In this document: in pieces, positions 1 through 64,000 of the stretch
Layout: the number at the start of each line of letters is the position of its first letter
Numbering within the stretch: position 1 is the stretch's first letter
From: Mariniphaga sediminis
GTDB lineage: Bacteria; Bacteroidota; Bacteroidia; Bacteroidales; Prolixibacteraceae
DNA length: 64,000 nucleotides
Direction: 5' to 3'
NCBI RefSeq assembly: GCF_003573545.1
Contig: NZ_QWET01000003.1
Coordinates: 310,001 to 374,000 of the forward strand
Program-made: the position numbers and the translations under genes
The notes under the pieces: model-generated
What the model was told of the DNA's origin: nothing
Databases searched by the model: none
What the model saw: only the letters and a program-made list of their open reading frames with translations

Positions 1-225
1 GTAACATACAAATTTCCTCAGCAGTTAGTAAGAAAAGCAAACCTTAGCAACGTGGCATTATCCTTAATTGCACAAAACGTGTTTACCTGGACAAAGGCCA
101 AAATACCAGTTGATCCGGAGCTTGCTTTTAAATCAAGTGGGAGCTCTTGGATTCAGGGCGCTGAATATTATAATGTTACGCCTTGGTCCCGATCTTTTGG
201 TGTTAAACTTAATGTTGAATTCTAA
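1..225 (+). CDS. SusC/RagA-type TonB-dependent transporter, C-terminal end (partial)
   Basis: The reading frame enters from the left edge and stops at 223-225, giving the last 74 residues of an outer-membrane protein. The segment LSNVALSLIAQNVFTW and the closing strand SRSFGVKLNVEF, ending in a terminal Phe, look like the last beta-strands of a SusC-type 22-strand barrel. A susD gene follows after 11 nt, the standard SusC-SusD arrangement in which the barrel imports an oligomeric ligand captured by the SusD lid. The plug and most of the barrel lie outside the window, so ligand and subfamily cannot be judged. Confidence 0.85.
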   Translation, partial: VTYKFPQQLVRKANLSNVALSLIAQNVFTWTKAKIPVDPELAFKSSGSSWIQGAEYYNVTPWSRSFGVKLNVEF

Positions 226-236
226 TTCTTGTAATC

Positions 237-1910
237 ATGAAAAAAATAGGTTTGATTTTAATCATTATATTTTTGGGACAAATTATTCAATCATGTCATG
301 ATAATTTTGATGATATGAATGTGAGTCCTAATAATGCAGAAGAAGTTTCGCCAAATTACCTGCTATCTTATGTTATTTCAACGACGACAATGCAATTTTA
401 TGGTCTAATTAATGAACATACTGATATAGCAGGTGCAATGCAATATACACAAAGAGGGACAGAATTTAATGCAGCAAACCAAAACTGTTATCAGTGGGGA
501 AAAGGTTCGTGGAGTGGGTATTATGACATTTTGAGGACCAATCAACTGATGTACGAATTAGGAGAAAAAGAAAATAACCAATTCTTTATGGCGGCATCAT
601 TGATAATGAAATCATTCACTTTTGGTTTGCTGGCCGACCTGTTTGGAGATTGCCCTTATTCTGAAGCCCTACAAGCTGGTACTAGCTTACTGTTTCCAAA
701 GTTTGATGCACAAAAAGACGTATATGAAGGAGTTTTAACCGATTTAAAAACGGCGTCAGAACTCCTCGAAGGGTTAGATTCCAAACTGAGCGTCTTGCCA
801 TCTTCTGACCTTCTTTATAAAGGAGACAGAGATAAATGGATAAAGTTTGCTAATTCTCTTAGGTTGAGATATTGTTTACGACTGCACAATAAAAAAGACC
901 AATTGGGTATTAACACGGTAAGCGAGTTTCAGGATGCGGCAAATAAGGTTTTTGGAAGTAATGCTGATAATGCTACGTTAGTGCTTTTAGGCCTGGCAGG
1001 CGAAAATTCAGCTGTTGGCGGCCCCGTCAGATCTTCTAATAAACCATATGCATTTAAACCCGGAAAACCATTGGTTGAATACCTGAAAGAAAGAAATGAT
1101 CCAAGGCTTCAGCGTTGGGTAAATCCGGTAGAAAGGAAATGGGATTTTAATGCTTCAGAAGAAACTACGATAGATTACATCGATATTTTTGGGAATAGTT
1201 ATCAAATGACAATTTTGCCAACAGATGATACAAGCCTTGATACTTCTGTGTATGTAGGATTGCCTATAGGATATGATGACCTGGAATTTTTAGGAAATTA
1301 CAACAGAGGCGATGGCATTAGGGATTACCCTGATGAAAGAAGCACTTATATTTCTTATTTGACACCCATCTATTTTGAAAATAGTAATGATTTTGTTAAT
1401 CCGTCATTAATTACCTATGCAGAAGTTGAGTTTATATTGGCTGAAGCAGCCTTATTAGGAGATTATGGCGTATCGAATGCCGAGGACCATTACAAAGCCG
1501 GGATTAGAGCTTCGATGGAACAGTATAAAATATTGTCGGAAGCACAAGGTTTTGATTTTGATGCATTCTACAGTCAACCGACAGTTAGCTACAGTAGTTC
1601 TTCTATAACCAATAAGCATGAACTTATTATGACACAAAAATGGATTGCCCTTTGGTTGCAGGCAGAACCATGGTTTGACTGGCGAAGGACTGGATACCCG
1701 GATTTTGAACCGGCAGCAAATCCTGCTTATGGCCCGGCATTGCCTTTAAGACTTGCCTATCCAGAACCATTTGCTGATCCTCAATATGTAGAAAAGTATG
1801 AAGAGGCAGTGAGTAAACTGGAAAAAACCAGTTTTGTCCCTTCCAATCAATCAAATGACCATAGTTACTCAAAAACCTGGTTATTGCAGGGGACCGGAAA
1901 ACCCTATTAG
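237..1910 (+). CDS. SusD/RagB-family nutrient-binding lipoprotein
   Basis: This is the surface lipoprotein that caps the SusC barrel and binds the imported nutrient. The N-terminus is a lipoprotein signal (MKKIGLILIIIFLGQIIQSC) with the lipidated Cys at residue 20. The following FDDMNVSPNNAEEVSPNYLL resembles the SusD-like 2 group (PF12771), and alpha-helical TPR-like segments such as LITYAEVEFILAEAALLG and a late KWIALWLQAEPWFDWRRTGYP motif are typical of the family. The length of 557 residues is normal. It is translationally close to the upstream susC (11 nt gap) and is followed by a strong terminator, so the pair forms the end of its transcript. The ligand is unknown. Confidence 0.93.
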   Translation: MKKIGLILIIIFLGQIIQSCHDNFDDMNVSPNNAEEVSPNYLLSYVISTTTMQFYGLINEHTDIAGAMQYTQRGTEFNAANQNCYQWGKGSWSGYYDILRTNQLMYELGEKENNQFFMAASLIMKSFTFGLLADLFGDCPYSEALQAGTSLLFPKFDAQKDVYEGVLTDLKTASELLEGLDSKLSVLPSSDLLYKGDRDKWIKFANSLRLRYCLRLHNKKDQLGINTVSEFQDAANKVFGSNADNATLVLLGLAGENSAVGGPVRSSNKPYAFKPGKPLVEYLKERNDPRLQRWVNPVERKWDFNASEETTIDYIDIFGNSYQMTILPTDDTSLDTSVYVGLPIGYDDLEFLGNYNRGDGIRDYPDERSTYISYLTPIYFENSNDFVNPSLITYAEVEFILAEAALLGDYGVSNAEDHYKAGIRASMEQYKILSEAQGFDFDAFYSQPTVSYSSSSITNKHELIMTQKWIALWLQAEPWFDWRRTGYPDFEPAANPAYGPALPLRLAYPEPFADPQYVEKYEEAVSKLEKTSFVPSNQSNDHSYSKTWLLQGTGKPY

Positions 1911-1912
1911 TG

Positions 1913-2092
1913 TTAAGATCGAATAAAAGAGGTTGTTCTGCGTGTTAAAATGCGCAGAACAACCTCTTTATTTTTAAGGTAATGGTGCCAGAAATAGTTG
2001 GTGGAATTGATTATTTTTACAATTTTTTCAGGTAATTCCTTATTTCCATCAACATACCATAGAAAAACATGTGTGTCTAACAAAAGGTCCAT
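1913..2092 (-). pseudogene. Truncated VapC-type PIN-domain toxin remnant
   Basis: Reading the minus strand from an ATG at 2092-2090 gives MDLLLDTHVFLWYVDGNKEL, the characteristic first strand and first catalytic Asp of PIN-domain (VapC) ribonucleases. Resemblance to the family fades after about 27-30 codons. The frame then runs through the susD terminator and stops at 1913-1915 after 59 residues, far below the roughly 125-130 of a working VapC, and lacks the remaining acidic active-site residues. The start overlaps the stop of the antitoxin remnant by one base (TAATG), the usual vapB-vapC junction. It appears to have been cut when the susCD locus or its terminator was joined here. No function is expected. 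Confidence 0.7.
1926..1975 (+). terminator. Rho-independent terminator after susD
   Basis: A perfect 17-bp stem (1926-1942 with 1953-1969) and a 10-nt loop are followed by a U-rich tail at 1967-1975. It lies 15 nt after the susD stop codon and should end the susCD transcript. The stem sits inside the decayed vapC reading frame on the other strand. Confidence 0.85.
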
Positions 2093-2295
2093 TACATGTA
2101 TTCTTTAAAATCATCAATAGGATCATCAAAACCAGGCTTTAAAGTAATTTTTCCTTTTGCATAACCAAATACCCTGTCTTTCTTTATTTTTCTTTTTCCC
2201 TCTTAGAATGGAGGAAGTCAACAAAATCAATTACATCCGTTTTTTTAAGAATCAGGCAATGATGATATTTTAGTATACAAACTTAAATCTGTCAT
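2092..2295 (-). pseudogene. Frameshifted VapB-type (DUF2281-like) antitoxin remnant
   Basis: An ATG at 2295-2293 (minus strand) opens MTDLSLYTKISSLPDS and then hits a stop. A shifted frame continues with KKTDVIDFVDFLHSKREKEK, and a second shift restores the first frame with KKDRVFGYAKGKITL and the ending DDPIDDFKEYM. In order these match the architecture of small antitoxins paired with PIN toxins (DUF2281 type): the N-terminal helix LP-DS, the DFVDFL helix, and the C-terminal toxin-binding tail ending in DFKEYM. Both shifts fall in A-rich homopolymers, so sequencing error is possible, but the neighbouring toxin is truncated, which favours genuine decay. Confidence 0.65.
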
Positions 2296-2350
2296 TTTTT
2301 ATGTTTTTGTTATTCGAAGATTATAAATTGATGTAGCGCCATCAAAAGGT

Positions 2351-2377
2351 AGTTACTTATCAGGTAACTGTTTTTTT
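2351..2377 (+). terminator. Terminator-like hairpin in the susD downstream region
   Basis: AGTTAC (2351-2356) pairs with GTAACT (2364-2369) across a 7-nt loop, and seven T follow at 2371-2377. No + strand gene ends just before it, so it may be a leftover of lost DNA or a second stop for susCD read-through. Confidence 0.45.
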
Positions 2378-2424
2378 CTAACTCATTAAGCTCGATCCTA
2401 AGTGTTTTCCTTGAAGACAGGAGT

Positions 2425-2479
2425 CTGCGAAAATCAGATACATCTGCGGGGACATAGGAAGGATTCTCCCGCTGATTTA
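2425..2479. repeat. Solitary copy of the CTGCG/CGCAG hairpin head of the 12.7-14.8 kb array
   Basis: This stretch contains CTGCGAAAATC, ATCTGCGGGG, GGATTCTCCC and GCTGATT in the same order as the roughly 70-bp head of each unit at 12669-14756. It lacks the rest of the unit. It lies immediately upstream of the FAD oxidoreductase gene, showing that the head occurs separately from the array. Confidence 0.6.
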
Positions 2480-2531
2480 TAGCATTGCTTTATCATAATT
2501 GAAAGTGAAAATTATTATTTTAGCCCACATT

Positions 2532-4391
2532 ATGAAAACACTATCCGTATTGGTTGTAAATCTTGCAATTTGTTTGTCCGTTTTTTCACAAACAGATAAT
2601 GCAGTACTTCTTGAAGCCGAGAACTTCCAAAATAAAGGCGGCTGGGTGGTCGATCAGCAGTTTATGGATTTAATGGGATCGTCGTACCTTATGGCACATG
2701 GAATGGGCGTTCCGGTGGAAGATGCCAAAACAACGGTGGAATTTCCTTCCACGGGAGAATACAATGTTTATGTTCGTACTTTTAACTGGACCTCTCCCTG
2801 GTTCGAAGGACAGGGGCCGGGTCGTTTTCAGTTGATGGTTGACGGGAAAAATACAGGTCCGGTATTGGGGACTACCGGCACCCAATGGATGTGGCAACAG
2901 GTTGGAAAGGTTCGTATCCTCAATAAGAAAACAACGGTCAGTTTGCACGATCTTTCCGGTTTTAACGGCCGGGTAGATGCCATTTATTTTACAACAGAAA
3001 ATACACCACCTCCCAACGAATTAAAAGCATTGGGCAAATTCCGGAAAAAGCAGCTCGGTATCCCGACAAAACCAGAAAAAACCAGAAAGTTCGGCCTGGT
3101 GGTCGTAGGCGGTGGTGTTGCTGGTACAACGGCTGCCATTTCTGCTGCCAGACTGGGTTTACAGGTGGCACTGATTCAGGATCGGCCTGTTCTGGGAGGG
3201 AACAACAGCTCAGAAGTTCGTGTTCATCTGGGAGGCAGAATAAAGGTGGAACCGTTTCCTGCCCTGGGCGATGTGGTAAAAGAGATCGGTCCTTCCCGCG
3301 GAGGGAATGCGCAACCTGCCGAATATTACGAAGATGAAAAGAAAATGGATATGGTGCTGGCAGAAGAGAATATCTCTCTCTTTACAAACTACCGGGCCTT
3401 CGAAGTAAAAACAAAAGGTTCTCGCGTTACAAGGGTGTATGCCCGGCACATTGAAACCTCGGAAGAAATCGCTTTTTTAGCGCCGTTGTTTGCTGACTGC
3501 ACCGGAGACGGAACCATCGGTTTTCTTGCAGGTGCCGACTTTGCTATGGGGCGTGAAAGCAGGGATGAATTTGGCGAAACCACAGCGCCGAAAAAGGCTG
3601 ATAAGTTGACAATGGGCTCTTCGGTACAATGGTATTCCGTGGAGGAAAATGATCCTGTTTTTTTTCCTGTTTTTCAATATGGAGTGGAATTCAACGAAAA
3701 GAATACCGAGCAGGTAACCATGGGTGAGTGGACTTGGGAAACGGGAATGAACTTCGACCAGATTTATGATTTCGAACGCATCCGCGATTATGGGTTGCTG
3801 GTGGTTTATTCCAACTGGTCGTTTCTGAAAAACTTCAGCCCGGTAAAAAATGAATACAAAAACAGGAAGCTGGAATGGGTAGCTTACATAGCAGGTAAGC
3901 GCGAGTCGCGCCGGTTAATGGGCGACCACATTCTTACGGAACAGGACGTTACCGACTATATGGTTTATCTTGATGCTTCGGCGCCCACTACATGGACTAT
4001 TGACCTGCACTATCCCGACCCTAAAAATACGGAACACTTTCCCGGAATGGAGTTTAAATCTATTGCAGTGCATAAAAAGATCCATCCTTACCCTATACCT
4101 TACCGCTGTTTATACTCAAGGAATGTGGACAATCTGTTTATGGCCGGAAGAAATATCAGCGTAACCCACGTGGCTTTGGGGACTATTCGTGTGATGCGAA
4201 CGACCGGAATGATGGGAGAAGTAGTGGGCATGGCCGCTTCAGTTGCTGCGAAGCACAGCACTACTCCGCGCGGGGTGTATGAAGAACATCTTGGGGAACT
4301 AAAGGCCCTTATGGAAAAAGGGGTGGGTAAATACAATGCGGAAAACATGCAAAATTACAATGAGGGGTCAACGTTGGGGCCAAAGGAATAA
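2532..4391 (+). CDS. Secreted FAD-dependent oxidoreductase with N-terminal beta-sandwich domain
   Basis: Residues 1-19 form a signal peptide (MKTLSVLVVNLAICLSVFSQ), which is why the ATG at 2532 is preferred over the GTG at 2499. Residues about 25-155 (LLEAENFQNKGGWVVD...) look like a galactose-binding/CBM-type sandwich. The dinucleotide-binding motif VVVGGGVAGTTAAISAARLG then opens an FAD_oxidored (PF12831) domain that runs to the end, including a second FAD contact region LFMAGRNISVTHVALGTIRVM. The family is common in Bacteroidota polysaccharide/sulfatase loci and probably oxidises a sugar or another hydroxylated compound in the periplasm. The substrate is unknown. It begins the group of catabolic genes downstream of susCD. 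Confidence 0.88.
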   Translation: MKTLSVLVVNLAICLSVFSQTDNAVLLEAENFQNKGGWVVDQQFMDLMGSSYLMAHGMGVPVEDAKTTVEFPSTGEYNVYVRTFNWTSPWFEGQGPGRFQLMVDGKNTGPVLGTTGTQWMWQQVGKVRILNKKTTVSLHDLSGFNGRVDAIYFTTENTPPPNELKALGKFRKKQLGIPTKPEKTRKFGLVVVGGGVAGTTAAISAARLGLQVALIQDRPVLGGNNSSEVRVHLGGRIKVEPFPALGDVVKEIGPSRGGNAQPAEYYEDEKKMDMVLAEENISLFTNYRAFEVKTKGSRVTRVYARHIETSEEIAFLAPLFADCTGDGTIGFLAGADFAMGRESRDEFGETTAPKKADKLTMGSSVQWYSVEENDPVFFPVFQYGVEFNEKNTEQVTMGEWTWETGMNFDQIYDFERIRDYGLLVVYSNWSFLKNFSPVKNEYKNRKLEWVAYIAGKRESRRLMGDHILTEQDVTDYMVYLDASAPTTWTIDLHYPDPKNTEHFPGMEFKSIAVHKKIHPYPIPYRCLYSRNVDNLFMAGRNISVTHVALGTIRVMRTTGMMGEVVGMAASVAAKHSTTPRGVYEEHLGELKALMEKGVGKYNAENMQNYNEGSTLGPKE

Positions 4392-4434
4392 AAAAACAAT
4401 CAGGTAATAAGCTTGTTAAAGTTTCATCAGGTAC

Positions 4435-4467
4435 AAACCTTGAAGGTTTCCGAAACCTTCAAGGTTT
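4435..4467. repeat. Perfect palindromic repeat with nested AACCTT/AAGGTT symmetry
   Basis: The 16-base arm 4435-4450 is perfectly complementary to 4452-4467 around a single central base. Each arm is itself built from AACCTT-G-AAGGTT, so the element is a palindrome of palindromes. It sits 18 nt before a start codon, between two co-directional genes. It could act as an mRNA-stabilising hairpin or a mobile intergenic palindrome. There is no T-tract right after it, so it is not an obvious terminator. Confidence 0.75.
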
Positions 4468-4485
4468 ATATAATCGAAGTTGTAT

Positions 4486-5613
4486 ATGATAACATCTGTA
4501 ATAAAATATTTCCTCTTGTTTCCTGTTGTATTGGGAATCCTGATGCTTACCGGTTTTTCCGGGGCTTTTCCCGACAGGCCGGAAACCGGCTTCTGGGCCA
4601 TGGAGGGTACGCTGGTTACGCATTATTTCGAAGAAAAAACCGATTCACTTTCAGGCCCTGAGATTTTTGAGCTGCAGGATGAAAACGGGCTGCCCATCTG
4701 GTTTGGCAGGCATGTATTTAAAGATGTATGCATATCCGGTGAATGTAAAATGATTCGTCTTTGGTTGTTTTGGGATGGCGCAGGAAATTACCTGGGGATG
4801 CAAATTCCGGAGGGGAAACCCCTCACTAAATCAGACCATACTCCTTTTGAACAGGAAGATTACAAAAAACTGGATGGCATTCTCAGCGATACAGCCTCTA
4901 TCCTGAAAGATTTAAAGCAGGAAGATTTGATTGTTGTGCCCGACACAATCGACCCCTACAAAGCTTACGAAGTGGACGGATATACAGCAGCCACCCGCCC
5001 TGCGCTTGCCGAGGTGGTGGTAAAAGATGCCGTTTACTCCTGCCATACCCTGTGGCATACGGTTTACGGTCCTGTTCAGAATGCCATTTTTGAAATTTTG
5101 GAAAAGCAGGTAAATGAAGAGTTTCTTGCTTTGATGTTCCGCAGTAAAAATCCGGCCTATATTTCTTTTGCCATTCGCAGTATGGAGAAGTTTCCGGAAT
5201 ACAATGAAACTTTTTATCCCAGGGTACTTGATTGTGTTCGCTCCGAAAATCAGCCACTTGCCAAACAGGCGCTGGATTATTTTAATCCCTCTCTGTTAGA
5301 AGATACTCTCATTCAAAATGAATTGGTCGATATGATGTCCGGGGTTGATATGAATTTAAAATATGGGATTCTTTGGAAACTTATCGGATTACAAAAGGTG
5401 GATGAAAAAGTAGTGCTGAAACTTTTAAATATGTTTGAAGAAGAAACCCTGGGAGTGGGCGCGCTGAACCTGATTTATCGTCTCATTTCTACAGAGCACC
5501 TGAACAATAATCCGGAAATTGCGGAAGTGCTGAATAATCTCACTAAACATGAAAATGGGTATGTTCGAAATCTGACGCAACGTTTATTAAATATAACAAG
5601 TCAGGTCAAATAA
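4486..5613 (+). CDS. Secreted protein of unknown function, HEAT-like C-terminal half
   Basis: Not recognised. The ATG at 4486 gives a 375-residue protein starting MITSVIKYFLLFPVVLGILMLTG, a signal peptide or membrane anchor. Residues about 30-200 form a beta-rich domain containing ELQDENGLPIWFGRHVFKDVCISGEC and end in the striking motif VVVKDAVYSCHTLWHTVYGPV, with one Cys and two His. From about residue 205 the sequence is alpha-helical and resembles HEAT repeats (FLALMFRSKNPAYISFAIRSM; then LAKQALDYFNPSLLEDTLIQ). The C-H-x4-H cluster suggests metal or haem contact, but this is inference. It stands between the secreted FAD oxidoreductase and cstA and may be a redox partner of the former. Confidence 0.75.
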   Translation: MITSVIKYFLLFPVVLGILMLTGFSGAFPDRPETGFWAMEGTLVTHYFEEKTDSLSGPEIFELQDENGLPIWFGRHVFKDVCISGECKMIRLWLFWDGAGNYLGMQIPEGKPLTKSDHTPFEQEDYKKLDGILSDTASILKDLKQEDLIVVPDTIDPYKAYEVDGYTAATRPALAEVVVKDAVYSCHTLWHTVYGPVQNAIFEILEKQVNEEFLALMFRSKNPAYISFAIRSMEKFPEYNETFYPRVLDCVRSENQPLAKQALDYFNPSLLEDTLIQNELVDMMSGVDMNLKYGILWKLIGLQKVDEKVVLKLLNMFEEETLGVGALNLIYRLISTEHLNNNPEIAEVLNNLTKHENGYVRNLTQRLLNITSQVK

Positions 5614-5774
5614 TTTTATTCTGTATTGACATATTTTAAGGGCGATTTACATTGATTCCCTTGAGGAATGCAAAGAATATTGAGATAAAAAGAATGTGCC
5701 TGTTTCAAATTAAAATTGTAGTTTAGGACCTCGTTTTTATATTTATCTGATGATTATATTTTAATTTTTTATTG

Positions 5775-7214
5775 ATGATTTCACTTATAATTTCCCTGTT
5801 GGTATTACTTGTTGGCTACCTGGTTTATTCTAAATACATTGAGCGGGTTTTTGGTGCCGATGGCAACCGAGCTACCCCTGCCATTACGATGGCTGACGGG
5901 GTGGACTATATTCCCATGCCGTGGTGGAAGATTTTTCTCATTCAGTTTTTAAATATTGCCGGGTTAGGCCCCATTTTCGGCGCTGTAGCAGGTGCTATGT
6001 GGGGACCGGTGGCTTATATCTGGATTATTTTGGGTTCTGTATTTGCCGGGGCGGTACACGATTATTTTTCGGGAATGCTTTCTATCAAACATAATGGATT
6101 AAGTATTACTGAGATTGTGGGTATATACCTGGGGACAGCCACCAAACAGGTTATGCGCGGATTTACCGTGATGCTGATGGTGATTGTGGGGGCCGTTTTT
6201 ATTTTGGGCCCGGCGAAAATACTGGCAGGCCTGACACCCAATTATGCCACGATGACCTTCTGGGTATGGATTGTGTTTGGCTATTATATTCTCTCCACCC
6301 TACTACCCATCAATAAAGTTATTGGGCGGATTTATCCTGTTTTTGGATTTGCCTTGCTTTTTATGGCTGTTGGGCTCATTGTGGCACTCTTTGTAAAGGG
6401 CTATCATATTCCTGAACTTACATTGGATAATTTTAAAAACTTTCACAGTCAGGCTGAACAGTTTCCCATTTTCCCGATGTTGTTTATAACCATTGCCTGT
6501 GGTGCTATTTCGGGTTTTCATGCCACACAGTCGCCGCTTATGGCCCGCTGTATGAAAAATGAAAAGCTGGGGCGCAGGGTTTTTTACGGAGCCATGATTA
6601 CAGAAGCGGTAGTAGCTATGATTTGGGCTACCATCAGCATGAGTTTTTTTGGAGGAATTCGGGAATTGAACGATATTATGACCGAACAGCAGGGGAATGC
6701 CGCCTGGGTAGTGAATGAAACAGCCAATGTGTTGCTGGGTAAATTCGGAGCTTTCCTGGCTATTCTCGGTGTGGTCGCTGCTCCCATCACGTCGGGAGAT
6801 ACTGCCTTTCGCAGTGCCCGGCTTATTGTGGCTGATTTTCTCAAACTAAAGCAGGGACCGATAAAAAACCGGCTGCTTATCAGCGTTCCGCTGTTTGCCA
6901 TCGGCTTTTTTCTGACGCAAATAAATTTTGATGTAATATGGCGCTATTTTGCCTGGTCAAACCAGACACTGGCTACTGTGGTGCTATGGACTATTACAGT
7001 TTACCTTGTCAATTACCGGAAAAATTACTGGATAACGTTGATTCCTGCATTGTTTATGACCTCAGTAATAACAACCTACCTCTTTCTGGCTCCGGAAGGT
7101 TTTCACTTACCGAAGGAAATAGCTTATCTGATTGGAGGTGGCGTAACTGTTTTGTCGATCATATTGTTCAGAGTCTATCTGAAAAAAACGCAGCGGGCAA
7201 CCTCTGTGGCATAA
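5775..7214 (+). CDS. cstA: CstA-family carbon-starvation transporter (short form)
   Basis: This 479-residue integral membrane protein has at least a dozen hydrophobic segments. The family signature is clear in PMPWWKIFLIQFLNIAGLGP, AGAMWGPVAYIWIILGSVFAGAVHDYFSG and FHATQSPLMARCMKNEKLGRRVFYG. CstA proteins move peptides or small organic acids such as pyruvate across the inner membrane. The E. coli protein is about 700 residues and the short form here, lacking the extra C-terminal segments, is usual in Bacteroidota. The ATG at 5775 is preferred to an overlapping TTG. The gene is followed 37 nt later by an MFS transporter, suggesting that both import products of the locus. Confidence 0.92.
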   Translation: MISLIISLLVLLVGYLVYSKYIERVFGADGNRATPAITMADGVDYIPMPWWKIFLIQFLNIAGLGPIFGAVAGAMWGPVAYIWIILGSVFAGAVHDYFSGMLSIKHNGLSITEIVGIYLGTATKQVMRGFTVMLMVIVGAVFILGPAKILAGLTPNYATMTFWVWIVFGYYILSTLLPINKVIGRIYPVFGFALLFMAVGLIVALFVKGYHIPELTLDNFKNFHSQAEQFPIFPMLFITIACGAISGFHATQSPLMARCMKNEKLGRRVFYGAMITEAVVAMIWATISMSFFGGIRELNDIMTEQQGNAAWVVNETANVLLGKFGAFLAILGVVAAPITSGDTAFRSARLIVADFLKLKQGPIKNRLLISVPLFAIGFFLTQINFDVIWRYFAWSNQTLATVVLWTITVYLVNYRKNYWITLIPALFMTSVITTYLFLAPEGFHLPKEIAYLIGGGVTVLSIILFRVYLKKTQRATSVA

Positions 7215-7251
7215 TTATAAATCTAAAATAAAAACGTATTATCCTAAATCT

Positions 7252-8457
7252 ATGGCAAAATTCAAGCTCTCTTTAATGATGCTCCTTCAATACATGATGT
7301 ATGCTGTCTGGTGGGTTCCGCTGGCCGCTTATCTTACGAACCTTGAAGTGGGGAGTACTCAAAAGGCATTAATTTTAAGTTCAATGGCTATCGGCTGTAT
7401 GTTTTCACCTTTAATTGGAATGTTAGCCGACCGGTTTTTTTCTGCACAAAAGGTGCTGGCTGGGTTAAATTTCGTCCATGCAGGTATGTTACTTTGGGCA
7501 GCTACAACAAGTAATCCGGATGTTTTATTCATTTGTCTTTTGCTGGCTATGCTGGCTTATATGCCTTCATGGGGCCTTACCAGCGCCATTGCCATGGCAC
7601 ATCTGCCTTCAGAAGATTTTCCCAAAGTGCGGGTATTTGGATCCATCGGCTGGGTGGCATCCGGTATATTCAGCATCATCTTCATCAAATTTTTGAATAT
7701 TGATTTTGACGGGACACACATCCCTTTTTATTGTGGCGCCGGAGTAAGTTTTCTGGCTACATTTATCAACCTGGCCCTCCCGGATACACCTCCGCTGGCC
7801 AAAGGGCAAAAGGCCACTCTCATAGATGCTTTTGGGCTTCGGTCGGTACAACTGATGAAAGATCGTAACTTTGCCATTTTTATCGTTTTGTCCTTTCTTT
7901 CCCTTATCCCTTTTGCCATGTACTACTCCTTTTTCTCGGAGTTTTTGCTGAATATCAATACGAAATATATTTCAGTAACCATCAACTGGGGTGTGCTGGC
8001 TGAAATGGGTTTTATGTTGCTGGTACCTCTGGCAATTCGAAAATTCGGGCTACGAAAAACCATGGTGCTTGGACTGGTGGCACTCACTATCCGTTATCTC
8101 TCTTTTTATGCAGGAGGGGTCATTACACAGCCCTGGATGTACTACATCGGGATTTTATTTCACGGGTTGATTTTTGGCTTTTTCTATGTGGGCGGTCAGA
8201 TTTATATAGATAAAAAAGCGCCTAAAGAGCTGAAATCACAGGCACAGGGATTCATTTTCCTGGTAACATTCGGGGCGGGTTTGCTGGTGGGCAATTTTTT
8301 GTGCGCCAACCTTATCGATCATTACAAAACCGCATCAGGTTATAACTGGAATGCTATATGGGGCATTACCACGCTGGTGTCGGCAGCATTGCTGCTGGGA
8401 TTTGTACTGCTGTTCAGGGAAGATAAAGATTTACGAAAATCCGTACAGTCAACCTAG
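7252..8457 (+). CDS. MFS transporter of the nucleoside:H+ symporter type
   Basis: This 401-residue protein has about twelve hydrophobic helices. The N-terminus FKLSLMMLLQYMMYAVWWVPLAAYL and the stretch FSPLIGMLADRFFSAQKVLAGL resemble NupG/XapB-type nucleoside permeases (PF03825), as does the late GLIFGFFYVGGQIYIDKKAP. Related proteins in Bacteroidota loci are often annotated simply as MFS transporters and may carry other small polar substrates, so the nucleoside assignment is tentative. The gene ends 15 nt before a sulfatase lipoprotein gene, implying co-transcription. Confidence 0.88.
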   Translation: MAKFKLSLMMLLQYMMYAVWWVPLAAYLTNLEVGSTQKALILSSMAIGCMFSPLIGMLADRFFSAQKVLAGLNFVHAGMLLWAATTSNPDVLFICLLLAMLAYMPSWGLTSAIAMAHLPSEDFPKVRVFGSIGWVASGIFSIIFIKFLNIDFDGTHIPFYCGAGVSFLATFINLALPDTPPLAKGQKATLIDAFGLRSVQLMKDRNFAIFIVLSFLSLIPFAMYYSFFSEFLLNINTKYISVTINWGVLAEMGFMLLVPLAIRKFGLRKTMVLGLVALTIRYLSFYAGGVITQPWMYYIGILFHGLIFGFFYVGGQIYIDKKAPKELKSQAQGFIFLVTFGAGLLVGNFLCANLIDHYKTASGYNWNAIWGITTLVSAALLLGFVLLFREDKDLRKSVQST

Positions 8458-8472
8458 AGAAAATAATATGTC

Positions 8473-10011
8473 ATGATTAAAACAACCTGTCTGTTACCTG
8501 CCCTCATTCTGTTTTTTGCCGCGTGTCAAAATCAACCAGGGAAGGAAACGGTGCGGCAAAAACCAAACATTATATACATTCTGGCTGATGACTTGGGATA
8601 TGCCGAATTGGGTTGTTACGGACAGGAAAAGATTGAAACGCCTCATATTGATGCGCTGGCTTCGGAGGGAATGCGTTTTACACAACATTATTCAAGCGCA
8701 CCTGTATGTGCTCCTGCGCGTTGTATGTTACTTACCGGTTTGCATGCCGGGCATGCCCAAATCAGAGGGAACGACGAATGGGCCGAACGGGGCGACGTAT
8801 GGGATTTTGAAGCGATGGCAAACGATCCGAACCTGGAAGGGCAGCGTCCGCTGAAACCAGGAACGCAAACCATCGGCACCTTACTGCAACAGGCAGGTTA
8901 CAGAACCGGTGTTGTGGGCAAATGGGGCCTCGGCGGACCACTCACCGAAGGCATCCCCAACAAGCAGGGATTCGACTTCTTTTATGGGTTTAATTGTCAG
9001 CGGCAGGCACATACTTATTTTCCGGTTCACCTGTGGAAAAATACTGAAAAGGTGCCACTCAATAATAGAATGGTGCCGCCGAGTACCGGACTTCCGGAGG
9101 GGGCTGATCCCCATAATCCTGCATCATACAGTGATTTTTGGCTTGAGGAGTATTCTCCTGAGTTGATGCAAAAGGAATTGATTCAGTTTATAAAAGAGAA
9201 CAAAAACCATCCGTTTTTTATGTATTATGCCAATCCGATTCCCCATGTTCCATTACAGGCGCCCAAACGCTGGGTGGACTACTACATGGAAAAGTTTGGT
9301 GATGAGGAGCCTTACACCGGTGATCAGGGATACTTCCCTCATCGTTATCCGCGTGCTTGTTATGCCGCCATGGTTTCCTATTTCGACGAGCAGGTGGGAG
9401 AAATTCTAGCGACGCTGAAAGAGCTGGGATTGTATGAAAATACAATTATCATGTTTTCTTCCGACAATGGCCCTACTTTTAATGGTGGAACCGATTCACC
9501 CTGGTTTGACAGTGCCAAACCCTTTAAAAGTGAGCAAGGGTGGGGGAAAGCCAATCTGATGGAGGGAGGGATACGCATCCCGATGATTGCCAACTGGCCC
9601 GGGGAAATTGAACCGGGTTCCCAAACAGATCTTATTTCTGCTCAATATGATGTGCTGCCTACCCTTTGTGAAATAGCAGGAATTGAACCTGCCGGTAATG
9701 TGGATGGTATCAGTTTCTTGCCAACCCTTTTGGGACAAGGCAACCAGGAAGAACACGGATTTTTATACTGGGAATTTCCGGCGTCGGGCGGGCAGCAGGC
9801 AATCCGAATGGGAAAATGGAAAGGCATCCGGAAAAATATTTTCCGAGACAGCCTGCGGGTTCGTCTTTACAATCTGGAAGAAGACATGCAGGAGTTGAAC
9901 GATGTTTCTGACTTGCACCCGGAGATCGTTCAAAAAATGGAAGCCATTTTTGTTCAGGAACATACACCGGCTGAATTGGAACGGTTTAAAATAAAGCAGT
10001 TGGGAGATTAG
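8473..10011 (+). CDS. Sulfatase lipoprotein (S1-type, formylglycine-dependent)
   Basis: The N-terminus MIKTTCLLPALILFFAAC is a lipoprotein signal (lipid Cys 18). The mature 494 residues form an alkaline-phosphatase-superfamily sulfatase: NIIYILADDLGYAELGCYG with metal ligands Asp39/Asp40, then CAPAR with Cys79 in the C-x-P-x-R formylglycine position, VVGKWGLGG, and a late SSDNGP metal site. It should remove sulfate esters from a substrate at the periplasm or cell surface, after Cys-to-formylglycine maturation by a radical-SAM enzyme that is not in this window. A second, divergent sulfatase lies at 16264, so two different sulfate positions may be attacked. Confidence 0.95.
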   Translation: MIKTTCLLPALILFFAACQNQPGKETVRQKPNIIYILADDLGYAELGCYGQEKIETPHIDALASEGMRFTQHYSSAPVCAPARCMLLTGLHAGHAQIRGNDEWAERGDVWDFEAMANDPNLEGQRPLKPGTQTIGTLLQQAGYRTGVVGKWGLGGPLTEGIPNKQGFDFFYGFNCQRQAHTYFPVHLWKNTEKVPLNNRMVPPSTGLPEGADPHNPASYSDFWLEEYSPELMQKELIQFIKENKNHPFFMYYANPIPHVPLQAPKRWVDYYMEKFGDEEPYTGDQGYFPHRYPRACYAAMVSYFDEQVGEILATLKELGLYENTIIMFSSDNGPTFNGGTDSPWFDSAKPFKSEQGWGKANLMEGGIRIPMIANWPGEIEPGSQTDLISAQYDVLPTLCEIAGIEPAGNVDGISFLPTLLGQGNQEEHGFLYWEFPASGGQQAIRMGKWKGIRKNIFRDSLRVRLYNLEEDMQELNDVSDLHPEIVQKMEAIFVQEHTPAELERFKIKQLGD

Positions 10012-10169
10012 AGGTTGTATTTAATCTATTAAAATTAGAAAGTTTCAATATAAGTCGGACCATTGGAAAAATTCGGTTTTAGCGGGATTTTTTTGTGACT
10101 GGTTCCCTGTCTGACTGTACAAGCTGGGCTGGCATGTTTAGAATTTTAAAAATGAATAATTATAAGAAC

Positions 10170-12656
10170 ATGAAACTTTCAGCATTATTCCTCCCTGTTA
10201 TATTCTTTCTAATAACCTCCTGCTCCCAAAAAACCGAGTTTTCGGCTAACTTCGATAATACGCACAACCGTATTTGGATAGGTAAAAACTTCTGGTCTGT
10301 TCCATTGGAAGACTGGAAAGTAGAAGAAGGCAAACTGCACTGTATTGGTACTGTTCCGGAGTCGCGGGTAAACCTGCTTACCCATGTACTATCGCCGGAA
10401 GAAGGAAATTTCAACCTGTCGGTAACGATTGGCCTCACAAAGGAAGGTAGTGCTGGGGGGTCTGCCGGATTTCTCGTTGGGATAGTCGACAAAGAAGATC
10501 CTGATATCAGGGCGGCATGCTATTTTGGAGAAGGAATAAAAGCCGGGGTCAACCTGGAAGGTTATGCCTTTTTACAAACGGAAAAAGTTGAGTTACCCGA
10601 GGGGTTCGATTTCAGCGAATTTAATATCTCTGTTGCCGGAAGTGGCAACAACCTAAAAATGAAGGTTATTGACAAAGCAGGAAACCATATAAAAGAACTT
10701 TCCCTTCCTGTGGAAGAAGAAATACAGGGTCTTGTTGCGGTTGTCAGTAACCTGAGGCCTGAAGGAAAAGAAAAATCTGGAAACTCCACGTTTTGCTTCG
10801 ATGATCTGAAATTGTCGGGTTCTAAAGTGGTTGCTCAACCTGACGAAGCTTTTGGCCCCGTTCTTTGGACCATGTACACTCTGAGTAAAGAGACGGTAAA
10901 AATGATGGCTTTATTGCCGCCAGTCGGAAAGGATGACAATCAGGAAGTAAGTCTTCAGTTAAAAGTAAGTGAAGAGTGGAAAACGGTTGCGACAGAAAAT
11001 ATTGATCCCGATTCCCGAACGGCCGTTTTCAAACTGCAAAACTGGGATGCTACAAAAGGTGTGAATTATCGTATTGAGTATATCGAGCGGGAAAAAGGCG
11101 GAGCCGAAACGCCGGAATATTATGCGGGAACCATTCGGAAAGATCCCGTAGATCGTCCTTTAAAATTTGGCGGGCTTACCTGCCAGTTTCATTTCGGATT
11201 CCCGTATTCGCCGTTGGTAGAAAACGTAACAAAGCTTGATCCCGATATCCTTTATTTTTCAGGAGACCAGATTTATGAAGGCAACGGTGGTTATCCAATA
11301 AAACGCGAACCGGCTGATGTTTCCATCGTCAATTACCTTGGTAAATATTATATGTTTGGGTGGGCATTTGGCGACCTGATGCGCGACAGGCCTACCATTT
11401 GTACACCTGATGATCACGATGTTTTTCATGGTAACTTATGGGGTGAAAGTGGAATTTCCAAACCGGGAGGAGCAGGTAGTTCAGATACACGTGGGTTTAT
11501 GCAATCGGTAAAAATGGTTAATGTTGTGAATCGTACCCAATGTGGGCAATTGCCAGATCCTTATGATGCATCACCTATTGAACAGGGAATGAGCGTTTGG
11601 TACACTGGTCTTACTTATGGGAGGGTGAGTTTTGCCATTATCAGCGATCGCATTTTTAAAACCGGCCCGGAGGCAGTTTCGGATTGGGAGGGGCGCCACG
11701 ACCATATGAAAGAGCCCCGGGAAGATTTGTCATTTTTGGATAAGCCGGGAGTAGAATTAATCGGTAAACGGCAGACTGAATTTCTTAATGACTGGATAAT
11801 GGACTGGGAACAAGCCGATATGAAAGTATTGCTTTCGCAAACGGTTTTTGCCAATGTCGCTACCCATCACGGTTCGTTGAGTAATTACCTGTATGGTGAC
11901 CTCGACTCAGGGGGCTGGCCAAAAGCAGACAGAGATAAGGCCATTCGTTTAATGCGTAAAGGGGCCGTTTTCCACATTAATGGCGACCAGCACGTTCCTT
12001 CTTTGCTGCAATATGGGCTTGAAAACTACCGTAGTGGCGGTTGGAGTTTTTGTACGCCTGCTATTGCTGTTATATACCTTCGCTGGTTTTTACCGGATGA
12101 ACTAGGTATATCGGTTGTTGACCGGCCTGAACATGGCTATCCCAACACCGGGAAATATGAAGACGCTTTTGGCAACAAAAACTATGTGTATGCCATTGGA
12201 AATCCCGGGAAAAACACAGTGGATAGGGATAGTCGTTACAATCACGCCCAAATCCGTTCATCAGGTTTTGGGTTTGTGACTTTTGACCAAAAGGAACGAA
12301 CCATTGTTGCTGACGCCTGGCGTTTCAAAGCCGATGTGGAGAATCCCAATCCTATGCGCGACCAATTTCCGGGGTGGCCTTTGGAAATTTCGCAATTCGA
12401 CAATCTGGGATTGGGGGCTGAAAATGTCCTGCCCGAAATTACCATTACCAAACCGAACCAGTTAATGCAGATTCGAAATGAGAAGACCGGCGAACTGGCA
12501 CAAATTTATCGTTTGAAAGGCAACATCATTCAACCTAAATTACATTCAAGCGGAACGTTCAGGGTTATTATCGGTGAAGATGGGAACCAAAAAGAGATTG
12601 CAGGACTGAAAACCCTAAAAGGAGAAAATCCAAAAGAGGTTCTGGTGGAACTTTAA
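10170..12656 (+). CDS. PhoD-like metallophosphoesterase lipoprotein
   Basis: The chosen ATG gives a lipoprotein signal MKLSALFLPVIFFLITSC (lipid Cys 18). An in-frame ATG at 10152 adds six residues. After an N-terminal beta-sandwich of about 220 residues (FSANFDNTHNRIWIGKNFW...) comes a fibronectin-like linker and then a PhoD-type (PF09423) phosphoesterase domain with the metal motifs LYFSGDQIYEG, CTPDDHDVFHGNLWGE and FHINGDQHVPSLLQYG. PhoD enzymes use Fe/Ca to hydrolyse phosphodiesters and monoesters outside the cytoplasm. At 828 residues it is longer than classical PhoD because of the N-terminal domain. It is probably part of the same catabolic set as the sulfatases, and the repeat array follows it directly. 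Confidence 0.9.
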   Translation: MKLSALFLPVIFFLITSCSQKTEFSANFDNTHNRIWIGKNFWSVPLEDWKVEEGKLHCIGTVPESRVNLLTHVLSPEEGNFNLSVTIGLTKEGSAGGSAGFLVGIVDKEDPDIRAACYFGEGIKAGVNLEGYAFLQTEKVELPEGFDFSEFNISVAGSGNNLKMKVIDKAGNHIKELSLPVEEEIQGLVAVVSNLRPEGKEKSGNSTFCFDDLKLSGSKVVAQPDEAFGPVLWTMYTLSKETVKMMALLPPVGKDDNQEVSLQLKVSEEWKTVATENIDPDSRTAVFKLQNWDATKGVNYRIEYIEREKGGAETPEYYAGTIRKDPVDRPLKFGGLTCQFHFGFPYSPLVENVTKLDPDILYFSGDQIYEGNGGYPIKREPADVSIVNYLGKYYMFGWAFGDLMRDRPTICTPDDHDVFHGNLWGESGISKPGGAGSSDTRGFMQSVKMVNVVNRTQCGQLPDPYDASPIEQGMSVWYTGLTYGRVSFAIISDRIFKTGPEAVSDWEGRHDHMKEPREDLSFLDKPGVELIGKRQTEFLNDWIMDWEQADMKVLLSQTVFANVATHHGSLSNYLYGDLDSGGWPKADRDKAIRLMRKGAVFHINGDQHVPSLLQYGLENYRSGGWSFCTPAIAVIYLRWFLPDELGISVVDRPEHGYPNTGKYEDAFGNKNYVYAIGNPGKNTVDRDSRYNHAQIRSSGFGFVTFDQKERTIVADAWRFKADVENPNPMRDQFPGWPLEISQFDNLGLGAENVLPEITITKPNQLMQIRNEKTGELAQIYRLKGNIIQPKLHSSGTFRVIIGEDGNQKEIAGLKTLKGENPKEVLVEL

Positions 12657-12668
12657 TGAAATAAGAAT

Positions 12669-12908
12669 CTGCGGAAATCAGTGTGTTCTGTGGGAGAATA
12701 AGGAGATAGTTCCCGCAGATTGCGCCGATAATCGCAGAAAAACTCAGTAATTTGGGACAAACCAGAAGTTTTAGATATGAAGGAGAATGATATTTTTTGC
12801 AAAATCAAACACGTTATTTTTTTGTGTCAAAGATACACTGGGACAGGAGGTTTAGGAATTAGTAGTAAATTATAGGAAAGTAAATAAATTTTGGTTTACC
12901 ATTGTACT
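12669..12908 (+). repeat. Array unit 1 (240 bp, deleted copy, A-type tail)
   Basis: The remnant start codon is at 12777. The tail ATAGGAAAGTAAATAAATTTTG still resembles the last codons of the intact gene (TACAGGAAAGTAAATAAACTTTAG). It shares its leader, with TTTGGGACAAACC, with unit 4. Confidence 0.85.
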
Positions 12909-13146
12909 CTGCGAAAATCTGCGTGTTCTGCGGGAGAATAAGGAGGAAGTTCCCACTGATTACGCCGATAATCGCAGAAAGACTCAATAACTTCAGAACA
13001 AACAAAAGTTTTTAGTTATGAAGGAGAACAATATTTTTTACAAAGTCAAAGGTGCTATTTTTAATGTTTAAAATTTACTGGTACCGGATTTATAGGAGTC
13101 AGCTTGTAAATTAGAGGGAAGAAATAATTTAGCCGGCCGTTTTACT
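12909..13146 (+). repeat. Array unit 2 (238 bp, deleted copy, B-type tail)
   Basis: The remnant start is at 13018. Apart from a few bases it is the same as unit 7 along its whole length, including the shared TTCCCACTGATTACGCC variant in the head and a premature TAA after AATGTT. Confidence 0.85.
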
Positions 13147-13646
13147 CTGCGCGAATCTGCGTGTTCTGCGGGAAAACAAAAAGAAAGTTCCCGCTGATTG
13201 CGCCGATAATCGCAGAAAGATTCAATAATTCGAGTTAAACTAAAACTTTCAGATATGACAGAGAATGAAATTTCTTATAAAATCAGGGGTGCTATTTTTA
13301 ACGTATACAATGCATTGGGGCCGGGTTTGTTGGAATCAGCTTATGAGGCTGTTTTAGCTTATGAACTGAACAAACAGGGACTGGATGTTAAAACACAAGT
13401 GCCTTTGCCATTGATTTATGAAGAGGTCAGGCTCGATGTGGGTTACCGGCTTGATATTCTTGTTGAAAATAAAGTTATTATTGAAATAAAATCTGTTGAA
13501 GCTATTTCTGAAGTGCATCACAAACAAGTGATTACTTATTTGAAATTATCAGACTTAAAATTAGGGTTGCTAGTCAATTTTAATTGCAATGACATTCAAA
13601 AATCAATATACAGGAAAGTAAATAAACTTTAGCCGGCCGTTTTACT
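13147..13646 (+). repeat. Array unit 3 (500 bp, full-length copy with intact gene)
   Basis: The head at 13147-13220 shares the variant GGGAAAACAAAAAGAAAGTTCCCG with unit 8. It holds the complete GxxExxY gene (13255-13632). The following AGCCGGCCGTTTTACT marks the unit end seen in B-type copies. Confidence 0.9.
13255..13632 (+). CDS. GxxExxY protein (PD-(D/E)XK nuclease-like)
   Basis: The 125-residue protein belongs to the GxxExxY family (TIGR04256, PDDEXK_3). The name-giving motif is GLLESAY at residues 24-30 (Gly24, Glu27, Tyr30). A PD-(D/E)XK-type core follows: Asp67 in YRLDILV and Glu77-x-Lys79 in IIEIKSV, with the later helix HHKQVITYLKL and strand LGLLVNFN. The biochemical role is not established; the motif pattern suggests a metal-dependent nuclease fold. 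It is the only undamaged copy among eight repeats, and its flanking hairpin head is shared with the deleted copies. The array-like setting suggests a selfish or repeat-maintaining element rather than a catabolic gene. No clear Shine-Dalgarno sequence precedes the ATG. Confidence 0.9.
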   Translation: MTENEISYKIRGAIFNVYNALGPGLLESAYEAVLAYELNKQGLDVKTQVPLPLIYEEVRLDVGYRLDILVENKVIIEIKSVEAISEVHHKQVITYLKLSDLKLGLLVNFNCNDIQKSIYRKVNKL

Positions 13647-13886
13647 CTGCGCGAATCTGTGTGTTTTGCGGGAGAATAGGAAGAAGGTTCCCGCAGATTG
13701 CGCCGATAATCGCAGAAAAACTCAGTAATTTGGGACAAACCAGAAGTTTTAGATATGAAGGGGAATGATATTTTTTGCAAAATCAGATACGTTATTTTTA
13801 ATGTTTACAATGTACAGGGATCGGATTTACGGGAATCAGCTTGCAAATTATAGGAAACTAAATAAATTTTGGTTTACCAATTTACT
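13647..13886 (+). repeat. Array unit 4 (240 bp, deleted copy, A-type tail)
   Basis: The remnant start is at 13755, encoding about 28 residues and ending LRESACKL-stop at the deletion junction. It shows the junction most clearly: codons up to SAC are joined to the AGGAAACTAAATAAA tail of the parent gene. Confidence 0.85.
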
Positions 13887-14124
13887 CTGCGCGAATCTGC
13901 GTGTTCTGCGGGAGAATAGGACGAAGGTTCCCGTAGATTGCGCCGATAATCGCAGAAAAGTTCAATAACTTCAGAACAAACAAAAGCTTTTAGTTATGAA
14001 GGAGAACAATATTTTTTACAAAATCGGAGGTGCTATTTTTAATGTTTACAATGTCTAGGGATCGGATTTACGGGAGTCAGCTTGTAAATTAGAGGGAAGA
14101 AATAATTTAGCCGGCCATTTTACT
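13887..14124 (+). repeat. Array unit 5 (238 bp, deleted copy, B-type tail)
   Basis: The remnant start is at 13996 with an early TAG after AATGTC. It is nearly the same as unit 6, sharing GGTTCCCGTAGATTGCGCC in the head. Confidence 0.85.
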
Positions 14125-14362
14125 CTGCGCGAATCTGCGTGTTCTGCGGGAGAATAGGAAGAAGGTTCCCGTAGATTGCGCCGATAATCGCAGAAAAATT
14201 CAATAACTTCAGAACAAACAAAAGCTTTTAGTTATGAAGGAGAACAATATTTTTTACAAAATCAGAGGTGCTATTTTTAATGATTACAATGTCCAGGGAT
14301 CGGATTTACGGGAGTCAGCTTGTAAATTAGAGGGAAGAAATAATTTAGCCGGCCATTTTACT
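14125..14362 (+). repeat. Array unit 6 (238 bp, deleted copy, B-type tail)
   Basis: The remnant start is at 14234. Its frame stays open across the junction (LRESACKLEGRNNLAGHF) and runs into the head of unit 7, giving about 51 codons. It is unlikely to be a functional protein. Confidence 0.85.
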
Positions 14363-14600
14363 CTGCGCGAATCTGCGTGTTCTGCGGGAGAATAAGGAGG
14401 AAGTTCCCACTGATTACGCCGATAATCGCAGAAAGACTCAATAACTTCAGAACAAACAAAAGTTTTTAGTTATGAAGGAGAACAATATTTTTTACAAAGT
14501 CAAAGGTGCTATTTTTAATGTTTAAAATTTACTGGTACCGGATTTATAGGAGTCAGCTTGTAAATTAGAGGGAAGAAATAATTTAGTCGGCCATTATACT
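14363..14600 (+). repeat. Array unit 7 (238 bp, deleted copy, near-duplicate of unit 2)
   Basis: The remnant start is at 14472. It matches unit 2 almost base for base through the ATTTACTGGTACCGGATT variant, implying a segmental copy of units 2-3 to positions 7-8. Confidence 0.85.
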
Positions 14601-14756
14601 CTGCGGAAATTTGCGTGTTCTGCGGGAAAACAAAAAGAAAGTTCCCGCTGATTGCGCCGATAATCGCAGAAAAGTTCAATAACTTCAGAACAAACAAAAG
14701 CTTTTAGTTATGAAGGAGAACAATATTTTTTACAAAATCAGAGGTGCTATTTTTAA
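14601..14756 (+). repeat. Array unit 8 (truncated, 156 bp)
   Basis: The head resembles that of unit 3. The remnant gene starts at 14710, and homology stops after GGTGCTATTTTTAAC, codon 15-16 of the parent gene. Unique DNA begins about 100 bp before the PHP-domain gene. Confidence 0.8.
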
Positions 14757-14853
14757 CTTGTTGGTAGTCAGTATTTCGAATGTTTTGATGGTTGCCCTGA
14801 ATTCATTGCATTTTCGTAAATTGCAGGTAAATACAATTAAAATTAATTGAAAA

Positions 14854-16179
14854 ATGGATAAGAAAGTTGTACGTTCCGTTAGTTCCGGTAGAAACAGTGT
14901 GCCGGCCAATAAAAAAAACCGTGGATATTTTTATCTGGTCTTCCTTTCTGTGATAATTATTGGATTGGCAGCAGGTTCCTGTAAGAATTCTGAGCCCAAC
15001 TGGTTGCGCGGAAATATGCACACCCACACTTTTTGGAGCGACGGAGATGAATTTCCGGAGAGTGTGGCTCGTTGGTACAAAGAAAACGGATATGATTTTC
15101 TTGCTATGACAGATCACAATACAATATTAGCAGGAGAGCGTTGGAAAAATTTCCCTGAGGACCATGCAACACTTCATAAATATGTGGAGGAATATGGGAC
15201 GGAGTGGGTAGAAATGCATTCTCATGAAGAAGAGGGAACCCAGCGTGTACGTTTGAAAACCCTGGAAGAGTTTCAGTCGATGTATGAAGAACCGGGAAAA
15301 TTTCTGCTTGTTATGGGCAATGAAATTTCCAATCCACATTCAGTTCATTTACTTGGATTCCATCAGGATAGGGTGATTCCAGCCATTCAGGGTACCGTGA
15401 ACGAGCGGGAGGAGATGATTCGGAGAACGGTTGAGAATATGAAAGCTTACCGGGAAGAAACCGGAATAAATGCTCATCCGGCGCTGGCTCATCCTAATTT
15501 CAGGTGGGCCATTACGGCTGAAATGATGCTGAATGTTCCTGAACTTCGTTTTTTCGAAGTTTTCAACGGTCACCCGATGGTAAATAATACGGGGGATGAA
15601 AGCCGGGCAAGTACCGATAGAATTTGGGATATTGTGTTAGCCAACCGACTGATATCCGGTGATGGAGAACTTCTTTATGGACTGGCTACAGACGATGCCC
15701 ACAATTATCACGGAGGTGGGGCCGGTCCTGGTAGAGGGTGGGTAATGGTGCGTTCAGAAGAACTTTCTCCGGAGGCCATTCTTGATGCCATAGACAAAGG
15801 CGACTTTTATGCTTCAACCGGTGTTAAACTAAAAGATATTCAGTTTAATGGGAAAAACCTGAAAATTAAAATCGAGCCACAGGAAGGCATTGAATTTACA
15901 ACGGAATTTATCGGTACACAGAAGGGTGTGGATACAACTGGTAAACCTACATTGGATGCGGAAGGCAATGAAATTGAAAATACCACGATGACCTATTCCG
16001 GAGAAATTGGAAAAGTACTTGCATCCAGTCAGTCATTAACCCCTTCGTATCGGTTTACCGGAGATGAGTTGTATGTGCGGATCCGGATCACTTCTTCGGC
16101 AGATCATATCGATCCAAATACAGGAAAATTGTTGGGGAAACAAAGAGCCTGGGTGCAACCGCACGTTCAGACAAACTAA
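14854..16179 (+). CDS. PHP-domain phosphoesterase-like lipoprotein
   Basis: A basic N-terminus of about 25 residues precedes a hydrophobic segment (YLVFLSVIIIGLAAGSC) ending in a lipobox with Cys43. The polymerase-and-histidinol-phosphatase (PHP) metal motifs follow: NMHTHTFWSDG (His56, His58, Asp63), AMTDHNTI (Asp87, His88), HPALAHPNFRW, and a late ATDDAHNYHG. A C-terminal beta-rich tail of about 120 residues (KDIQFNGKNLKIKIEP...) probably packs as a sandwich. Enzymes of this fold remove phosphate with a trinuclear metal centre. The secreted form beside sulfatases and a PhoD-like enzyme fits scavenging of a phosphorylated substrate. An internal ATG is less likely because the signal begins upstream. 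Confidence 0.9.
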   Translation: MDKKVVRSVSSGRNSVPANKKNRGYFYLVFLSVIIIGLAAGSCKNSEPNWLRGNMHTHTFWSDGDEFPESVARWYKENGYDFLAMTDHNTILAGERWKNFPEDHATLHKYVEEYGTEWVEMHSHEEEGTQRVRLKTLEEFQSMYEEPGKFLLVMGNEISNPHSVHLLGFHQDRVIPAIQGTVNEREEMIRRTVENMKAYREETGINAHPALAHPNFRWAITAEMMLNVPELRFFEVFNGHPMVNNTGDESRASTDRIWDIVLANRLISGDGELLYGLATDDAHNYHGGGAGPGRGWVMVRSEELSPEAILDAIDKGDFYASTGVKLKDIQFNGKNLKIKIEPQEGIEFTTEFIGTQKGVDTTGKPTLDAEGNEIENTTMTYSGEIGKVLASSQSLTPSYRFTGDELYVRIRITSSADHIDPNTGKLLGKQRAWVQPHVQTN

Positions 16180-16199
16180 AATTGGGTACTCCAATTTTT
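16178..16199 (+). terminator. Terminator-like hairpin overlapping the PHP gene stop
   Basis: AAAATTGG (16178-16185) pairs with CCAATTTT (16191-16198) across GTACT and ends in a short T run. The stem is short and AT-rich, so it may be weak. The next sulfatase gene starts 65 nt later. Confidence 0.5.
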
Positions 16200-16263
16200 G
16201 TGTTAAGACGGTTCATTTTCTCCGGGCGGCATTGAAATATTATCGACCTAAAAAAATAAAACG

Positions 16264-17736
16264 ATGAAGCCAATTATTTTTTCTGTACTGATTTTAATCG
16301 GAATGCTTTCGGGATGTTCTCCTGCCGAGCGATCAGATGAAAGGAAGCCATATCCCAATGTACTGTTCTTTTTTGCCGACGACCAGCGAGCCGATGCTTT
16401 GGGTTGCTCCGGGAATCCATACATTAAAACACCTAACATTGACCGGCTGGCTGAAACAGGTGTTCGTTTTTCGAATGCATATGTAATGGGCGGTCACCAT
16501 GGCGCTATTTGTGCACCCAGCCGGGCCATGCTCATGAGTGGGAAGAGTTTATTTCATGTTTACGATGTTCTGGAAGGAATAAAAACCATGCCCATACATT
16601 TTGCTGAACAAGGGTATGAAACGTTTGGAACCGGTAAATGGCACAATGGAAGCAGTAGTTTCGAGGCCTCTTTTCAGAAAGGGGAGAATGTTTTTATTGG
16701 CGGCATGAGCGATCACTTTCAGGTGCCGTTGCGTAGCCTTGGGAAAGATGGCATACTGACCGAACCTGTTGAAAAAGGATACTCAACTGATCTTTTTGCC
16801 GAAGCCGCTCTGGACTTTTTGCAAAAATATGCAGCCGGTAGCAGGGAGGCCCCGTTTTTTTGTTATGTCTCTTTTACCGCTCCCCACGATCCGCGTTCTC
16901 CCCGGGATGATTATATAGGCATGTACCCGGATGAAAACCTACCGCTGCCGGGAAATTTTAAGGGACTGCACCCTTTTGAATTTGATGATCTGAATATCAG
17001 GGATGAGACCCTTGCCCCGTGGCCGCGTTCTCCCCAAATTATCCGGGCTTCATTGGCCGATTACTATGCATTGATTACCCATTTGGACGAGCGAGTAGGC
17101 GGTATCATAGAGCAGCTCAAAAAATTGGAACTTTTTGAAAATACGATTATTGTTTATGCTGCAGACAACGGGCTGGCCATTGGAAGTCATGGATTGCTCG
17201 GAAAACAGAATTTGTACGAACACAGCACCAAAGTTCCTTTAATCATTTCCGGTCCGGGAATTCCGCATAACGAAACGACCGATGCGCTGGTTTACCTGTT
17301 TGACATTTATCCAACCCTTGCCACATTGTGTGGATTACCGGAACCGGAAGGGGTTGACGGCAAAGATTTGAGCCGGGTGATCCGGGGGGAAACAGAAAGT
17401 GTTCGAAATACAATATATACCGTTTACCGAAACACGGCAAGGGCAGTCCGCGACGATACATGGAAATTGATATGGTACCCACAAAGAAATTATAAACAGC
17501 TTTTTAATCTAAAAAACGATCCACTGGAACTTTTGAACCTGGTAACACATCCCGGCAGTCAGTCAAAAGCAGAGGAAATGATGGCATTGCTGGAAAAGTG
17601 GTATGCCGAAACTAACGATACAGCTACTTTATTCCCTGCGACTAATTTACCGCTGGAATATGATTACAAAAAGTTGCAACAGATTCCTGACCGGCATCAG
17701 CCGGAGTATGTGTTGAAAAGGTATTTTGGGAGATAG
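16264..17736 (+). CDS. Sulfatase lipoprotein, second divergent copy
   Basis: MKPIIFSVLILIGMLSGC is a lipoprotein signal (Cys18). The catalytic region has NVLFFFADDQRADALGCSG with Asp39/Asp40 and the strict C-x-P-S-R motif ICAPSRAMLMSG with formylglycine position Cys83, then GTGKWHNGS, FTAPHDPRSP and IIVYAADNGLAIGSHGLLGKQ. The DDQR/HGLLGKQ pattern is closer to iduronate- or choline-sulfatase-like members than to the first sulfatase of this locus, suggesting a different sulfate position or substrate. At 490 residues it is full length. It is the last gene of the accessory block; the next gene (rnhA) is on the opposite strand. Confidence 0.94.
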   Translation: MKPIIFSVLILIGMLSGCSPAERSDERKPYPNVLFFFADDQRADALGCSGNPYIKTPNIDRLAETGVRFSNAYVMGGHHGAICAPSRAMLMSGKSLFHVYDVLEGIKTMPIHFAEQGYETFGTGKWHNGSSSFEASFQKGENVFIGGMSDHFQVPLRSLGKDGILTEPVEKGYSTDLFAEAALDFLQKYAAGSREAPFFCYVSFTAPHDPRSPRDDYIGMYPDENLPLPGNFKGLHPFEFDDLNIRDETLAPWPRSPQIIRASLADYYALITHLDERVGGIIEQLKKLELFENTIIVYAADNGLAIGSHGLLGKQNLYEHSTKVPLIISGPGIPHNETTDALVYLFDIYPTLATLCGLPEPEGVDGKDLSRVIRGETESVRNTIYTVYRNTARAVRDDTWKLIWYPQRNYKQLFNLKNDPLELLNLVTHPGSQSKAEEMMALLEKWYAETNDTATLFPATNLPLEYDYKKLQQIPDRHQPEYVLKRYFGR

Positions 17737-17758
17737 CCGGGGAAATGCTTTGGCACTT

Positions 17759-18232
17759 TTATGTTGCTGATTCATTTGGCTGGTATCCTGTATCTTCTTT
17801 TAGTCCTGCACCCAGTGACGCTTCTACGGCCAGTTGGTCGCAGCGTTCGTTCAATGGATTGTTGGCGTGGCCTTTAACCCATACAAAACTCACATCATGG
17901 TTTTTATATATTTCGAGAAAACGTAACCACAGGTCGGGATTTTTTTTCCCTTTAAAGCGTTTTTTTACCCAGTTAAAAACCCAGCCTTTTGTCACTGCGT
18001 CAGCTACATATTTTGAGTCAGTATAAATGGTGACTTTGCTTCCCGGTATTTTTAACGTTTCAAGTGCCACAATCACAGCCAGGAGTTCCATCCTGTTGTT
18101 GGTGGTGAGCCGGTAGCCTTCTGAGAGCTCTTTGCGGTACTGTCCGGAAAGAAGCACTATTCCGTAACCTCCCGGACCGGGGTTGCCGCGGGCTGCGCCG
18201 TCAGTATAAATTGTTATTTTGGGTTGAGTCAT
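17759..18232 (-). CDS. rnhA: Ribonuclease HI
   Basis: This enzyme cuts the RNA strand of RNA:DNA hybrids in the cytoplasm. The start MTQPKITIYTDGAARGNPGP at 18232 gives the normal size of 157 residues. An upstream in-frame ATG at 18280 would add 16 hydrophobic residues that are not part of the family. The four catalytic carboxylates are visible in IYTDGAARGNPGPGGYG, NNRMELLAVIVAL, IYTDSKYVADAV and the later NERCDQLA. The handle region GWVFNWVKKRFKGKKNPDLW is present as in E. coli-type RNase HI. It stands 3' to 3' with the second sulfatase, and its promoter is near the terminator of the S46 peptidase gene. Confidence 0.97.
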   Translation of the reverse strand: MTQPKITIYTDGAARGNPGPGGYGIVLLSGQYRKELSEGYRLTTNNRMELLAVIVALETLKIPGSKVTIYTDSKYVADAVTKGWVFNWVKKRFKGKKNPDLWLRFLEIYKNHDVSFVWVKGHANNPLNERCDQLAVEASLGAGLKEDTGYQPNESAT

Positions 18233-18267
18233 TTTAATTCTTTTATGCAAAAATGAAACAAAGATTT

Positions 18268-18304
18268 TAAAAAACAACAAAAAACCCCGCCTGAAAAGAC
18301 GAGG
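18268..18304 (-). terminator. Rho-independent terminator of the S46 peptidase gene
   Basis: On the minus strand CCTCGTC (18304-18298) pairs with GGCGGGG (18291-18285) across TTTTCA, including G-U pairs, and is followed by TTTTTTGTTGTTTT. It lies 27 nt after the peptidase stop codon. Confidence 0.8.
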
Positions 18305-18331
18305 TTCATGCTTTGGTCTTTATTTTAAATA

Positions 18332-20485
18332 TTATTCCATTATTACCATTTCGTCGATGAGATGGGTAGCGCCGGCATATTTATCGATAACCCACAGCAC
18401 AAAGCGAATGTCTACGTTGATACATCTTTGCAGGTCGGGTTCGAAGGCAATGTCGCCACTCATCGCTTCCCAGTTTCCGTCGAAAGCTACACCTATTAAT
18501 TCGCCGTCGGCATTGAGTACCGGACTCCCGGAGTTACCCCCTGTGATGTCGTTGTTCGAGATAAAACAGGTGTGGAGTTCCCCTTCTTTACTGGCATATC
18601 GTCCGAAATCTTTTGCCTGCAGCAGGTTTTTCATTCTTTCGGGAACGTGAAACTCATCATCTCCCGGAATTTCTTTTTCCACATAACCATCGGAGGTAGT
18701 GTAGAATTTGTAAACGACACCATCGCGTGGTTCGTAGTCGCTTACCTGTCCGTAAGTGAGGCGCATGGTAGAATTTGCATCAGGGTAAAAGTTTTTATCC
18801 TGTTGCATTTCCATCAGCCCGGCCATAAATAACCTGTTGCCGGTATCCAGTAAATCATTGTTCTCTCCTGCCAGATCGTTCAGCTCTCTGAATTTATCAA
18901 AAATATCGCGTGCAGCCTGAAAAGCCATATCCTTTTCCAGTGTTTTGGCATTGGGGTCCTGCAAAAACTCACTTAACTCATCCTCGTTATCAAATACGGA
19001 ATTCTTAAACATTTTTTCGGTGTACTTTTCGAAATCACCTTTGTATTTCTTTTGTACTTCTTTGAAAAAATCCGGATGGTATTGCGGGGCAATATTATCG
19101 GAATATAATTTAAGCAGGGCAGCTGCCACTTTTTGATCGGTACGGGCATCATAATCTTTAAAATGGGCATCCATTCCGCTTGTTACCCGTGTTTTAATCA
19201 TTTCGATAAAATCCGGACGGCTTTCGCCTTCACTTAACAAGCGGTAGACCGGTAAAGCCCGGTAGGCAAACATGAATATTTCAGGGCCACGTACCATAGC
19301 TTCTGCCATGTATTCCTGCGCTTCACTGATTTCCTTTTCGCTGTATGCTTTTTCAATATATTCCAGCGCTTTCCCATATTTCTTTTTGCGCGTATTGTCT
19401 GTACTTATCCATTGGGTAAAGTCATCTTCCAGCGCCTTCTTTTTTTCTATTACATTCAGATTCCCGAGCCCGCGGTTTTGTCCGATACTGTATTTGTAAT
19501 AATTGGAACTCCGTGCATATTTTGATGCGTACTGGATGCGTGCCTTTTGGCTGCTACTCATGTATTCATCAATGATGCGCAGTTTCTCTTCCCTCACGTT
19601 TACGCGTACGGGATTGGTAACGTCCATCGTATATTGTACGCCGTAAGAAGTTTTATACCGGTTCGTGCTTCCGGGGTAGCCCAATACCATGGCAAAATCG
19701 CCCTCATCCACTCCTTTCAGGGAAATAGGGAAAAAATGTTTTGGGTTGTATGGAATATTGTCCTCCGAAAACTCGGCAGGTTTTCCGTCAGGGCCCGAAT
19801 AAACGCGGAAAAGTGCAAAGTCGCTGGTATGGCGCGGCCACATCCAGTTGTCTGTATCGCCTCCGAATTTGCCAAGCGCCTGAGGAGGAGCTCCTACAAG
19901 CCGGATGTCTTTAAATGTCTCAACGACAAAAAGATGATACTGGTTTTCATTGAAGAAACTACGCACGTAAGTTTCATAATGTGTATCGCCTTTGGCCTCT
20001 TTTTCCAGTTCTCTCGTAGTGGAGTAAATTTCTTTATTCCTTTCTTCTAGGCTCATATCTTCAGACAAGTTAGCCATCACTTTATCGGTTACCTCTTCAA
20101 TTTTTATAAGGAAGGAAACCGATTTTCCCGGATTTGGCAATTCTTCTTCACGGGTCATGGCCCAGAATCCATCCTGCAGGTAATCATTCATTACGCTCGA
20201 ATGGCTTTGGATTTCGTCATATCCGCAGTGGTGATTGGTAAGCAATAAACCGTCATTCGATATTAATTCTCCTGTGCAGGAGCCACGGTCGAGAGCAACT
20301 ACTGCATCTTTAAGGCTGGCTTTATTGATACTGTATATTTCTTCGGCACTCAGCCGTAACCCCATTTGCTGCATTTCAGAAATATTCAACCTATGCACCA
20401 GGGAGGGTAACCACATCCCTTCGTCAGCTATTGCTCTCCCCCAAAATGCAAAAACCAGGAGCAGCAAAATACTCAATCTTCTCAT
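18332..20485 (-). CDS. S46-family dipeptidyl-peptidase (DPP7-like)
   Basis: The signal peptide MRRLSILLLLVFAFWGRAIA targets it to the periplasm, where S46 exopeptidases release dipeptides from oligopeptide N-termini. The chymotrypsin-like catalytic parts are visible: TNHHCGYD (His85/86), and GGNSGSPVLN with the nucleophile Ser652. The residue that sets specificity follows in FDGNWEAMSG. Gly670 matches the Gly of DPP7 (hydrophobic or neutral P1) rather than the Arg of DPP11 (acidic P1). The conserved N-terminus DEGMWLPSLVHRLN is present and the length (717) is normal. It is monocistronic and divergent from the M23 peptidase gene. Confidence 0.96.
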   Translation of the reverse strand: MRRLSILLLLVFAFWGRAIADEGMWLPSLVHRLNISEMQQMGLRLSAEEIYSINKASLKDAVVALDRGSCTGELISNDGLLLTNHHCGYDEIQSHSSVMNDYLQDGFWAMTREEELPNPGKSVSFLIKIEEVTDKVMANLSEDMSLEERNKEIYSTTRELEKEAKGDTHYETYVRSFFNENQYHLFVVETFKDIRLVGAPPQALGKFGGDTDNWMWPRHTSDFALFRVYSGPDGKPAEFSEDNIPYNPKHFFPISLKGVDEGDFAMVLGYPGSTNRYKTSYGVQYTMDVTNPVRVNVREEKLRIIDEYMSSSQKARIQYASKYARSSNYYKYSIGQNRGLGNLNVIEKKKALEDDFTQWISTDNTRKKKYGKALEYIEKAYSEKEISEAQEYMAEAMVRGPEIFMFAYRALPVYRLLSEGESRPDFIEMIKTRVTSGMDAHFKDYDARTDQKVAAALLKLYSDNIAPQYHPDFFKEVQKKYKGDFEKYTEKMFKNSVFDNEDELSEFLQDPNAKTLEKDMAFQAARDIFDKFRELNDLAGENNDLLDTGNRLFMAGLMEMQQDKNFYPDANSTMRLTYGQVSDYEPRDGVVYKFYTTSDGYVEKEIPGDDEFHVPERMKNLLQAKDFGRYASKEGELHTCFISNNDITGGNSGSPVLNADGELIGVAFDGNWEAMSGDIAFEPDLQRCINVDIRFVLWVIDKYAGATHLIDEMVIME

Positions 20486-20624
20486 GTCCTCAATTCAATT
20501 TTACAATTATTTAGAAAGTGCAAAGATAATATTTCAGTTTTCATAGCTCTGTGATTTGTATCGTGTTTAAAGACAGTATTTGGTTAAAAAAATCTAAACC
20601 GGGCGGCGATTTCTCAATTCTTGT

Positions 20625-20632
20625 TAAATTTG
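20625..20632 (+). promoter_or_regulatory. Candidate Bacteroidota -7 box (TAAATTTG) before the M23 gene
   Basis: TAAATTTG matches the TAnnTTTG consensus and lies 10 nt before the ATG, which would give an almost leaderless transcript. No clear -33 TTTG is seen at the right distance. Confidence 0.35.
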
Positions 20633-20642
20633 TAGCTCTCAA

Positions 20643-21506
20643 ATGAAAGGCAGAGAGAAAGTGAAGAAAAAGATATTAAAGAAGCTAAACGATCGCTACC
20701 GTTTAATTATATACAACGATACTACATTTCAGTCGGTTTGGAGTATGAAACTCAGTCGGCTGAGGGTTTTTACCATTACGAGCCTTCTGTCCGCAATTAT
20801 TGTTTTTCTTGTTATTTTACTGATTGCCACAACGGGTTTACGCGAATATATTCCCGGTTATCCTAAAGCAGAATACCGGCAAATGCTGGTGCTTTCGGCC
20901 CTGAAAGTTGACTCGCTTGAGAACGAACTACGCCAGCGTGATCAGTTTTTTAACAGCATACAGGCCATTGTTTCGGGCGAAGTTCCGGAAGATAATTTGT
21001 TTGTGGATACCACGGTGCAATCCAACCAGGTAGAGTTCACTGAATTTAACCACGATTCAGTATTTCAGGACAAGTTGCTGGCAGAGCAAACCAGCCTTTC
21101 TTTGGGGACAGATAACAGCAGAAAGCTTAGCCTTAGCCAGATTCATTTTTTTGTGCCTGTAAAAGGGGTTGTATCTGACAAGTTCAACGCGGCAGTCAAT
21201 CATTTCGGAACGGATCTCGTGAGCGAACCAAGTGCCCGGATTTATGCCATTTTGGACGGAACAGTTGTTTTTTCGGGTTGGACTATTGAAACCGGTTACG
21301 TTATTTATATTCAGCATGATGCCGATTTGATTTCGGCGTATAAACACAATTCGGAATTACTTAAAAACAAAGGAGACAGGGTCCGGGCCGGAGAAGCTAT
21401 CGCCATTATCGGGAGCACAGGTGAATTGTCAACCGGGCCGCACCTGCACTTTGAATTGTGGCACAACGGGACCGCACTCGACCCGGAAGAATACATTGAT
21501 TTTTAA
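20643..21506 (+). CDS. Membrane-anchored M23-family metallopeptidase
   Basis: Residues 1-38 are a basic cytoplasmic tail (KKKILKKLNDRYRLIIYNDTT). One transmembrane helix follows at about 40-63 (FTITSLLSAIIVFLVILLIA), then a coiled linker (LENELRQRDQFF), then a C-terminal LytM/M23 domain. The zinc motifs are intact: H-x-G-x-D in NHFGTDLV, a His in AYKHNSELL, and HLH in GPHLHFELWHNG. It should cleave peptidoglycan cross-links or regulate an amidase from the periplasmic side. The start at 20643 is supported by the family-conserved cytoplasmic tail. It is the first gene of a tight + strand group with dxr (6 nt gap) and rseP. Confidence 0.92.
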   Translation: MKGREKVKKKILKKLNDRYRLIIYNDTTFQSVWSMKLSRLRVFTITSLLSAIIVFLVILLIATTGLREYIPGYPKAEYRQMLVLSALKVDSLENELRQRDQFFNSIQAIVSGEVPEDNLFVDTTVQSNQVEFTEFNHDSVFQDKLLAEQTSLSLGTDNSRKLSLSQIHFFVPVKGVVSDKFNAAVNHFGTDLVSEPSARIYAILDGTVVFSGWTIETGYVIYIQHDADLISAYKHNSELLKNKGDRVRAGEAIAIIGSTGELSTGPHLHFELWHNGTALDPEEYIDF

Positions 21507-21512
21507 TTTTTT

Positions 21513-22673
21513 ATGAAGAAACGAATTGCCATCCTCGGTTCAACCGGTTCAATAGGTACCCAGTCGCTCGATGTGATCGACCAAAACCCCGATATGTTTG
21601 AGGTAGAGGTGTTGACTGCCAATAATAATGTGGAGTTACTTGTCGATCAGGCTAAAAAGTATCAGCCCAATGCCGTTGTTATTGCCAATAAAGACAATTA
21701 TAAAACCGTAGCAGATGCTTTACAGAATGAACCGGTTAAAGTATTTGCCGGAGCAGAGGCGCTAAACCAGGTTGTGCAAATGGATTCCATTGATTTGGTA
21801 ATTACTGGTATGGTTGGTTATTCCGGGCTTATTCCCACCTGGCATGCTGTGAAAGCGGGGAAAAACATTGCCCTGGCTAACAAAGAAACGCTGGTTGTGG
21901 CAGGTGAAATTATTACGAAGCTGGCAATAGAGAAACAGGTGGATATCCTGCCGGTTGACTCGGAACATTCGGCTATTTTTCAGTGTTTGACGGGAGAGAT
22001 TGCCAACCCAGTGGAAAAAATATATCTTACCTGTTCCGGGGGGCCTTTCCGCGAAAAATCAAAAGAAGACCTGGGAAAAGTAACGGTTGCCGATGCCCTG
22101 GCACATCCGAACTGGGACATGGGCGCTAAAATAACCATCGATTCAGCAACCCTTATCAATAAAGGTTTTGAAGCCATTGAGGCGCATTGGTTGTTTGGCC
22201 TTCCTTCTTCAAAAATTGAGGTTATCGTTCATCCGCAATCCATTGTTCATTCCATGGTGCAGTTTGAAGACGGTTCGATAAAAGCACAACTCGGGCTTCC
22301 CGATATGCGACTGCCCATTCAGTATGCTCTCGGTTTTCCTTACCGGATAAAAAATGATTTTCCCCGGTTCAGCTTTCTCGATTACCCCACACTTCAATTT
22401 GAACAGCCAAATACAAAAATTTTTCGTAACCTTGCACTCGCTTTCGAAGCATTGGATGCCGGTGGAAATGTTCCCTGCGTCTTAAATGCAGCTAATGAAG
22501 TGGTTGTACAGGCATTTCTTGAAGGGAAAATCACGTTTTTGCAGATGCCGGAAATTATCGAAGAAACGATGGAGAAAGTAAGTTTTATTGAGAAACCTAG
22601 CATGGAAGATCTCATTCAAACGAATGCCGAAACAAGAAGAGTGGCACAATTGTTAACAGAAAACAAAATTTAA
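21513..22673 (+). CDS. dxr: 1-deoxy-D-xylulose 5-phosphate reductoisomerase
   Basis: This enzyme converts DXP to 2-C-methyl-D-erythritol 4-phosphate with NADPH, the committed step of the non-mevalonate isoprenoid pathway. The NADPH-binding start KRIAILGSTGSIGTQSLDVI, the metal site around VDSEHSAIFQ (Asp149, Glu151), the substrate loop LTCSGGPFR and IEVIVHPQSIVHSMVQFEDG are all intact, and 386 residues is the normal length. It is tightly packed with the M23 gene upstream and rseP 14 nt downstream, the frequent dxr-rseP pairing in bacteria. Confidence 0.98.
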   Translation: MKKRIAILGSTGSIGTQSLDVIDQNPDMFEVEVLTANNNVELLVDQAKKYQPNAVVIANKDNYKTVADALQNEPVKVFAGAEALNQVVQMDSIDLVITGMVGYSGLIPTWHAVKAGKNIALANKETLVVAGEIITKLAIEKQVDILPVDSEHSAIFQCLTGEIANPVEKIYLTCSGGPFREKSKEDLGKVTVADALAHPNWDMGAKITIDSATLINKGFEAIEAHWLFGLPSSKIEVIVHPQSIVHSMVQFEDGSIKAQLGLPDMRLPIQYALGFPYRIKNDFPRFSFLDYPTLQFEQPNTKIFRNLALAFEALDAGGNVPCVLNAANEVVVQAFLEGKITFLQMPEIIEETMEKVSFIEKPSMEDLIQTNAETRRVAQLLTENKI

Positions 22674-22687
22674 GAGAAAAAAATTGA

Positions 22688-24025
22688 ATGGAAACAATAT
22701 TAGTTAAAACGGCCCAACTCATTTTAAGCCTTTCCATACTGGTAGTTTTGCATGAGTTCGGGCATTTTATGTTTGCACGTCTTTTTAAAACTCGGGTAGA
22801 AAAGTTTTATCTGTTTTTTGATCCCTGGTTTTCACTGTTCAAAGTAAAACGCGGTGAGACAGAGTACGGTGTTGGATGGTTGCCGCTTGGAGGGTACGTC
22901 AAAATTTCAGGGATGATTGATGAATCGATGGATAAGGAAGCGATGAAATTACCTCCCAAATCCTGGGAATTTCGTTCAAAACCCGCATGGCAAAGATTGC
23001 TGATTATGCTGGGTGGGGTAATGATGAATTTTCTTTTTGCTTTTGTTATATACATCGGTGTTTTGTACGCCTGGGGAGAGGAATACCTGCCTACCGACAG
23101 TGTGAAATACGGAATTGTCGTAAATGAGGTGGGCGAAGAAATTGGGTTGCAGACTGGCGACAAAATTTTAACAGTGGACAACCAGCACATCGAAAATTTT
23201 AATAAAATTATTCCTACCGTTGTTCTCGACGATGCAGAAGCCATACAGGTGGAGCGTAACGGGAAGGTAGTGGATGTGGAAATTTCCGATGAGGATCTTG
23301 CATTGTTGCTGAAAAGTAAAACGGTGATGTCGCCGCGTGTCCCTTTCAGGATGAAAGTGGAAGGTTTTACTCCGGAATCTCCGGGAAAAGAGGCCGGACT
23401 GCAGATTGGGGATGAGATAAAAGGTTTGAACGGACAGAACTTCGGCTTTTATGACGAATGGAATAAAGAGCTTAAAAAATACCAGGGGAAATCTATTTTA
23501 CTGACTGTAGAACGCAATGGGAAGAACCTGGATATGCCGATGGTACTTGGCGAGGATGGAATGATTGGTATTAAAATCAATCAGTTTCTCGAAGATTTTT
23601 TTGAGTTTAAAACCATCAATTACGGTTTTTTTGCTTCCATTCCGGCAGGGATACAACGGGGAGTTCAAACTACCAAAGATTACCTGAAACAGTTTAAGCT
23701 GTTTTTTAAGCCCGAAACAAAAGCATATGAATCGTTGGGTGGTTTTGCTACAATCGGAAATATTTTCCCAGCTACATGGGATTGGTTTTCGTTCTGGAAT
23801 ATGACGGCTTTTATCTCCATCATTCTTGCCATTATGAACCTTTTGCCTATTCCGGCACTGGATGGGGGCCACGTGATGTTCCTCTTCTTTGAAATGGTAA
23901 CCGGAAGAAAACCAGGTGAAAAATTTCTCGAGTATGCACAAATTGCCGGAATGGTGTTGCTATTGGCTCTTGTACTTTATGCTAACGCCAATGATATAAT
24001 AAAAATGATTAATGGAACATTTTAA
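22688..24025 (+). CDS. rseP: RseP-family site-2 intramembrane metalloprotease
   Basis: An S2P protease that cuts membrane-spanning regulators such as anti-sigma factors or signal-peptide remnants. The catalytic HEFGH (His22, Glu23, His26) lies in the first membrane helix, and the second metal site LPIPALDGGHVMFLFFE is near residue 390. Two PDZ-like regions sit between them (about 135-200 and 215-290: GEEIGLQTGDKILTVDN; SPGKEAGLQIGDEIKGLNG). The length of 445 residues is typical. It is co-directional with dxr and 46 nt upstream of tatA. Confidence 0.96.
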   Translation: METILVKTAQLILSLSILVVLHEFGHFMFARLFKTRVEKFYLFFDPWFSLFKVKRGETEYGVGWLPLGGYVKISGMIDESMDKEAMKLPPKSWEFRSKPAWQRLLIMLGGVMMNFLFAFVIYIGVLYAWGEEYLPTDSVKYGIVVNEVGEEIGLQTGDKILTVDNQHIENFNKIIPTVVLDDAEAIQVERNGKVVDVEISDEDLALLLKSKTVMSPRVPFRMKVEGFTPESPGKEAGLQIGDEIKGLNGQNFGFYDEWNKELKKYQGKSILLTVERNGKNLDMPMVLGEDGMIGIKINQFLEDFFEFKTINYGFFASIPAGIQRGVQTTKDYLKQFKLFFKPETKAYESLGGFATIGNIFPATWDWFSFWNMTAFISIILAIMNLLPIPALDGGHVMFLFFEMVTGRKPGEKFLEYAQIAGMVLLLALVLYANANDIIKMINGTF

Positions 24026-24037
24026 CTAAAAAAATTC

Positions 24038-24067
24038 TATTTTTGCATCAAACCATTTTTAACTTTG
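24038..24067 (+). promoter_or_regulatory. Two TAnnTTTG boxes upstream of tatA
   Basis: TATTTTTG (24038-24045) and TAACTTTG (24060-24067) both match TAnnTTTG and are each followed by CATCA, as a short direct repeat. The second is only 4 nt from the ATG. The first is the more reasonable promoter for tatA. Confidence 0.35.
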
Positions 24068-24071
24068 CATC

Positions 24072-24272
24072 ATGAATTTATTTGTAATTGCAGGATTTAT
24101 CGGACCACAGGAAATAATTATCATTTTAATTATAGTACTTCTCCTTTTTGGCGGACGTAAAATTCCCGAATTGATGAAAGGCCTCGGTAAAGGAATGAAA
24201 GAGTTCAAGAAGGCTACAAAAGAGGGCGAAGACGAAAGCGAAAAGGCTGAGCCGGAGAAAATTGAAAAATAA
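24072..24272 (+). CDS. tatA: Sec-independent protein translocase subunit TatA/TatE
   Basis: A 66-residue protein with an N-terminal membrane helix ([26 protein letters not shown]), the conserved Phe-Gly hinge, the amphipathic helix [21 protein letters not shown] and a charged tail. This is the minimal TatA architecture, the subunit that forms the pore for folded proteins carrying a twin-arginine signal. TatC is not in the window. It lies downstream of rseP and before a strong terminator. Confidence 0.95.
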
Positions 24273-24291
24273 TTTGATTCGGTATATCCCG

Positions 24292-24329
24292 AAAATCCCG
24301 TTGTTGTATTTTGCAGCAGCGGGATTTTT
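24292..24329 (+). terminator. Rho-independent terminator after tatA
   Basis: AAATCCCGTTGTTG (24293-24306) pairs with CAGCAGCGGGATTT (24314-24327), with G-U pairs, and ends in a T run. Confidence 0.8.
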
Positions 24330-24407
24330 GTGTTATACCAATTTAATTTACACATTCCCAAACTGGTAAGATTTTTGTAGCAAAATTGGCGAACCAAAAA
24401 ATGACAA

Positions 24408-25451
24408 ATGATGAAACCAAAAAGAATAAACCAGATTTTTTTGCTATTTGCATTCATTGCATTGGTATCATGTAAAAACAATGAAGGCAGCGGTCTTTCA
24501 AAAAATGTTACCGGGAAGGCGGGAGAACTGATTGTTGTTATTACAAATGAATCCTGGGAGGGAGCTCCGGGAGAGCTTATTCGTAAGACCCTGGCGCAGG
24601 AACATATTGCCCTGCCGCAGGATGAACCGCTGTTCGACCTGGTAAAAGTGCCGCCGGAAGGATTTAAAAGCATTTTTAAAACTACTCGAAATATTATTCA
24701 AACCCGTATTTCCCCTAATGTCGATTCTATAGGAGTTTCTTTCCGGGATGATGTGTGGGCACGTCCGCAGGCAACAGTCATTATTCAGGCAAAAAACAAG
24801 GAAGAGTTTGAAAAGCTGTTTAATGAGAACAAAGAGCGCATTCTGTCCTATTTTGTTAATGCCGAAAGGAAAAGACTTACAGGAAATTACAATAAATTTT
24901 TTGAGAGGGGAATATATAATGTGCTGAATGAAAATTATGGGGTAACCATGAAAGTGGCGCCGGGTTTCCAGATTGCCGAACAAAAAGAGGACTTTATATG
25001 GTTTCGCTATGAAACTCCTGAGATTTCCCAGGGAATTGTGCTTTATACATTCCCTTATGTTTCTGACAGCGCTTTTACGGTTGGGTACCAGTTAAAGATG
25101 AGAGACAGTACCTTGCGTGTAAATGTTCCCGGACCAACAGCGGGTAGTTACATGGCTACGGAAAGAAGAGTTGAACAGATATATAATATTCTCGAGCACA
25201 ATGGAAATTATGCTTCCGAAATGCGTGGTCTCTGGCGTGTTATGAACGATTTTATGGGCGGCCCCTATGTTTCATTGGCAGAGCTTGATGCGGCCAATCA
25301 ACGTATTATTGTTGCTTTTGGTTATGTGTATGCCCCCAGCAAGGACAAACGAAATTTGCTGCGCCAGGTAGAAGCAATGATATATTCGCTTAGACTGAAT
25401 AATCAGGCTGAAAATGACAAGATAAACAGCCAGGTAAAAATGGGAAACTAA
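24408..25451 (+). CDS. DUF4837 lipoprotein
   Basis: MMKPKRINQIFLLFAFIALVSC gives a lipoprotein with Cys22. The mature start SKNVTGKAGELIVVITNESWEG and FKSIFKTTRNIIQTRISPN are typical of DUF4837 (PF16125), a conserved Bacteroidota envelope family of about 340 residues without a known role. No enzyme motif is visible. The gene is alone between the tatA terminator and the convergent metF gene. Confidence 0.88.
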   Translation: MMKPKRINQIFLLFAFIALVSCKNNEGSGLSKNVTGKAGELIVVITNESWEGAPGELIRKTLAQEHIALPQDEPLFDLVKVPPEGFKSIFKTTRNIIQTRISPNVDSIGVSFRDDVWARPQATVIIQAKNKEEFEKLFNENKERILSYFVNAERKRLTGNYNKFFERGIYNVLNENYGVTMKVAPGFQIAEQKEDFIWFRYETPEISQGIVLYTFPYVSDSAFTVGYQLKMRDSTLRVNVPGPTAGSYMATERRVEQIYNILEHNGNYASEMRGLWRVMNDFMGGPYVSLAELDAANQRIIVAFGYVYAPSKDKRNLLRQVEAMIYSLRLNNQAENDKINSQVKMGN

Positions 25452-25470
25452 GCGGGAACTAAAATTTGTT

Positions 25471-26433
25471 TTAGAATACAGCTTTTACAATTTCTTTTAC
25501 ATTGTCTGAAATTCCATAAGTATAAATATGAAGCGACGGGGCATTGTGGGCAACCAGATCTTTCGACTGGTAAATGGCCCATTCGGTACCTACCTCCCGG
25601 GCTTCTTCATTATTTTTACATTTAGCCAGTTCCTTTGAAAGATCCTGAGGTAGGTCGATGCTGAATATTTTTGGTAAAACAGTCAATTGGTTCTTCATGT
25701 TAATAGGCTTAATTCCCGGGATAATGGGCACATTAATACCTATTTCACGACATTTTTTTACAAAATCGAAATAAGCCTGGTTGTCAAAAAACATTTGTGT
25801 GACAATGTAGTCGGCACCGGCATCTACCTTTTGTTTGAGGTAGGAAAGATCCTGTTCCAGATTGGGCGCTTCAAAATGCTTCTCCGGGTAACCGGCCACT
25901 CCAATGCAAAAATCAAGCGGTGTATTATTTTTCAGGTCCTGTTCCATGTATTGCCCTTTTCCAAGGTTCACAATCTGCTCTACCAGTTCGTTGGCATGGG
26001 CATGTCCATTCTCTTCAGGTTTGAAAGTGTGCTGGTCTTTCAGTCCATCACCCCTTAGAGCCAACACATTTTGTATTCCGAGGAAATTTAAATCGATAAG
26101 TACATATTCGGTTTCACTTTTGTTAAAGCCGCCACAGAGAATGTGCGGGACTACCGGTATCCCGTACTTGTGTTGTATGGAAGCCGCAATGGCCACAGTT
26201 CCTGGTCTTTTCCTGATGGTGCGTTTTTTGATAGAGCCATCAGCTAGTTCCCTGAATTCCACCTCGTCGCGATGGGTTGTAATGTTAATGTACTTGGGGT
26301 CGTAATCTACCAGGCTTTCAATTGTTTTGTAAATCCGACCGGCATTGTTGCCTTTTAGTGGCGGAAGTAACTCGAAGGAAAAAACAGTTTTGTCTGAATT
26401 TTTTATAATGTCAATAACTTTCATATCATTCAT
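25471..26433 (-). CDS. metF: 5,10-methylenetetrahydrofolate reductase
   Basis: Reduces methylene-THF to 5-methyl-THF for methionine synthesis using an FAD-bound TIM barrel. The catalytic Glu is in VFSFELLPPLKG near residue 20. The pattern YINITTHRDEVEFRE, VPHILCGGFNKSETE, LALRGDG and GADYIVTQMFFDN follows the family closely, with the FAD/folate contact regions in order. At 320 residues it is full length. Two close ATGs (26433 and 26424) are possible starts. It converges with the DUF4837 gene (19 nt apart). Confidence 0.97.
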   Translation of the reverse strand: MNDMKVIDIIKNSDKTVFSFELLPPLKGNNAGRIYKTIESLVDYDPKYINITTHRDEVEFRELADGSIKKRTIRKRPGTVAIAASIQHKYGIPVVPHILCGGFNKSETEYVLIDLNFLGIQNVLALRGDGLKDQHTFKPEENGHAHANELVEQIVNLGKGQYMEQDLKNNTPLDFCIGVAGYPEKHFEAPNLEQDLSYLKQKVDAGADYIVTQMFFDNQAYFDFVKKCREIGINVPIIPGIKPINMKNQLTVLPKIFSIDLPQDLSKELAKCKNNEEAREVGTEWAIYQSKDLVAHNAPSLHIYTYGISDNVKEIVKAVF

Positions 26434-26702
26434 ATTTGGCGGTGCAAAATTAATAAAAGGTATCTGTCAATGCGAAAAAAAAATTGTTTCTGTAAGAAAA
26501 TAAATAAAAATATCAGCAGATTGCTGATGTACTGAAGAAAGAAAAAACAGATTGACTTCAGAGATAAAAATGGAGTTAGTGTTAGTATATTTGAAGGGAA
26601 GGAGCAACAAGAGTGAGGTTGCTTGAGTCTTTTCGGATTATTTTGCAATGTTGGGACAACTATAAAAGAAGCAAAAGAAGACATTGAAGTTTTAACGTAT
26701 AA

Positions 26703-27938
26703 TCAGTTAGACTTTTCAATGTTGTTTAGAGATAACTGTATATTTTTAATAGTTTCTGAATTGATATCATATTTTTTTGCAATGCTACTCCATTCTGCAA
26801 CCGCACTTCTTACTTCGTCAATTATTATTTCACCATCTTTTAATCCAAAGTGGTTGGCTAATTTTAGAAGATGTTTCTTGCCTGGGGTTTGACTCTCTCC
26901 TGCAACCATTGTGCTGTGAAATCCGAATGAAGAGTAGGAAAAAGTAAGGTCATAAGCAGGTGCAAGTTGCCATTCTCCGCTTGAATTCATTAGAAAAGAA
27001 AAGTTTTTGCTATGGTCATCACAATTATGACTAAATACATTAAATGCAGCTAAACGTAATACCTTTTTATAAGCATTTACGTGTCTTTCCAAGCGAAATG
27101 CACAATCCATTAAATGTCCATAATCCATTGTACTAGCTCTAAAATTGTCATGCATCAGGCCGGAAGCAGAATGAACGTGTAATCTCATATTGCCTATCCT
27201 GTCAAATCTTTTGGTACCGAAATATAATTTGCCGGATTTTCCTTCAAAGAGTTTACAAACACTCATTTCGATTCCCGCTTTTGTTGCCATTTTGTGGTAA
27301 GCGTATTCAATTTTGGCAATTTCAGGGTTGTCAGATGATGACGGAAATTTGATTATCCAATGCTCAAATCCGCTGGGGAGCTCTTCTTTTCCATGAATTA
27401 TTTTTTCATTACCTGGATTGTAAGCAGCAAATATTTTAGGCCTGGCACCACCTGATGAACCTCCAAGTTCAAATAGCTCCTCAATAATTTCAGAACTGTT
27501 CCCCTGCAAAATTTGATTCATTTCCTTTGCAACTACATCCAATTCAATTTGGGAGGAGAGCTTCGTGGCGCCTTCAAACTCGGGCTGGTATATAAGTGCT
27601 CCCATTCCTCCTGAGCCAACAAAGGCTAGTCGGTCAAGGGGAGTAATTTTCGAAATATTTATTCCTTTAGAACTCAAAGTTCTGTCAAGTAATAAACGAC
27701 CCCAGCCATCAGGCAGCGAATCATTGAAAACTCCAAACAGTCCATCAAAAGGTTCTTTTTGACACGTACTAATTTCATTATTAAAAGGCAGTTTTATAGG
27801 TGAGAGGTTCAAGTTTGAAGATATAAAATTCGTGTTGTACCGGAAGTATATCTTTTGTTCGGAGAGCACCAGTTCACCAACTTCATACTTCTGACCCTCA
27901 ATATTAAGTGAAACCACTAGTTTGTTTATCGTTTTCAT
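26703..27938 (-). CDS. hipA: HipA-family serine/threonine kinase toxin
   Basis: The 411-residue protein has the N-subdomain 1 (LVVSLNIEGQKYEVGELVLSEQKIYFRY) and the full HipA kinase. GGSSGGARPKIFAAY carries the glycine-rich loop and ATP-contacting Lys, HNCDDHSKNFSFL carries the catalytic Asp with N-x-D-x-H-x-x-N, and LAPAYDLTFS carries the metal-binding Asp. Well-studied HipA toxins phosphorylate glutamyl-tRNA synthetase and cause dormancy; the target here is unknown. All catalytic residues are present, so it is probably active. hipB lies 5 nt upstream on the same strand, forming one operon with operator palindromes ahead of it. Confidence 0.95.
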   Translation of the reverse strand: MKTINKLVVSLNIEGQKYEVGELVLSEQKIYFRYNTNFISSNLNLSPIKLPFNNEISTCQKEPFDGLFGVFNDSLPDGWGRLLLDRTLSSKGINISKITPLDRLAFVGSGGMGALIYQPEFEGATKLSSQIELDVVAKEMNQILQGNSSEIIEELFELGGSSGGARPKIFAAYNPGNEKIIHGKEELPSGFEHWIIKFPSSSDNPEIAKIEYAYHKMATKAGIEMSVCKLFEGKSGKLYFGTKRFDRIGNMRLHVHSASGLMHDNFRASTMDYGHLMDCAFRLERHVNAYKKVLRLAAFNVFSHNCDDHSKNFSFLMNSSGEWQLAPAYDLTFSYSSFGFHSTMVAGESQTPGKKHLLKLANHFGLKDGEIIIDEVRSAVAEWSSIAKKYDINSETIKNIQLSLNNIEKSN

Positions 27939-27943
27939 GGCTT

Positions 27944-28219
27944 TTATTTATTGCTGAAAAGCTTTTCAACTTCATTTAAATCATCACCGGATTGAAAGAT
28001 TGACTCAAAATCGTTAAGTCTTCCCATTAAATGAGCAAGTTTAAGAAGAGCTTCCAGTGATATTTTACCAGTATTTTCAAAACGCTTCAGACTACCCAAC
28101 GAAATACCTGAGCGTTCAGCCATTTCTTTCTGTGAAAGGCGAAGTTTTTTGCGCAACAATTTATGTCTTTCAGCTAGTGCTTTACATACCTCTAGTGGAG
28201 TTGATTCTAAAGAATACAT
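27944..28219 (-). CDS. hipB: HipB-like helix-turn-helix antitoxin/repressor
   Basis: This 91-residue protein has one XRE-type helix-turn-helix (LRLSQKEMAERSGISLGSLKRFENTGKISLEALLKLAHLM) and a short C-terminal tail, the size of HipB antitoxins. It should bind HipA and the two palindromes at 28228-28245 and 28269-28286, repressing its own operon. It is followed after 5 nt by hipA. There is nothing odd in the frame, and the ATG at 28219 directly follows the proximal operator. Confidence 0.93.
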   Translation of the reverse strand: MYSLESTPLEVCKALAERHKLLRKKLRLSQKEMAERSGISLGSLKRFENTGKISLEALLKLAHLMGRLNDFESIFQSGDDLNEVEKLFSNK

Positions 28220-28227
28220 CTTGCATA

Positions 28228-28245
28228 TAGTTAAAATATTAGCTA
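28228..28245. promoter_or_regulatory. HipB operator candidate, proximal
   Basis: TAGTTAAAATATTAGCTA is an imperfect palindrome (half-sites TAGYTAA/TTAGCTA, spacer AATA) 9 nt upstream of hipB. It repeats almost exactly 41 bp further upstream. Confidence 0.7.
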
Positions 28246-28268
28246 AATATAAAGAAAAGAAAGCAGAA

Positions 28269-28286
28269 TAGCTAAAATATTAGCTA
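28269..28286. promoter_or_regulatory. HipB operator candidate, distal
   Basis: TAGCTAAAATATTAGCTA has perfect 7-bp half-sites TAGCTAA/TTAGCTA. The 41-bp distance to the proximal copy is about four helical turns, so two HipB dimers would bind on the same face. Confidence 0.7.
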
Positions 28287-28506
28287 AAGCAGATTGGATA
28301 TGTTGCGGGGAAAGCTGACACTTTTGTGAATCCGACCTGAACTGTGTCAACCTTTTTATGGAAAGATTATGATGTCTTTGTCCATTTTATAGAAGCAGAG
28401 GAAGGCATACTGTAACAAATCTTAAAGGGAGGTCATTTATTACTAGCTTTAAAAAAAACAGGAGTACGAAGACAAATCGTATCCCTGTATAGCCAAATTG
28501 ACCAAG

Positions 28507-28578
28507 TAGTCCCACCAGGAATCGAACCTGGATCTACAGTTTAGGAAACTGCTATTCTATCCGTTGAACTATGGGACC
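28507..28578 (-). tRNA. tRNA-Arg (anticodon CCT)
   Basis: On the minus strand GGTCCCA pairs with TGGGACT (one G-U) as the acceptor stem. T8-A9 are followed by the D arm (GTTC/GAAT), an anticodon arm GCAGT-TTCCTAA-ACTGT with CCT at the anticodon, and the T arm CCAGG-TTCGATT-CCTGG. It reads codon AGG. The 3' CCA is not encoded. 72 nt. Confidence 0.95.
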
Positions 28579-28895
28579 TTCCATTTTTATGGTGTGCAAA
28601 AGTAGCTAAAAACAGTTTCCCCTACAAATCATTTAAATAATATTGCTGCATTTTGCTGTTTTCATTGAAAGAATGGAAGAAACCGAATTTAAAACAACAT
28701 TGCCACTCCTGGTAAACCACACGTTTTGCAATCTGGTTTGTTCAAGTTCAACAATTGTTACAAAAGAAAATCGGTTAAAAATGTTGCAATTTGCAGGAAA
28801 AACATCACGGATGTAATCTTTAGAGACAGATTATTTGTAAACGCCAATCCATTTTAAAAAATAAATATGTAATTTTAGCGTCCGAAAAATAAAAT
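28579..28895. other. Gene-poor upstream region of the trpB2 leader
   Basis: 317 bp between tRNA-Arg and the leader peptide with no convincing reading frame. Near its end TTTG (28834-28837) and TAAATATG (28862-28869) resemble the -33 and -7 promoter elements of Bacteroidota, although the 24-nt spacing is slightly long. The remainder shows nothing I can name. Confidence 0.35.
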
Positions 28896-28985
28896 ATGTA
28901 TCAATCAGCATCATACGGTAAAGAATGGCACTGGCGCAACGTGAAAATGGAAGCGCTAGAACAAAATATTAATAAACCCGGATAA
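28896..28985 (+). CDS. Candidate trp leader peptide (29 residues, two Trp codons)
   Basis: ATG at 28896 opens a 29-codon frame that reads MYQSASYGKEWHWRNVKMEA and ends ...NINKPG before TAA at 28983-28985. Trp is the rarest residue in most proteins, and here two of three consecutive codons are TGG (28926-28928 and 28932-28934), separated by His. The frame ends 5 nt before a strong terminator hairpin and 74 nt before trpB2. This is the arrangement of a transcription attenuator in which a ribosome stalled for charged tRNA-Trp would favour an alternative fold. The peptide itself need have no function. Comparative evidence is not available here. Confidence 0.55.
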   Translation: MYQSASYGKEWHWRNVKMEALEQNINKPG

Positions 28986-29026
28986 TCTGAAAAGGGATTT
29001 GTTGTATTGCAGCAAATCCCTTTTTT
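28926..29026 (+). promoter_or_regulatory. Candidate tryptophan attenuator upstream of trpB2
   Basis: Three mutually exclusive pairings can be drawn. Strand 1:2 is TGGCGC (28932-28937, containing the second Trp codon) with GCGCTA (28953-28958). A possible 2:3 antiterminator pairs AACAAA (28960-28965) with TTTGTT (28998-29003), optionally extended by GCT/AGC. The 3:4 terminator is at 28990-29024. A ribosome stalled on the Trp codons would cover strand 1 and free strand 2. The antiterminator core is short, so the mechanism is inferred, not shown. Confidence 0.45.
28990..29026 (+). terminator. Terminator hairpin between leader peptide and trpB2
   Basis: A 15-bp stem (28990-29004 with 29010-29024, one G-U) with loop TATTG ends in a run of six T at 29021-29026. 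It lies inside the untranslated leader of trpB2, which would make it an attenuator rather than a gene-end terminator. Confidence 0.85.
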
Positions 29027-29059
29027 ATTGAATATATAATCATTAAAAAAAATAAAATC

Positions 29060-30436
29060 ATGACCAGACAAAAGAAAATTTTTCTTGAAGAGTCAGAAAT
29101 GCCTAAACAATGGTACAACCTGGCACCCGACCTTCCCACTCCAATGAATCCGCCACTGGGTCCCGACGGAAATCCATTATCGCCGGATAAGCTGGCACCT
29201 GTGTTCCCAATGAACCTGATTGAACAGGAGGTGAGCCAGGAACGTTGGATTGATATTCCTGAAGGCATCCGCGAAATTCTGGTGCAGTGGAGGCCAAGCC
29301 CGTTAATTCGTGCTTATGAATTGGAAGAAGCATTGGGAACTCCGGCAAAAATATACTATAAAAATGAAGGCGTTTCGCCGGCTGGGAGCCATAAGCCAAA
29401 TACTGCTGTTGCGCAAGCCTGGTACAACAAACAGTTTGGCATTAAAAAATTAACCACTGAAACCGGTGCCGGTCAATGGGGGTCTGCCCTTTCTTTTGCC
29501 TGTGCGCAGTTGGGTGGAATTGAATGTAAGGTTTTTATGGTTCGCGTAAGTTTCGACCAAAAGCCTTTCCGTAAAATGATGATGCAAACATGGGGTGGAA
29601 CCTGTATTGCAAGCCCGAGTACCGAAACACAGGCTGGTCGCAATATCCTGGAAAAATATCCGGATACACCAGGAAGCCTGGGGATTGCTATTTCAGAGGC
29701 CATTGAAGCAGCTGTTTCAGATCCCAAAGGGGAAACCCGCTATTCGCTGGGGTCGGTACTTAACCACGTTATGTTGCACCAAACGGTTATTGGCCTGGAG
29801 GCAAAAAAGCAATTGGCTAAAGTGGGTATTGAAAAACCAGACGTGGTTATTGGCTGCTGCGGTGGTGGAAGTAATTTTGCCGGTATTGCATTTCCGTTTA
29901 TGTACGATAAAATTAATGGAGCTGACATACAGGTGATTGGTGTTGAGCCATTTAGTTGTCCAACCCTCACGAAGGCGCCGTTTATCTACGACCATGGTGA
30001 TGTGGCTAAAATGACCCCGCTTCTGCCAATGTACAGCTTGGGGCATTCATTTATCCCGGCGCCCATCCATGCCGGCGGATTGCGTTACCACGGGATGGCT
30101 CCGCTGGTGAGTGCCGCTCTGAAAGACGGGTTGATGGAAGCGCAGGCTGTTCATCAAAGCGAATGTTTTGAAGCCGGATTACTCTTTGCCAAAACCGAAG
30201 GGATTATTCCTGCACCGGAAACCACCCACGCCATTGCCTCTGCTATTCGCGAAGCCAAAAAGGCGAAAGAAGAAGGAAAAGAGAAAGTTATTCTTTTCAA
30301 CTTTAGCGGCCACGGGCTGATGGATTTGGTAGGATACGATAAATACCTCTCGGGCCAACTGAGTGATTACGAATATCCGGAATCTGAAATTGCCAATAAC
30401 CTGAAAGAGCTGGAAGGTTATCCAATGCCGAAGTAG
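29060..30436 (+). CDS. trpB2: TrpB2-type tryptophan synthase beta chain (PLP-dependent)
   Basis: The 458-residue protein belongs to the TrpB-like group (TIGR01415), longer than classical TrpB (about 400). The long N-terminal extension ([21 protein letters not shown]) and [27 protein letters not shown] are group-specific. PLP Lys112 is in [11 protein letters not shown], and the phosphate-binding loop is [10 protein letters not shown]. It joins indole and serine into tryptophan, and TrpB2 can act without TrpA. No other trp gene is nearby, so it is a stand-alone salvage or accessory enzyme. The upstream Trp-codon leader and terminator suggest control by tryptophan supply. Confidence 0.95.
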
Positions 30437-30474
30437 AAGTCTACTCAATTTTCGCAGACATATAAAAAATATGC

Positions 30475-30507
30475 GTGCCGTTACAAGAAAGTAGCGGCAC
30501 TTTTTTT
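30475..30507 (+). terminator. Terminator after trpB2
   Basis: GTGCCGTTAC (30475-30484) pairs with GTAGCGGCAC (30491-30500), with one G-U, and is followed by seven T. The tail overlaps the stop codon of the convergent lplA gene, and the reverse strand also has a T-rich tail, so it may work in both directions. Confidence 0.85.
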
Positions 30508-31465
30508 AGAAAAAGGCAAAAACCAATTCGTCAGAAACTTCGGGAAAAATATCTGCCAGTTTTTGCCGGATTCCTGTGTGGAAATGCCTTGCCCCAATAA
30601 GAGTTTTGTTTAGTGTTGTCGCCTGCATCCCGGAAAAATAATCCCCCTCAATATGTGCCTCTTTAATCTTTCCTTTTTCCACCTGCAATTCAATTTTTAG
30701 CTTTTTCCCGGCATCTGAGAAGTGGTTACTGAAAGAGTACTTGGGTGAGTATCCGAAGTTCCAGTCCCATGTATTAAATTTTTCAGCTGTCAGCTTTTGA
30801 ATAGACAGGACATCTTTTTCGTTCAGTTCATAAAATGAATTGTCCGGATTTTTTAGTTGAACGTCTATCAGAAATGAACTGAAATCATCTGTTGTCCAGT
30901 TCCCTTTCATAAAGGGAAGGATATTGGTAACCTCGCTGCGGTTCGATTGTACAGCCTTCCCGTTATATTTTCCAGGTACTGCCTTAATGGCCTGCCCAAG
31001 TTGTTCCAGGTTCGAATTAAAAAGTACCGTTCCGTGATGTAGTACCCGGTTTTTAAAAACATGCTCTGCGTTTCCCGAAATTTTTTTACCTGCTACCAGC
31101 AGGTCGTTACGACCGGAGGAAGAGGCTGTAATGCCAAGTTTTGCCAGTGCTTCCACAATGGGCGTTGTAAAGAGTTTAAAACTGATATCTGTCGTGCTTT
31201 TTACGTTTTTGATATAAGCAAAATTTACATTCCCCTCGTCGTGAAAAACTGTGCCGCCGCCAGAAATACGCCGTGCCACATGTATTTTTTTCCTGTGTAC
31301 AAAAGGGTAGTTTATTTCAGCCAAAGCATTCTGGTGTTTGCCCACTACCACCGTGTTGTGGCTTTGCCAAATCATAAAAATATCTTCCGAAAAATTTTTC
31401 AGCAAATACTCTTCGGTAGCCAAACAAAAATAAGGGTCGTTATTTTTTTGGTGAATACAAATCAT
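30506..31465 (-). CDS. lplA: Lipoate-protein ligase A
   Basis: Attaches free lipoate, via lipoyl-AMP, to the lysine of E2/H-protein lipoyl domains. The family core is RRISGGGTVFHDEGNVNFAYI, GRNDLLVAGKKISGNAEHVFKNRVLHHGTVLF and, near the N-terminus, IWQSHNTVVVGKHQNALAE. The C-terminal accessory domain (NWDWNFGYSPKYSFSN-like, LKIELQVEKGKIKEAHIEGDY) is included, so at 319 residues the protein should be self-sufficient. It is monocistronic and convergent with trpB2. Confidence 0.95.
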   Translation of the reverse strand: MICIHQKNNDPYFCLATEEYLLKNFSEDIFMIWQSHNTVVVGKHQNALAEINYPFVHRKKIHVARRISGGGTVFHDEGNVNFAYIKNVKSTTDISFKLFTTPIVEALAKLGITASSSGRNDLLVAGKKISGNAEHVFKNRVLHHGTVLFNSNLEQLGQAIKAVPGKYNGKAVQSNRSEVTNILPFMKGNWTTDDFSSFLIDVQLKNPDNSFYELNEKDVLSIQKLTAEKFNTWDWNFGYSPKYSFSNHFSDAGKKLKIELQVEKGKIKEAHIEGDYFSGMQATTLNKTLIGARHFHTGIRQKLADIFPEVSDELVFAFF

Positions 31466-31608
31466 GGTTTTATTCTTACAAGATACGATTTACACATTGT
31501 AAATTACATTTGTTGTAAAAATCAGAATTTTTTTTGTTCTTCCAAACTCGCGCATTGCAGAGACTCTGGGTTTATCCGGCTTTTGATTGGTGTTTTTCTG
31601 AAGGTGAA

Positions 31609-33990
31609 TTAGAACTCCAGTATTATTCCGATGGTGGGCAAAACGGTGCCAGAGGTGTTTACCACCCTTTTCAACTGGTAACGCGTCCCGTTATCGGTAA
31701 GAATAAAATTTCCGTTTTCATCTTTAGCCCTTACGATAATATCCTGTTGTTCCGCCTGAAAATTGTATAGATTTTGAATGTCGAGGTAAAATTTTGCGGT
31801 TATTTTTTCGAGGTAGAATGATTTGTCTACCCGCACATCCAGTTGGTGGAAAGGTGAAAAACGTTTTGAATTTAATCTGTCAAAATCGTAATACGGGCCT
31901 CCCGAAAGGTTCCATGCCTCCACGAGCGCGCTGCGCTCCAAATCATACGGGGTGTAGGGCAGTCCTCCCACAAAGCGCCACCGGGCCCCAACGCGCCATC
32001 CTTTTTTTAACTCAGTTGTTGATGTCACATTCAGCAGGTGTTTGGAATCCCAACCGGTAGGAATATACTTACCTGTTCCGTTGAAGAATTCACTGCGTAC
32101 CAAAGTGTAGGAGAGGTTCAGGTTAAAACCGCCGGTAGCATTCACCCGTGCCTGAAACTCGGCTCCGTAAGCCCGGCCTTCCGATTGTGAAACGACTTCC
32201 TCGTCGCCCACCACACCATAATCGGCTCCTTTGTTTGCCAGGCTAATCCCGTCTTTCACTGAAAGCGGGTAATCATCATATCCTTTCCAGAAACCTTCCA
32301 GCGTAAACAAAACAGTTTGTTTCGGGCGGAATTCCAGTCCTCCGATAATATGGTCTGCCGAGATGTATTTCAGGTTGTTTTCCTTGTTCACCAGCACGCT
32401 GTTTTGCTGAAAACCCAGCGAAGTGTACGGCGGTAATTGGTAGTACCTGCCGGTGTTAAAGTTCAGGCTCCATTTGCTGGTTACATTGTACGATGCCGAA
32501 AACCTTGGCGAAACCTGCTTTAACAAGTTGGACATACTTTCCGAATAATTATTGGCATCTGCCCGCACTCCCAAAGAAAGCGCTAAACGTTCGTTAAAAA
32601 TTTTTTTGCTGACTTGCGCGAATAATCCCCACTTTACCAGGTTCATCGATGTGTTATAATTCACATTCAGGATTTCATCTTCATAAAATCGTTTTTGAAG
32701 CGTTGAATTTTTATAGGTTACTGCATCAAAATTTACTCCGACATTCAATTTGTAACCATCTATCCTGGACATATTTTCTATGCGTAGTTTATTTTCAATT
32801 TCTTCGGAAGAATAATCCAGTATCTTGTTTTCTTCTGAACTGTCGTCATTTTCAAAATACTTGTAGGCTCCGTTGTTCAGGTGGCTTCGGCTTAATACCA
32901 CTGTTTGAAAACTGTTGTCCCTGAAATGTTTATAGACGGCTCCCAGTGTGTAATTCCACTGCTCATTTACCGGAATCTGACTCAGTATAAAACTTTGTTG
33001 CTCATCCGGATCTTCAATTTCCAGATTTAAATCAAATACATCAACTGCCCCCAGGCCGATGAAAGTTAGTTCGTTTTTTTTGTCGAGACGGGAACGTACT
33101 TTAAACTGCATGTCAGTGAAGTTGGGTAGAAAAGGGAGTTCGAGCACACTAAAAAGGAGTTGAAGGTATGATCGGCGGGCTGAAAAAACAAAGGTTGTTT
33201 TCTCCCCGAGAGGGCCGTCCAGTGTGGCTGCAACTTCTGATGCTCCCAATGTTCCCTGAAACTTGAGTTTTTCCTTGTTCCCATCTACCTGGAAAAACTC
33301 AAGCACCCCGCTGAGGGCATTTCCTCGGTTGGCTGGGAATGCTCCGGAATAGTAGTTTACTTCGCGCAAAAAATCAGCATTAATAATGCCAACCGGACCG
33401 CCGGATGCTCCCTGAGTGGAAAAGTGGTTGATGAAGGGAACCTCCACGCCGTCCAGGTAAAACCGGCTTTCTGAAGGCCCTCCTCCCCTGATGATTACAT
33501 CGTTCCGGTAGGCAGGCGTTGACTGAACACCGGGAAAGGACTGAATTACTTTTGAAATGTCGCGGTTGGCGCCGGGGCTTTTCTCTATCTCGCCAATACC
33601 AATACTCCGCAATGAAACCGGGCTTTCTTCTGTTTTTCGAAAAGGCGATGCGGTAACCGTTATTTCCTCAATCTGTTCGTTTTGCTTTTCTAGCAGGATT
33701 TCAATGGTATTGGTTCGGACTACACTTATTTCCACTTCAGAAGAAACAGCTCTTTTATATCCGACAAAGGAAGCTTCCACTCTGACAAAGCCGGGTTTCA
33801 GCCCGGTTAAAATGAAATGGCCATCCATATCAGTGCTGGTGCCAATGGAAGTTCCGGAAATAAGTACGTTTACAAAAGGGAGTGGCTCATTATTTACAGC
33901 ATCCAGCACCCGCCCTTTTAGTGATGCCTGCTGTGCTGAAGCAACAAATGATAAAATAGTGATAAAAAATATAATGTAGATTGTTTTCAT
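31609..33990 (-). CDS. TonB-dependent receptor with carboxypeptidase-regulatory-like N-domain
   Basis: The signal peptide MKTIYIIFFITILSFVASAQ precedes a CarboxypepD_reg-like domain (LKGRVLDAVNNEPLPFVNVLISGTSIGTSTDMDG), then the plug (EEITVTASPFRKTEESPVS, VIQSFPGVQSTPAYRNDVIIRGGGPSESRFYLDGV) and a barrel ending in VLPTIGIILEF with a terminal Phe. It lacks a SusD partner and has 793 residues, shorter than SusC proteins, so it fits a siderophore, cobalamin or metal-type TonB-dependent receptor. The ligand cannot be named. Divergent from dtd. Confidence 0.93.
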   Translation of the reverse strand: MKTIYIIFFITILSFVASAQQASLKGRVLDAVNNEPLPFVNVLISGTSIGTSTDMDGHFILTGLKPGFVRVEASFVGYKRAVSSEVEISVVRTNTIEILLEKQNEQIEEITVTASPFRKTEESPVSLRSIGIGEIEKSPGANRDISKVIQSFPGVQSTPAYRNDVIIRGGGPSESRFYLDGVEVPFINHFSTQGASGGPVGIINADFLREVNYYSGAFPANRGNALSGVLEFFQVDGNKEKLKFQGTLGASEVAATLDGPLGEKTTFVFSARRSYLQLLFSVLELPFLPNFTDMQFKVRSRLDKKNELTFIGLGAVDVFDLNLEIEDPDEQQSFILSQIPVNEQWNYTLGAVYKHFRDNSFQTVVLSRSHLNNGAYKYFENDDSSEENKILDYSSEEIENKLRIENMSRIDGYKLNVGVNFDAVTYKNSTLQKRFYEDEILNVNYNTSMNLVKWGLFAQVSKKIFNERLALSLGVRADANNYSESMSNLLKQVSPRFSASYNVTSKWSLNFNTGRYYQLPPYTSLGFQQNSVLVNKENNLKYISADHIIGGLEFRPKQTVLFTLEGFWKGYDDYPLSVKDGISLANKGADYGVVGDEEVVSQSEGRAYGAEFQARVNATGGFNLNLSYTLVRSEFFNGTGKYIPTGWDSKHLLNVTSTTELKKGWRVGARWRFVGGLPYTPYDLERSALVEAWNLSGGPYYDFDRLNSKRFSPFHQLDVRVDKSFYLEKITAKFYLDIQNLYNFQAEQQDIIVRAKDENGNFILTDNGTRYQLKRVVNTSGTVLPTIGIILEF

Positions 33991-34122
33991 TGTTTTTTCG
34001 TACTTGGTTATAAGCTATTTTTTTAACTTTTGTTTTACCTTTTATTTAGAAAGATGAACAAAAAATGTGCAGAAATGTTTTGTCTCGCTATTATTTTTAT
34101 TTTAGCAAAAAATACAAATACA

Positions 34123-34578
34123 ATGAGGGTAGTTGTTCAAAAGGTTTCGGAAGCTAAAGTGAATGTAAAAGATGAAGTCGTTTCTTCCATGGGCAATGGC
34201 TTACTGATTTTATTGGGAATAGAGGACGCTGATACGGAAGAAGATATCGACTGGCTGGTGAAAAAAATAGTACAACTTCGAATTTTTAATGATGAGAACG
34301 GGGTCATGAACAAATCGGTACAAGATGCAGGTGGAGATATTATTGTAGTGAGCCAGTTTACATTGCATGCCAGTACCAAAAAGGGGAACCGGCCTTCTTA
34401 CATCCGGGCTGCCAAACCTGACTTTGCCGTACCACTGTATGAAAAGTTTATTGCCCGAACCGAAGCGGTTTTAAATAGAAAAGTAGGAACGGGAGTTTTT
34501 GGTGCTATGATGGAGGTTTCGCTGGTGAATGACGGACCGGTAACGATTATTATCGATTCGAAAATGAAAGATTTTTAA
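34123..34578 (+). CDS. dtd: D-aminoacyl-tRNA deacylase
   Basis: Hydrolyses D-amino acids from mischarged tRNA (and Gly from tRNA-Ala). MRVVVQKVSEAKVNV at 34123 is the family start. The in-frame extension back to 34030 is not family-like and contains no ribosome-binding signal. The signature pieces SQFTLHASTKKGNRPSY and the Gly-cis-Pro-like NDGPVTIIIDS are intact, in 151 residues. The next gene, a MazG-like pyrophosphatase, begins 22 nt later, so both act as housekeeping 'cleaners' in one operon. Confidence 0.97.
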   Translation: MRVVVQKVSEAKVNVKDEVVSSMGNGLLILLGIEDADTEEDIDWLVKKIVQLRIFNDENGVMNKSVQDAGGDIIVVSQFTLHASTKKGNRPSYIRAAKPDFAVPLYEKFIARTEAVLNRKVGTGVFGAMMEVSLVNDGPVTIIIDSKMKDF

Positions 34579-34600
34579 TACACATTTCAATTTTCAGATT

Positions 34601-34945
34601 ATGAGCAAAAACGAGATTACACTGAATAAGGCCCAGGAAATGGTTGACCAGTGGATAAAAACAGTGGGGGTACGTTATTTCAGTGAACTGACCAACATGG
34701 CTGTTCTGACGGAAGAAGTAGGCGAGCTGGCCCGCATCATGGCACGAAAGTACGGGGATCAGTCATTTAAAAAATCAGATGAAAAATATGATCTTGCAGA
34801 TGAGATGGCCGACGTACTTTGGGTGTTGGTGTGTCTCGCCAACCAAACCGGTGTGGATTTAAACGAAGCATTCGTTAAAAATCTGGAGAAAAAGAGTGCC
34901 CGTGATAAAACGAGACATGTTCAGAATAAAAAATTACATGATTAA
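34601..34945 (+). CDS. MazG-like nucleotide pyrophosphohydrolase
   Basis: The 114-residue single-domain protein has the all-alpha NTP-PPase metal site: ELTNMAVLTEEVGELARIMARKYG (E-x-x-E) and later DLADEMADVLWVLVCLANQTG (D-x-x-x-D). Such enzymes hydrolyse non-canonical or excess NTPs to NMP and pyrophosphate. It is short compared with two-domain MazG, as expected for the iMazG/dUTPase-like single-domain members. It follows dtd closely and precedes a convergent prenyl synthase. Confidence 0.93.
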   Translation: MSKNEITLNKAQEMVDQWIKTVGVRYFSELTNMAVLTEEVGELARIMARKYGDQSFKKSDEKYDLADEMADVLWVLVCLANQTGVDLNEAFVKNLEKKSARDKTRHVQNKKLHD

Positions 34946-34985
34946 CAACGTTTAGCGTTTTTGCAGCGGATAGGGTACGTATTCT

Positions 34986-35960
34986 TCATTTTTTGCGCGT
35001 TGTAATGTAATTCACCAGTTCTACCAGCGAGGTACGCGCGTCGCCGTCGGGAAATTCCATTAAAGAGTTGATTGCTTTTTCTTTAAACTCGTTCATCTTC
35101 TCCGTGGCATATTCAATCCCTCCGTTTTCTACAACCAGTTGAATGAGTTCCTCCACCACTGCTTTGTTTTTATTTTTTCGTTTAATAAGCCTTAAAATCC
35201 GGTTTCGTTCAGAAGCATCTGATTTTTTCAGGACATGCAACATGGGAAGCGTAATTTTTTGTTCCTTAATGTCGTTCCCGGTTGGTTTTCCAATAAGTCC
35301 TTTGGCCTGGTAGTCAAAAATGTCGTCTTTAATCTGGAAGGCAATGCCTGCATCCTGTCCGATGCGGTACATTTTTTCAGGAATGTCAGGATCGTCTGTT
35401 ACCGAGGCCGCTCCAATAGCCATGCTGGTGGCAATGAGCGAGGCCGTTTTTTTGCGAATAATTTCAAAGTAAGTTTCTTCGTCGATGTCCAGTTTGCGGC
35501 TTTTTTTTATCTGTAAGATTTCGCCTTCGCTCATATCTTGTACCGCCCGCGAAATGAGATGGAGAAAGTTGTATTTTTTGTCCTCCAGTTGCAGCAATAA
35601 TCCTTTGGCAAGAATGTAGTCACCTACAAGAACTGCCAGCTTGTTCTTCCACAAGGCATTGATGGAAAAGGTGCCGCGTCGTTCGTAGGATTCGTCCACC
35701 ACATCGTCGTGTACAAGCGTAGCGGAATGGAGCAATTCTACCGAACAGGCTGCCAGTTGTGAAGAACCGTTGGTTTCACCGTGCAATTTGGCTGACAAAA
35801 ATACAAACATGGGACGTAGTTGCTTCCCTTTGGTACGATACATATAATTCAATATCGTGGACAAGAGAGGGACATCGCTTTTGAGTGACTTTTTGAAATA
35901 TGGTTCAAAATCTTTCAGCTCCTGTTCAATTGGTAATCGTATCGTTTTTATTTTTGACAT
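34986..35960 (-). CDS. Long-chain trans-polyprenyl diphosphate synthase
   Basis: Elongates allylic diphosphates with isopentenyl diphosphate to make the side chain of menaquinone or another long prenyl chain. The first Asp-rich motif is LVHDDVVDESYERRG and the second is FQIKDDIFDYQAKG; GKQLRPMFVFLSAKLHG and LVGDYILAKGLLL are also conserved. The exact chain length cannot be read from the sequence. 324 residues is normal for octaprenyl/heptaprenyl synthases (IspB/HepT-like). The gene runs divergently from the ArsR regulator. Confidence 0.94.
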   Translation of the reverse strand: MSKIKTIRLPIEQELKDFEPYFKKSLKSDVPLLSTILNYMYRTKGKQLRPMFVFLSAKLHGETNGSSQLAACSVELLHSATLVHDDVVDESYERRGTFSINALWKNKLAVLVGDYILAKGLLLQLEDKKYNFLHLISRAVQDMSEGEILQIKKSRKLDIDEETYFEIIRKKTASLIATSMAIGAASVTDDPDIPEKMYRIGQDAGIAFQIKDDIFDYQAKGLIGKPTGNDIKEQKITLPMLHVLKKSDASERNRILRLIKRKNKNKAVVEELIQLVVENGGIEYATEKMNEFKEKAINSLMEFPDGDARTSLVELVNYITTRKK

Positions 35961-36113
35961 TCGGCAACCCCTTAATTTTATCTATTCATTAACGAACATA
36001 GAATAATTTGGTTGAAAAAAGTAAATTTACATTAAAAAAGTACAGTCAAAAAGCGAATTATTCAAAAAGGCTATAAATTGAATAACCTGCATAGTTTTAT
36101 TCCTAAATATTTA

Positions 36114-36121
36114 TATATTTG
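36114..36121 (+). promoter_or_regulatory. -7 box TATATTTG upstream of the ArsR gene
   Basis: TATATTTG matches TAnnTTTG exactly and lies 22 nt before the ATG, a typical leader length. No good -33 TTTG is visible. Confidence 0.45.
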
Positions 36122-36143
36122 CATGATTCAAATAATATAAAAA

Positions 36144-36446
36144 ATGGTAGAAATCAAGGAGTTGGATATCACGCGGTTAGATACAGCGGCAAGTATGCTG
36201 AAAGCGATTGCCCATCCGATGCGTATTGCCATTTTAAAACACCTCGAAGGAGGCAAACGGTTGACAGTAACAGAAATACATGAATTACTCGGAATTGAAC
36301 AATCGACTACTTCGCATCATTTGGGAATACTCAGGGATAAGGGTGTGCTTTGCTCAAAGCGCGAAGGGAAGAATACGTTTTATTATTTAAAGTATGATAT
36401 TCTGAGTCAGATTGTGGACTGCCTTGAAACTTGTACATGCGAATAG
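36144..36446 (+). CDS. ArsR-family winged-helix transcriptional regulator
   Basis: The 100-residue protein has the ArsR winged helix (AHPMRIAILKHLEGGKRLTVTEIHELLGIEQSTTSHHLGILRDKGVLCSKREGKNTFYYL). The classical ELCVCDL metal site in helix 3 is absent, but the C-terminus ends CLETCTCE with three closely spaced Cys plus an upstream Cys in VLCSKR, which could be an alternative thiol or metal sensor. It stands 17 nt before the GHL10 hydrolase gene and may share its transcript. Confidence 0.93.
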   Translation: MVEIKELDITRLDTAASMLKAIAHPMRIAILKHLEGGKRLTVTEIHELLGIEQSTTSHHLGILRDKGVLCSKREGKNTFYYLKYDILSQIVDCLETCTCE

Positions 36447-36463
36447 TTAGGTTACATTTCGAA

Positions 36464-37978
36464 ATGAAGTATATTCTTTCCTTCCTGTTTATTTTACATA
36501 TTTTATTACCAGTTAATGCCCAATCAGATTCTCCAAAGTTTGAATTTCGTGCAGTATGGGTTGCTACTGTTGCCAATATTGACTGGCCTTCTCAAACCGG
36601 CCTGACAACAGAACAGCAAAAACAAGAGGTTCTGGATATTTTGAATAGGCAGCAACAGCTTGGTATGAATGCTGTCATTCTGCAGGTTCGTCCTGCTGCT
36701 GATGCTTTTTATCCGTCGGCGCTTGAACCATGGTCACGTTATCTGAGTGGTATTTCCGGAAAAGCACCTGAACCTTTTTACGATCCGTTGCAGTTTTGGA
36801 TTGAAGAATGCCACCGGCGAGGGATGGAACTGCATGCGTGGCTAAATCCTTTCCGGGTAGCATTGAACCATCGGCAACCGTTGGCAGGCAATCATGTAGC
36901 TTTTGAACATCCTGAATGGATTTTGAAATACGGAAACAGTCTTTATTTCGATCCGGGCCTGCCGGAAACGGGAGAGTTTGTGGTTCGGGTGGTAAAAGAT
37001 ATTGTTTCGCGCTACGACGTGGATGCCATTCACTTCGACGACTACTTTTATCCTTATCCGTTAAAAGAAGATTTTCCTGATACTACCTCATTTGCTTTAC
37101 ATCACCGGGGTTTTTCTTGGGAGAATAAAGCCGATTGGCGCCGGGAAAATGTGGACAACATTATAAAAACGCTGAACGATACAATAAAGTCAGTCAAGCC
37201 ATGGGTAAAGTTTGGCATTAGTCCGTTTGGCGTTTGGCGCAACAAGGCCGACGACCCTCGGGGCTCCGACACCCGGGCGGGCGCGACCAATTATGATCAT
37301 CTGTACGCCAATATTATTCGGTGGCAGGAAGAAGGATGGATTGATTACACGCTGCCTCAGCTTTACTGGCAGGTTGGCCATCCTGCTGCCGATTTTGAAA
37401 AGCTTGCTCACTGGTGGAAATCGCATGCATACGGACGAGGCATGTATGTTGGCCACGGGGTGTATAAAAGTGATTCGGTTTCAGAGATAAAAGAGTGGGC
37501 GCGGCCCGGTGAGTTGCCGAAACAAATCAGGTTGCTGAGGGAAATTCCAGAGATTACAGGCTCTGCTTTTTACAGCAGTAAACATTTCAACCGTGATCTT
37601 ATGGGTTTTCAAGACACGTTGAGAATGAGTCTGTATAAAAACAAAGCGTTGGTTCCGCCCATGCCCTGGCTCGATCACCAGCCTCCATTTCCGGTAGATA
37701 AAATTAAGAAGAGAGGAAAAACAGTGAAATGGAAAACAAAGGAAGCAGATTTAGAGTTGGATAAACCCAAACATTTTATTCTTTACCTGAACCGGAAAGG
37801 CCAACCGTTGAATCCTGTTGATACGGAATTTATTCATGTTATTTTGGGGAAAGATGAAACCAAGTTCCGGTTTGAACGGATAAATCAGAAACGACAAAAA
37901 TATGAAGTGCGTGTTTCGGTACTTGATCGCCTGAATAACGAAAGTTGGTTGAGTGAACCGGTGATTTTGCGACTTTAG
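36464..37978 (+). CDS. Family-10-like glycosyl hydrolase (GHL10, DUF187)
   Basis: The ATG at 36464 gives a signal peptide (MKYILSFLFILHILLPVNAQ). The mature protein starts FEFRAVWVATVANIDWPSQTG, the opening of the GHL10 TIM barrel (PF02638). It continues with QVRPAADAFYPSALEPWSRYLSG, ELHAWLNPFRVA, VDAIHFDDYFYPYP (catalytic Asp region) and ISPFGVWRNKADDPRGS, ending in a fibronectin-like domain of about 90 residues. Related proteins (YngK type) are thought to act on peptidoglycan or glycan in the envelope. The substrate is not defined. An in-frame start at 36431 overlaps the ArsR gene and lacks a signal-like N-terminus. Confidence 0.92.
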   Translation: MKYILSFLFILHILLPVNAQSDSPKFEFRAVWVATVANIDWPSQTGLTTEQQKQEVLDILNRQQQLGMNAVILQVRPAADAFYPSALEPWSRYLSGISGKAPEPFYDPLQFWIEECHRRGMELHAWLNPFRVALNHRQPLAGNHVAFEHPEWILKYGNSLYFDPGLPETGEFVVRVVKDIVSRYDVDAIHFDDYFYPYPLKEDFPDTTSFALHHRGFSWENKADWRRENVDNIIKTLNDTIKSVKPWVKFGISPFGVWRNKADDPRGSDTRAGATNYDHLYANIIRWQEEGWIDYTLPQLYWQVGHPAADFEKLAHWWKSHAYGRGMYVGHGVYKSDSVSEIKEWARPGELPKQIRLLREIPEITGSAFYSSKHFNRDLMGFQDTLRMSLYKNKALVPPMPWLDHQPPFPVDKIKKRGKTVKWKTKEADLELDKPKHFILYLNRKGQPLNPVDTEFIHVILGKDETKFRFERINQKRQKYEVRVSVLDRLNNESWLSEPVILRL

Positions 37979-38012
37979 TTTTTATTTTCTTTTAATAATC
38001 GTTGATGATTCT

Positions 38013-38020
38013 TACTTTTG
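38013..38020 (+). promoter_or_regulatory. -7 box TACTTTTG upstream of tRNA-Lys
   Basis: TACTTTTG matches TAnnTTTG and lies 10 nt before the first base of the tRNA, which fits a transcription start at or just before the mature 5' end. Confidence 0.45.
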
Positions 38021-38030
38021 TAAAGGAAAA

Positions 38031-38103
<73 letters not shown>

Positions 38104-38250
38104 CAAACCCCGAGAAGAATTATTGTTATTCAATCAAAAAAATCAGAGTGCCTGGTGTAATCGGTAGGGAAGGTTATGCCATACCTGATTACTTCATTAA
38201 AATTAGGCTTATCAATTTGTTGGAAGTGTTTAGCAGGAGGAGTTCAGGCT

Positions 38251-39258
38251 ATGTTGAAAGAAAGAATTATTACGTTAAGGGAGCTTTCAAACTTTGGTTC
38301 TGTTTCCGGACTGAATGACCAGGCCGTTGCGCTCGTGAGGCAGCAGCAGAAAACCTGGGAAGTTGCACAGAAGAATTATGCAATGCTTTTAAATGCCCAA
38401 ACCAAAACATTCAAATTTGGCCATTTTGAGATTAAGGTGCAGCACAATCCGGAACGAATCCGGTCGTCGGCAGCCAAAACAGATGCAAAGTCAATTGCCG
38501 GCAGGGCCTGTTTTTTGTGCCTGGAAAACCTTCCTCCCGAGCAAAAGGGAATTATGTTTCGGAATAAATACCTGATTTTAACCAACCCGTATCCCATTTT
38601 TCCGTTTCATCTTACTATTTCGATGTTGAAGCATACTCCGCAACGAATCGGGATATTTTTCCCGGACATGCTTGACCTTAGCAGGGAATTAGCTGGTTTT
38701 TCGTTGCTTTACAATGGTCCGCAAAGTGGCGCTTCGGCTCCGGATCATTTTCATTTTCAGGCTGGGAACAAAGGTTTTTTGCCTGTTGAAACCGAAGTTA
38801 AAATTCTTGAAAACAGGAATGAAGCAAATGTTCTTTTTCAAAATGAAAAGACAACAATAATAGCGGCTGAAAATTATCTGCGTCGGTTTATTGTCCTGTC
38901 TTCTTCAGATGAAAGTGAGATTGTTCGTTTTTTTCAGTGTTTTTATTCAATCCTGCCTGCCCGCAGGGGCAATGAACCGATGTTAAACATTTTGTGTAAT
39001 TATGAGAGAGGGAGGTGGCGCGTTATTGTTTTTCCTCGCGAAAGGACACGTTCGTCACATTTTTATCAAACGGGTGATAAACAGGTTATTGTTGGTCCTG
39101 CGACAGTCGAGTTGGGCGGAGTCTTAGTCCTTCCGAGATATAAGGATTTTTTGTCAGTCGATTGCCAAATCATTTCAGAAATCTATGAAGAAGTTACTCT
39201 GTCTTCGAGTTTATTTGAACAATGGTTAGATATTTCTATGGACTCTATCGGTAAATAG
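38251..39258 (+). CDS. DUF4922 HIT-like nucleotidyl phosphorylase/transferase
   Basis: The 335-residue protein begins MLKERIITLRELSNFG, with AGGAGG 10-15 nt ahead of the ATG, which supports this start over an upstream frame at 38176. Landmarks are RACFLCLENLPPEQKG (two Cys, possibly zinc), NKYLILTNPYPIFPFHLTIS and SAPDHFHFQAGNKGFLPVE. The H-x-H-x-Q is the HIT-superfamily histidine site seen in GDP-hexose phosphorylases and Ap4A phosphorylase-like proteins. The family is usually tagged DUF4922 in Bacteroidota. The substrate is unknown. It lies between tRNA-Lys and a histidine kinase. Confidence 0.88.
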   Translation: MLKERIITLRELSNFGSVSGLNDQAVALVRQQQKTWEVAQKNYAMLLNAQTKTFKFGHFEIKVQHNPERIRSSAAKTDAKSIAGRACFLCLENLPPEQKGIMFRNKYLILTNPYPIFPFHLTISMLKHTPQRIGIFFPDMLDLSRELAGFSLLYNGPQSGASAPDHFHFQAGNKGFLPVETEVKILENRNEANVLFQNEKTTIIAAENYLRRFIVLSSSDESEIVRFFQCFYSILPARRGNEPMLNILCNYERGRWRVIVFPRERTRSSHFYQTGDKQVIVGPATVELGGVLVLPRYKDFLSVDCQIISEIYEEVTLSSSLFEQWLDISMDSIGK

Positions 39259-39376
39259 GATTCAAGGGAATTCCTCATTTTTGGGAGGTTCGGCATTTAA
39301 TAAATGTTTTGTAAATGTTGGTTTTTTCAGGAGAAAAATTATATTTGTGCCAAGGCCTTCGGCTTTTGGGGGCAAC

Positions 39377-41290
39377 ATGAAGATTTACAAACCTGAAAAG
39401 CAAAAGAAACAGATGAGAGCGGATGATCTTTTGGACGCGTTCCCTGTAAACTTTTATGTCATTGATTTAAAACAAAAGAAGATTGTTCGTACCAATGACG
39501 TGAATGTTAAAACAGGAGAAGAACCTTGTTTTAAGCAACTGTTTAATAAAAAGGGACCTTGCGGGGTTGAAAACGGTCATTGTTTGTGTGAGCAGTTGGT
39601 TGAAACGGGTTGTGATGATGAACTTGTTATTGAGAACGAAGAGGGCAGGCGGAGAGTTTTTCTTAAGGTGAATGTTAAACAGGTAACGGAAGATTTGGCC
39701 GTTGCCATGTTTATTGACATTACTGATAAATTAACCACTGAAAAAATGTGGCATGAAAGTCAGGAAGATTTTTGTCTGACACAGGAAATTGCCCGCATAG
39801 GCAATTGGAAATATGATCCGGAAAACAATACCCTGCGCTGGTCAAAGCAGATACCCTTCATATTAAATGATAATGAGATTCCTGTTCATCCTGATATTCA
39901 GTATTTCAAAAAACTGATTGCCGAAGAGCATTTTGCTGTGTTTGAAAATTTTGTTAACAGGGCTTTACATAAAGGGAAAGCCTTTGAGCATCAGTTTATA
40001 ATCAAACTTAGTGATAAAACGGAAAAGTGGATTGAAATCATTTGCAAACCTGATAAAAAACGAGGCCAGTCGGGTTATTTTCTTCGGGGTACTATTCAGG
40101 ATATTACCGTTACAAAAAGAATTGAAGAGGAACTGAAAAGCGCCAAGCAAAAAGCAGAAGAGAGTGATCGCCTTAAATCACTTTTTCTGGCTAATACGAG
40201 TCATGAAATCCGAACCCCACTCAATGGGATTTTAGGTTTTTCCAATATCATTTGCTCCGGAGATGCGGATCCGGAACAATTAGCTTATTTTGGGAAAATT
40301 ATTCAAAGCTGTGGTCAGCGCCTTACGAATGTAATTGATGATATTGTTGATATCTCGCTTATTCAATCAAATCAGTTGAAAGTGGATTTTAATACATTCG
40401 ATATCGATGAATTACTGGAAGAGTTGTTCGTTTTTTACCGAGCTCAGGAAACGGTAAAACTTCAAAAAATTGAATTTAAAGTAAGTTTATGCGGCAATAG
40501 TAGCTTCCGTGTTCTGCATACAGATAAGAAGAGATTAATTCAGGTGTTGAAAAACCTGTTAGATAATGCTTTTAAGTTTACCGGAGAGGGATTTATCCGG
40601 TTCGGTTGTTTCAGTTTCTCAGAGAATGAAATGGTATTGTTTGTGGAAGATTCAGGTATTGGGATTGAAGATGAAAAAATCAATATGGTTTTTGAAGCTT
40701 TCCGTCAGGCTCAGGAAGGGTTTTCTCGGCAATATGAAGGGACCGGTTTAGGATTGCCTATTGTGTCGGGTATTATAAAACGGCTTGGCGGTAAAGTGTG
40801 GGTGGAATCAGAAGCAGGGAAGGGATCGGTGTTTTATGTTTCCATTCCCCGAAATGAAGAGGAGATTCTGAGCGAAAATGACCGGGCAACCCAGTTAGAG
40901 AACAAAAAGGAAGAAAACCCAGTTCGCAAAAAGATTGTTTCTTTTGAAGACGATCCCGGAAGTATTGAATACTTGAAAAGTGTTGTAAATCTGATGGGGC
41001 ACGAGATTATCAACTTTGAACACCCTATCCGCGGTCTTGAATACCTCCGGGAGAATCCGGCAGATCTGATTTTAATGGATGTCAGGCTTCCGGGAATGAA
41101 CGGATTGGAGGCAACCCGAATCATAAAATCGGAATTTCCCAATCTTCCTGTCATCATTCAAACTGCTTATACCATGCGAAGTGACAGGGAGAAAGCGTTT
41201 CAGGCCGGCTGCGACGATTACCTTGCCAAACCCGTTTCCCTGAAAGCTTTGAGAGGCAAAATCAATCAATTTACAAGAAAGGTAAATTAA
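39377..41290 (+). CDS. Hybrid sensor histidine kinase with two PAS domains and C-terminal receiver
   Basis: Cytoplasmic, no membrane helix. Residues about 10-125 form a PAS-like domain with a Cys cluster (EEPCFKQLFNKKGPCGVENG and HCLCEQ). Residues 140-260 form a second PAS with PAC. Then come HisKA (FLANTSHEIRTPLNGILGF, phospho-His), HATPase (NLLDNAFKFTG, VEDSGIGIEDE, YEGTGLGLPIV) and a receiver from about 525 (IVSFEDDPGSIEYLKSVV; DLILMDVRLPGMNG with phospho-Asp; K in DYLAKPVS). An upstream in-frame start at 39281 has no family-like sequence. The four-Cys cluster suggests sensing of redox state or a metal. Confidence 0.94.
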   Translation: MKIYKPEKQKKQMRADDLLDAFPVNFYVIDLKQKKIVRTNDVNVKTGEEPCFKQLFNKKGPCGVENGHCLCEQLVETGCDDELVIENEEGRRRVFLKVNVKQVTEDLAVAMFIDITDKLTTEKMWHESQEDFCLTQEIARIGNWKYDPENNTLRWSKQIPFILNDNEIPVHPDIQYFKKLIAEEHFAVFENFVNRALHKGKAFEHQFIIKLSDKTEKWIEIICKPDKKRGQSGYFLRGTIQDITVTKRIEEELKSAKQKAEESDRLKSLFLANTSHEIRTPLNGILGFSNIICSGDADPEQLAYFGKIIQSCGQRLTNVIDDIVDISLIQSNQLKVDFNTFDIDELLEELFVFYRAQETVKLQKIEFKVSLCGNSSFRVLHTDKKRLIQVLKNLLDNAFKFTGEGFIRFGCFSFSENEMVLFVEDSGIGIEDEKINMVFEAFRQAQEGFSRQYEGTGLGLPIVSGIIKRLGGKVWVESEAGKGSVFYVSIPRNEEEILSENDRATQLENKKEENPVRKKIVSFEDDPGSIEYLKSVVNLMGHEIINFEHPIRGLEYLRENPADLILMDVRLPGMNGLEATRIIKSEFPNLPVIIQTAYTMRSDREKAFQAGCDDYLAKPVSLKALRGKINQFTRKVN

Positions 41291-41503
41291 GACTGGAAAA
41301 AGTAGAGCCAGTTGCCGGTACACCAAAAATAGTGGTGATTTGAAAAGAAAAACTCGCTGTTTTTATTAACCCAAATGTATGAACCGAAGGGTCCGGACTC
41401 TGGCCTGACGATTGTGATCCAGGAAATAAAACAACTGGGTCGGCCAGCAGCATGCTTTTATTAAATAATTGATACTTAAAATTTCCGCACCCCGTTATTT
41501 TTA

Positions 41504-41511
41504 TAAATTTG
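41504..41511 (+). promoter_or_regulatory. -7 box TAAATTTG upstream of ftsX
   Basis: TAAATTTG matches TAnnTTTG and is 28 nt before the ftsX ATG. This is the likely promoter of the ftsX-DUF3098-uppP group. Confidence 0.45.
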
Positions 41512-41539
41512 CCGGAACCATTTTGTTCAAAGTAAAAAT

Positions 41540-42418
41540 ATGAAAACGCCAAAACCCAGGAAACTGAAAAAGAGAGTATTCCGTTCATGGATAACCTCCA
41601 CGGTGAGTATTTCGCTGGTGCTGGTTATGTTGGGGGCGTTGTTGTTGATCCTGGTTAATGCCGGAAGGTTGTCTGATTATGTGAGGGAACAGATCGGTTT
41701 TACGCTGGTGCTCCATGAAGATGTCAGAGAAGTGGATGTCATTCGGTTGGAGAAGGTACTCGCAGCTACTGATTATGTGAAGTCTACACGCTACATTGAT
41801 AAAGAAACGGCAGCCCGCGAACTCACCGATGAGCTGGGAGAAGATTTTTCCGGATTCCTTGGTTATAATCCACTTTTTGCTTCTTTCGATGTTAAGCTTT
41901 TTGCTCCTTATACCAGCGCCGACAGCCTGCTTTTGATTGAAAAAGAATTTTTGGAATTTCCACAGGTGAAAGAGGTTTACTATCAAAAAGACCTGTTGGC
42001 TGTAATCAACGAGAATGTTAGTAAAATCAGCATCTTTCTGCTTATTGCGAGTGGGCTGACCGGGTTTATTTTTATGTCACTCATTAATAATACTATTCGC
42101 ATCTCTATTTATTCAGAGCGCTTTACAATCAATACAATGCAACTGGTAGGGGCTGCACGTTCATTTGTACGTAAACCCTTTTTGCGCCGTGGATTGTTGC
42201 TGGGAATTTACGGGGCACTGGCCGCCAACACCCTTCTTATATCCACAGTTTTTGTTTTCAGGAATGAACTGGGAGGCATTGTTGATGTTGCAGACCTCAA
42301 GATTCTGGGGCCGGTATTTTTGCTGGTCATTTTGCTGGGAGTGGCTATCTCCTACATATCAACCTGGTTCGCTGTAAACAAATTCCTGAAAATGAAATTT
42401 GATGAATTATTTTATTAA
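41540..42418 (+). CDS. ftsX: Cell-division protein FtsX
   Basis: The 292-residue ABC-type permease subunit has a first helix at about 15-35 (STVSISLVLVMLGALLLILV), an extracytoplasmic domain (QIGFTLVLHEDVREVDVIRLEKVLAATDYV) and three further helices at the C-terminus (IFLLIASGLTGFIFMSLINN, RGLLLGIYGALAANTLLIS, ILGPVFLLVILLGVAISY). With FtsE it transmits ATP hydrolysis to peptidoglycan hydrolases at the septum. FtsE is not in the window. It opens the conserved Bacteroidota block ftsX-DUF3098-uppP-truB-queA. Confidence 0.94.
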   Translation: MKTPKPRKLKKRVFRSWITSTVSISLVLVMLGALLLILVNAGRLSDYVREQIGFTLVLHEDVREVDVIRLEKVLAATDYVKSTRYIDKETAARELTDELGEDFSGFLGYNPLFASFDVKLFAPYTSADSLLLIEKEFLEFPQVKEVYYQKDLLAVINENVSKISIFLLIASGLTGFIFMSLINNTIRISIYSERFTINTMQLVGAARSFVRKPFLRRGLLLGIYGALAANTLLISTVFVFRNELGGIVDVADLKILGPVFLLVILLGVAISYISTWFAVNKFLKMKFDELFY

Positions 42419-42427
42419 CTATCTTTG
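42398..42427 (+). promoter_or_regulatory. Promoter candidate TTTG-N18-TATCTTTG before the DUF3098 gene
   Basis: TTTG (42398-42401) and TATCTTTG (42420-42427) match both Bacteroidota elements at close to the right spacing. The ATG at 42434 would be almost at the transcription start. It could give an extra, nearly leaderless transcript for DUF3098-uppP. Confidence 0.45.
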
Positions 42428-42433
42428 GCCATT

Positions 42434-42703
42434 ATGAAGAAGAAAAAAGGAACAATAAAAAACAAAACGGCTGAAGAAACCGGTTTTGCACTGGGCAAAG
42501 AAAATTACCGGCTCATGGCTATCGGTTTTGTTGTAATTGTTATTGGATTTATTCTGATGATTGGGGGCGGTAGCGACGACCCCAACGTATTCAATTATGA
42601 GATTTTTAGTTTTAGGCGTATAACATTGGCCCCCCTGTTATTACTTTTTGGTTTCCTTTTTGAAATCTACGCTATTCTCAAAAAGCCCAGGGAAAAGAAT
42701 TAA
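42434..42703 (+). CDS. DUF3098 small membrane protein
   Basis: The 89-residue protein has a basic N-terminus (MKKKKGTIKNK), the motif FALGKENYRLMAIGFVVIVI leading into a first membrane helix, GGGSDDPNVFNYEIFSFRRI, and a second helix (TLAPLLLLFGFLFEIYAILKK). This layout and size define DUF3098, which sits between ftsX and uppP in many Bacteroidota. The function is unknown; the context points to envelope or cell-wall work. The TTG start at 42425 is rejected in favour of the ATG. Confidence 0.9.
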   Translation: MKKKKGTIKNKTAEETGFALGKENYRLMAIGFVVIVIGFILMIGGGSDDPNVFNYEIFSFRRITLAPLLLLFGFLFEIYAILKKPREKN

Positions 42704-42715
42704 CTCCTTTCAGAA

Positions 42716-43498
42716 ATGAACGAAATACAGGCGCTTATTCTTGGGTTGCTACAGGGCCTTACCGAATTTTTACCCGTTAGTTCCAGCGGACATCTTGAGA
42801 TCGGACATGCTATTTTGGGTGTCCATACAGGCAACAACCTTCTTTTTGCAGTTACAGTTCATGTAGCTACGGTTTTAAGTACTCTTGTTGTTTTCCGGAA
42901 AGATATTAGCAAATTATTGATCGATCTGTTTGCATTCCGGTGGAACGAATCGACCCAGTATGTTTTCAAATTACTTTTTTCTTCTGTGCCGGTTCTTTTT
43001 CTGGGCCTTTTTTTTGCGGAAGAGATCGAACAGTTTTTTACCGGAAACCTTGTTTTGGTGGGTGGCATGTTGCTGATAACAGCCGGACTGCTCACTTTTG
43101 CCCATTTTGCGAAAAAAGGAGATGGCTCAATCACGTGGGGTAAATCGTTTATTATTGGCATTGCCCAGGCCCTTGCCGTAATGCCCGGGATTTCGCGTAG
43201 CGGATCTACCATTGCTGCCGGGCTACTCTTGAAAACCAAAAAAGACGAAGTGGCCCGCTTCTCCTTTCTGATGGTTTTAGTGCCTATTTTGGGTGCGGCA
43301 TTTCTCGATATTTTGAGCGGTGACTTTTCTGATCAGACGGCCATTGGAACAGGTCCGCTCATTATAGGCTTTTTAGCGGCTTTTATCTCCGGATTACTGG
43401 CCTGTTCGTTAATGATAAAAGTAGTAAAAAGGGGAAAACTCATTTATTTTGCCATTTACTGTTCTGTTATCGGGTTAATTGCTATCTTTGCAGCCTGA
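42716..43498 (+). CDS. uppP: Undecaprenyl-diphosphatase (UppP/BacA)
   Basis: Recycles the lipid carrier undecaprenyl diphosphate to its monophosphate for peptidoglycan and glycan export. The two BacA signatures are intact: EFLPVSSSGHLEIGHAILG near residue 20 and MPGISRSGSTIAAGLLL near 155. There are about eight membrane helices over 260 residues, the normal size. Placed between DUF3098 and truB in a co-directional block. Confidence 0.97.
   Translation: MNEIQALILGLLQGLTEFLPVSSSGHLEIGHAILGVHTGNNLLFAVTVHVATVLSTLVVFRKDISKLLIDLFAFRWNESTQYVFKLLFSSVPVLFLGLFFAEEIEQFFTGNLVLVGGMLLITAGLLTFAHFAKKGDGSITWGKSFIIGIAQALAVMPGISRSGSTIAAGLLLKTKKDEVARFSFLMVLVPILGAAFLDILSGDFSDQTAIGTGPLIIGFLAAFISGLLACSLMIKVVKRGKLIYFAIYCSVIGLIAIFAA
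43483..43490 (+). promoter_or_regulatory. -7 box TATCTTTG at the 3' end of uppP
   Basis: TATCTTTG matches TAnnTTTG and lies 49 nt before truB, inside the last codons of uppP. It may give truB (and queA) its own transcript. Confidence 0.4.
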
Positions 43499-43539
43499 TT
43501 GGTGAATCCGTTAAAAGTCTGAAAATTAATTGTTTGAGA

Positions 43540-44253
43540 ATGTCTGGCCTGGGAAAAACGTATGATTTTTTAGGAGGAGAGGTTTTGCTGTTCGACAAAA
43601 ACCTTGATTGGACTTCGTTTGATCTTGTTCAACGGGTGAGAAATACTCTTTGCCGGGAGATGGGGATAAAAAAAATGAAAGTAGGGCATGCCGGCACGCT
43701 TGACCCGCTTGCTACCGGGCTGATGATTATCTGTACAGGCCGGGCTACAAAACTCATTGAATCATTTCAGGAAAAGGAAAAAGAATATGTGGCTACTCTG
43801 AAACTGGGAGCAACCACACCTTCTTTTGACAGGGAAACAGAAGAGGACAATCAGACAGATGCGAGTTCTGTAACCAGAGAATCTTTTATGTCTGTGTTGC
43901 AAAAGTTCGTTGGAAACATAGAACAGGTTCCTCCATTGTTTTCAGCGGTAAAGGTGAAGGGGAAACGTGCATTCGATTATGCAAGGAACGGAGAAGAACT
44001 GAAACTTCAACCTAAAAAAATTGTTATACAAAAGATTGATGTCGAATCGTTTGAATTGCCTTATGTAACCATTCGGGTGGTTTGCAGTAAGGGAACATAC
44101 ATTCGTGCTTTGGCCCGCGACATCGGGGAAGAACTGGGATGCGGGGCGTACCTTACCGGATTGCGCCGTACGCGTATCGGGGAGTTCAATGTGGAAGAGG
44201 CCCTTTCCATTGATTTTTTCTTGAAAAATCTTGACTCTTTTGTAACAAACTGA
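43540..44253 (+). CDS. truB: tRNA pseudouridine-55 synthase
   Basis: Makes pseudouridine 55 in the T loop of tRNAs. The catalytic Asp is in HAGTLDPLATGLMIICTGRATKL, preceded by the family opening VLLFDKNLDWTSFDLVQRVR. The later VRVVCSKGTYIRALARDIGEELG is the conserved RNA-contact strand. At 237 residues it is the short form without a C-terminal PUA-like extension, which is common in Bacteroidota. The ATG at 43540 is preferred over a TTG two codons upstream. queA follows after about 100 nt. Confidence 0.97.
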   Translation: MSGLGKTYDFLGGEVLLFDKNLDWTSFDLVQRVRNTLCREMGIKKMKVGHAGTLDPLATGLMIICTGRATKLIESFQEKEKEYVATLKLGATTPSFDRETEEDNQTDASSVTRESFMSVLQKFVGNIEQVPPLFSAVKVKGKRAFDYARNGEELKLQPKKIVIQKIDVESFELPYVTIRVVCSKGTYIRALARDIGEELGCGAYLTGLRRTRIGEFNVEEALSIDFFLKNLDSFVTN

Positions 44254-44352
44254 CTAATCTTACGTAAAACGGGACTCAAAAATTAGGATTTCTACAAAAA
44301 AGGTTAGAAAAAAATAATGAAGTTGTTAATCAAAAAATAAAAGTAGCTGCCC

Positions 44353-45402
44353 ATGAAATTATCGAAATTCAAGTACGATTTAGATGAGAAAAAGATTGCG
44401 TTGCACCCGGCATACAACAGGGATGAATCGAAGTTGATGGTATTGGACAGAGCATCGCGAAAAATAGAACATAAAGCGTTTAAGGATATTGTTGACTATT
44501 TTGATGATGGGGATGTTTTTGTATTCAATGATACGAAGGTGTTTCCTGCCAGGTTATATGGCAACAAGGAAAAGACCGGTGCCGAAATCGAAGTGTTTTT
44601 GCTGCGTGAGCTGAACCGTGAGATGCGGCTTTGGGATGTTTTGGTAGACCCGGCACGGAAAATCCGTATTGGTAACAAGCTTTATTTTGGCGATGATGAT
44701 ATGTTGGTAGCTGAGGTAATTGACAACACCACCTCTCGTGGACGTACCCTGCGCTTTTTGTTTGACGGGCCTTACGACGAATTTAAAAGCACTCTTTACA
44801 GTTTGGGTGAAACTCCACTGCCCAAGTTTATTAAACGTGCGGTGGTGCCGGAAGACAAAGAGCGCTACCAAACCATTTTTGCCAAACACGAGGGTGCGGT
44901 GGCAGCTCCTACAGCAGGACTGCATTTTAGCCGTGAATTGTTAAAACGGCTTGAAATAAAAGGTGCCGAGTTTTCTTTTGTTACATTACATGTAGGATTG
45001 GGAAATTTCCGTAGCGTGGATGTGGAGGATCTTACAAAACATAAAATGGATTCGGAGCAAATCTGGATAAGGGAAGAGTCCTGCGAAAAAATAAACGATG
45101 CCAAAACGAAGCGTAAAAATGTCTGTGCTGTGGGTACCACCGTTATGCGCACACTCGAAAGTTCTGTTTCCACACAGGGCTTTGTAAAACCTTTTGAAGG
45201 CTGGACGAATAAGTTTATTTTCCCTCCTTATGATTTTAGTGTGGCCAACCGTATGATTACCAATTTCCATCTTCCATATTCTACGCTACTTATGATGGTA
45301 GCCGCTTTTGGTGGGTACGACTTTGTAATGGAAGCATATAATGTGGCCTTGAAAGAAGATTACCGTTTCGGGACTTATGGCGATGCAATGTTGATAATTT
45401 AG
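44353..45402 (+). CDS. queA: S-adenosylmethionine:tRNA ribosyltransferase-isomerase (QueA)
   Basis: Transfers the ribose of SAM to preQ1 in tRNA to give epoxyqueuosine. The family pattern is clear: [71 protein letters not shown] and the end [21 protein letters not shown]. Full length at 349 residues. The rest of the queuosine pathway is not in the window. Last gene of the ftsX-to-queA block. Confidence 0.97.
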
Positions 45403-45492
45403 TCTTCTTTACCGAAGATTAAATTTTGTGTTGTGACATTTGCCGGATCGGTTTTTGATAACACTTTTCTTTCACATTAAAATTTATATACA

Positions 45493-46188
45493 ATGAAGTA
45501 TTTACTCCTTTTAGTAATATCGGTTTTTACCCTATCTCTTCACGCTCAGGATAAGGAAGGGATTCGGTACATAGAATTGAAGGGCAACGCTGAAATGGAA
45601 GTGGAACCCGATGAGATGGTGCTTCATATCGGTATTGAAGAATACTGGGAAGAAGAGTTTGAAAAGAAGAAGGAACCTGAAGATTATAAAACGAAGGTTC
45701 CGCTGGCCAGAATCGAGGACTCCCTTATAAAAAGCCTGCGTGAAGCTGGAATTAAGAAGGAAAATGTGAAGGTAAGAGGCATGGGGAATTATTGGCGCCA
45801 GCGTGGGAAAGAATTTTTATTCAGCAAACAGTTTGAAGTTAAAATTACGGATTTCCCGAAGGTAAATAAGCTTTCCGGCCTGCTCGATTCCAGGGGGATA
45901 AAGTATATGAATGTCGGGCAAATGAGCCATTCTGATATTGAAACCTTTAAAACACAGGTAAGGGCCAATGCCCTGAAAGATGCCAGGGAGAAAGCTTCTC
46001 TTATGGTAGAAAGTTTAGGGGAAGAGTTGGGCGAGGTACTTTCCATTTCAGAAATAAATGACGGTTATATTCAGCCTTATATGGCGAAAGGGCGCATGAT
46101 GGCGATGGAAGCTTCCACAGAGAGTATCAATCAGGTTCAGGATATAACTGTGTCGTACCAGGTGATGGTCAAATTCCGGATTAAATAG
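45493..46188 (+). CDS. SIMPL-domain (DUF541) periplasmic protein
   Basis: A signal peptide (MKYLLLLVISVFTLSLHAQ) is followed by IRYIELKGNAEMEVEPDEMVLHIGIEEYWEEE, the opening of the SIMPL/BP26 fold. The repeating alpha-beta pattern IEDSLIKSLREAGIKKENVKVRGMG, NVGQMSHSDIETFKTQVRANALKDAREKASLMVESLGEELG and the final strand QDITVSYQVMVKFRIK completes it. Such proteins form periplasmic ring oligomers, and some are linked to oxidative-stress tolerance. The acidic-lysine insertion EEEFEKKKEPEDYKTK is extra. The gene is 6 nt upstream of the methyltransferase gene. Confidence 0.9.
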   Translation: MKYLLLLVISVFTLSLHAQDKEGIRYIELKGNAEMEVEPDEMVLHIGIEEYWEEEFEKKKEPEDYKTKVPLARIEDSLIKSLREAGIKKENVKVRGMGNYWRQRGKEFLFSKQFEVKITDFPKVNKLSGLLDSRGIKYMNVGQMSHSDIETFKTQVRANALKDAREKASLMVESLGEELGEVLSISEINDGYIQPYMAKGRMMAMEASTESINQVQDITVSYQVMVKFRIK

Positions 46189-46194
46189 GTGCAG

Positions 46195-47091
46195 ATGGCA
46201 AAAATCGATGTCCGGGATTGTCCTGTTTGCGGTGGTGAAAGTTTTACCACCTTTCTGGCATGTACTGATTTTTTCGTTTCCGGAGAGCATTTTGAAATAA
46301 AGGAATGCAGTGATTGTGGGCTTAAAATAACTGCTAATGCTGAAGATGAAGAAAACATAGGGAAATATTATCAATCTGAAGAGTATATCTCACATTCCAA
46401 TACATCTAAAGGATTGGTAAATAATGTTTACCATCGGGTTCGAAATTATATGCTGGGAAGCAAAAGGCGGCTTGTTAAAAATGCAAGTGGTATACCAGAA
46501 GGCCGTCTGTTGGATGTTGGAACAGGAACTGCCTTCTTTTTAAATGAAATGAACCGTTGCGGATGGAAGGTTACCGGGACTGAAAAAAATCCGGAAGCGC
46601 GGGAATTTGCACAAAATGAATTCGGGTTGCAGGTAAGCCCTCCTGAAGATCTTTTTCAGTTTGATGAAAAAAGTTTCGATGTTATTAGTTTGTGGCACGT
46701 ACTGGAACACATTCACAGGCTGAAGGAAAACATGGAAGCTTTTGCCCGCCTTTTGAAACCGAATGGAAAACTGATTATTGCTGTACCCAATCACACTTCA
46801 TACGATGCCGGGCACTACAAAGAATACTGGGCTGCCTGGGACGTACCCCGTCACCTTTGGCACTTTGGACCGGAACAAATGGAACGCCTGGGTAAAAAAT
46901 ATGGTTTTAGGCTTGAGCAGATTCGCACTATGCCATTTGACTCGTTTTATGTTTCCATGCTTAGTGAAAAATATAAAAAATCGAAGCTGGCCTTTATAAA
47001 AGGAGTGTTTCACGGAAAGATTTCCTGGCTGAACAGCCTGGTAAATCCCAAAAAATGCAGCTCAGTTATTTATGTTTTTGGTGTAGCCTGA
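46195..47091 (+). CDS. Zinc-ribbon class I SAM-dependent methyltransferase
   Basis: An N-terminal zinc ribbon (DCPVCGG and ECSDCGLKI, residues 8-48) precedes a Rossmann methyltransferase: LLDVGTGTAFFLNEMNRCGWKVTGTEKNP is motif I-II, FDVISLWHVLEHIHRLKENM motif IV, and LKPNGKLIIAVPN motif V. The later HLWHFGPEQMERLGKKYGF is typical of the group that methylates sugar or lipid intermediates and is often seen near envelope genes. The acceptor is unknown. The start is taken as the ATG six bases after a GTG at 46189; both are within 7 nt of the SIMPL stop, so the two genes are coupled. Confidence 0.9.
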   Translation: MAKIDVRDCPVCGGESFTTFLACTDFFVSGEHFEIKECSDCGLKITANAEDEENIGKYYQSEEYISHSNTSKGLVNNVYHRVRNYMLGSKRRLVKNASGIPEGRLLDVGTGTAFFLNEMNRCGWKVTGTEKNPEAREFAQNEFGLQVSPPEDLFQFDEKSFDVISLWHVLEHIHRLKENMEAFARLLKPNGKLIIAVPNHTSYDAGHYKEYWAAWDVPRHLWHFGPEQMERLGKKYGFRLEQIRTMPFDSFYVSMLSEKYKKSKLAFIKGVFHGKISWLNSLVNPKKCSSVIYVFGVA

Positions 47092-47093
47092 AA

Positions 47094-47114
47094 AAGGGAA
47101 GTCTGCCTTCCCTT
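47094..47114. terminator. Hairpin between convergent methyltransferase and HAD genes
   Basis: AAGGGAAG (47094-47101) pairs with CTTCCCTT (47107-47114) across TCTGC. T-tracts are poor on both sides, so termination strength is doubtful. Confidence 0.4.
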
Positions 47115-47130
47115 AAGGTTAAAAGCAGGC

Positions 47131-47781
47131 TCAGGTCAGAATCTGGAAAAGCTCATCTACGCTTTCTGCCCAAAAATCCGGTGCTTCTTTTTGCAGGTCT
47201 TCTTTCTTTCCGAAACCGTAGGTGACAGCTATGGTAGACAGACCATTTTCTTTTCCTCCTTTGATGTCGTGTACGGTGTCGCCAATCATCACGATATTCT
47301 TTGACGCCTCAAGTTGACGGGATTTCAACAGACCGGAAATAAGGTTACTCTTGGTGCCGTATTCTCCTCCATAATCAGCACCTTTTAGCTGTACTACGTA
47401 TTTATCGAATCCGAAATGTTCGCAAATCTGCAGCGCAAATTTTTCCAGCTTTGCCGTGGCAATAAAAAGTTGCTTCCCGGTAAAGTACAGCTCTTCCATC
47501 AGTTCAGAAACTCCGGGGTACGGGTCGTTTTCCAATAATCCGAATTGGGAATAATACTCCCGGAAGTACTCTACAGCCAGTTCAGTATTTCGCTCGTTCA
47601 GACCGAAAAATGTTTTAAATCCCTGTTGTAAAGGCGGCCCTATAAAACCATCGGGTAACTTACCATCGTAGTTGTCGATTTGCATTTCTTCCAACGCATA
47701 TTTTAAGGACGCTGCAATTCCACGGGTATTGTCTGTAAGCGTTCCGTCAAGATCAAAAATGATATGAGAAAAGTGTGTCAT
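47131..47781 (-). CDS. HAD-family phosphatase, phosphoglycolate-phosphatase-like
   Basis: The start MTHFSHIIFDLDGTLTDNTRG at 47781 places the nucleophile Asp in motif I (DLDGT) near residue 10. Motif II is LFIATAKLEKF and motifs III/IV are KSNLISGLLKSR and NIVMIGDTVHDIKGGKENGL. The cap (residues about 18-90, FIGPPLQQGFKTFFGL) is helical, of the C1 type, as in phosphoglycolate phosphatases and beta-phosphoglucomutases. 216 residues is normal. The longer frame to 48045 runs against the start of the divergent glycine-rich gene and is not supported. Confidence 0.92.
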   Translation of the reverse strand: MTHFSHIIFDLDGTLTDNTRGIAASLKYALEEMQIDNYDGKLPDGFIGPPLQQGFKTFFGLNERNTELAVEYFREYYSQFGLLENDPYPGVSELMEELYFTGKQLFIATAKLEKFALQICEHFGFDKYVVQLKGADYGGEYGTKSNLISGLLKSRQLEASKNIVMIGDTVHDIKGGKENGLSTIAVTYGFGKKEDLQKEAPDFWAESVDELFQILT

Positions 47782-47881
47782 ATGTTTTAAAAAATGCGAA
47801 GGTACAGCATAAAAATGGAAAATCGGGAAACACCGGAATGGTTTTTGGTATTTCAACCATAAGCTATGTAAACAAAACAGG

Positions 47882-49489
47882 ATGAAAACTAAATTTGCAA
47901 TATCATTTTTTACCTTTCTGCTTATAACCGGTTTTGCAAATAGGGCTTTTGGAATTTTCTTTTCTTTTAAGCCCGATTCCATCCGAATTGAAATTGACCC
48001 TGAACAGCTAATTCTTCCCGGCGAGTCATTCCACATGGGAGTCATTTCTTACCATAAAAGAGGGAAGGTGAGAAAAACACTGGGACTGAAAGGTGGTTTT
48101 GTGCTTTGGTGGCGCTATAAAGTGGAAGTTGTCGGGGGAACTTTTGCATCAGGGAAAGTTTTTGTAAACGAACAACTGATGCCGTCTAAAGGAAAATTTA
48201 TAGAAATAAAGGTGTTTCCTAAAAAGCGCCCGAAGCTTATGACCCGGGTTTTGATTCCGCTCAATTACGAAACTGAGGTACTTTTTCGTCCTTTAAATCA
48301 TTTTGATAAAGCTCCCGGTAGTGTGGTAAAAGGAGAAATTGTTTCAAAATTTGATAACGGTCAAATTAGGGTTTTGAAAAAGTTACATAGGAATGCAGAA
48401 GTGGAAAAGTACAGGGTTACTGCTTTTGGGGGGAATTTCGATAAAGGTCGTTTTTACATCGATCCGGATTTTCTGAATATCGAAAATCACACGGCAAGCC
48501 TGGTGGTTCAATCCTTAAGGAATTATGCCGTTGCAGATACATTTAATGTAAAAATGGATTACAAACATGCTTATCGTTTAAATTTTTCGGGGACTGGTGG
48601 TTTTTTTGGTTTCTCCGGAAGTAACGGAATTTCCGGAAGCACCGGTTGTCGTGGGGGAGACGGGCAGCCAGGACAAAACGGAGGACCCGGTGGAGATGCA
48701 CCTGATGTAGGCGTTTGGATTGACCTCTATTTTGATTCGTTACTAAACTGCAATTTGTTATATGTTTTTGCTGAAAATTTATTCACCGGTAAAGAGTCCA
48801 GATATCTTGTCAATCCGGCTGGTGGCTCTTTTTACATCTCTTCGGTTGGTGGAAACGGGGGAAATGGCGGAGATGGAGGCTTCGGCGGGAATGGCGGAAA
48901 AGGTTATGATGGAAGAATCTGGTATGAACAGAAGGTGATAGAGAAAGTGGTTAAAAAGCCTCGTACCCGGAGGGTGGAAAAGAAAATTACAAAAAAGGTG
49001 GTTGATGCAGAAGGAAAGGAAAAGGAAGTAGTGGAGACTGTTTGGGAGGAAGAAACCTATTATGTTGATGTTATTGAGAGAGAGGTTATTTCAATAAAAC
49101 ATCAGGAGCCGGGGGAACGAGGTGGTGATGGCGGAAACGGTGGAAACGGAGGTTTTGCCGGGCAGGGAGGTAATGGCGGTAATATTTTTCTGTATTTTAC
49201 AGAGGACAGCAGGATACATGAAAATATTTTTACGGCCCGAACAACAGGCGGAACCGGGGGACTTAACGGGAACGGAGGTTCTGGCGGAAGCGGCGGTCCG
49301 GGGGGAGATGGAGAACCAAACGGACCTTCCGGATACAACGGAAGTAGTGGGTACGCTCCAATGGGATGGGCTCCCGATGGTTGGGATGGAGAAGTATTCA
49401 GGGGAACAACAGATGAGTTTTATATTATTCAACCACAAGAAGAACCAACGGCCGAAAAAAACGCATTGCCGGATATAAACAGCTATTAA
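47882..49489 (+). CDS. Secreted glycine-rich collagen-like protein of unknown function
   Basis: Not recognised. MKTKFAISFFTFLLITGFANRAFG is a signal peptide. Residues about 30-235 are a lysine-rich, beta-type region with two similar repeats (VEVVGGTFASGKVFVNEQLM and RVTAFGGNFDKGRFYIDPDF). Four glycine-rich blocks follow at about 237-270, 323-344, 410-434 and 456-503, each with (G-G-x)n runs such as GGNGGNGGDGGFGGNGG. Between blocks 2 and 3 (351-408) lies a strongly charged stretch (KKPRTRRVEKKITKKVVDAE, then EEETYYVDVIERE) that looks like a hairpin or coiled spacer. Gly-Gly-x runs can form polyglycine-II helices, as in some phage and insect proteins, but that is inference. Confidence 0.8.
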   Translation: MKTKFAISFFTFLLITGFANRAFGIFFSFKPDSIRIEIDPEQLILPGESFHMGVISYHKRGKVRKTLGLKGGFVLWWRYKVEVVGGTFASGKVFVNEQLMPSKGKFIEIKVFPKKRPKLMTRVLIPLNYETEVLFRPLNHFDKAPGSVVKGEIVSKFDNGQIRVLKKLHRNAEVEKYRVTAFGGNFDKGRFYIDPDFLNIENHTASLVVQSLRNYAVADTFNVKMDYKHAYRLNFSGTGGFFGFSGSNGISGSTGCRGGDGQPGQNGGPGGDAPDVGVWIDLYFDSLLNCNLLYVFAENLFTGKESRYLVNPAGGSFYISSVGGNGGNGGDGGFGGNGGKGYDGRIWYEQKVIEKVVKKPRTRRVEKKITKKVVDAEGKEKEVVETVWEEETYYVDVIEREVISIKHQEPGERGGDGGNGGNGGFAGQGGNGGNIFLYFTEDSRIHENIFTARTTGGTGGLNGNGGSGGSGGPGGDGEPNGPSGYNGSSGYAPMGWAPDGWDGEVFRGTTDEFYIIQPQEEPTAEKNALPDINSY

Positions 49490-49542
49490 ATCAATTCGTT
49501 GAATCAATAACTTCTGTACCGATAACCACAAAAAAAATCCAC

Positions 49543-49550
49543 TATCTTTG
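49543..49550 (+). promoter_or_regulatory. -7 box TATCTTTG upstream of metG
   Basis: TATCTTTG matches TAnnTTTG and lies 35 nt before the metG ATG. Confidence 0.45.
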
Positions 49551-49585
49551 TTGCCCAAAAGAAATTTTCAAAAGCTTTTTCAAAA

Positions 49586-51619
49586 ATGACAGACTTTAAA
49601 CGGACACTTATAACTACTGCACTTCCGTATGCAAATGGTCCGATTCATATCGGACATCTGGCAGGGGTATATGTACCTGCCGATATTTATGCGCGCTACC
49701 TTCGCCTGAAGAATGAAGATGTGTTGCTGATTGGTGGATCTGACGAACACGGGGTGCCCATTACCCTGAAAGCTAAAAACGAAGGTATTACGCCGCAGGA
49801 TGTAGTTGATAAGTTCCATCGGATTATAAAAAAGTCATTTAAAGATTTTGGAATTTCGTTTGATGTATATTCGCGCACCAGTGCTGAAATCCATCATAAA
49901 ACGGCTTCGGAGTTTTTTAAAAAAATGTACGACCAGGGGCAGTTTGTGGAAAAAACCTCGGAACAATATTTTGATGAAGAAAACCAGCAGTTTCTGGCCG
50001 ATCGTTACATTATCGGAACCTGTCCTAAATGTGGGTTTGAAAAAGCGTATGGCGACCAATGCGAAAGTTGCGGAACCTCGCTCAGCCCCACTGAACTGAT
50101 TAATCCTACTTCGATGATTAGCGGTAATCAGCCGGTTTTAAAGAAAACCAAACATTGGTATTTGCCTCTTGATCAATACGAACCGTGGTTGCGGGAATGG
50201 ATTCTGGAAGGACACAAAGAATGGAAATCCAATGTGTATGGGCAGTGTAAATCGTGGATTGACAGCGGGCTGCAGCCCCGTGCCGTTACACGCGATCTTG
50301 AATGGGGTGTGCCGGTTCCCGTAGAAGACGCAAAAGGAAAAGTGTTGTATGTGTGGTTTGATGCGCCCATCGGCTATATTTCTGCAACCCGCGAACTAAC
50401 GCCCGACTGGGAAAAATACTGGAAAGACCCTGAAACGAGGCTTCTTCATTTTATTGGAAAAGATAATATCGTTTTCCATTGTATTATTTTCCCGAGTATG
50501 CTTAAAGCAGAGGGGACTTTTAACCTTCCGGACAATGTCCCAGCCAACGAATTTTTGAATCTTGAAAACGATAAAATTTCCACATCACGAAACTGGGCAG
50601 TATGGTTGCACGAGTACCTCGAAGAATTTCCGGGGAAAGAAGATGTGCTGAAATATGTGTTGACAGCCAACGCTCCGGAAACGAAAGACAATGATTTTAC
50701 CTGGAAAGATTTTCAGGCAAGAAATAATAACGAACTGGTGGCAATACTGGGTAACTTTGTGAACCGGGCACTGGTGCTTACCAACAAATATTTCGACGGG
50801 AAAGTGCCGGCAAGAGGCGAACTTACCAGCTACGACAGGGAAACGCTGACTGCTATTTCAACGATAAAAGCGGAAGTGGAAAAAAGTATTGACAGTTTTC
50901 GCTTTCGCGAGGCGCTGAAAAATGCGATGGATCTCGCGCGCCTTGGAAACAAATACCTGGCCGACGAAGAGCCCTGGAAAGTATTTAAAACCGATCCCAA
51001 ACGGGTCGAAACTATTTTGAATATTTGCCTGCAGATTACAGCAAACCTCACCATTGCACTGGAACCATTTTTGCCTTTCAGTATGGAAAAACTGCGCGGG
51101 TTCCTGAATTTTGGGAAACAGGAGTGGGGTAAACTGGGCGACAGCGACCTGTTGGCAGCAAGTCATCAGGTGAACGTGCCGGAATTACTCTTTGAGAAAA
51201 TTGACGACAGTGCCATTGAACAACAACTGCAAAAACTGTTCGATACCAGGAAGGCGAATGAGATGCTGGAAGCTAAAGCCAATCCGGTAAAGAAAAACAT
51301 TGAGTTTGACGATTTTGGGAAAATGGATATTCGTGTGGGAACCGTGATTGAAGCGGAGAAAGTAGCCAAAACCAAAAAGCTGCTGAAACTGAAAATTGAT
51401 ACCGGAATAGATAAGCGTACGGTGATTTCAGGTATTGCAGAATATTATAAGCCGGAGAATTTGATTGGCAGGCAGGTTTCTATCCTGGTAAATTTAGCGC
51501 CCAAAAAACTACGTGGGATCGAATCGCAGGGTATGATTCTGTGTGCTGAAAATGCAGACGGAACATTGTCAATTGTTTCACCCGATCAGAAAGTGAAGAA
51601 CGGCTCGGAAGTTAAGTGA
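49586..51619 (+). CDS. metG: Methionyl-tRNA synthetase
   Basis: Class I synthetase charging tRNA-Met. HIGH is at residues 21-24 ([12 protein letters not shown]). The zinc-knuckle insertion [18 protein letters not shown] starts near residue 146, the KMSKS loop is the variant KISTSRNW near 328, and the anticodon domain follows. A C-terminal tRNA-binding (Trbp111/EMAP-like) domain covers roughly 575-677 ([35 protein letters not shown]), so the enzyme is the 677-residue dimeric form. Complete, no anomalies. Confidence 0.98.
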
Positions 51620-51639
51620 TCCGGTTTTCAGGATTGCTT

Positions 51640-53091
51640 TTACAACATAGGGCTGACGATATGTGCCAGCGATTCACGGAGTTTGAAAATCCAGGAACGC
51701 TGTTTCCATTCAGGAAGCTTTATTTCGCGGCTGTTTTGCAGGTCGGATAAAAAATACTTTTTAAGTCCGGCAGTAAACTCTTCATCGTAGATAAAAGCAT
51801 TCACCTCGAAGTTTGTTTCTAAACTCCTAAAATCGAGATTGGTGGTGCCCACCGAGCAGAAAATATCGTCTACAATGAGGTATTTACTGTGGATAAATCC
51901 TGCTTGGTAAAAGAAAATCCGCACTCCTGCTTCAAGCAATTCTTCGATGTATGAAAACGAACTCCACATGGGAATGGCTGCATCCGATTTTTCGGGGATT
52001 AAAATACGTACATCTACATTTCCAAGGGCAGCAGTTTTCAGGGCAAAAATAATTTCGGGCGGAGGCATCAGGTAGGGAGAGGCGATATAAATTTTGCTTT
52101 TTGCACCGGCAATGGCTTTGAAAAAAGCCTGATCGATGCTTGCCCAGTCGGAGTCGGGACCACTGGCAGAGATTTGCATGGGAACGCCTTTCTCTTCGCT
52201 TAGAAGCGGGAAATATTTTTGACCTGTCAGGTTTTCATGGATAACAAAAAACCAATCGGCAGCAAAAACCACCTGTAAGCAACTTACTGCATCGCCTTCA
52301 ATACGGAGGTGTGTATCGCGCCACGGGCCAATGCCTTTGGCTCCTTCCAGATACCTGTCGGCAAAGTTTATGCCTCCTGTAAATCCGGTTCTCCCGTCAA
52401 CGACCACAATCTTTCTGTGGTTCCGGTAATTCACACGTGAAGTGAGACGGGGGAAGCGCACTTCCATGAATGAGTATATTTCAATGCCATTATCGCGAAG
52501 TTCTGACATGAATTTGTTTCCCAGGCTCCAACTTCCCACATCATCGATAATGATGCGCACCTCTACCCCCTGCCGGCTTTTTTTTATCAGCAAATTTTTT
52601 AACCGGTTACCGGTTTTGTCATTGGAAAGAATGTAATATTCTAAATGAATATGGTGAACGGCTGTTTCAATGGCTTCAAAAATAGAGGAAAAGGTTTCAT
52701 CGGCGTTGTTCAGAATTTTAACTTTGTTGCCGGTGGTTAGTAACGCATTGGAGTTTTTCAGAAGCAGCCGGATAATGTTTTCTTTTTCTCTTACCTTGGG
52801 GTCGATATTTTGCAGTGACTGCTCGAACTGACGCAATTGCCTGAATGAGAGGCGCCGGTAACGTGTCAGGCTTTTCAATCCTTTGCGTGAAAAAAGTTTT
52901 TGTTTGCGGTATTCCTGGCCGAAGAACAGGTAGAAAAACACCCCGAATACAGGAAGAAGAATTAATGCCAGGACCCAGGCCGCCGTTTTATAAGGCGACC
53001 TTTTTTCCAGAATGATCATGATAGCTACCGGAATGGCGGTCACTAAAAACACCATGGAGAAAACCGACCAAAAATCCATACCGAAGTGCAT
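51640..53091 (-). CDS. cls: Cardiolipin synthase (PLD-type)
   Basis: Transfers a phosphatidyl group between phosphatidylglycerols to make cardiolipin. Two membrane helices at residues 5-25 and 35-55 (FSMVFLVTAIPVAIMIILEK; AAWVLALILLPVFGVFFYLF) anchor it. The two HKD catalytic motifs are NHRKIVVVDGRTGFTGGINFAD near 225 and IHSKYLIVDDIFCSVGTTNLD near 405. 483 residues is normal for ClsA. ATG at 53091 or 53079 could be used. It converges with metG, 20 nt apart. Confidence 0.95.
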   Translation of the reverse strand: MHFGMDFWSVFSMVFLVTAIPVAIMIILEKRSPYKTAAWVLALILLPVFGVFFYLFFGQEYRKQKLFSRKGLKSLTRYRRLSFRQLRQFEQSLQNIDPKVREKENIIRLLLKNSNALLTTGNKVKILNNADETFSSIFEAIETAVHHIHLEYYILSNDKTGNRLKNLLIKKSRQGVEVRIIIDDVGSWSLGNKFMSELRDNGIEIYSFMEVRFPRLTSRVNYRNHRKIVVVDGRTGFTGGINFADRYLEGAKGIGPWRDTHLRIEGDAVSCLQVVFAADWFFVIHENLTGQKYFPLLSEEKGVPMQISASGPDSDWASIDQAFFKAIAGAKSKIYIASPYLMPPPEIIFALKTAALGNVDVRILIPEKSDAAIPMWSSFSYIEELLEAGVRIFFYQAGFIHSKYLIVDDIFCSVGTTNLDFRSLETNFEVNAFIYDEEFTAGLKKYFLSDLQNSREIKLPEWKQRSWIFKLRESLAHIVSPML

Positions 53092-53205
53092 AATAAAGAT
53101 TATTTTTTGATGTTGTCGTGTTAAAAATCATAAAAATTAAATTCAAAAACAATTTTGGAATAAAATTCGTAGCAAAAATTGTTCAGAAATAAATAGAGTG
53201 AGACT

Positions 53206-53622
53206 ATGAAACAGTTATTTTATTTTACAGGAGCATTGCTTTTTATAATAGCCTGTTCCACCCAGAAAAGAGTTGTTAAGATTGAGCCGAACGATCAGGA
53301 GATGGTGGCGGAAGACTCAACGGAATATGCTTTGGAGACTTTTGATACCAAGTTTGATACCTGGTATGCTTTACACAATAGTCCGTCGCAATACCGATCC
53401 CAGGAATATTATGAAAGCTGGAACCGTCAATATGTGGCGGCCTGGAATTATAACGCCACCCGGCCTGGCAGAAGTTCGTTTTTTGAGCCAATTGTGGGTT
53501 GGGATCCTACTGTTGACTACGGGTTTGAACTTAACCACAAATTGTTCTACTATTTTCAGTATGTAGAGCGGGTTTTGAAAATAGAAATTATGTCTGGCGG
53601 GCCGAAAAGCCTTACTCTTTAA
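53206..53622 (+). CDS. Small lipoprotein, DUF6146-like
   Basis: MKQLFYFTGALLFIIAC gives a lipid Cys at 17. The mature 121 residues contain FDTKFDTWYALHNSPSQYRSQEYYESWNRQYVAAWN, which matches my recollection of the DUF6146 family of Bacteroidota lipoproteins, and end in DYGFELNHKLFYYFQYVERVLKIEI. No enzymatic motif. The conserved aromatic and Asn-rich core suggests a compact fold at the inner face of the outer membrane. Function unknown. Flanked by divergent cls and convergent ribD. Confidence 0.82.
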   Translation: MKQLFYFTGALLFIIACSTQKRVVKIEPNDQEMVAEDSTEYALETFDTKFDTWYALHNSPSQYRSQEYYESWNRQYVAAWNYNATRPGRSSFFEPIVGWDPTVDYGFELNHKLFYYFQYVERVLKIEIMSGGPKSLTL

Positions 53623-53681
53623 GGGAACGAGGATGCTGGGGTATTCCGGGTATGGAAGAGATATTTTATAAGAAACAGGTG

Positions 53682-54728
53682 CTAACTCTGCTTGTGGAAA
53701 ATTTTCAACCAGTCAGAATCCAGCCTTTCATCCGATATCAGGTTACCAGGTATTTGGGGTGATGATACCCCCTTGTAAAAGAATTTGTTCCCAATAAAAA
53801 CATGGGCTTCGTCCCATAAATCTGCGCGAATAAAACTTTCCAGAAGTTGCCGGCCTCCTTCCACAATGACTGATAGTATGTTTCTTCGCTGAAATTCTGC
53901 CAGAATCTGAAGAATCATTTTTTCGTTAAAATCGATTTTTACAAAATCGATCGTTTCCGTCTCCATATTCTTTATTGAATTAAAGACCAGTGTTTTTGCA
54001 GAACCGTCGAATAGTTTCAGGTTCGGGGGCAATCGTAGGTTTTTGTCGATGACTGCCCGCAACGGGTTTTTACCCGCCCAACGACGGACGGTAAGCGATG
54101 GGTTGTCTTTTTCTGCGGTGTTGGTGCCCACTAAAATAGCACCTTCTTCCGAACGGACCTTGTGTACGAGTCTGAGAGCAAGGTCACCCGTAATCCAGGT
54201 AGGCTCTCCAAAATGTTCCCTACTGCGGTCAATGTCGATAAAACCGTCGAGCGTTTGCGCCCATTTCAAAATGACAAAAGGCCTCTTTTTTTCATGAAAC
54301 GTAAAAAAGCGTTTGTTCAACGCGCGGCATTCCTTTTCTAAAATGCCTTCTTCCACTGCAACACCGGCTTTGCGGAGCTTTTCGATGCCTTTGCCTGCCA
54401 CTTCGGAAAAGGAGTCGATGGTACCGATAACTACCCGGGGAATTTGTTTTTCAACGATCAAATCTGAACAGGGAGGCGTAAGGCCATGATGGGCGCAAGG
54501 TTCCAGGGTTACGTAAAGCGTACTTTCTTTCAGTAAACCGGGCTCGGAAACAGAATGTATCGCATTAACTTCAGCATGAGCTTCGCCGTACTTCTGGTGG
54601 AACCCCTCTCCGATAATTTTTCCGCGATGAACGATTACACTTCCCACCATCGGGTTGGGAGCCACATTCCCAGCCCCCAACCGGGCCAGCTCAATGCAGC
54701 GAAACATATATTTTTCATTCGTATCCAT
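53682..54728 (-). CDS. ribD: Bifunctional riboflavin deaminase/reductase RibD
   Basis: Deaminates and then reduces the early pyrimidine intermediate of riboflavin synthesis. The start MDTNEKYMFRCIELARLG at 54728 gives 348 residues. The zinc deaminase motifs are HAEVNAI and PCAHHGLTPPCSD within the first 100 residues. The reductase domain begins at about 150 (PFVILKWAQTLDGFIDI) and includes AILVGTNTAEKDNPSLTVR and ILSVIVEGGRQLLESF. The frame could open further upstream but that stretch overlaps the divergent prmC start. ribF (57 kb) supplies the later FMN/FAD step. Confidence 0.96.
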   Translation of the reverse strand: MDTNEKYMFRCIELARLGAGNVAPNPMVGSVIVHRGKIIGEGFHQKYGEAHAEVNAIHSVSEPGLLKESTLYVTLEPCAHHGLTPPCSDLIVEKQIPRVVIGTIDSFSEVAGKGIEKLRKAGVAVEEGILEKECRALNKRFFTFHEKKRPFVILKWAQTLDGFIDIDRSREHFGEPTWITGDLALRLVHKVRSEEGAILVGTNTAEKDNPSLTVRRWAGKNPLRAVIDKNLRLPPNLKLFDGSAKTLVFNSIKNMETETIDFVKIDFNEKMILQILAEFQRRNILSVIVEGGRQLLESFIRADLWDEAHVFIGNKFFYKGVSSPQIPGNLISDERLDSDWLKIFHKQS

Positions 54729-54769
54729 TTGCCGGGAAAAAGTATCTTTACATCGCCAAATGTAACACA

Positions 54770-55609
54770 ATGGAGGCGACAATTCAATATATCGAACAAG
54801 AATTACATGGTTTGTATCCGAAAAATGAGGTGACGGCTTTTGTGCGCCTCATCCTTGAAAACGTTTGCGGACTAAATTATACGGAGCAGGTACTTTTGCG
54901 AAAAGAAAAGCTGGACAGTCGTTTCGGAAAGCCCGTTACGGAAATTGTGGCGCGTTTGAAAACGTACGAGCCCATCCAGTATATTTTGGGTCACACAGAA
55001 TTTTTCGGACTAAAACTGAAGGTAACCCCGGCGGTATTAATTCCGCGTCCCGAAACCGAAGAACTGGTGCAATGGATTACGCAAACGGAACTTCCGGCTT
55101 CTCCTGCAATCCTCGATATTGGAACAGGGAGCGGTTGTATTGCCCTGGCCCTGAAAAATCAGTTGCCGCAAGCTACGGTAGATGCAACCGACATTTCGGA
55201 TGCAGCATTGGAAACGGCCGGGGAGAATGCGGCGCTTAACGGAATTGACGTCGGTTTTTTTCAGGCCGATATTTTACGCTGGGAAGACTTTACATGGAAG
55301 ATGTTCGATGTAATTGTGAGTAATCCTCCTTATGTGCGGGAATCTGAAAAAGAAGCCATGTTTCCCAATGTGTTGAAATATGAGCCGGAGAGCGCTTTGT
55401 TTGTTCATGATAATAACCCGCTGCTTTTTTACCGCCGGATAGCTGAATTTGCCCAAAGGTATTTGCAGAAAAACGGCAGGCTATTTTTTGAAATCAATGA
55501 AAATATGGGAGGGGAGATGAAAAAAATGCTGAGCGTGCACGGTTTTACCGGAATCGGGATAAAAAAAGATTTGTTTGGAAAAGAACGGATGTTACGTTGT
55601 CAGAGATAA
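54770..55609 (+). CDS. prmC: Release-factor glutamine methyltransferase PrmC
   Basis: Methylates the Gln of the GGQ motif in peptide-chain release factors. The N-terminal helical domain is followed by the PrmC hallmark EPIQYILGHTEFFGLKLKV and PRPETEELVQWI. SAM-binding ILDIGTGSGCIALALKNQLP is near residue 120 and the substrate motif VSNPPYVRESE near 185. 279 residues, full length. Divergent from ribD with 41 nt between start codons, so the two probably share a regulatory region. Confidence 0.96.
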   Translation: MEATIQYIEQELHGLYPKNEVTAFVRLILENVCGLNYTEQVLLRKEKLDSRFGKPVTEIVARLKTYEPIQYILGHTEFFGLKLKVTPAVLIPRPETEELVQWITQTELPASPAILDIGTGSGCIALALKNQLPQATVDATDISDAALETAGENAALNGIDVGFFQADILRWEDFTWKMFDVIVSNPPYVRESEKEAMFPNVLKYEPESALFVHDNNPLLFYRRIAEFAQRYLQKNGRLFFEINENMGGEMKKMLSVHGFTGIGIKKDLFGKERMLRCQR

Positions 55610-55691
55610 AAAATTTGCACGTAAGATTCAGTAATTTTCTTAAAAATTGGCATTTTTACAGGGTTGGAAAGAATGAATTATAGATAAGGGA

Positions 55692-56756
55692 GTGAGGAAG
55701 CTTTTAAAATTCATATTGTTAGGCCTGAACCTGCTAGTGGTACTGGCGCTTTTTGTTGCCTGCCTGTCCGGATACATTTCACCAGATAAGTGGTGGATTC
55801 CTTCCTTTTTCGGATTGGCCTACCCTTTGGTTTTAGGTGCCAACCTCTTTTTTGTGGTTTTGTGGTTAATCATTCGTCCGCGTTATCTTTTGCTTTCATT
55901 GGTAGCCATTCTGGCAGGATGGAGTTTTGTGGCCCGTTTTGTACAGTTTCAGGCGAAAACATCCGAAGATGACGGCATAAAAATAATGTCGTACAACGTT
56001 CATCATTTCAGGGGGAAAGGGAAGCTTTCGCAAAAGCAGACAGCCATTGAAATTACGCGTTTTTTAAAAGAACAGCGCCCGGACATCATTTGCCTGCAAG
56101 AGGTGCGTCTCAGGAAGAACAGCATATTCAACCTTGCTCAAACAGTGGAAGGACTGGACTTTATAAACCATTATCAGTTTGCGCGAACGAGCAGTACATT
56201 CGGTTCGGTTACCTTAACCCGCTACCCCATTGTGAATATGGATGAAGTGCGCTTTGAAAATTCCAGAAACATAACCATTTATACTGATATCTTAATCGGA
56301 ACAGATACTGTCCGGGTCTTTAATGTTCACTTGCACTCGTACGGCATCGACCCAAAGGATTACAGTATTATTGATTCGGGAGTTTCTTCCGAAGAAGATT
56401 TGAAGGAAGCCCGTGAGGTGGGCTCGAAGCTGAAAGCCGGGTTTCAAATGCGGGCCAGTCAGGTGGAAACTATCCGGGCAATGATTGATGAGTCGCCTTA
56501 CCCTGTGATTGTTTGCGGCGATTTGAACGACGCCCCGGTATCCTATTCTTATCAGCAACTGAAAAAGGGATTGAAAGATGCTTTTGTGTCATCGGGAAAA
56601 GGAATTGGGCGTACGTATGTGAATAAGCTTTTATCTTTACGTATCGACTATATTTTTCACAGCCCCGGTTTTGGATCGTTCAATTTTCAGACTCATGATT
56701 TCCGTCATTCCGATCACTTACCGGTTTCAACAGAACTGATAAAAAAAGAGCATTAG
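55692..56756 (+). CDS. Membrane-anchored endonuclease/exonuclease/phosphatase-family protein
   Basis: Three N-terminal hydrophobic segments (residues about 5-25, 35-60, 65-85) are followed by an EEP domain: GIKIMSYNVHHFRG with the metal-binding Asn, DIICLQEVRLRKNS (catalytic Glu), VFNVHLHSYGI, VIVCGDLNDAPVSYSY and HSDHLPVSTEL (catalytic Asp-His). Similar Bacteroidota proteins are annotated only by family; phosphodiester or lipid phosphate hydrolysis is plausible. The start is a GTG, since no ATG lies nearby in frame. The stop codon overlaps that of the convergent ribF by 4 nt. Confidence 0.9.
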   Translation: MRKLLKFILLGLNLLVVLALFVACLSGYISPDKWWIPSFFGLAYPLVLGANLFFVVLWLIIRPRYLLLSLVAILAGWSFVARFVQFQAKTSEDDGIKIMSYNVHHFRGKGKLSQKQTAIEITRFLKEQRPDIICLQEVRLRKNSIFNLAQTVEGLDFINHYQFARTSSTFGSVTLTRYPIVNMDEVRFENSRNITIYTDILIGTDTVRVFNVHLHSYGIDPKDYSIIDSGVSSEEDLKEAREVGSKLKAGFQMRASQVETIRAMIDESPYPVIVCGDLNDAPVSYSYQQLKKGLKDAFVSSGKGIGRTYVNKLLSLRIDYIFHSPGFGSFNFQTHDFRHSDHLPVSTELIKKEH

Positions 56757-57688
56757 TTCTCAGAAAGTGTTTTTATCGCCGCTACTTTATCTTTTTTCAA
56801 CTGTTCGGCCAGCGTTTCTATCCCACTGAATTTTTGTTCATCCCTGATTTTTTTCGTAAAAACCAGCGTGATTTCCTTGTGGTAAAGATCACCGGAGAAG
56901 TCGAAAATATGCACCTCTATGCTACGGTTATCGGCATTTTTGTTGAAAGTAGGGCGGGAGCCAATGTTCAGCATTCCGCCATATCGTTTGTTTGAAATAA
57001 GTACCTCCACCGCATACACTCCATAACCTGGAATAAGTTTATGTGGATCGGAAGCTTCAATATTTGCCGTGGGGAATCCGATTATCCTGCCCATGCGTTT
57101 TCCTTCTACCACCGTTCCGTGGAGGGTAAACCGGTATCCCAGAAGATGGTTGGCCTTTTCAATACTTCCTTCTTCCAGGGCTTTACGTATCCGGGTGGAA
57201 CTTACATGATCCTTTTCGACCGAGAGGGCGTCCAGCTTTTCAATTTCAAAACCAAAACGTTTGGCACACTTCTGTAAATATTCGAACCCACCTTCACGAT
57301 TTTTTCCGAAACGATGATCGTAACCAACAACCAGGCAGTGGGTATGCATTTTCTTTACCAGAATTTCTTCTACAAATTCAGTGTAGGAAAGCTCAGAAAA
57401 TGCCTTGGTGAAAGGAAAAACAATCAGGTGATCGATACCCGATTGCGCAAACAGTTCTTTTTTTTCGTTCAGGGTTGTTAAGAGTCGTAAATTGGTTTCA
57501 TCGGGTGCAGTAACAAGTCGGGGGTGAGGGTAAAAAGTAAAGATAACCGACTCACCTCCATGCTCCCCGGCAATTTCTTTCAGGCGGGCAATTACTTTCC
57601 GGTGCCCTAAATGTACCCCGTCGAAAGTACCGATGGTAACCACAGGTTTGTGTGCTTTAAAACTGTTTATGTCGTGATGTATTTTCAC
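56753..57688 (-). CDS. ribF: Bifunctional riboflavin kinase/FAD synthetase
   Basis: Makes FMN and FAD from riboflavin. The N-terminal FAD-synthetase nucleotidyltransferase carries VVTIGTFDGVHLGHRKVIARL and FSELSYTEFVEEILVK, with CLVVGYDHRFGKNREG. The C-terminal kinase begins at about 185 (YRFTLHGTVVEGKRMGRIIGFPTANIEA) and includes GVYAVEVLISNKRYGGMLNIGSRPTFN. 311 residues, full length. Complements ribD in the same stretch. Confidence 0.97.
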   Translation of the reverse strand: MKIHHDINSFKAHKPVVTIGTFDGVHLGHRKVIARLKEIAGEHGGESVIFTFYPHPRLVTAPDETNLRLLTTLNEKKELFAQSGIDHLIVFPFTKAFSELSYTEFVEEILVKKMHTHCLVVGYDHRFGKNREGGFEYLQKCAKRFGFEIEKLDALSVEKDHVSSTRIRKALEEGSIEKANHLLGYRFTLHGTVVEGKRMGRIIGFPTANIEASDPHKLIPGYGVYAVEVLISNKRYGGMLNIGSRPTFNKNADNRSIEVHIFDFSGDLYHKEITLVFTKKIRDEQKFSGIETLAEQLKKDKVAAIKTLSEN

Positions 57689-57858
57689 TTGTTTTATTGC
57701 CGGTCAGCGAACATAGAATTTTTTCCTGAGATATCAGACAATATATTACTGAAAAATGGAATTGCCCACATAATCTTTAAATATTATTATTTTCGGGGAT
57801 TGTTATTTCCAGAACTGTGGAAATTGTTAATTTTACGGCCTTTAATTAAAAAATCGAG

Positions 57859-59016
57859 ATGAACATCAGCAAGTTATTATTTGCGGGAATCATTACTGCA
57901 TTGGTGGCAATTGGATGCAACAGAGACAAGGGGCATTTTTCTGTTAGCGGAAAAATCACCCATGCCGAAGGGCAAACAATCTATTTCGAAGAATTGGGCG
58001 TGTCATCGTCAAAAGTTCTCGACTCGGTGAAAATCAATAAAAACGGGGAGTTTAAATTTACCGGGGAGACAAGTATTCCTACCTACTACTTATTGAAACT
58101 CTCCGAAGTTAAATTAATTACCCTTTTGGTTGATTCGGTTGAACAGGTTTTTGTAGAGGCAGACGCTGCCAATTTCGGGCGGAGCTACCGGGTAGAAGGA
58201 TCGTTGGGATCCCTGCAGGTAAAAATATTGAATGATCATCTTGCCAGGACCCGTAAGCAACTCGACTCATTGCAGTCGCTGAACAATTTGTATGCAGGAA
58301 ATCCGGATTATCCGCAGATGAAAAAAGAGTGGGACGCTGCCTATGATTCCATTAGGGAGGAGCAAACTGAGTTTTCGAAGAAGTTTATAATGAGCAATCC
58401 TTTTTCGATGGCTGGTGTTTTGGCGCTGTATCAACAGTTCGACAATAAGGAATACGTTGTAAAAGATTTGCAGACGATGCGTGTCGCTGCATCGGCCCTT
58501 CATTCCATTTATCCGAATTCGGCTCATGTGAAAGCGCTTTATCAAAATACACTGCAAATTTTACAGGAAGAACAAAGCGCAAAGCTTCGCCAGTTTATTC
58601 AGGAAAAGGGGGAAAACAGCCCTGATATTGTTTTGCCTAATTCCGAAGGAAAAGAAATAGCCCTTTCTTCATTGCGCGGAAAGATTGTGTTGCTACAGTT
58701 CTGGTCGGCAGTAGATCGTAATTCACGTATACAGAATGAGGCCTTGGTAGATGCATACCGGAAATACAAAAACAAAGGATTCGAGATTTACCAGGTAAGT
58801 GTGGACGAAAATCGCATTGAATGGGTAGATGCCATCGACCAGGATGGATTGAAATGGATTAATGTGGGAGATATGGAAGGAAGCAACTATGCCGCCCAGG
58901 TATATAATATTCAGTCTATTCCATACAATTACCTTTTGAACAAAGAAGGGGCAATTATTGCCCGCGACCTGAAAGGACCTGCTTTGGATAAGGCGCTTTC
59001 CAGGATACTCAATTAG
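57859..59016 (+). CDS. TlpA-like lipoprotein with DUF4369 domain, lacking the CxxC
   Basis: MNISKLLFAGIITALVAIGC is a lipoprotein signal (Cys20). The DUF4369-like N-domain (FSVSGKITHAEGQTIYFEELGVSSSKVLDSVKINKNGEF) is followed by a helical linker and a thioredoxin fold at about 255-385 (DIVLPNSEGKEIALSSLRGKIVLLQFW). The position where TlpA proteins have W-C-x-x-C is here FWSAVDRNSRIQN, with no Cys, so it cannot do thiol exchange and may be a binding or scaffold paralogue. Its TAG overlaps the GTG start of the next gene, so the pair is translationally coupled. Confidence 0.88.
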   Translation: MNISKLLFAGIITALVAIGCNRDKGHFSVSGKITHAEGQTIYFEELGVSSSKVLDSVKINKNGEFKFTGETSIPTYYLLKLSEVKLITLLVDSVEQVFVEADAANFGRSYRVEGSLGSLQVKILNDHLARTRKQLDSLQSLNNLYAGNPDYPQMKKEWDAAYDSIREEQTEFSKKFIMSNPFSMAGVLALYQQFDNKEYVVKDLQTMRVAASALHSIYPNSAHVKALYQNTLQILQEEQSAKLRQFIQEKGENSPDIVLPNSEGKEIALSSLRGKIVLLQFWSAVDRNSRIQNEALVDAYRKYKNKGFEIYQVSVDENRIEWVDAIDQDGLKWINVGDMEGSNYAAQVYNIQSIPYNYLLNKEGAIIARDLKGPALDKALSRILN

Positions 59017-59801
59017 TGCTTCCCGGAGTAAAATGCTTCATTCATAATAAATTGGCTGAAAAAGGGAAAATATATTTTGTGTCTGATGTTCACCTCGGTG
59101 CACCCGCGCTGAAAGATAACAGTGAACGCGAAATTTTTTTTACCAAATGGCTCGATTTTATCCGTGACGATGTGGCCGGATTGTATCTCATGGGCGATAT
59201 TTTTGATTTCTGGTTTGAATACAGAAAAGTAGTGCCCCGTGGGTTTACACGGGTGTTGGGGCGCCTTGCCGATATGTCGGACAGGGGAGTTCCCATCCAT
59301 TTTTTTACCGGTAATCACGATGTGTGGGTATTCGACTATCTTCCGAAGGAAATCGGGCTCACCGTTCACCGCGATACGTTTGTTACCGAAATTTATGGCA
59401 AAAAATTCTGCCTTGCCCATGGAGACGGACTAGATCCCAACGACAAAGGCTACCTGCTTTTGAAAAAGATATTTACCAGCAAAAAACTGCAATGGCTGTT
59501 TTCACGCCTTCATCCCAATTTTGCTTTTCATTTGGCCCATCAATGGTCAAAGTCGAGCCGATTGTCTAAAATGGGAGAAGAGGAAGAATTTAATGTTAAG
59601 AATGAAAGCATGTATAAATTTGCAGAAAATTTTTTGGAGAAGGAGTGGATAGATTATTTTATCTTTGGCCACCGTCATCGTATGGTCAATATGGAAATAA
59701 AAGATACATCCAGGCTAATTCTTCTCGGTGATTGGATTAAAAATTTTTCCTACGGTGTTTTTAACGGCGAAAAGTTTGTGTTGAACAAATTTACCGAATA
59801 A
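59016..59801 (+). CDS. lpxH: UDP-2,3-diacylglucosamine diphosphatase (LpxH-like)
   Basis: Removes UMP from UDP-2,3-diacylglucosamine in lipid A synthesis. The calcineurin-type metal motifs are all present: FVSDVHLGAP, YLMGDIFDFWFEYRK, FFTGNHDVWVFDY, LAHGDGLD and IFGHRHRMVNMEI. The basic, aromatic helix region SKKLQWLFSRLHPNFAFHLAHQWSKSSR is typical of LpxH and its relatives. The GTG at 59016 overlaps the upstream stop (TAGTG). 261 residues. An LpxH2 or related lipid phosphatase cannot be fully excluded. Confidence 0.92.
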   Translation: MLPGVKCFIHNKLAEKGKIYFVSDVHLGAPALKDNSEREIFFTKWLDFIRDDVAGLYLMGDIFDFWFEYRKVVPRGFTRVLGRLADMSDRGVPIHFFTGNHDVWVFDYLPKEIGLTVHRDTFVTEIYGKKFCLAHGDGLDPNDKGYLLLKKIFTSKKLQWLFSRLHPNFAFHLAHQWSKSSRLSKMGEEEEFNVKNESMYKFAENFLEKEWIDYFIFGHRHRMVNMEIKDTSRLILLGDWIKNFSYGVFNGEKFVLNKFTE

Positions 59802-59825
59802 CGGTTTGAAGAGAGATTAAGAATT

Positions 59826-60908
59826 ATGGCGAAAAAAATATATACACGGATTATTGGAACCGGAAGTTATCTGCCACCCAATGTGGTTAAAAACAGTCAT
59901 TTTCTGAATTATCAGTTTTATGATGCCTCTACAATGGAGTTGTTTGATAAACCCAATGAGGAGATTATTCAGAAATTTCGTGAGATAACAGGTATTGAAG
60001 AGCGTCGTTATGTGGCCAGTGACCAGGTTACTTCAGATTTGGCTGCGCTGGCAATAAAAGAAGCCTGCAAAACAGCTGAGATTTCGAAGGAAAGCCTTGA
60101 CTTTATTATTATCGGCCATAATTTTGGAGATATCCAGGAGGGGAATGTTCGTAGTGACATGTTACCCGGCCTGGCCAACAAGGTAAAAATGAAGCTGCAC
60201 ATCAAGAATCCTAACTGCATTTGCCATGATGTGATTTCAGGATGTCCGGGATGGACCCAGGCAATGATTACGGCCGACGCATACATTAAAAGCGGTTTTA
60301 TGAAGCGTGGCGTTGTGGTCGGCGCAGATGTCCTTTCGCGTATTTCCGATCCGCATGATCGTGATTCCATGATTTATGCCGACGGCGCCGGAGCTACCAT
60401 TGTAGAAGCTGTGGAAAGCGAAGAACCCACCGGTATTCTTTCTCACTCAAGCCGTTCCGATTCAGTGAGCTATGCCAACCTGTTAACGCTTGGAGATTCC
60501 AATAACCCTGATGTTGAAGGAAATGACCTCTGGATCAAAATGATTGGTCATAAGCTTTACATTTACGCCATCAAGCATGTTCCCGGTGTGGTGAAGGAGA
60601 GCATTGAAAAAGCCGGAATTGAATTGAACGATATCAAAAAGGTTTTTATTCACCAGGCCAACGAAAAAATGGATGAAGCCATTCTGAGCGGTGTGTTCAG
60701 ATTATATGGTGAAAAGAATATCCCTGAAGGAATTATGCCGATGAGCATCCGGTATCTCGGAAATTCATCGACGGCGACGGTTCCCGTTTTACTTGATTTG
60801 GTGCTGAAAGGAAAGATGGATGGACAGGAGATCAACAAAGGAGACCATGTGATAATTTGTTCTGTAGGAGCCGGAATGAATATCAATTCCATCGTTTACA
60901 AATGGTAA
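59826..60908 (+). CDS. 3-oxoacyl-ACP synthase III family (KAS III-like)
   Basis: Thiolase-fold condensing enzyme that starts acyl chains from acyl-CoA and malonyl-ACP. IIGTGSYLPPNVVKNSHFLNYQF is the family start. The active-site Cys is in DVISGCPGWTQAMI, the His in VFIHQANEKMDEAIL and the Asn in YLGNSSTATVPVLL. The Cys environment (GCPGW) differs from the FabH standard (ACSGF), so this is probably one of the FabH-like paralogues found in Bacteroidota, with an unusual primer. 360 residues, complete. Confidence 0.92.
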   Translation: MAKKIYTRIIGTGSYLPPNVVKNSHFLNYQFYDASTMELFDKPNEEIIQKFREITGIEERRYVASDQVTSDLAALAIKEACKTAEISKESLDFIIIGHNFGDIQEGNVRSDMLPGLANKVKMKLHIKNPNCICHDVISGCPGWTQAMITADAYIKSGFMKRGVVVGADVLSRISDPHDRDSMIYADGAGATIVEAVESEEPTGILSHSSRSDSVSYANLLTLGDSNNPDVEGNDLWIKMIGHKLYIYAIKHVPGVVKESIEKAGIELNDIKKVFIHQANEKMDEAILSGVFRLYGEKNIPEGIMPMSIRYLGNSSTATVPVLLDLVLKGKMDGQEINKGDHVIICSVGAGMNINSIVYKW

Positions 60909-60965
60909 AAAATTGCTCCATTTTGGTTAACTTGAGCCGTTTTTAACTGTACAATATTTTCCAAA

Positions 60966-62324
60966 ATGGGCATTGAGATTGTTTTTCTGATTGTTGGCCT
61001 TGTTTTACTGGGGGCGTTGGCTGTCATCTTTTATCTGAATTTAAAAAATCAAAAGAAAACTTCTTTTCTGAAAAATGAATTTCAGGAAAAAGAAAAACAA
61101 TTTGAGAACCGGCGGATTGAAGCTGAGAAACAATCATTGGTGTGGGAGGAACGTTTCCACTCTCTAAAAACGGAAGCAGATAGTTGGAAACTGGAACTGC
61201 AAAAGACCCGAGAAGAAAATACTCATCTGGTAGGCCGGCTTGAAAAAGCAAAGTCGGAGTACCTGAACCTGCAGGAAAAGCTACAAACACAAAAAGCCGA
61301 ACTGGAAGAAATTCAAAAGAAATTTACGGTTGAGTTTGAAAACATTGCCGGGAAAATTCTCAAAAAGAACAGTGAAGAATTTACCCTGGCCAATCAGAAA
61401 AATATTGGAGATGTACTGGCTCCCCTGAAAGAAAAAATCCATCTTTTTGAAAAGAAAGTGGAAGATACTTACCAGAAGGGGTTAAAAGACCAGACCGATT
61501 TGCGGGCTGAACTGAAAAAACTGTACGAGCTGAATAACCGCATCAGCGAGGAGGCCGGGAACCTGACCAAAGCCTTGAAAGGTGATGTGAAAAAGCAGGG
61601 GAATTGGGGCGAGGTGGTGTTGGATCGTATTCTGGAGCGCTCCGGACTGAATGAAGGGGAGCAGGGCTACCTGAAACAGTTTAGCGACATTTCCGACGAG
61701 GGAAAGCGTATTCAACCTGACGTGGTTATTAACCTTCCCGATGATAAACACATTATTATCGATTCCAAAGTTTCGCTGATTGCCTACGAAAGGGCGGTAA
61801 ATGCAACAACCGATGAAGATCGGGCGATTCATGTAAAGAGCCATCTGCTTAGTTTGAGAACACATATCAAAGGGTTGAGCGAAAAACATTACCAGTCGGC
61901 GCGCAAATTAAATTCGCCCGATTTTGTGTTGTTGTTTATTCCCATTGAGGCATCGTTCAGCCTGGCTGTTCAGGAAGATCAGGAGTTGTTTTCCTATGCG
62001 TGGGATCAGAAAGTGGTAATTGTCAGTCCTTCAACTCTGCTGGCAACGCTACGTACCATTGCCTCTATCTGGCAACAGGAAAACCAGACGCGAAATGCAC
62101 TGGAAATTGCCCGGCAGGGAGGTGCGCTTTACGACAAGTTTGTAGGGTTTATTTCCGACATGGACAAAATAGGGAACAACCTCCGGCTTACCCAAAACAG
62201 TTACAAAGATGCCATGAACAAGCTCTCGGAAGGACGGGGAAACCTAATACGTTCCACGGAGAGGCTGAAAGAGATGGGGGCTAAAGCATCAAAGGAGCTT
62301 CCGAAAAAATTGCTGGAAGATTAG
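60966..62324 (+). CDS. rmuC: DNA recombination protein RmuC homologue
   Basis: One N-terminal membrane helix (IEIVFLIVGLVLLGALAVIFYL), a long coiled coil at about 30-125 (QEKEKQFENRRIEAEKQSLV), and the RmuC domain from about 130 to 440: GDVKKQGNWGEVVLDRILERSGL, IQPDVVINLPDDKHIIIDSKVSLIAYERAV, VLLFIPIEASFSLAVQ, IVSPSTLLATLRTIASIWQQE. RmuC limits inversions and has a PD-(D/E)XK-like nuclease core (D-x-K in IIIDSKV). 452 residues. The stop codon region overlaps that of the convergent peroxiredoxin gene by 4 nt. Confidence 0.95.
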   Translation: MGIEIVFLIVGLVLLGALAVIFYLNLKNQKKTSFLKNEFQEKEKQFENRRIEAEKQSLVWEERFHSLKTEADSWKLELQKTREENTHLVGRLEKAKSEYLNLQEKLQTQKAELEEIQKKFTVEFENIAGKILKKNSEEFTLANQKNIGDVLAPLKEKIHLFEKKVEDTYQKGLKDQTDLRAELKKLYELNNRISEEAGNLTKALKGDVKKQGNWGEVVLDRILERSGLNEGEQGYLKQFSDISDEGKRIQPDVVINLPDDKHIIIDSKVSLIAYERAVNATTDEDRAIHVKSHLLSLRTHIKGLSEKHYQSARKLNSPDFVLLFIPIEASFSLAVQEDQELFSYAWDQKVVIVSPSTLLATLRTIASIWQQENQTRNALEIARQGGALYDKFVGFISDMDKIGNNLRLTQNSYKDAMNKLSEGRGNLIRSTERLKEMGAKASKELPKKLLED

Positions 62325-62881
62325 GTGTTGTTTTTTAAAAAACGGAGCACTTCTTCCGTATCCTGGCGCGCGTTTACCTCGTCGTTTTTATAAACAATTT
62401 TTCCCTTTTTATCGATAATGAAAGTCCAGCGGCTGGTAGTGATACCCCTTTCCAGTTCAAACGGTTTGCCGTTAAATTCGCTTTTAAATGAGCCTCCGTC
62501 GCGGGAGGGAACCCCAAAAAGCCGGGCAATATCACCCGATTCATCCGAAAGCAGCGTAAAGTTAAGGTCGTGCGCTTCCTTGAAAAACTTTAAGCCTTCC
62601 GGGGTATCGCCACTTACACCTACTACCAGGGCATCAGCATTCTGTAGATCACTGCTCATGTCGCGGTATGCACAGGCCTGGGCCGTGCAACCACCCGTCA
62701 TGGCAGCCGGATAAAAATAAACAACAAGGTATTTTTTACCTACATGTTTTTTAAGATCCCATGTACTCCCGTTGTCGGCAGTAGCAGTAAAACCGGGGAC
62801 TTTATCGCCCACGTCCAGACCACTTTGTGCAAATGATCCAAAAGAAAAAGCTATCATCAGAAAGAATAGTATTGTTTTCAT
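62321..62881 (-). CDS. Secreted peroxiredoxin of the BCP/AhpC-TSA type
   Basis: A signal peptide (MKTILFFLMIAFSFGSFAQ) leads the protein out of the cytoplasm, unusual for the BCP group. The catalytic region is YLVVYFYPAAMTGGCTAQACAYRD. The peroxidatic Cys is followed by a second Cys four to five residues later, as in BCP/PrxQ, which resolves a disulphide. The normal P-x-D-x-T-P-G-C has become PAAMTGGC. The reducing partner in the periplasm is unknown. 186 residues. Confidence 0.93.
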   Translation of the reverse strand: MKTILFFLMIAFSFGSFAQSGLDVGDKVPGFTATADNGSTWDLKKHVGKKYLVVYFYPAAMTGGCTAQACAYRDMSSDLQNADALVVGVSGDTPEGLKFFKEAHDLNFTLLSDESGDIARLFGVPSRDGGSFKSEFNGKPFELERGITTSRWTFIIDKKGKIVYKNDEVNARQDTEEVLRFLKNNT

Positions 62882-62904
62882 CTTATGCTATTTTAAATTG
62901 TACT

Positions 62905-62912
62905 CAAAATTA
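62905..62912 (-). promoter_or_regulatory. -7 box TAATTTTG upstream of the peroxiredoxin gene
   Basis: On the minus strand TAATTTTG matches TAnnTTTG and is 23 nt before the ATG at 62881. No clear -33 TTTG. Confidence 0.4.
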
Positions 62913-63168
62913 CGCTCCATTATAATGATTCTTACTTGAGTCAGAACTGTTTGAAAAGTCTCATTCCTCAATGAAAAAATGAATCATTAAACAGTAATTA
63001 ATACAGATAACAGGCAAAAAAGTTTTAGCCTGAATTTATTTTTAAAGGGGAACTGTAAAACATAAAGCACGGAGTGTTCAAAACGGTTGATAAAATTTTT
63101 TTATAAGAGATTTCAGTGTGTTGAAAATCAATGGTTTTTTATGTAAATTTAAGCCATGTTCAAAAAGT

Positions 63169-63585
63169 ATGGGGCGAGCGTATACATATCGTTGCGACCG
63201 TTGTGGTTTCGAAGACCGGTTCAATGAAGGGCACGGCTTCCTGATCCATCCGCAGCCACTGGATTCCTATTTGAAAAGCAGGGAAAAACTTTTTCATTAC
63301 CAAACCCACCGGGTTTTAAAAGAACTGGCCAGGGAACACCGTAATTTATTTGTGGATGCCGGCTTTAAAATTTATAAATGCTCCCACTGCGGCGTTCTTT
63401 ACGACAAGGTGGATGTAACGGTTTACAATGATGGAAAGGTATTGCACCGAAGTGAATTTCGTTGTACACACTGTAGATCCCGCTTGAAGCTTACAAATAT
63501 TCACAGACTGAAGAAGGCAGTATGTCCGGTTTGTAAAAAGAATACATTTCGCATTGATCAGCGAAAAATGGTTTTGTGGGATTAG
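63169..63585 (+). CDS. Zinc-ribbon protein of unknown function
   Basis: Not recognised. The ATG at 63169 gives 138 residues starting MGRAYTYRCDRCGFEDRFNEGHG. Four CxxC pairs (YRCDRCG, YKCSHCG, FRCTHCR, CPVCKK) form two zinc-ribbon-like units around a helical middle (YLKSREKLFHYQTHRVLKELAREHR). An upstream frame from 63118 adds non-family residues. No catalytic motif, so nucleic-acid or protein binding is likely. The stop TAG (63583-63585) is also the first three bases of the inverted-repeat element that follows. Confidence 0.8.
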   Translation: MGRAYTYRCDRCGFEDRFNEGHGFLIHPQPLDSYLKSREKLFHYQTHRVLKELAREHRNLFVDAGFKIYKCSHCGVLYDKVDVTVYNDGKVLHRSEFRCTHCRSRLKLTNIHRLKKAVCPVCKKNTFRIDQRKMVLWD

Positions 63586-63747
63586 TGTCAAGTCAAGCGT
63601 GCTCTTACGCGCCAAGTCTTGTTCATTTTTGTTTTTTCTCATTATAAAAAGACTCACGTAGCTACGGCTATGCTTACTTTTTCTAATTTCGAAAAATTCA
63701 AAAAGCGACGGCGACTTACCCGAAATTTCACACATGACTTGACACTA
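63583..63747. mobile_element. 165-bp element with 13-bp terminal inverted repeats (MITE-like)
   Basis: TAGTGTCAAGTCA (63583-63595) is exactly inverted as TGACTTGACACTA (63735-63747). Inside are a small hairpin GCGT/ACGC (near 63597-63612), GTAGCTAC, and long AT-rich stretches. On the minus strand a frame opens with MCEISGKSPSLFEFFEIRKS across most of the element, which may be incidental. There is no transposase. The outermost TAG of each arm is the stop codon of the gene on that side. No target-site duplication is obvious. Confidence 0.55.
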
Positions 63748-64000
63748 GCTTTTTGATTCGGACTGCGTTGAAAGTTCCCGAAACAGAGTGTTTTGAGGAA
63801 ACGTGGTGGAAAGGTTTTTAAAAAGTGTGATTCCCTTTTGGTGCTTCTCCTCAATGTTAAAATAAATTTTTCCTAAAAAGTAGGAGGAAAGGGTTGAAAC
63901 AACCAGATCGCCATCGTGGGTAAAGTGTTCAATTTCAGAAAGAGCCTTTGTACGTGCCGTTCTTTTTTTATTTAGAAAGAAAGGGTTGATCAAACTGTCA
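63745..64000 (-). CDS. C-terminal fragment of an unidentified, helical-repeat-like protein (partial)
   Basis: The frame enters from the right edge without a stop and ends at the TAG encoded by 63747-63745. The visible 84 residues include YFLGKIYFNIEEKHQKGITLFKNL and STTFPQNTLFRELSTQSES, spaced like a TPR helix pair followed by a P-x-N-x-LF end. The product and start lie outside the window. It converges with the zinc-ribbon gene across the inverted-repeat element. Confidence 0.6.
   Translation of the reverse strand, partial: DSLINPFFLNKKRTARTKALSEIEHFTHDGDLVVSTLSSYFLGKIYFNIEEKHQKGITLFKNLSTTFPQNTLFRELSTQSESKS

Follow-up and report, generated by a model that had tools for sequence, protein, structure and literature searches.

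How one intact gene for a GxxExxY protein comes to stand among shortened copies of itself, and whether the gene and the palindromic sequences beside it belong together, are the questions raised by a tandem array in Mariniphaga sediminis. The array lies within a stretch of 64,000 nucleotides, referred to here as the window, whose positions are used throughout. A sequence-only reading of the window had taken the short units for non-autonomous derivatives of the gene-bearing unit and had likened them to the REP sequences that accompany RAYT genes.

Organization of the Tandem Array

The array consists of eight direct units between positions 12669 and 14756, with lengths, in order, of 240, 238, 500, 240, 238, 238, and 238 bp, followed by a cut unit. 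TRF reports a single array (12668 to 14756; period, 238; score, 1762, against a threshold of 50). The whole array (12666 to 14756, forward strand, as are all of its features) begins 10 bp past the stop codon of a codirectional open reading frame (ORF) (10095 to 12656), and the next codirectional ORF (14854) begins ∼100 bp past its end. Each of the eight units contains an ATG 108 to 109 bp past its start (12777, 13018, 13255, 13755, 13996, 14234, 14472, and 14710). On these points, the eight start points, the periods, and the position of the ATG, the sequence-only reading was exact.

Unit 3 (13147 to 13646) carries the intact gene (13255 to 13632), which encodes a PD-(D/E)XK protein of 125 amino acids with conserved D67, E77, and K79. 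Outward from the gene, the gene-bearing element is made up of a left arm (13188 to 13216) with TTCCCGC..CGCAGA words, 38 bp, the gene, and a right arm (13646 to 13673) with TCTGCG..GCGGGA, the inverted partner of the left arm. The nested inverted-repeat head described earlier is present in each unit but is the place where two elements meet, with a joint of ∼14 bp between the right arm of the first and the left arm of the second.

The other units are deleted or truncated copies. The remnant is frameshifted in unit 1 (12669 to 12908) and interrupted by in-frame stops ahead of the deletion junction in unit 2 (12909 to 13146; two stops), unit 5 (13887 to 14124; one stop), and unit 7 (14363 to 14600; two stops), and its frame is still open in unit 6 (14125 to 14362; 53 amino acids). 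Unit 4 (13647 to 13886) has unit 1 as its nearest relative, and unit 8 (14601 to 14756) is cut off. One deletion junction, after about codon 29 to 31, is common to the six complete short units, which retain about the last eight codons, as had been proposed for six copies keeping the start and the end of the gene. Among the remnants of units 2 and 4 to 7, differences number 40, 44, and 24 at codon positions 1, 2, and 3, with no third-position excess; units 1 and 8 were dropped from this comparison of five remnants. Differences between the intact gene and the remnants number 20, 37, and 53, with a third-position excess. An excess limited to the intact-versus-remnant differences is as expected of pseudogene copies.

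Units 2 and 7 are nearly identical (2 differences in 108 head positions and none in 87 N-terminal positions), as are units 5 and 6 (2/108 and 3/87), and units 1 and 4 differ at 9/108 and 20/86 positions. The head of unit 8 is a mosaic, in part like unit 3 and in part like units 5 and 6. The near-identical pairs and the mosaic last head indicate that the array grew by repeated exchange between units.

When the 240-bp unit, head included, was searched against the 5.83-Mb assembly, it was found only in the array; other matches covered 19 to 38 bp. The sequence-only reading had itself named absence of the head and short units elsewhere as the outcome that would point to a local duplication. The idea that the short units of the window are mobile or dispersed non-autonomous elements was therefore rejected, and for the array itself the best reading is local duplication of one such unit followed by decay. 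One element would have been tandemly duplicated, with recombination between its directly repeated junctions as the probable route; a copy may then have lost ∼260 bp of the gene, and this short form would have been amplified and now be decaying. Within the genus, only G003 has the downstream gene, and it carries other DNA upstream, so that an empty site is unreadable there.

The GxxExxY Protein

The intact ORF matches TIGR04256 with 146 bits (cutoff, 35) and PF13366 (PDDEXK_3) with 142.3 bits (cutoff, 22), the latter being the only Pfam family above its cutoff, so that the gene had been correctly named from the letters alone. D67, E77, and K79 are invariant in 10 sequences; in an alignment of 53 sequences, E77 and K79 are invariant, and D67 is present in at least 90%. 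Conservation of these three residues makes it likely that the protein is an active enzyme. A structure model based on the 53 sequences has a pLDDT of 96.6, and its best match among solved structures is 4ic1 (SSO0001; E value of 5.6e-4; TM score of 0.55 by query), which we take to be a Cas4 protein, followed by lambda exonuclease (E value of 6e-3). Closer matches come from a viral library, namely, G8DDC4 (E value of 5e-9) and a Halogranum tailed virus 1 protein named as a PD-(D/E)XK nuclease (E value of 1e-7). A profile search of the Protein Data Bank gave no sequence match among solved structures, and a PHROGs search gave weak matches only (best E value of 0.003). The open-licence literature, in which 2 of 5.39 million papers contain the name, yielded no assigned role for GxxExxY proteins.

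The other two full GxxExxY genes of the genome share 43% identity with the window gene. The nearest proteins, at 73, 70, 69, and 69% identity, come from organisms of different orders, compared to 52% for the best match in the genus. The family is common, with GxxExxY genes in 59 of the 118 genomes sampled from the phylum of the window (Bacteroidota). Purifying selection on orthologues is strong (pN/pS of 0.03 to 0.13 in six GxxExxY pairs). With the window protein as the query, none of 50,697 phage records and 8 of 72,556 plasmid records gave a match. Purifying selection, absence from these phages, and rarity on plasmids make GxxExxY unlike a freely moving element.

Gene Slots in Related Genomes

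Three other GxxExxY loci of the M. sediminis genome, two full and one deleted, also lie between repeated-word arms, and by eye, so do most GxxExxY loci of relatives in the genus. The arm words differ from locus to locus. The slots occupied in M. sediminis vary in content among relatives. The slot between mutA and mutB, which holds GxxExxY in M. sediminis, contains a four-helix-bundle-like ORF with repeated words of its own in 8 of the 24 genomes listed, as judged by eye (G002, G003, G016, G005, G023, G020, G018, and G006). Apart from G007, the remaining listed genomes have short spacers of up to 144 bp, with 12 bp in G001 of the same genus. After this sighting, the four-helix-bundle family was sought by profile. 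In the slot between the aminotransferase and acyltransferase genes, G000 and G002 hold GxxExxY with different words, the copy of G002 containing a stop; G003 has a copy with an internal deletion of its own, and G001 has 59 bp only. In the slot between hisB and purU, M. sediminis has direct repeats on either side of a deleted GxxExxY copy, whereas G006 has a gene-less palindrome and G004 a gene-less word array; the spacer of this slot is -4, +1, and -1 in G002, G001, and G007, where the two genes overlap or adjoin.

Such patchy presence, with a 12-bp mutA-mutB spacer in G001 and overlapping or adjoining hisB and purU genes in three relatives, is what an ordinary transposon with terminal inverted repeats and GxxExxY as its transposase would leave. 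The inverted arms at both ends, the existence of gene-less short forms, and the closer similarity of the window protein to proteins outside the genus than within it agree with this explanation. It is nevertheless improbable, since apart from the array remnants, the genome has no close copy of the gene, orthologues are under purifying selection, the phage records lack it and few plasmid records carry it, and the gene runs in the same direction as its neighbours. No target-site duplication was seen, although the empty slots of relatives are too diverged for one to be read.

Repeated-Word Arms around GxxExxY Genes

The association of arms with the gene was followed in a first flank sample of 80 named loci, which represent several phyla; 75 of them were usable and 5 were dropped. 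The score of the upstream flank against the reverse-complemented downstream flank has a median of 16.5 for a locus's own flanks, compared to 9.0 for swapped flanks. At 63 of the 75 GxxExxY loci, the flanks match, inverted or directly, beyond the 95th percentile of neighbour genes, compared to 20 of 266 neighbour genes. A second sample comprised 30 GxxExxY loci, drawn from 118 genomes, and 30 four-helix-bundle loci, in each case out of many more matches, with the loss of two of the former and one of the latter; 22 of its 28 usable GxxExxY loci pass the flank match, compared to 10% of swaps. With a word list that, like the two-word pattern described below, was drawn up after viewing the flanks of GxxExxY genes, at least two lexicon words lie within 200 bp at 105 of 113 loci, compared to 15 of 214 control windows. 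The lexicon includes CGCAAAG, CACAAAG, CGCAGAG, CACAGAG, CGCAGAT, and CACAGAT, and many of its words are CRCARAG (R being A or G) or one- or two-base variants of it. A GxxExxY gene is thus usually situated between repeated-word arms that match inverted, directly, or both. The linkage of heads to genes that the sequence-only reading had suggested looking for in relatives is therefore found, with heads of such a kind adjoining GxxExxY in many genomes of several phyla. By eye, three of the highest-scoring control genes among the neighbours resemble four-helix-bundle genes.

Rigid-lag periodicity is found in 33 of 58 four-helix-bundle flanks, 15 of 148 GxxExxY flanks, and 7 of 296 distant windows; at this weak level, a rigid spacing of the GxxExxY words was rejected. 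Arms from the same slot are nearly as good as a locus's own arms when swapped, the own arms being better in 74 and worse in 32 of 116 comparisons.

Long in-register arms raise the possibility of an RNA-level element like the intervening sequences (IVSs) of 23S rRNA, in which the two arms would anneal within the operon transcript, leaving the gene as the loop, and RNase III would then excise it. At six Flavobacterium-type loci of one slot, the predicted RNA duplexes reach -50 to -77 kcal/mol, as calculated without a shuffled control. The IVS of Coxiella offers a precedent, with terminal inverted repeats described as forming a 28-bp stem that RNase III cuts (PMC4990558), and the four-helix-bundle ORF in the mutA-mutB slot of relatives is of the IVS type. 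PF05635 proteins are described as resembling Avd of diversity-generating retroelements (PMC10053308). The genes also sit in tight junctions, and where both neighbours lie on one strand, GxxExxY runs in their direction in 46 of 47 and in 29 of 30 cases. Background gene triples, however, are already codirectional in 78 of 85 cases (78 to 7), which leaves no clear excess, and orientation was therefore dropped as evidence of mechanism. The arm mismatches lack a strand-specific wobble signature: 87 would give G-U and 104 would give A-C at GxxExxY loci (P = 0.25), and the numbers are 22 (G-U) and 19 at four-helix-bundle loci. The test was negative for both and gives no sign of selection for an RNA stem. 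An Rfam search of positions 10000 to 18000 gave no match up to an E value of 1. Excision at the RNA level would also not predict gene-less hairpins dispersed in trans, and this explanation is regarded as unlikely.

Dispersed Gene-Less Hairpins

Dispersed hairpins were counted with a two-word pattern, CRCARAG-N(1-4)-CRCARAG, with the reversed pattern as the control. The M. sediminis genome contains 53 matches, compared to 1 for the reversed pattern, and 52 of them lie more than 2 kb from all four GxxExxY loci. The 53 matches form 13 clusters, 12 of which are gene-less, and 7 of these contain several matches. Two genomes of the same genus with GxxExxY have 14 and 7 matches (controls, 1 and 0), and one without the gene has 2 (control, 1). 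Eleven stretches spanning the 12 clusters show no relic of a GxxExxY or four-helix-bundle gene up to an E value of 0.1, apart from one match of 21 residues (E value of 0.018). In several clusters, units of ∼204 to 257 bp stand in tandem; the interiors of the tandem clusters hold second, AATATCC-like words, and cluster units at different places are ∼67 to 90% alike.

Of the 118 genomes, the 59 that carry the gene contain 1,346 matches (median, 9), and the other 59 contain 104 (median, 1; P = 6e-12). The latter comprise 20 named as gene-free and 39 more that were counted as such, all genomes not among the carriers being taken as gene-free. The reversed pattern gives 82 and 67 matches, respectively (P = 0.99). 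The effect holds within families (P = 5e-5 by permutation, with 85 genomes belonging to mixed families), and in a regression over 80 genomes, GxxExxY genes have a t value of 7.2, compared to 0.9 for four-helix-bundle genes, whose 30 loci contain no two-word match. From 1.2 matches per gene within 500 bp at 30 loci and 185 genes, about 222 of the 1,346 matches are expected to be gene adjacent. The association between gene and hairpins in this sample is well supported, and individual genomes vary around it. Fewer than five matches are found in 22 of the 59 genomes with the gene, for example, two in G085, which has five genes, and G094 has 32 matches yet also 15 of the reversed pattern. Among genomes without the gene, G084, G146, and G063 have 9 to 12 matches and no PF13366 match over the cutoff.

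Nineteen dispersed places, one of them in the gene-free G146, were picked by eye among the matches listed, favouring matches on both strands; no protein relic was found in any of these 19. The polarity of the gene arms is seen in 13 of 16 close turns, and the three opposite ones lie in one tandem array. At L294, L296, L300, L302, and L303, the words lie on one strand only, and L305 is a one-strand array, so not all of the places are hairpins. Many genomes with the gene nonetheless contain scattered gene-less hairpins with such words, and these often stand in tandem. The hairpins counted with this pattern belong to word classes other than the TCTGCG class of the window. The earlier proposal of non-autonomous short forms thus fails for the unit of the window, which is not dispersed, and is partly supported by the gene-less hairpins of these other classes.

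Word Type and Protein Phylogeny

When the word class is placed on the protein tree of 113 rows, 33 changes are needed, compared to a shuffled mean of 64.1, and none of 200 shuffles is as low; the tree is poorly resolved, and the smaller labels none, CTCTGCG, and TCGTG are unclustered on it. After removal of shared-slot and wordless rows, the remaining 87 rows need 26 changes, compared to 50.4, again with none of 200 as low. A single supported set of 24 rows contains all 14 rows of the TCTGCG class, whose nearest rows belong to Sphingobacteriaceae, Cyclobacteriaceae, Flavobacteriaceae, and Bacteroidales. The word type and the protein sequence have evolved in concert.

These results bear on an account of the locus in which local duplication and template switching in imperfect palindromes produced both the array and the arms, and the protein has no role. 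Confinement of the window unit to the array, the decaying remnants, and the mosaic units fit it, and the arm mismatches are symmetric, as correction at the DNA level would give. It leaves unexplained why the palindromes track GxxExxY and not four-helix-bundle genes, and it does not account for the agreement between word type and protein tree; as a full explanation, it has a low probability.

A Proposed Gene-and-Hairpin System

Local duplication with decay remains the preferred account of how the array itself arose. For the wider association, the chances are about even that GxxExxY genes and CRCARAG-like palindromes form a two-part genetic system whose protein processes the words or hairpins. 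The association with gene presence gives neither the direction of the relationship nor the action of the protein. We infer that GxxExxY acts on the words. As a minimal Cas4/RecB-like PD-(D/E)XK nuclease, GxxExxY would recognize the words or hairpins and nick or otherwise process them, after which host repair or replication might copy or maintain the hairpins, by analogy with the part proposed for RAYT proteins at REP sequences. A broader version is possible but doubtful: the PD-(D/E)XK family would read a degenerate word code and sustain hairpins in trans, with a word dialect for each gene clade, and the four-helix-bundle (S23) genes would be a parallel system with words of their own, both competing for gene junctions. 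Once GxxExxY is tied to defined genomic hairpins, a role for the family can be tested, and the turnover of such repeats becomes open to experiment.

Comparison with Known Systems

Among nucleases, GxxExxY shares its modelled fold with the Cas4/RecB-like PD-(D/E)XK enzymes (4ic1 and lambda exonuclease) and differs in size, with 125 residues compared to about 200 in 4ic1. The difference from miniature inverted-repeat transposable elements (MITEs) and insertion sequences lies in the ends, which are not dispersed: the unit of the window is confined to its array, and it is other word classes that are dispersed.

The IVS of 23S rRNA is likewise described as a short element with complementary ends and a small ORF in the loop (PMC4990558), and four-helix-bundle ORFs use the mutA-mutB slot in relatives. 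The GxxExxY element, in contrast, lies between protein-coding genes and not in 23S rRNA, encodes a nuclease-like protein, lacks an RNA wobble signature, and is accompanied by dispersed gene-less forms. The resemblance is one of plan only.

RAYT genes are kept by vertical inheritance. The nearest known arrangement to the one described here is that of the REPtrons and TIRtrons (PMC3733652): as set out there for RAYT genes, a small nuclease gene is flanked by palindromes or inverted repeats, and related gene-less palindromes are dispersed in the same genomes. The GxxExxY gene, too, is flanked by palindromes of a dispersed kind whose presence tracks the gene. With arms linked to the gene and gene-less hairpins dispersed, the comparison made in the sequence-only reading is apt in general, and the view that the system works like REP palindromes and RAYT genes is moderately supported. 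The part of the comparison that does not carry over is the enzyme, which is unrelated: GxxExxY is a PD-(D/E)XK protein, whereas RAYT is an HUH/Y1 tyrosine transposase. The GxxExxY hairpins also lack a constant GTAG tag, with GTAG or CTAC lying within 15 nucleotides of an end at 3 of the 19 dispersed places, and each arm is a series of repeated words of 7 bases. Since the enzyme is not of the HUH/Y1 type and a constant GTAG tag is missing, the system is not a member of the REP-RAYT group. In a search of the open-licence literature, neither the flanks of GxxExxY genes nor repeats of this class were found described, and the partnership of gene and repeat is apparently undescribed. If the proposal is true, a partnership between dispersed palindromes and a nuclease would have evolved around an enzyme whose fold is unrelated to that of the RAYTs.

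Gene-less word arrays

The gene-less units of the Mariniphaga sediminis genome (loci L272-L279, on contigs C7, C12, C19, C45, C56, C26, and C29) nest two word systems in one unit, with CACAGAG words on the outside and AATATCC words on the inside in those units that were read. Several are arranged in tandem, with a unit of about 204 to 257 bp. A tandem array of CACAAAG/CTCTGTG hairpins is found in genome G146 (C70:33400-34600; L304). This genome contains no GxxExxY gene over the cut-off and is among the three that depart from the association between GxxExxY genes and hairpins. In G004, the 287-bp spacer of the hisB-purU slot (L232) is filled by a gene-less run of GACTCCA/GATTC words, for which no inverted partner is visible. 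The window itself contains an imperfect inverted repeat of 37 bp with a loop of 7 bp (positions 24270-24350), which differs from the word-type repeats.

Variant GxxExxY copies

A further GxxExxY copy with an internal deletion occupies the aminotransferase-acyltransferase slot of G003 (L215). Its deletion junction is unlike that of the window copies, and the deletion possibly runs between short direct repeats. Three genomes that belong to a single genus have a GxxExxY match within an 883-residue open frame (G065:C9:91044, G093:C1:72354, and G077:C22:338277), a possible fusion protein.

Four-helix-bundle genes

In profile searches of 80 genomes from the phylum, four-helix-bundle genes (TIGR02436) turned up in 60. 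These genes (30 loci, L182-L211, and also L043, L044, L053-L057, and L059) are flanked by inverted arms of near-tandem 7- to 8-base words, the sequence of which differs from locus to locus. Word periodicity in the flanks exceeds the 99% null in 33 of 58 cases, and the inverted match between a gene's own arms has a median of 12.5, compared to 8.0 for swapped flanks.

The mutA-mutB slot is common to GxxExxY genes and four-helix-bundle open reading frames (ORFs), in different genomes. In G019, the short spacer of this slot (L050) carries the initial codons of a four-helix-bundle ORF; this appears to be a copy with an internal deletion, in parallel to the deleted GxxExxY copies.
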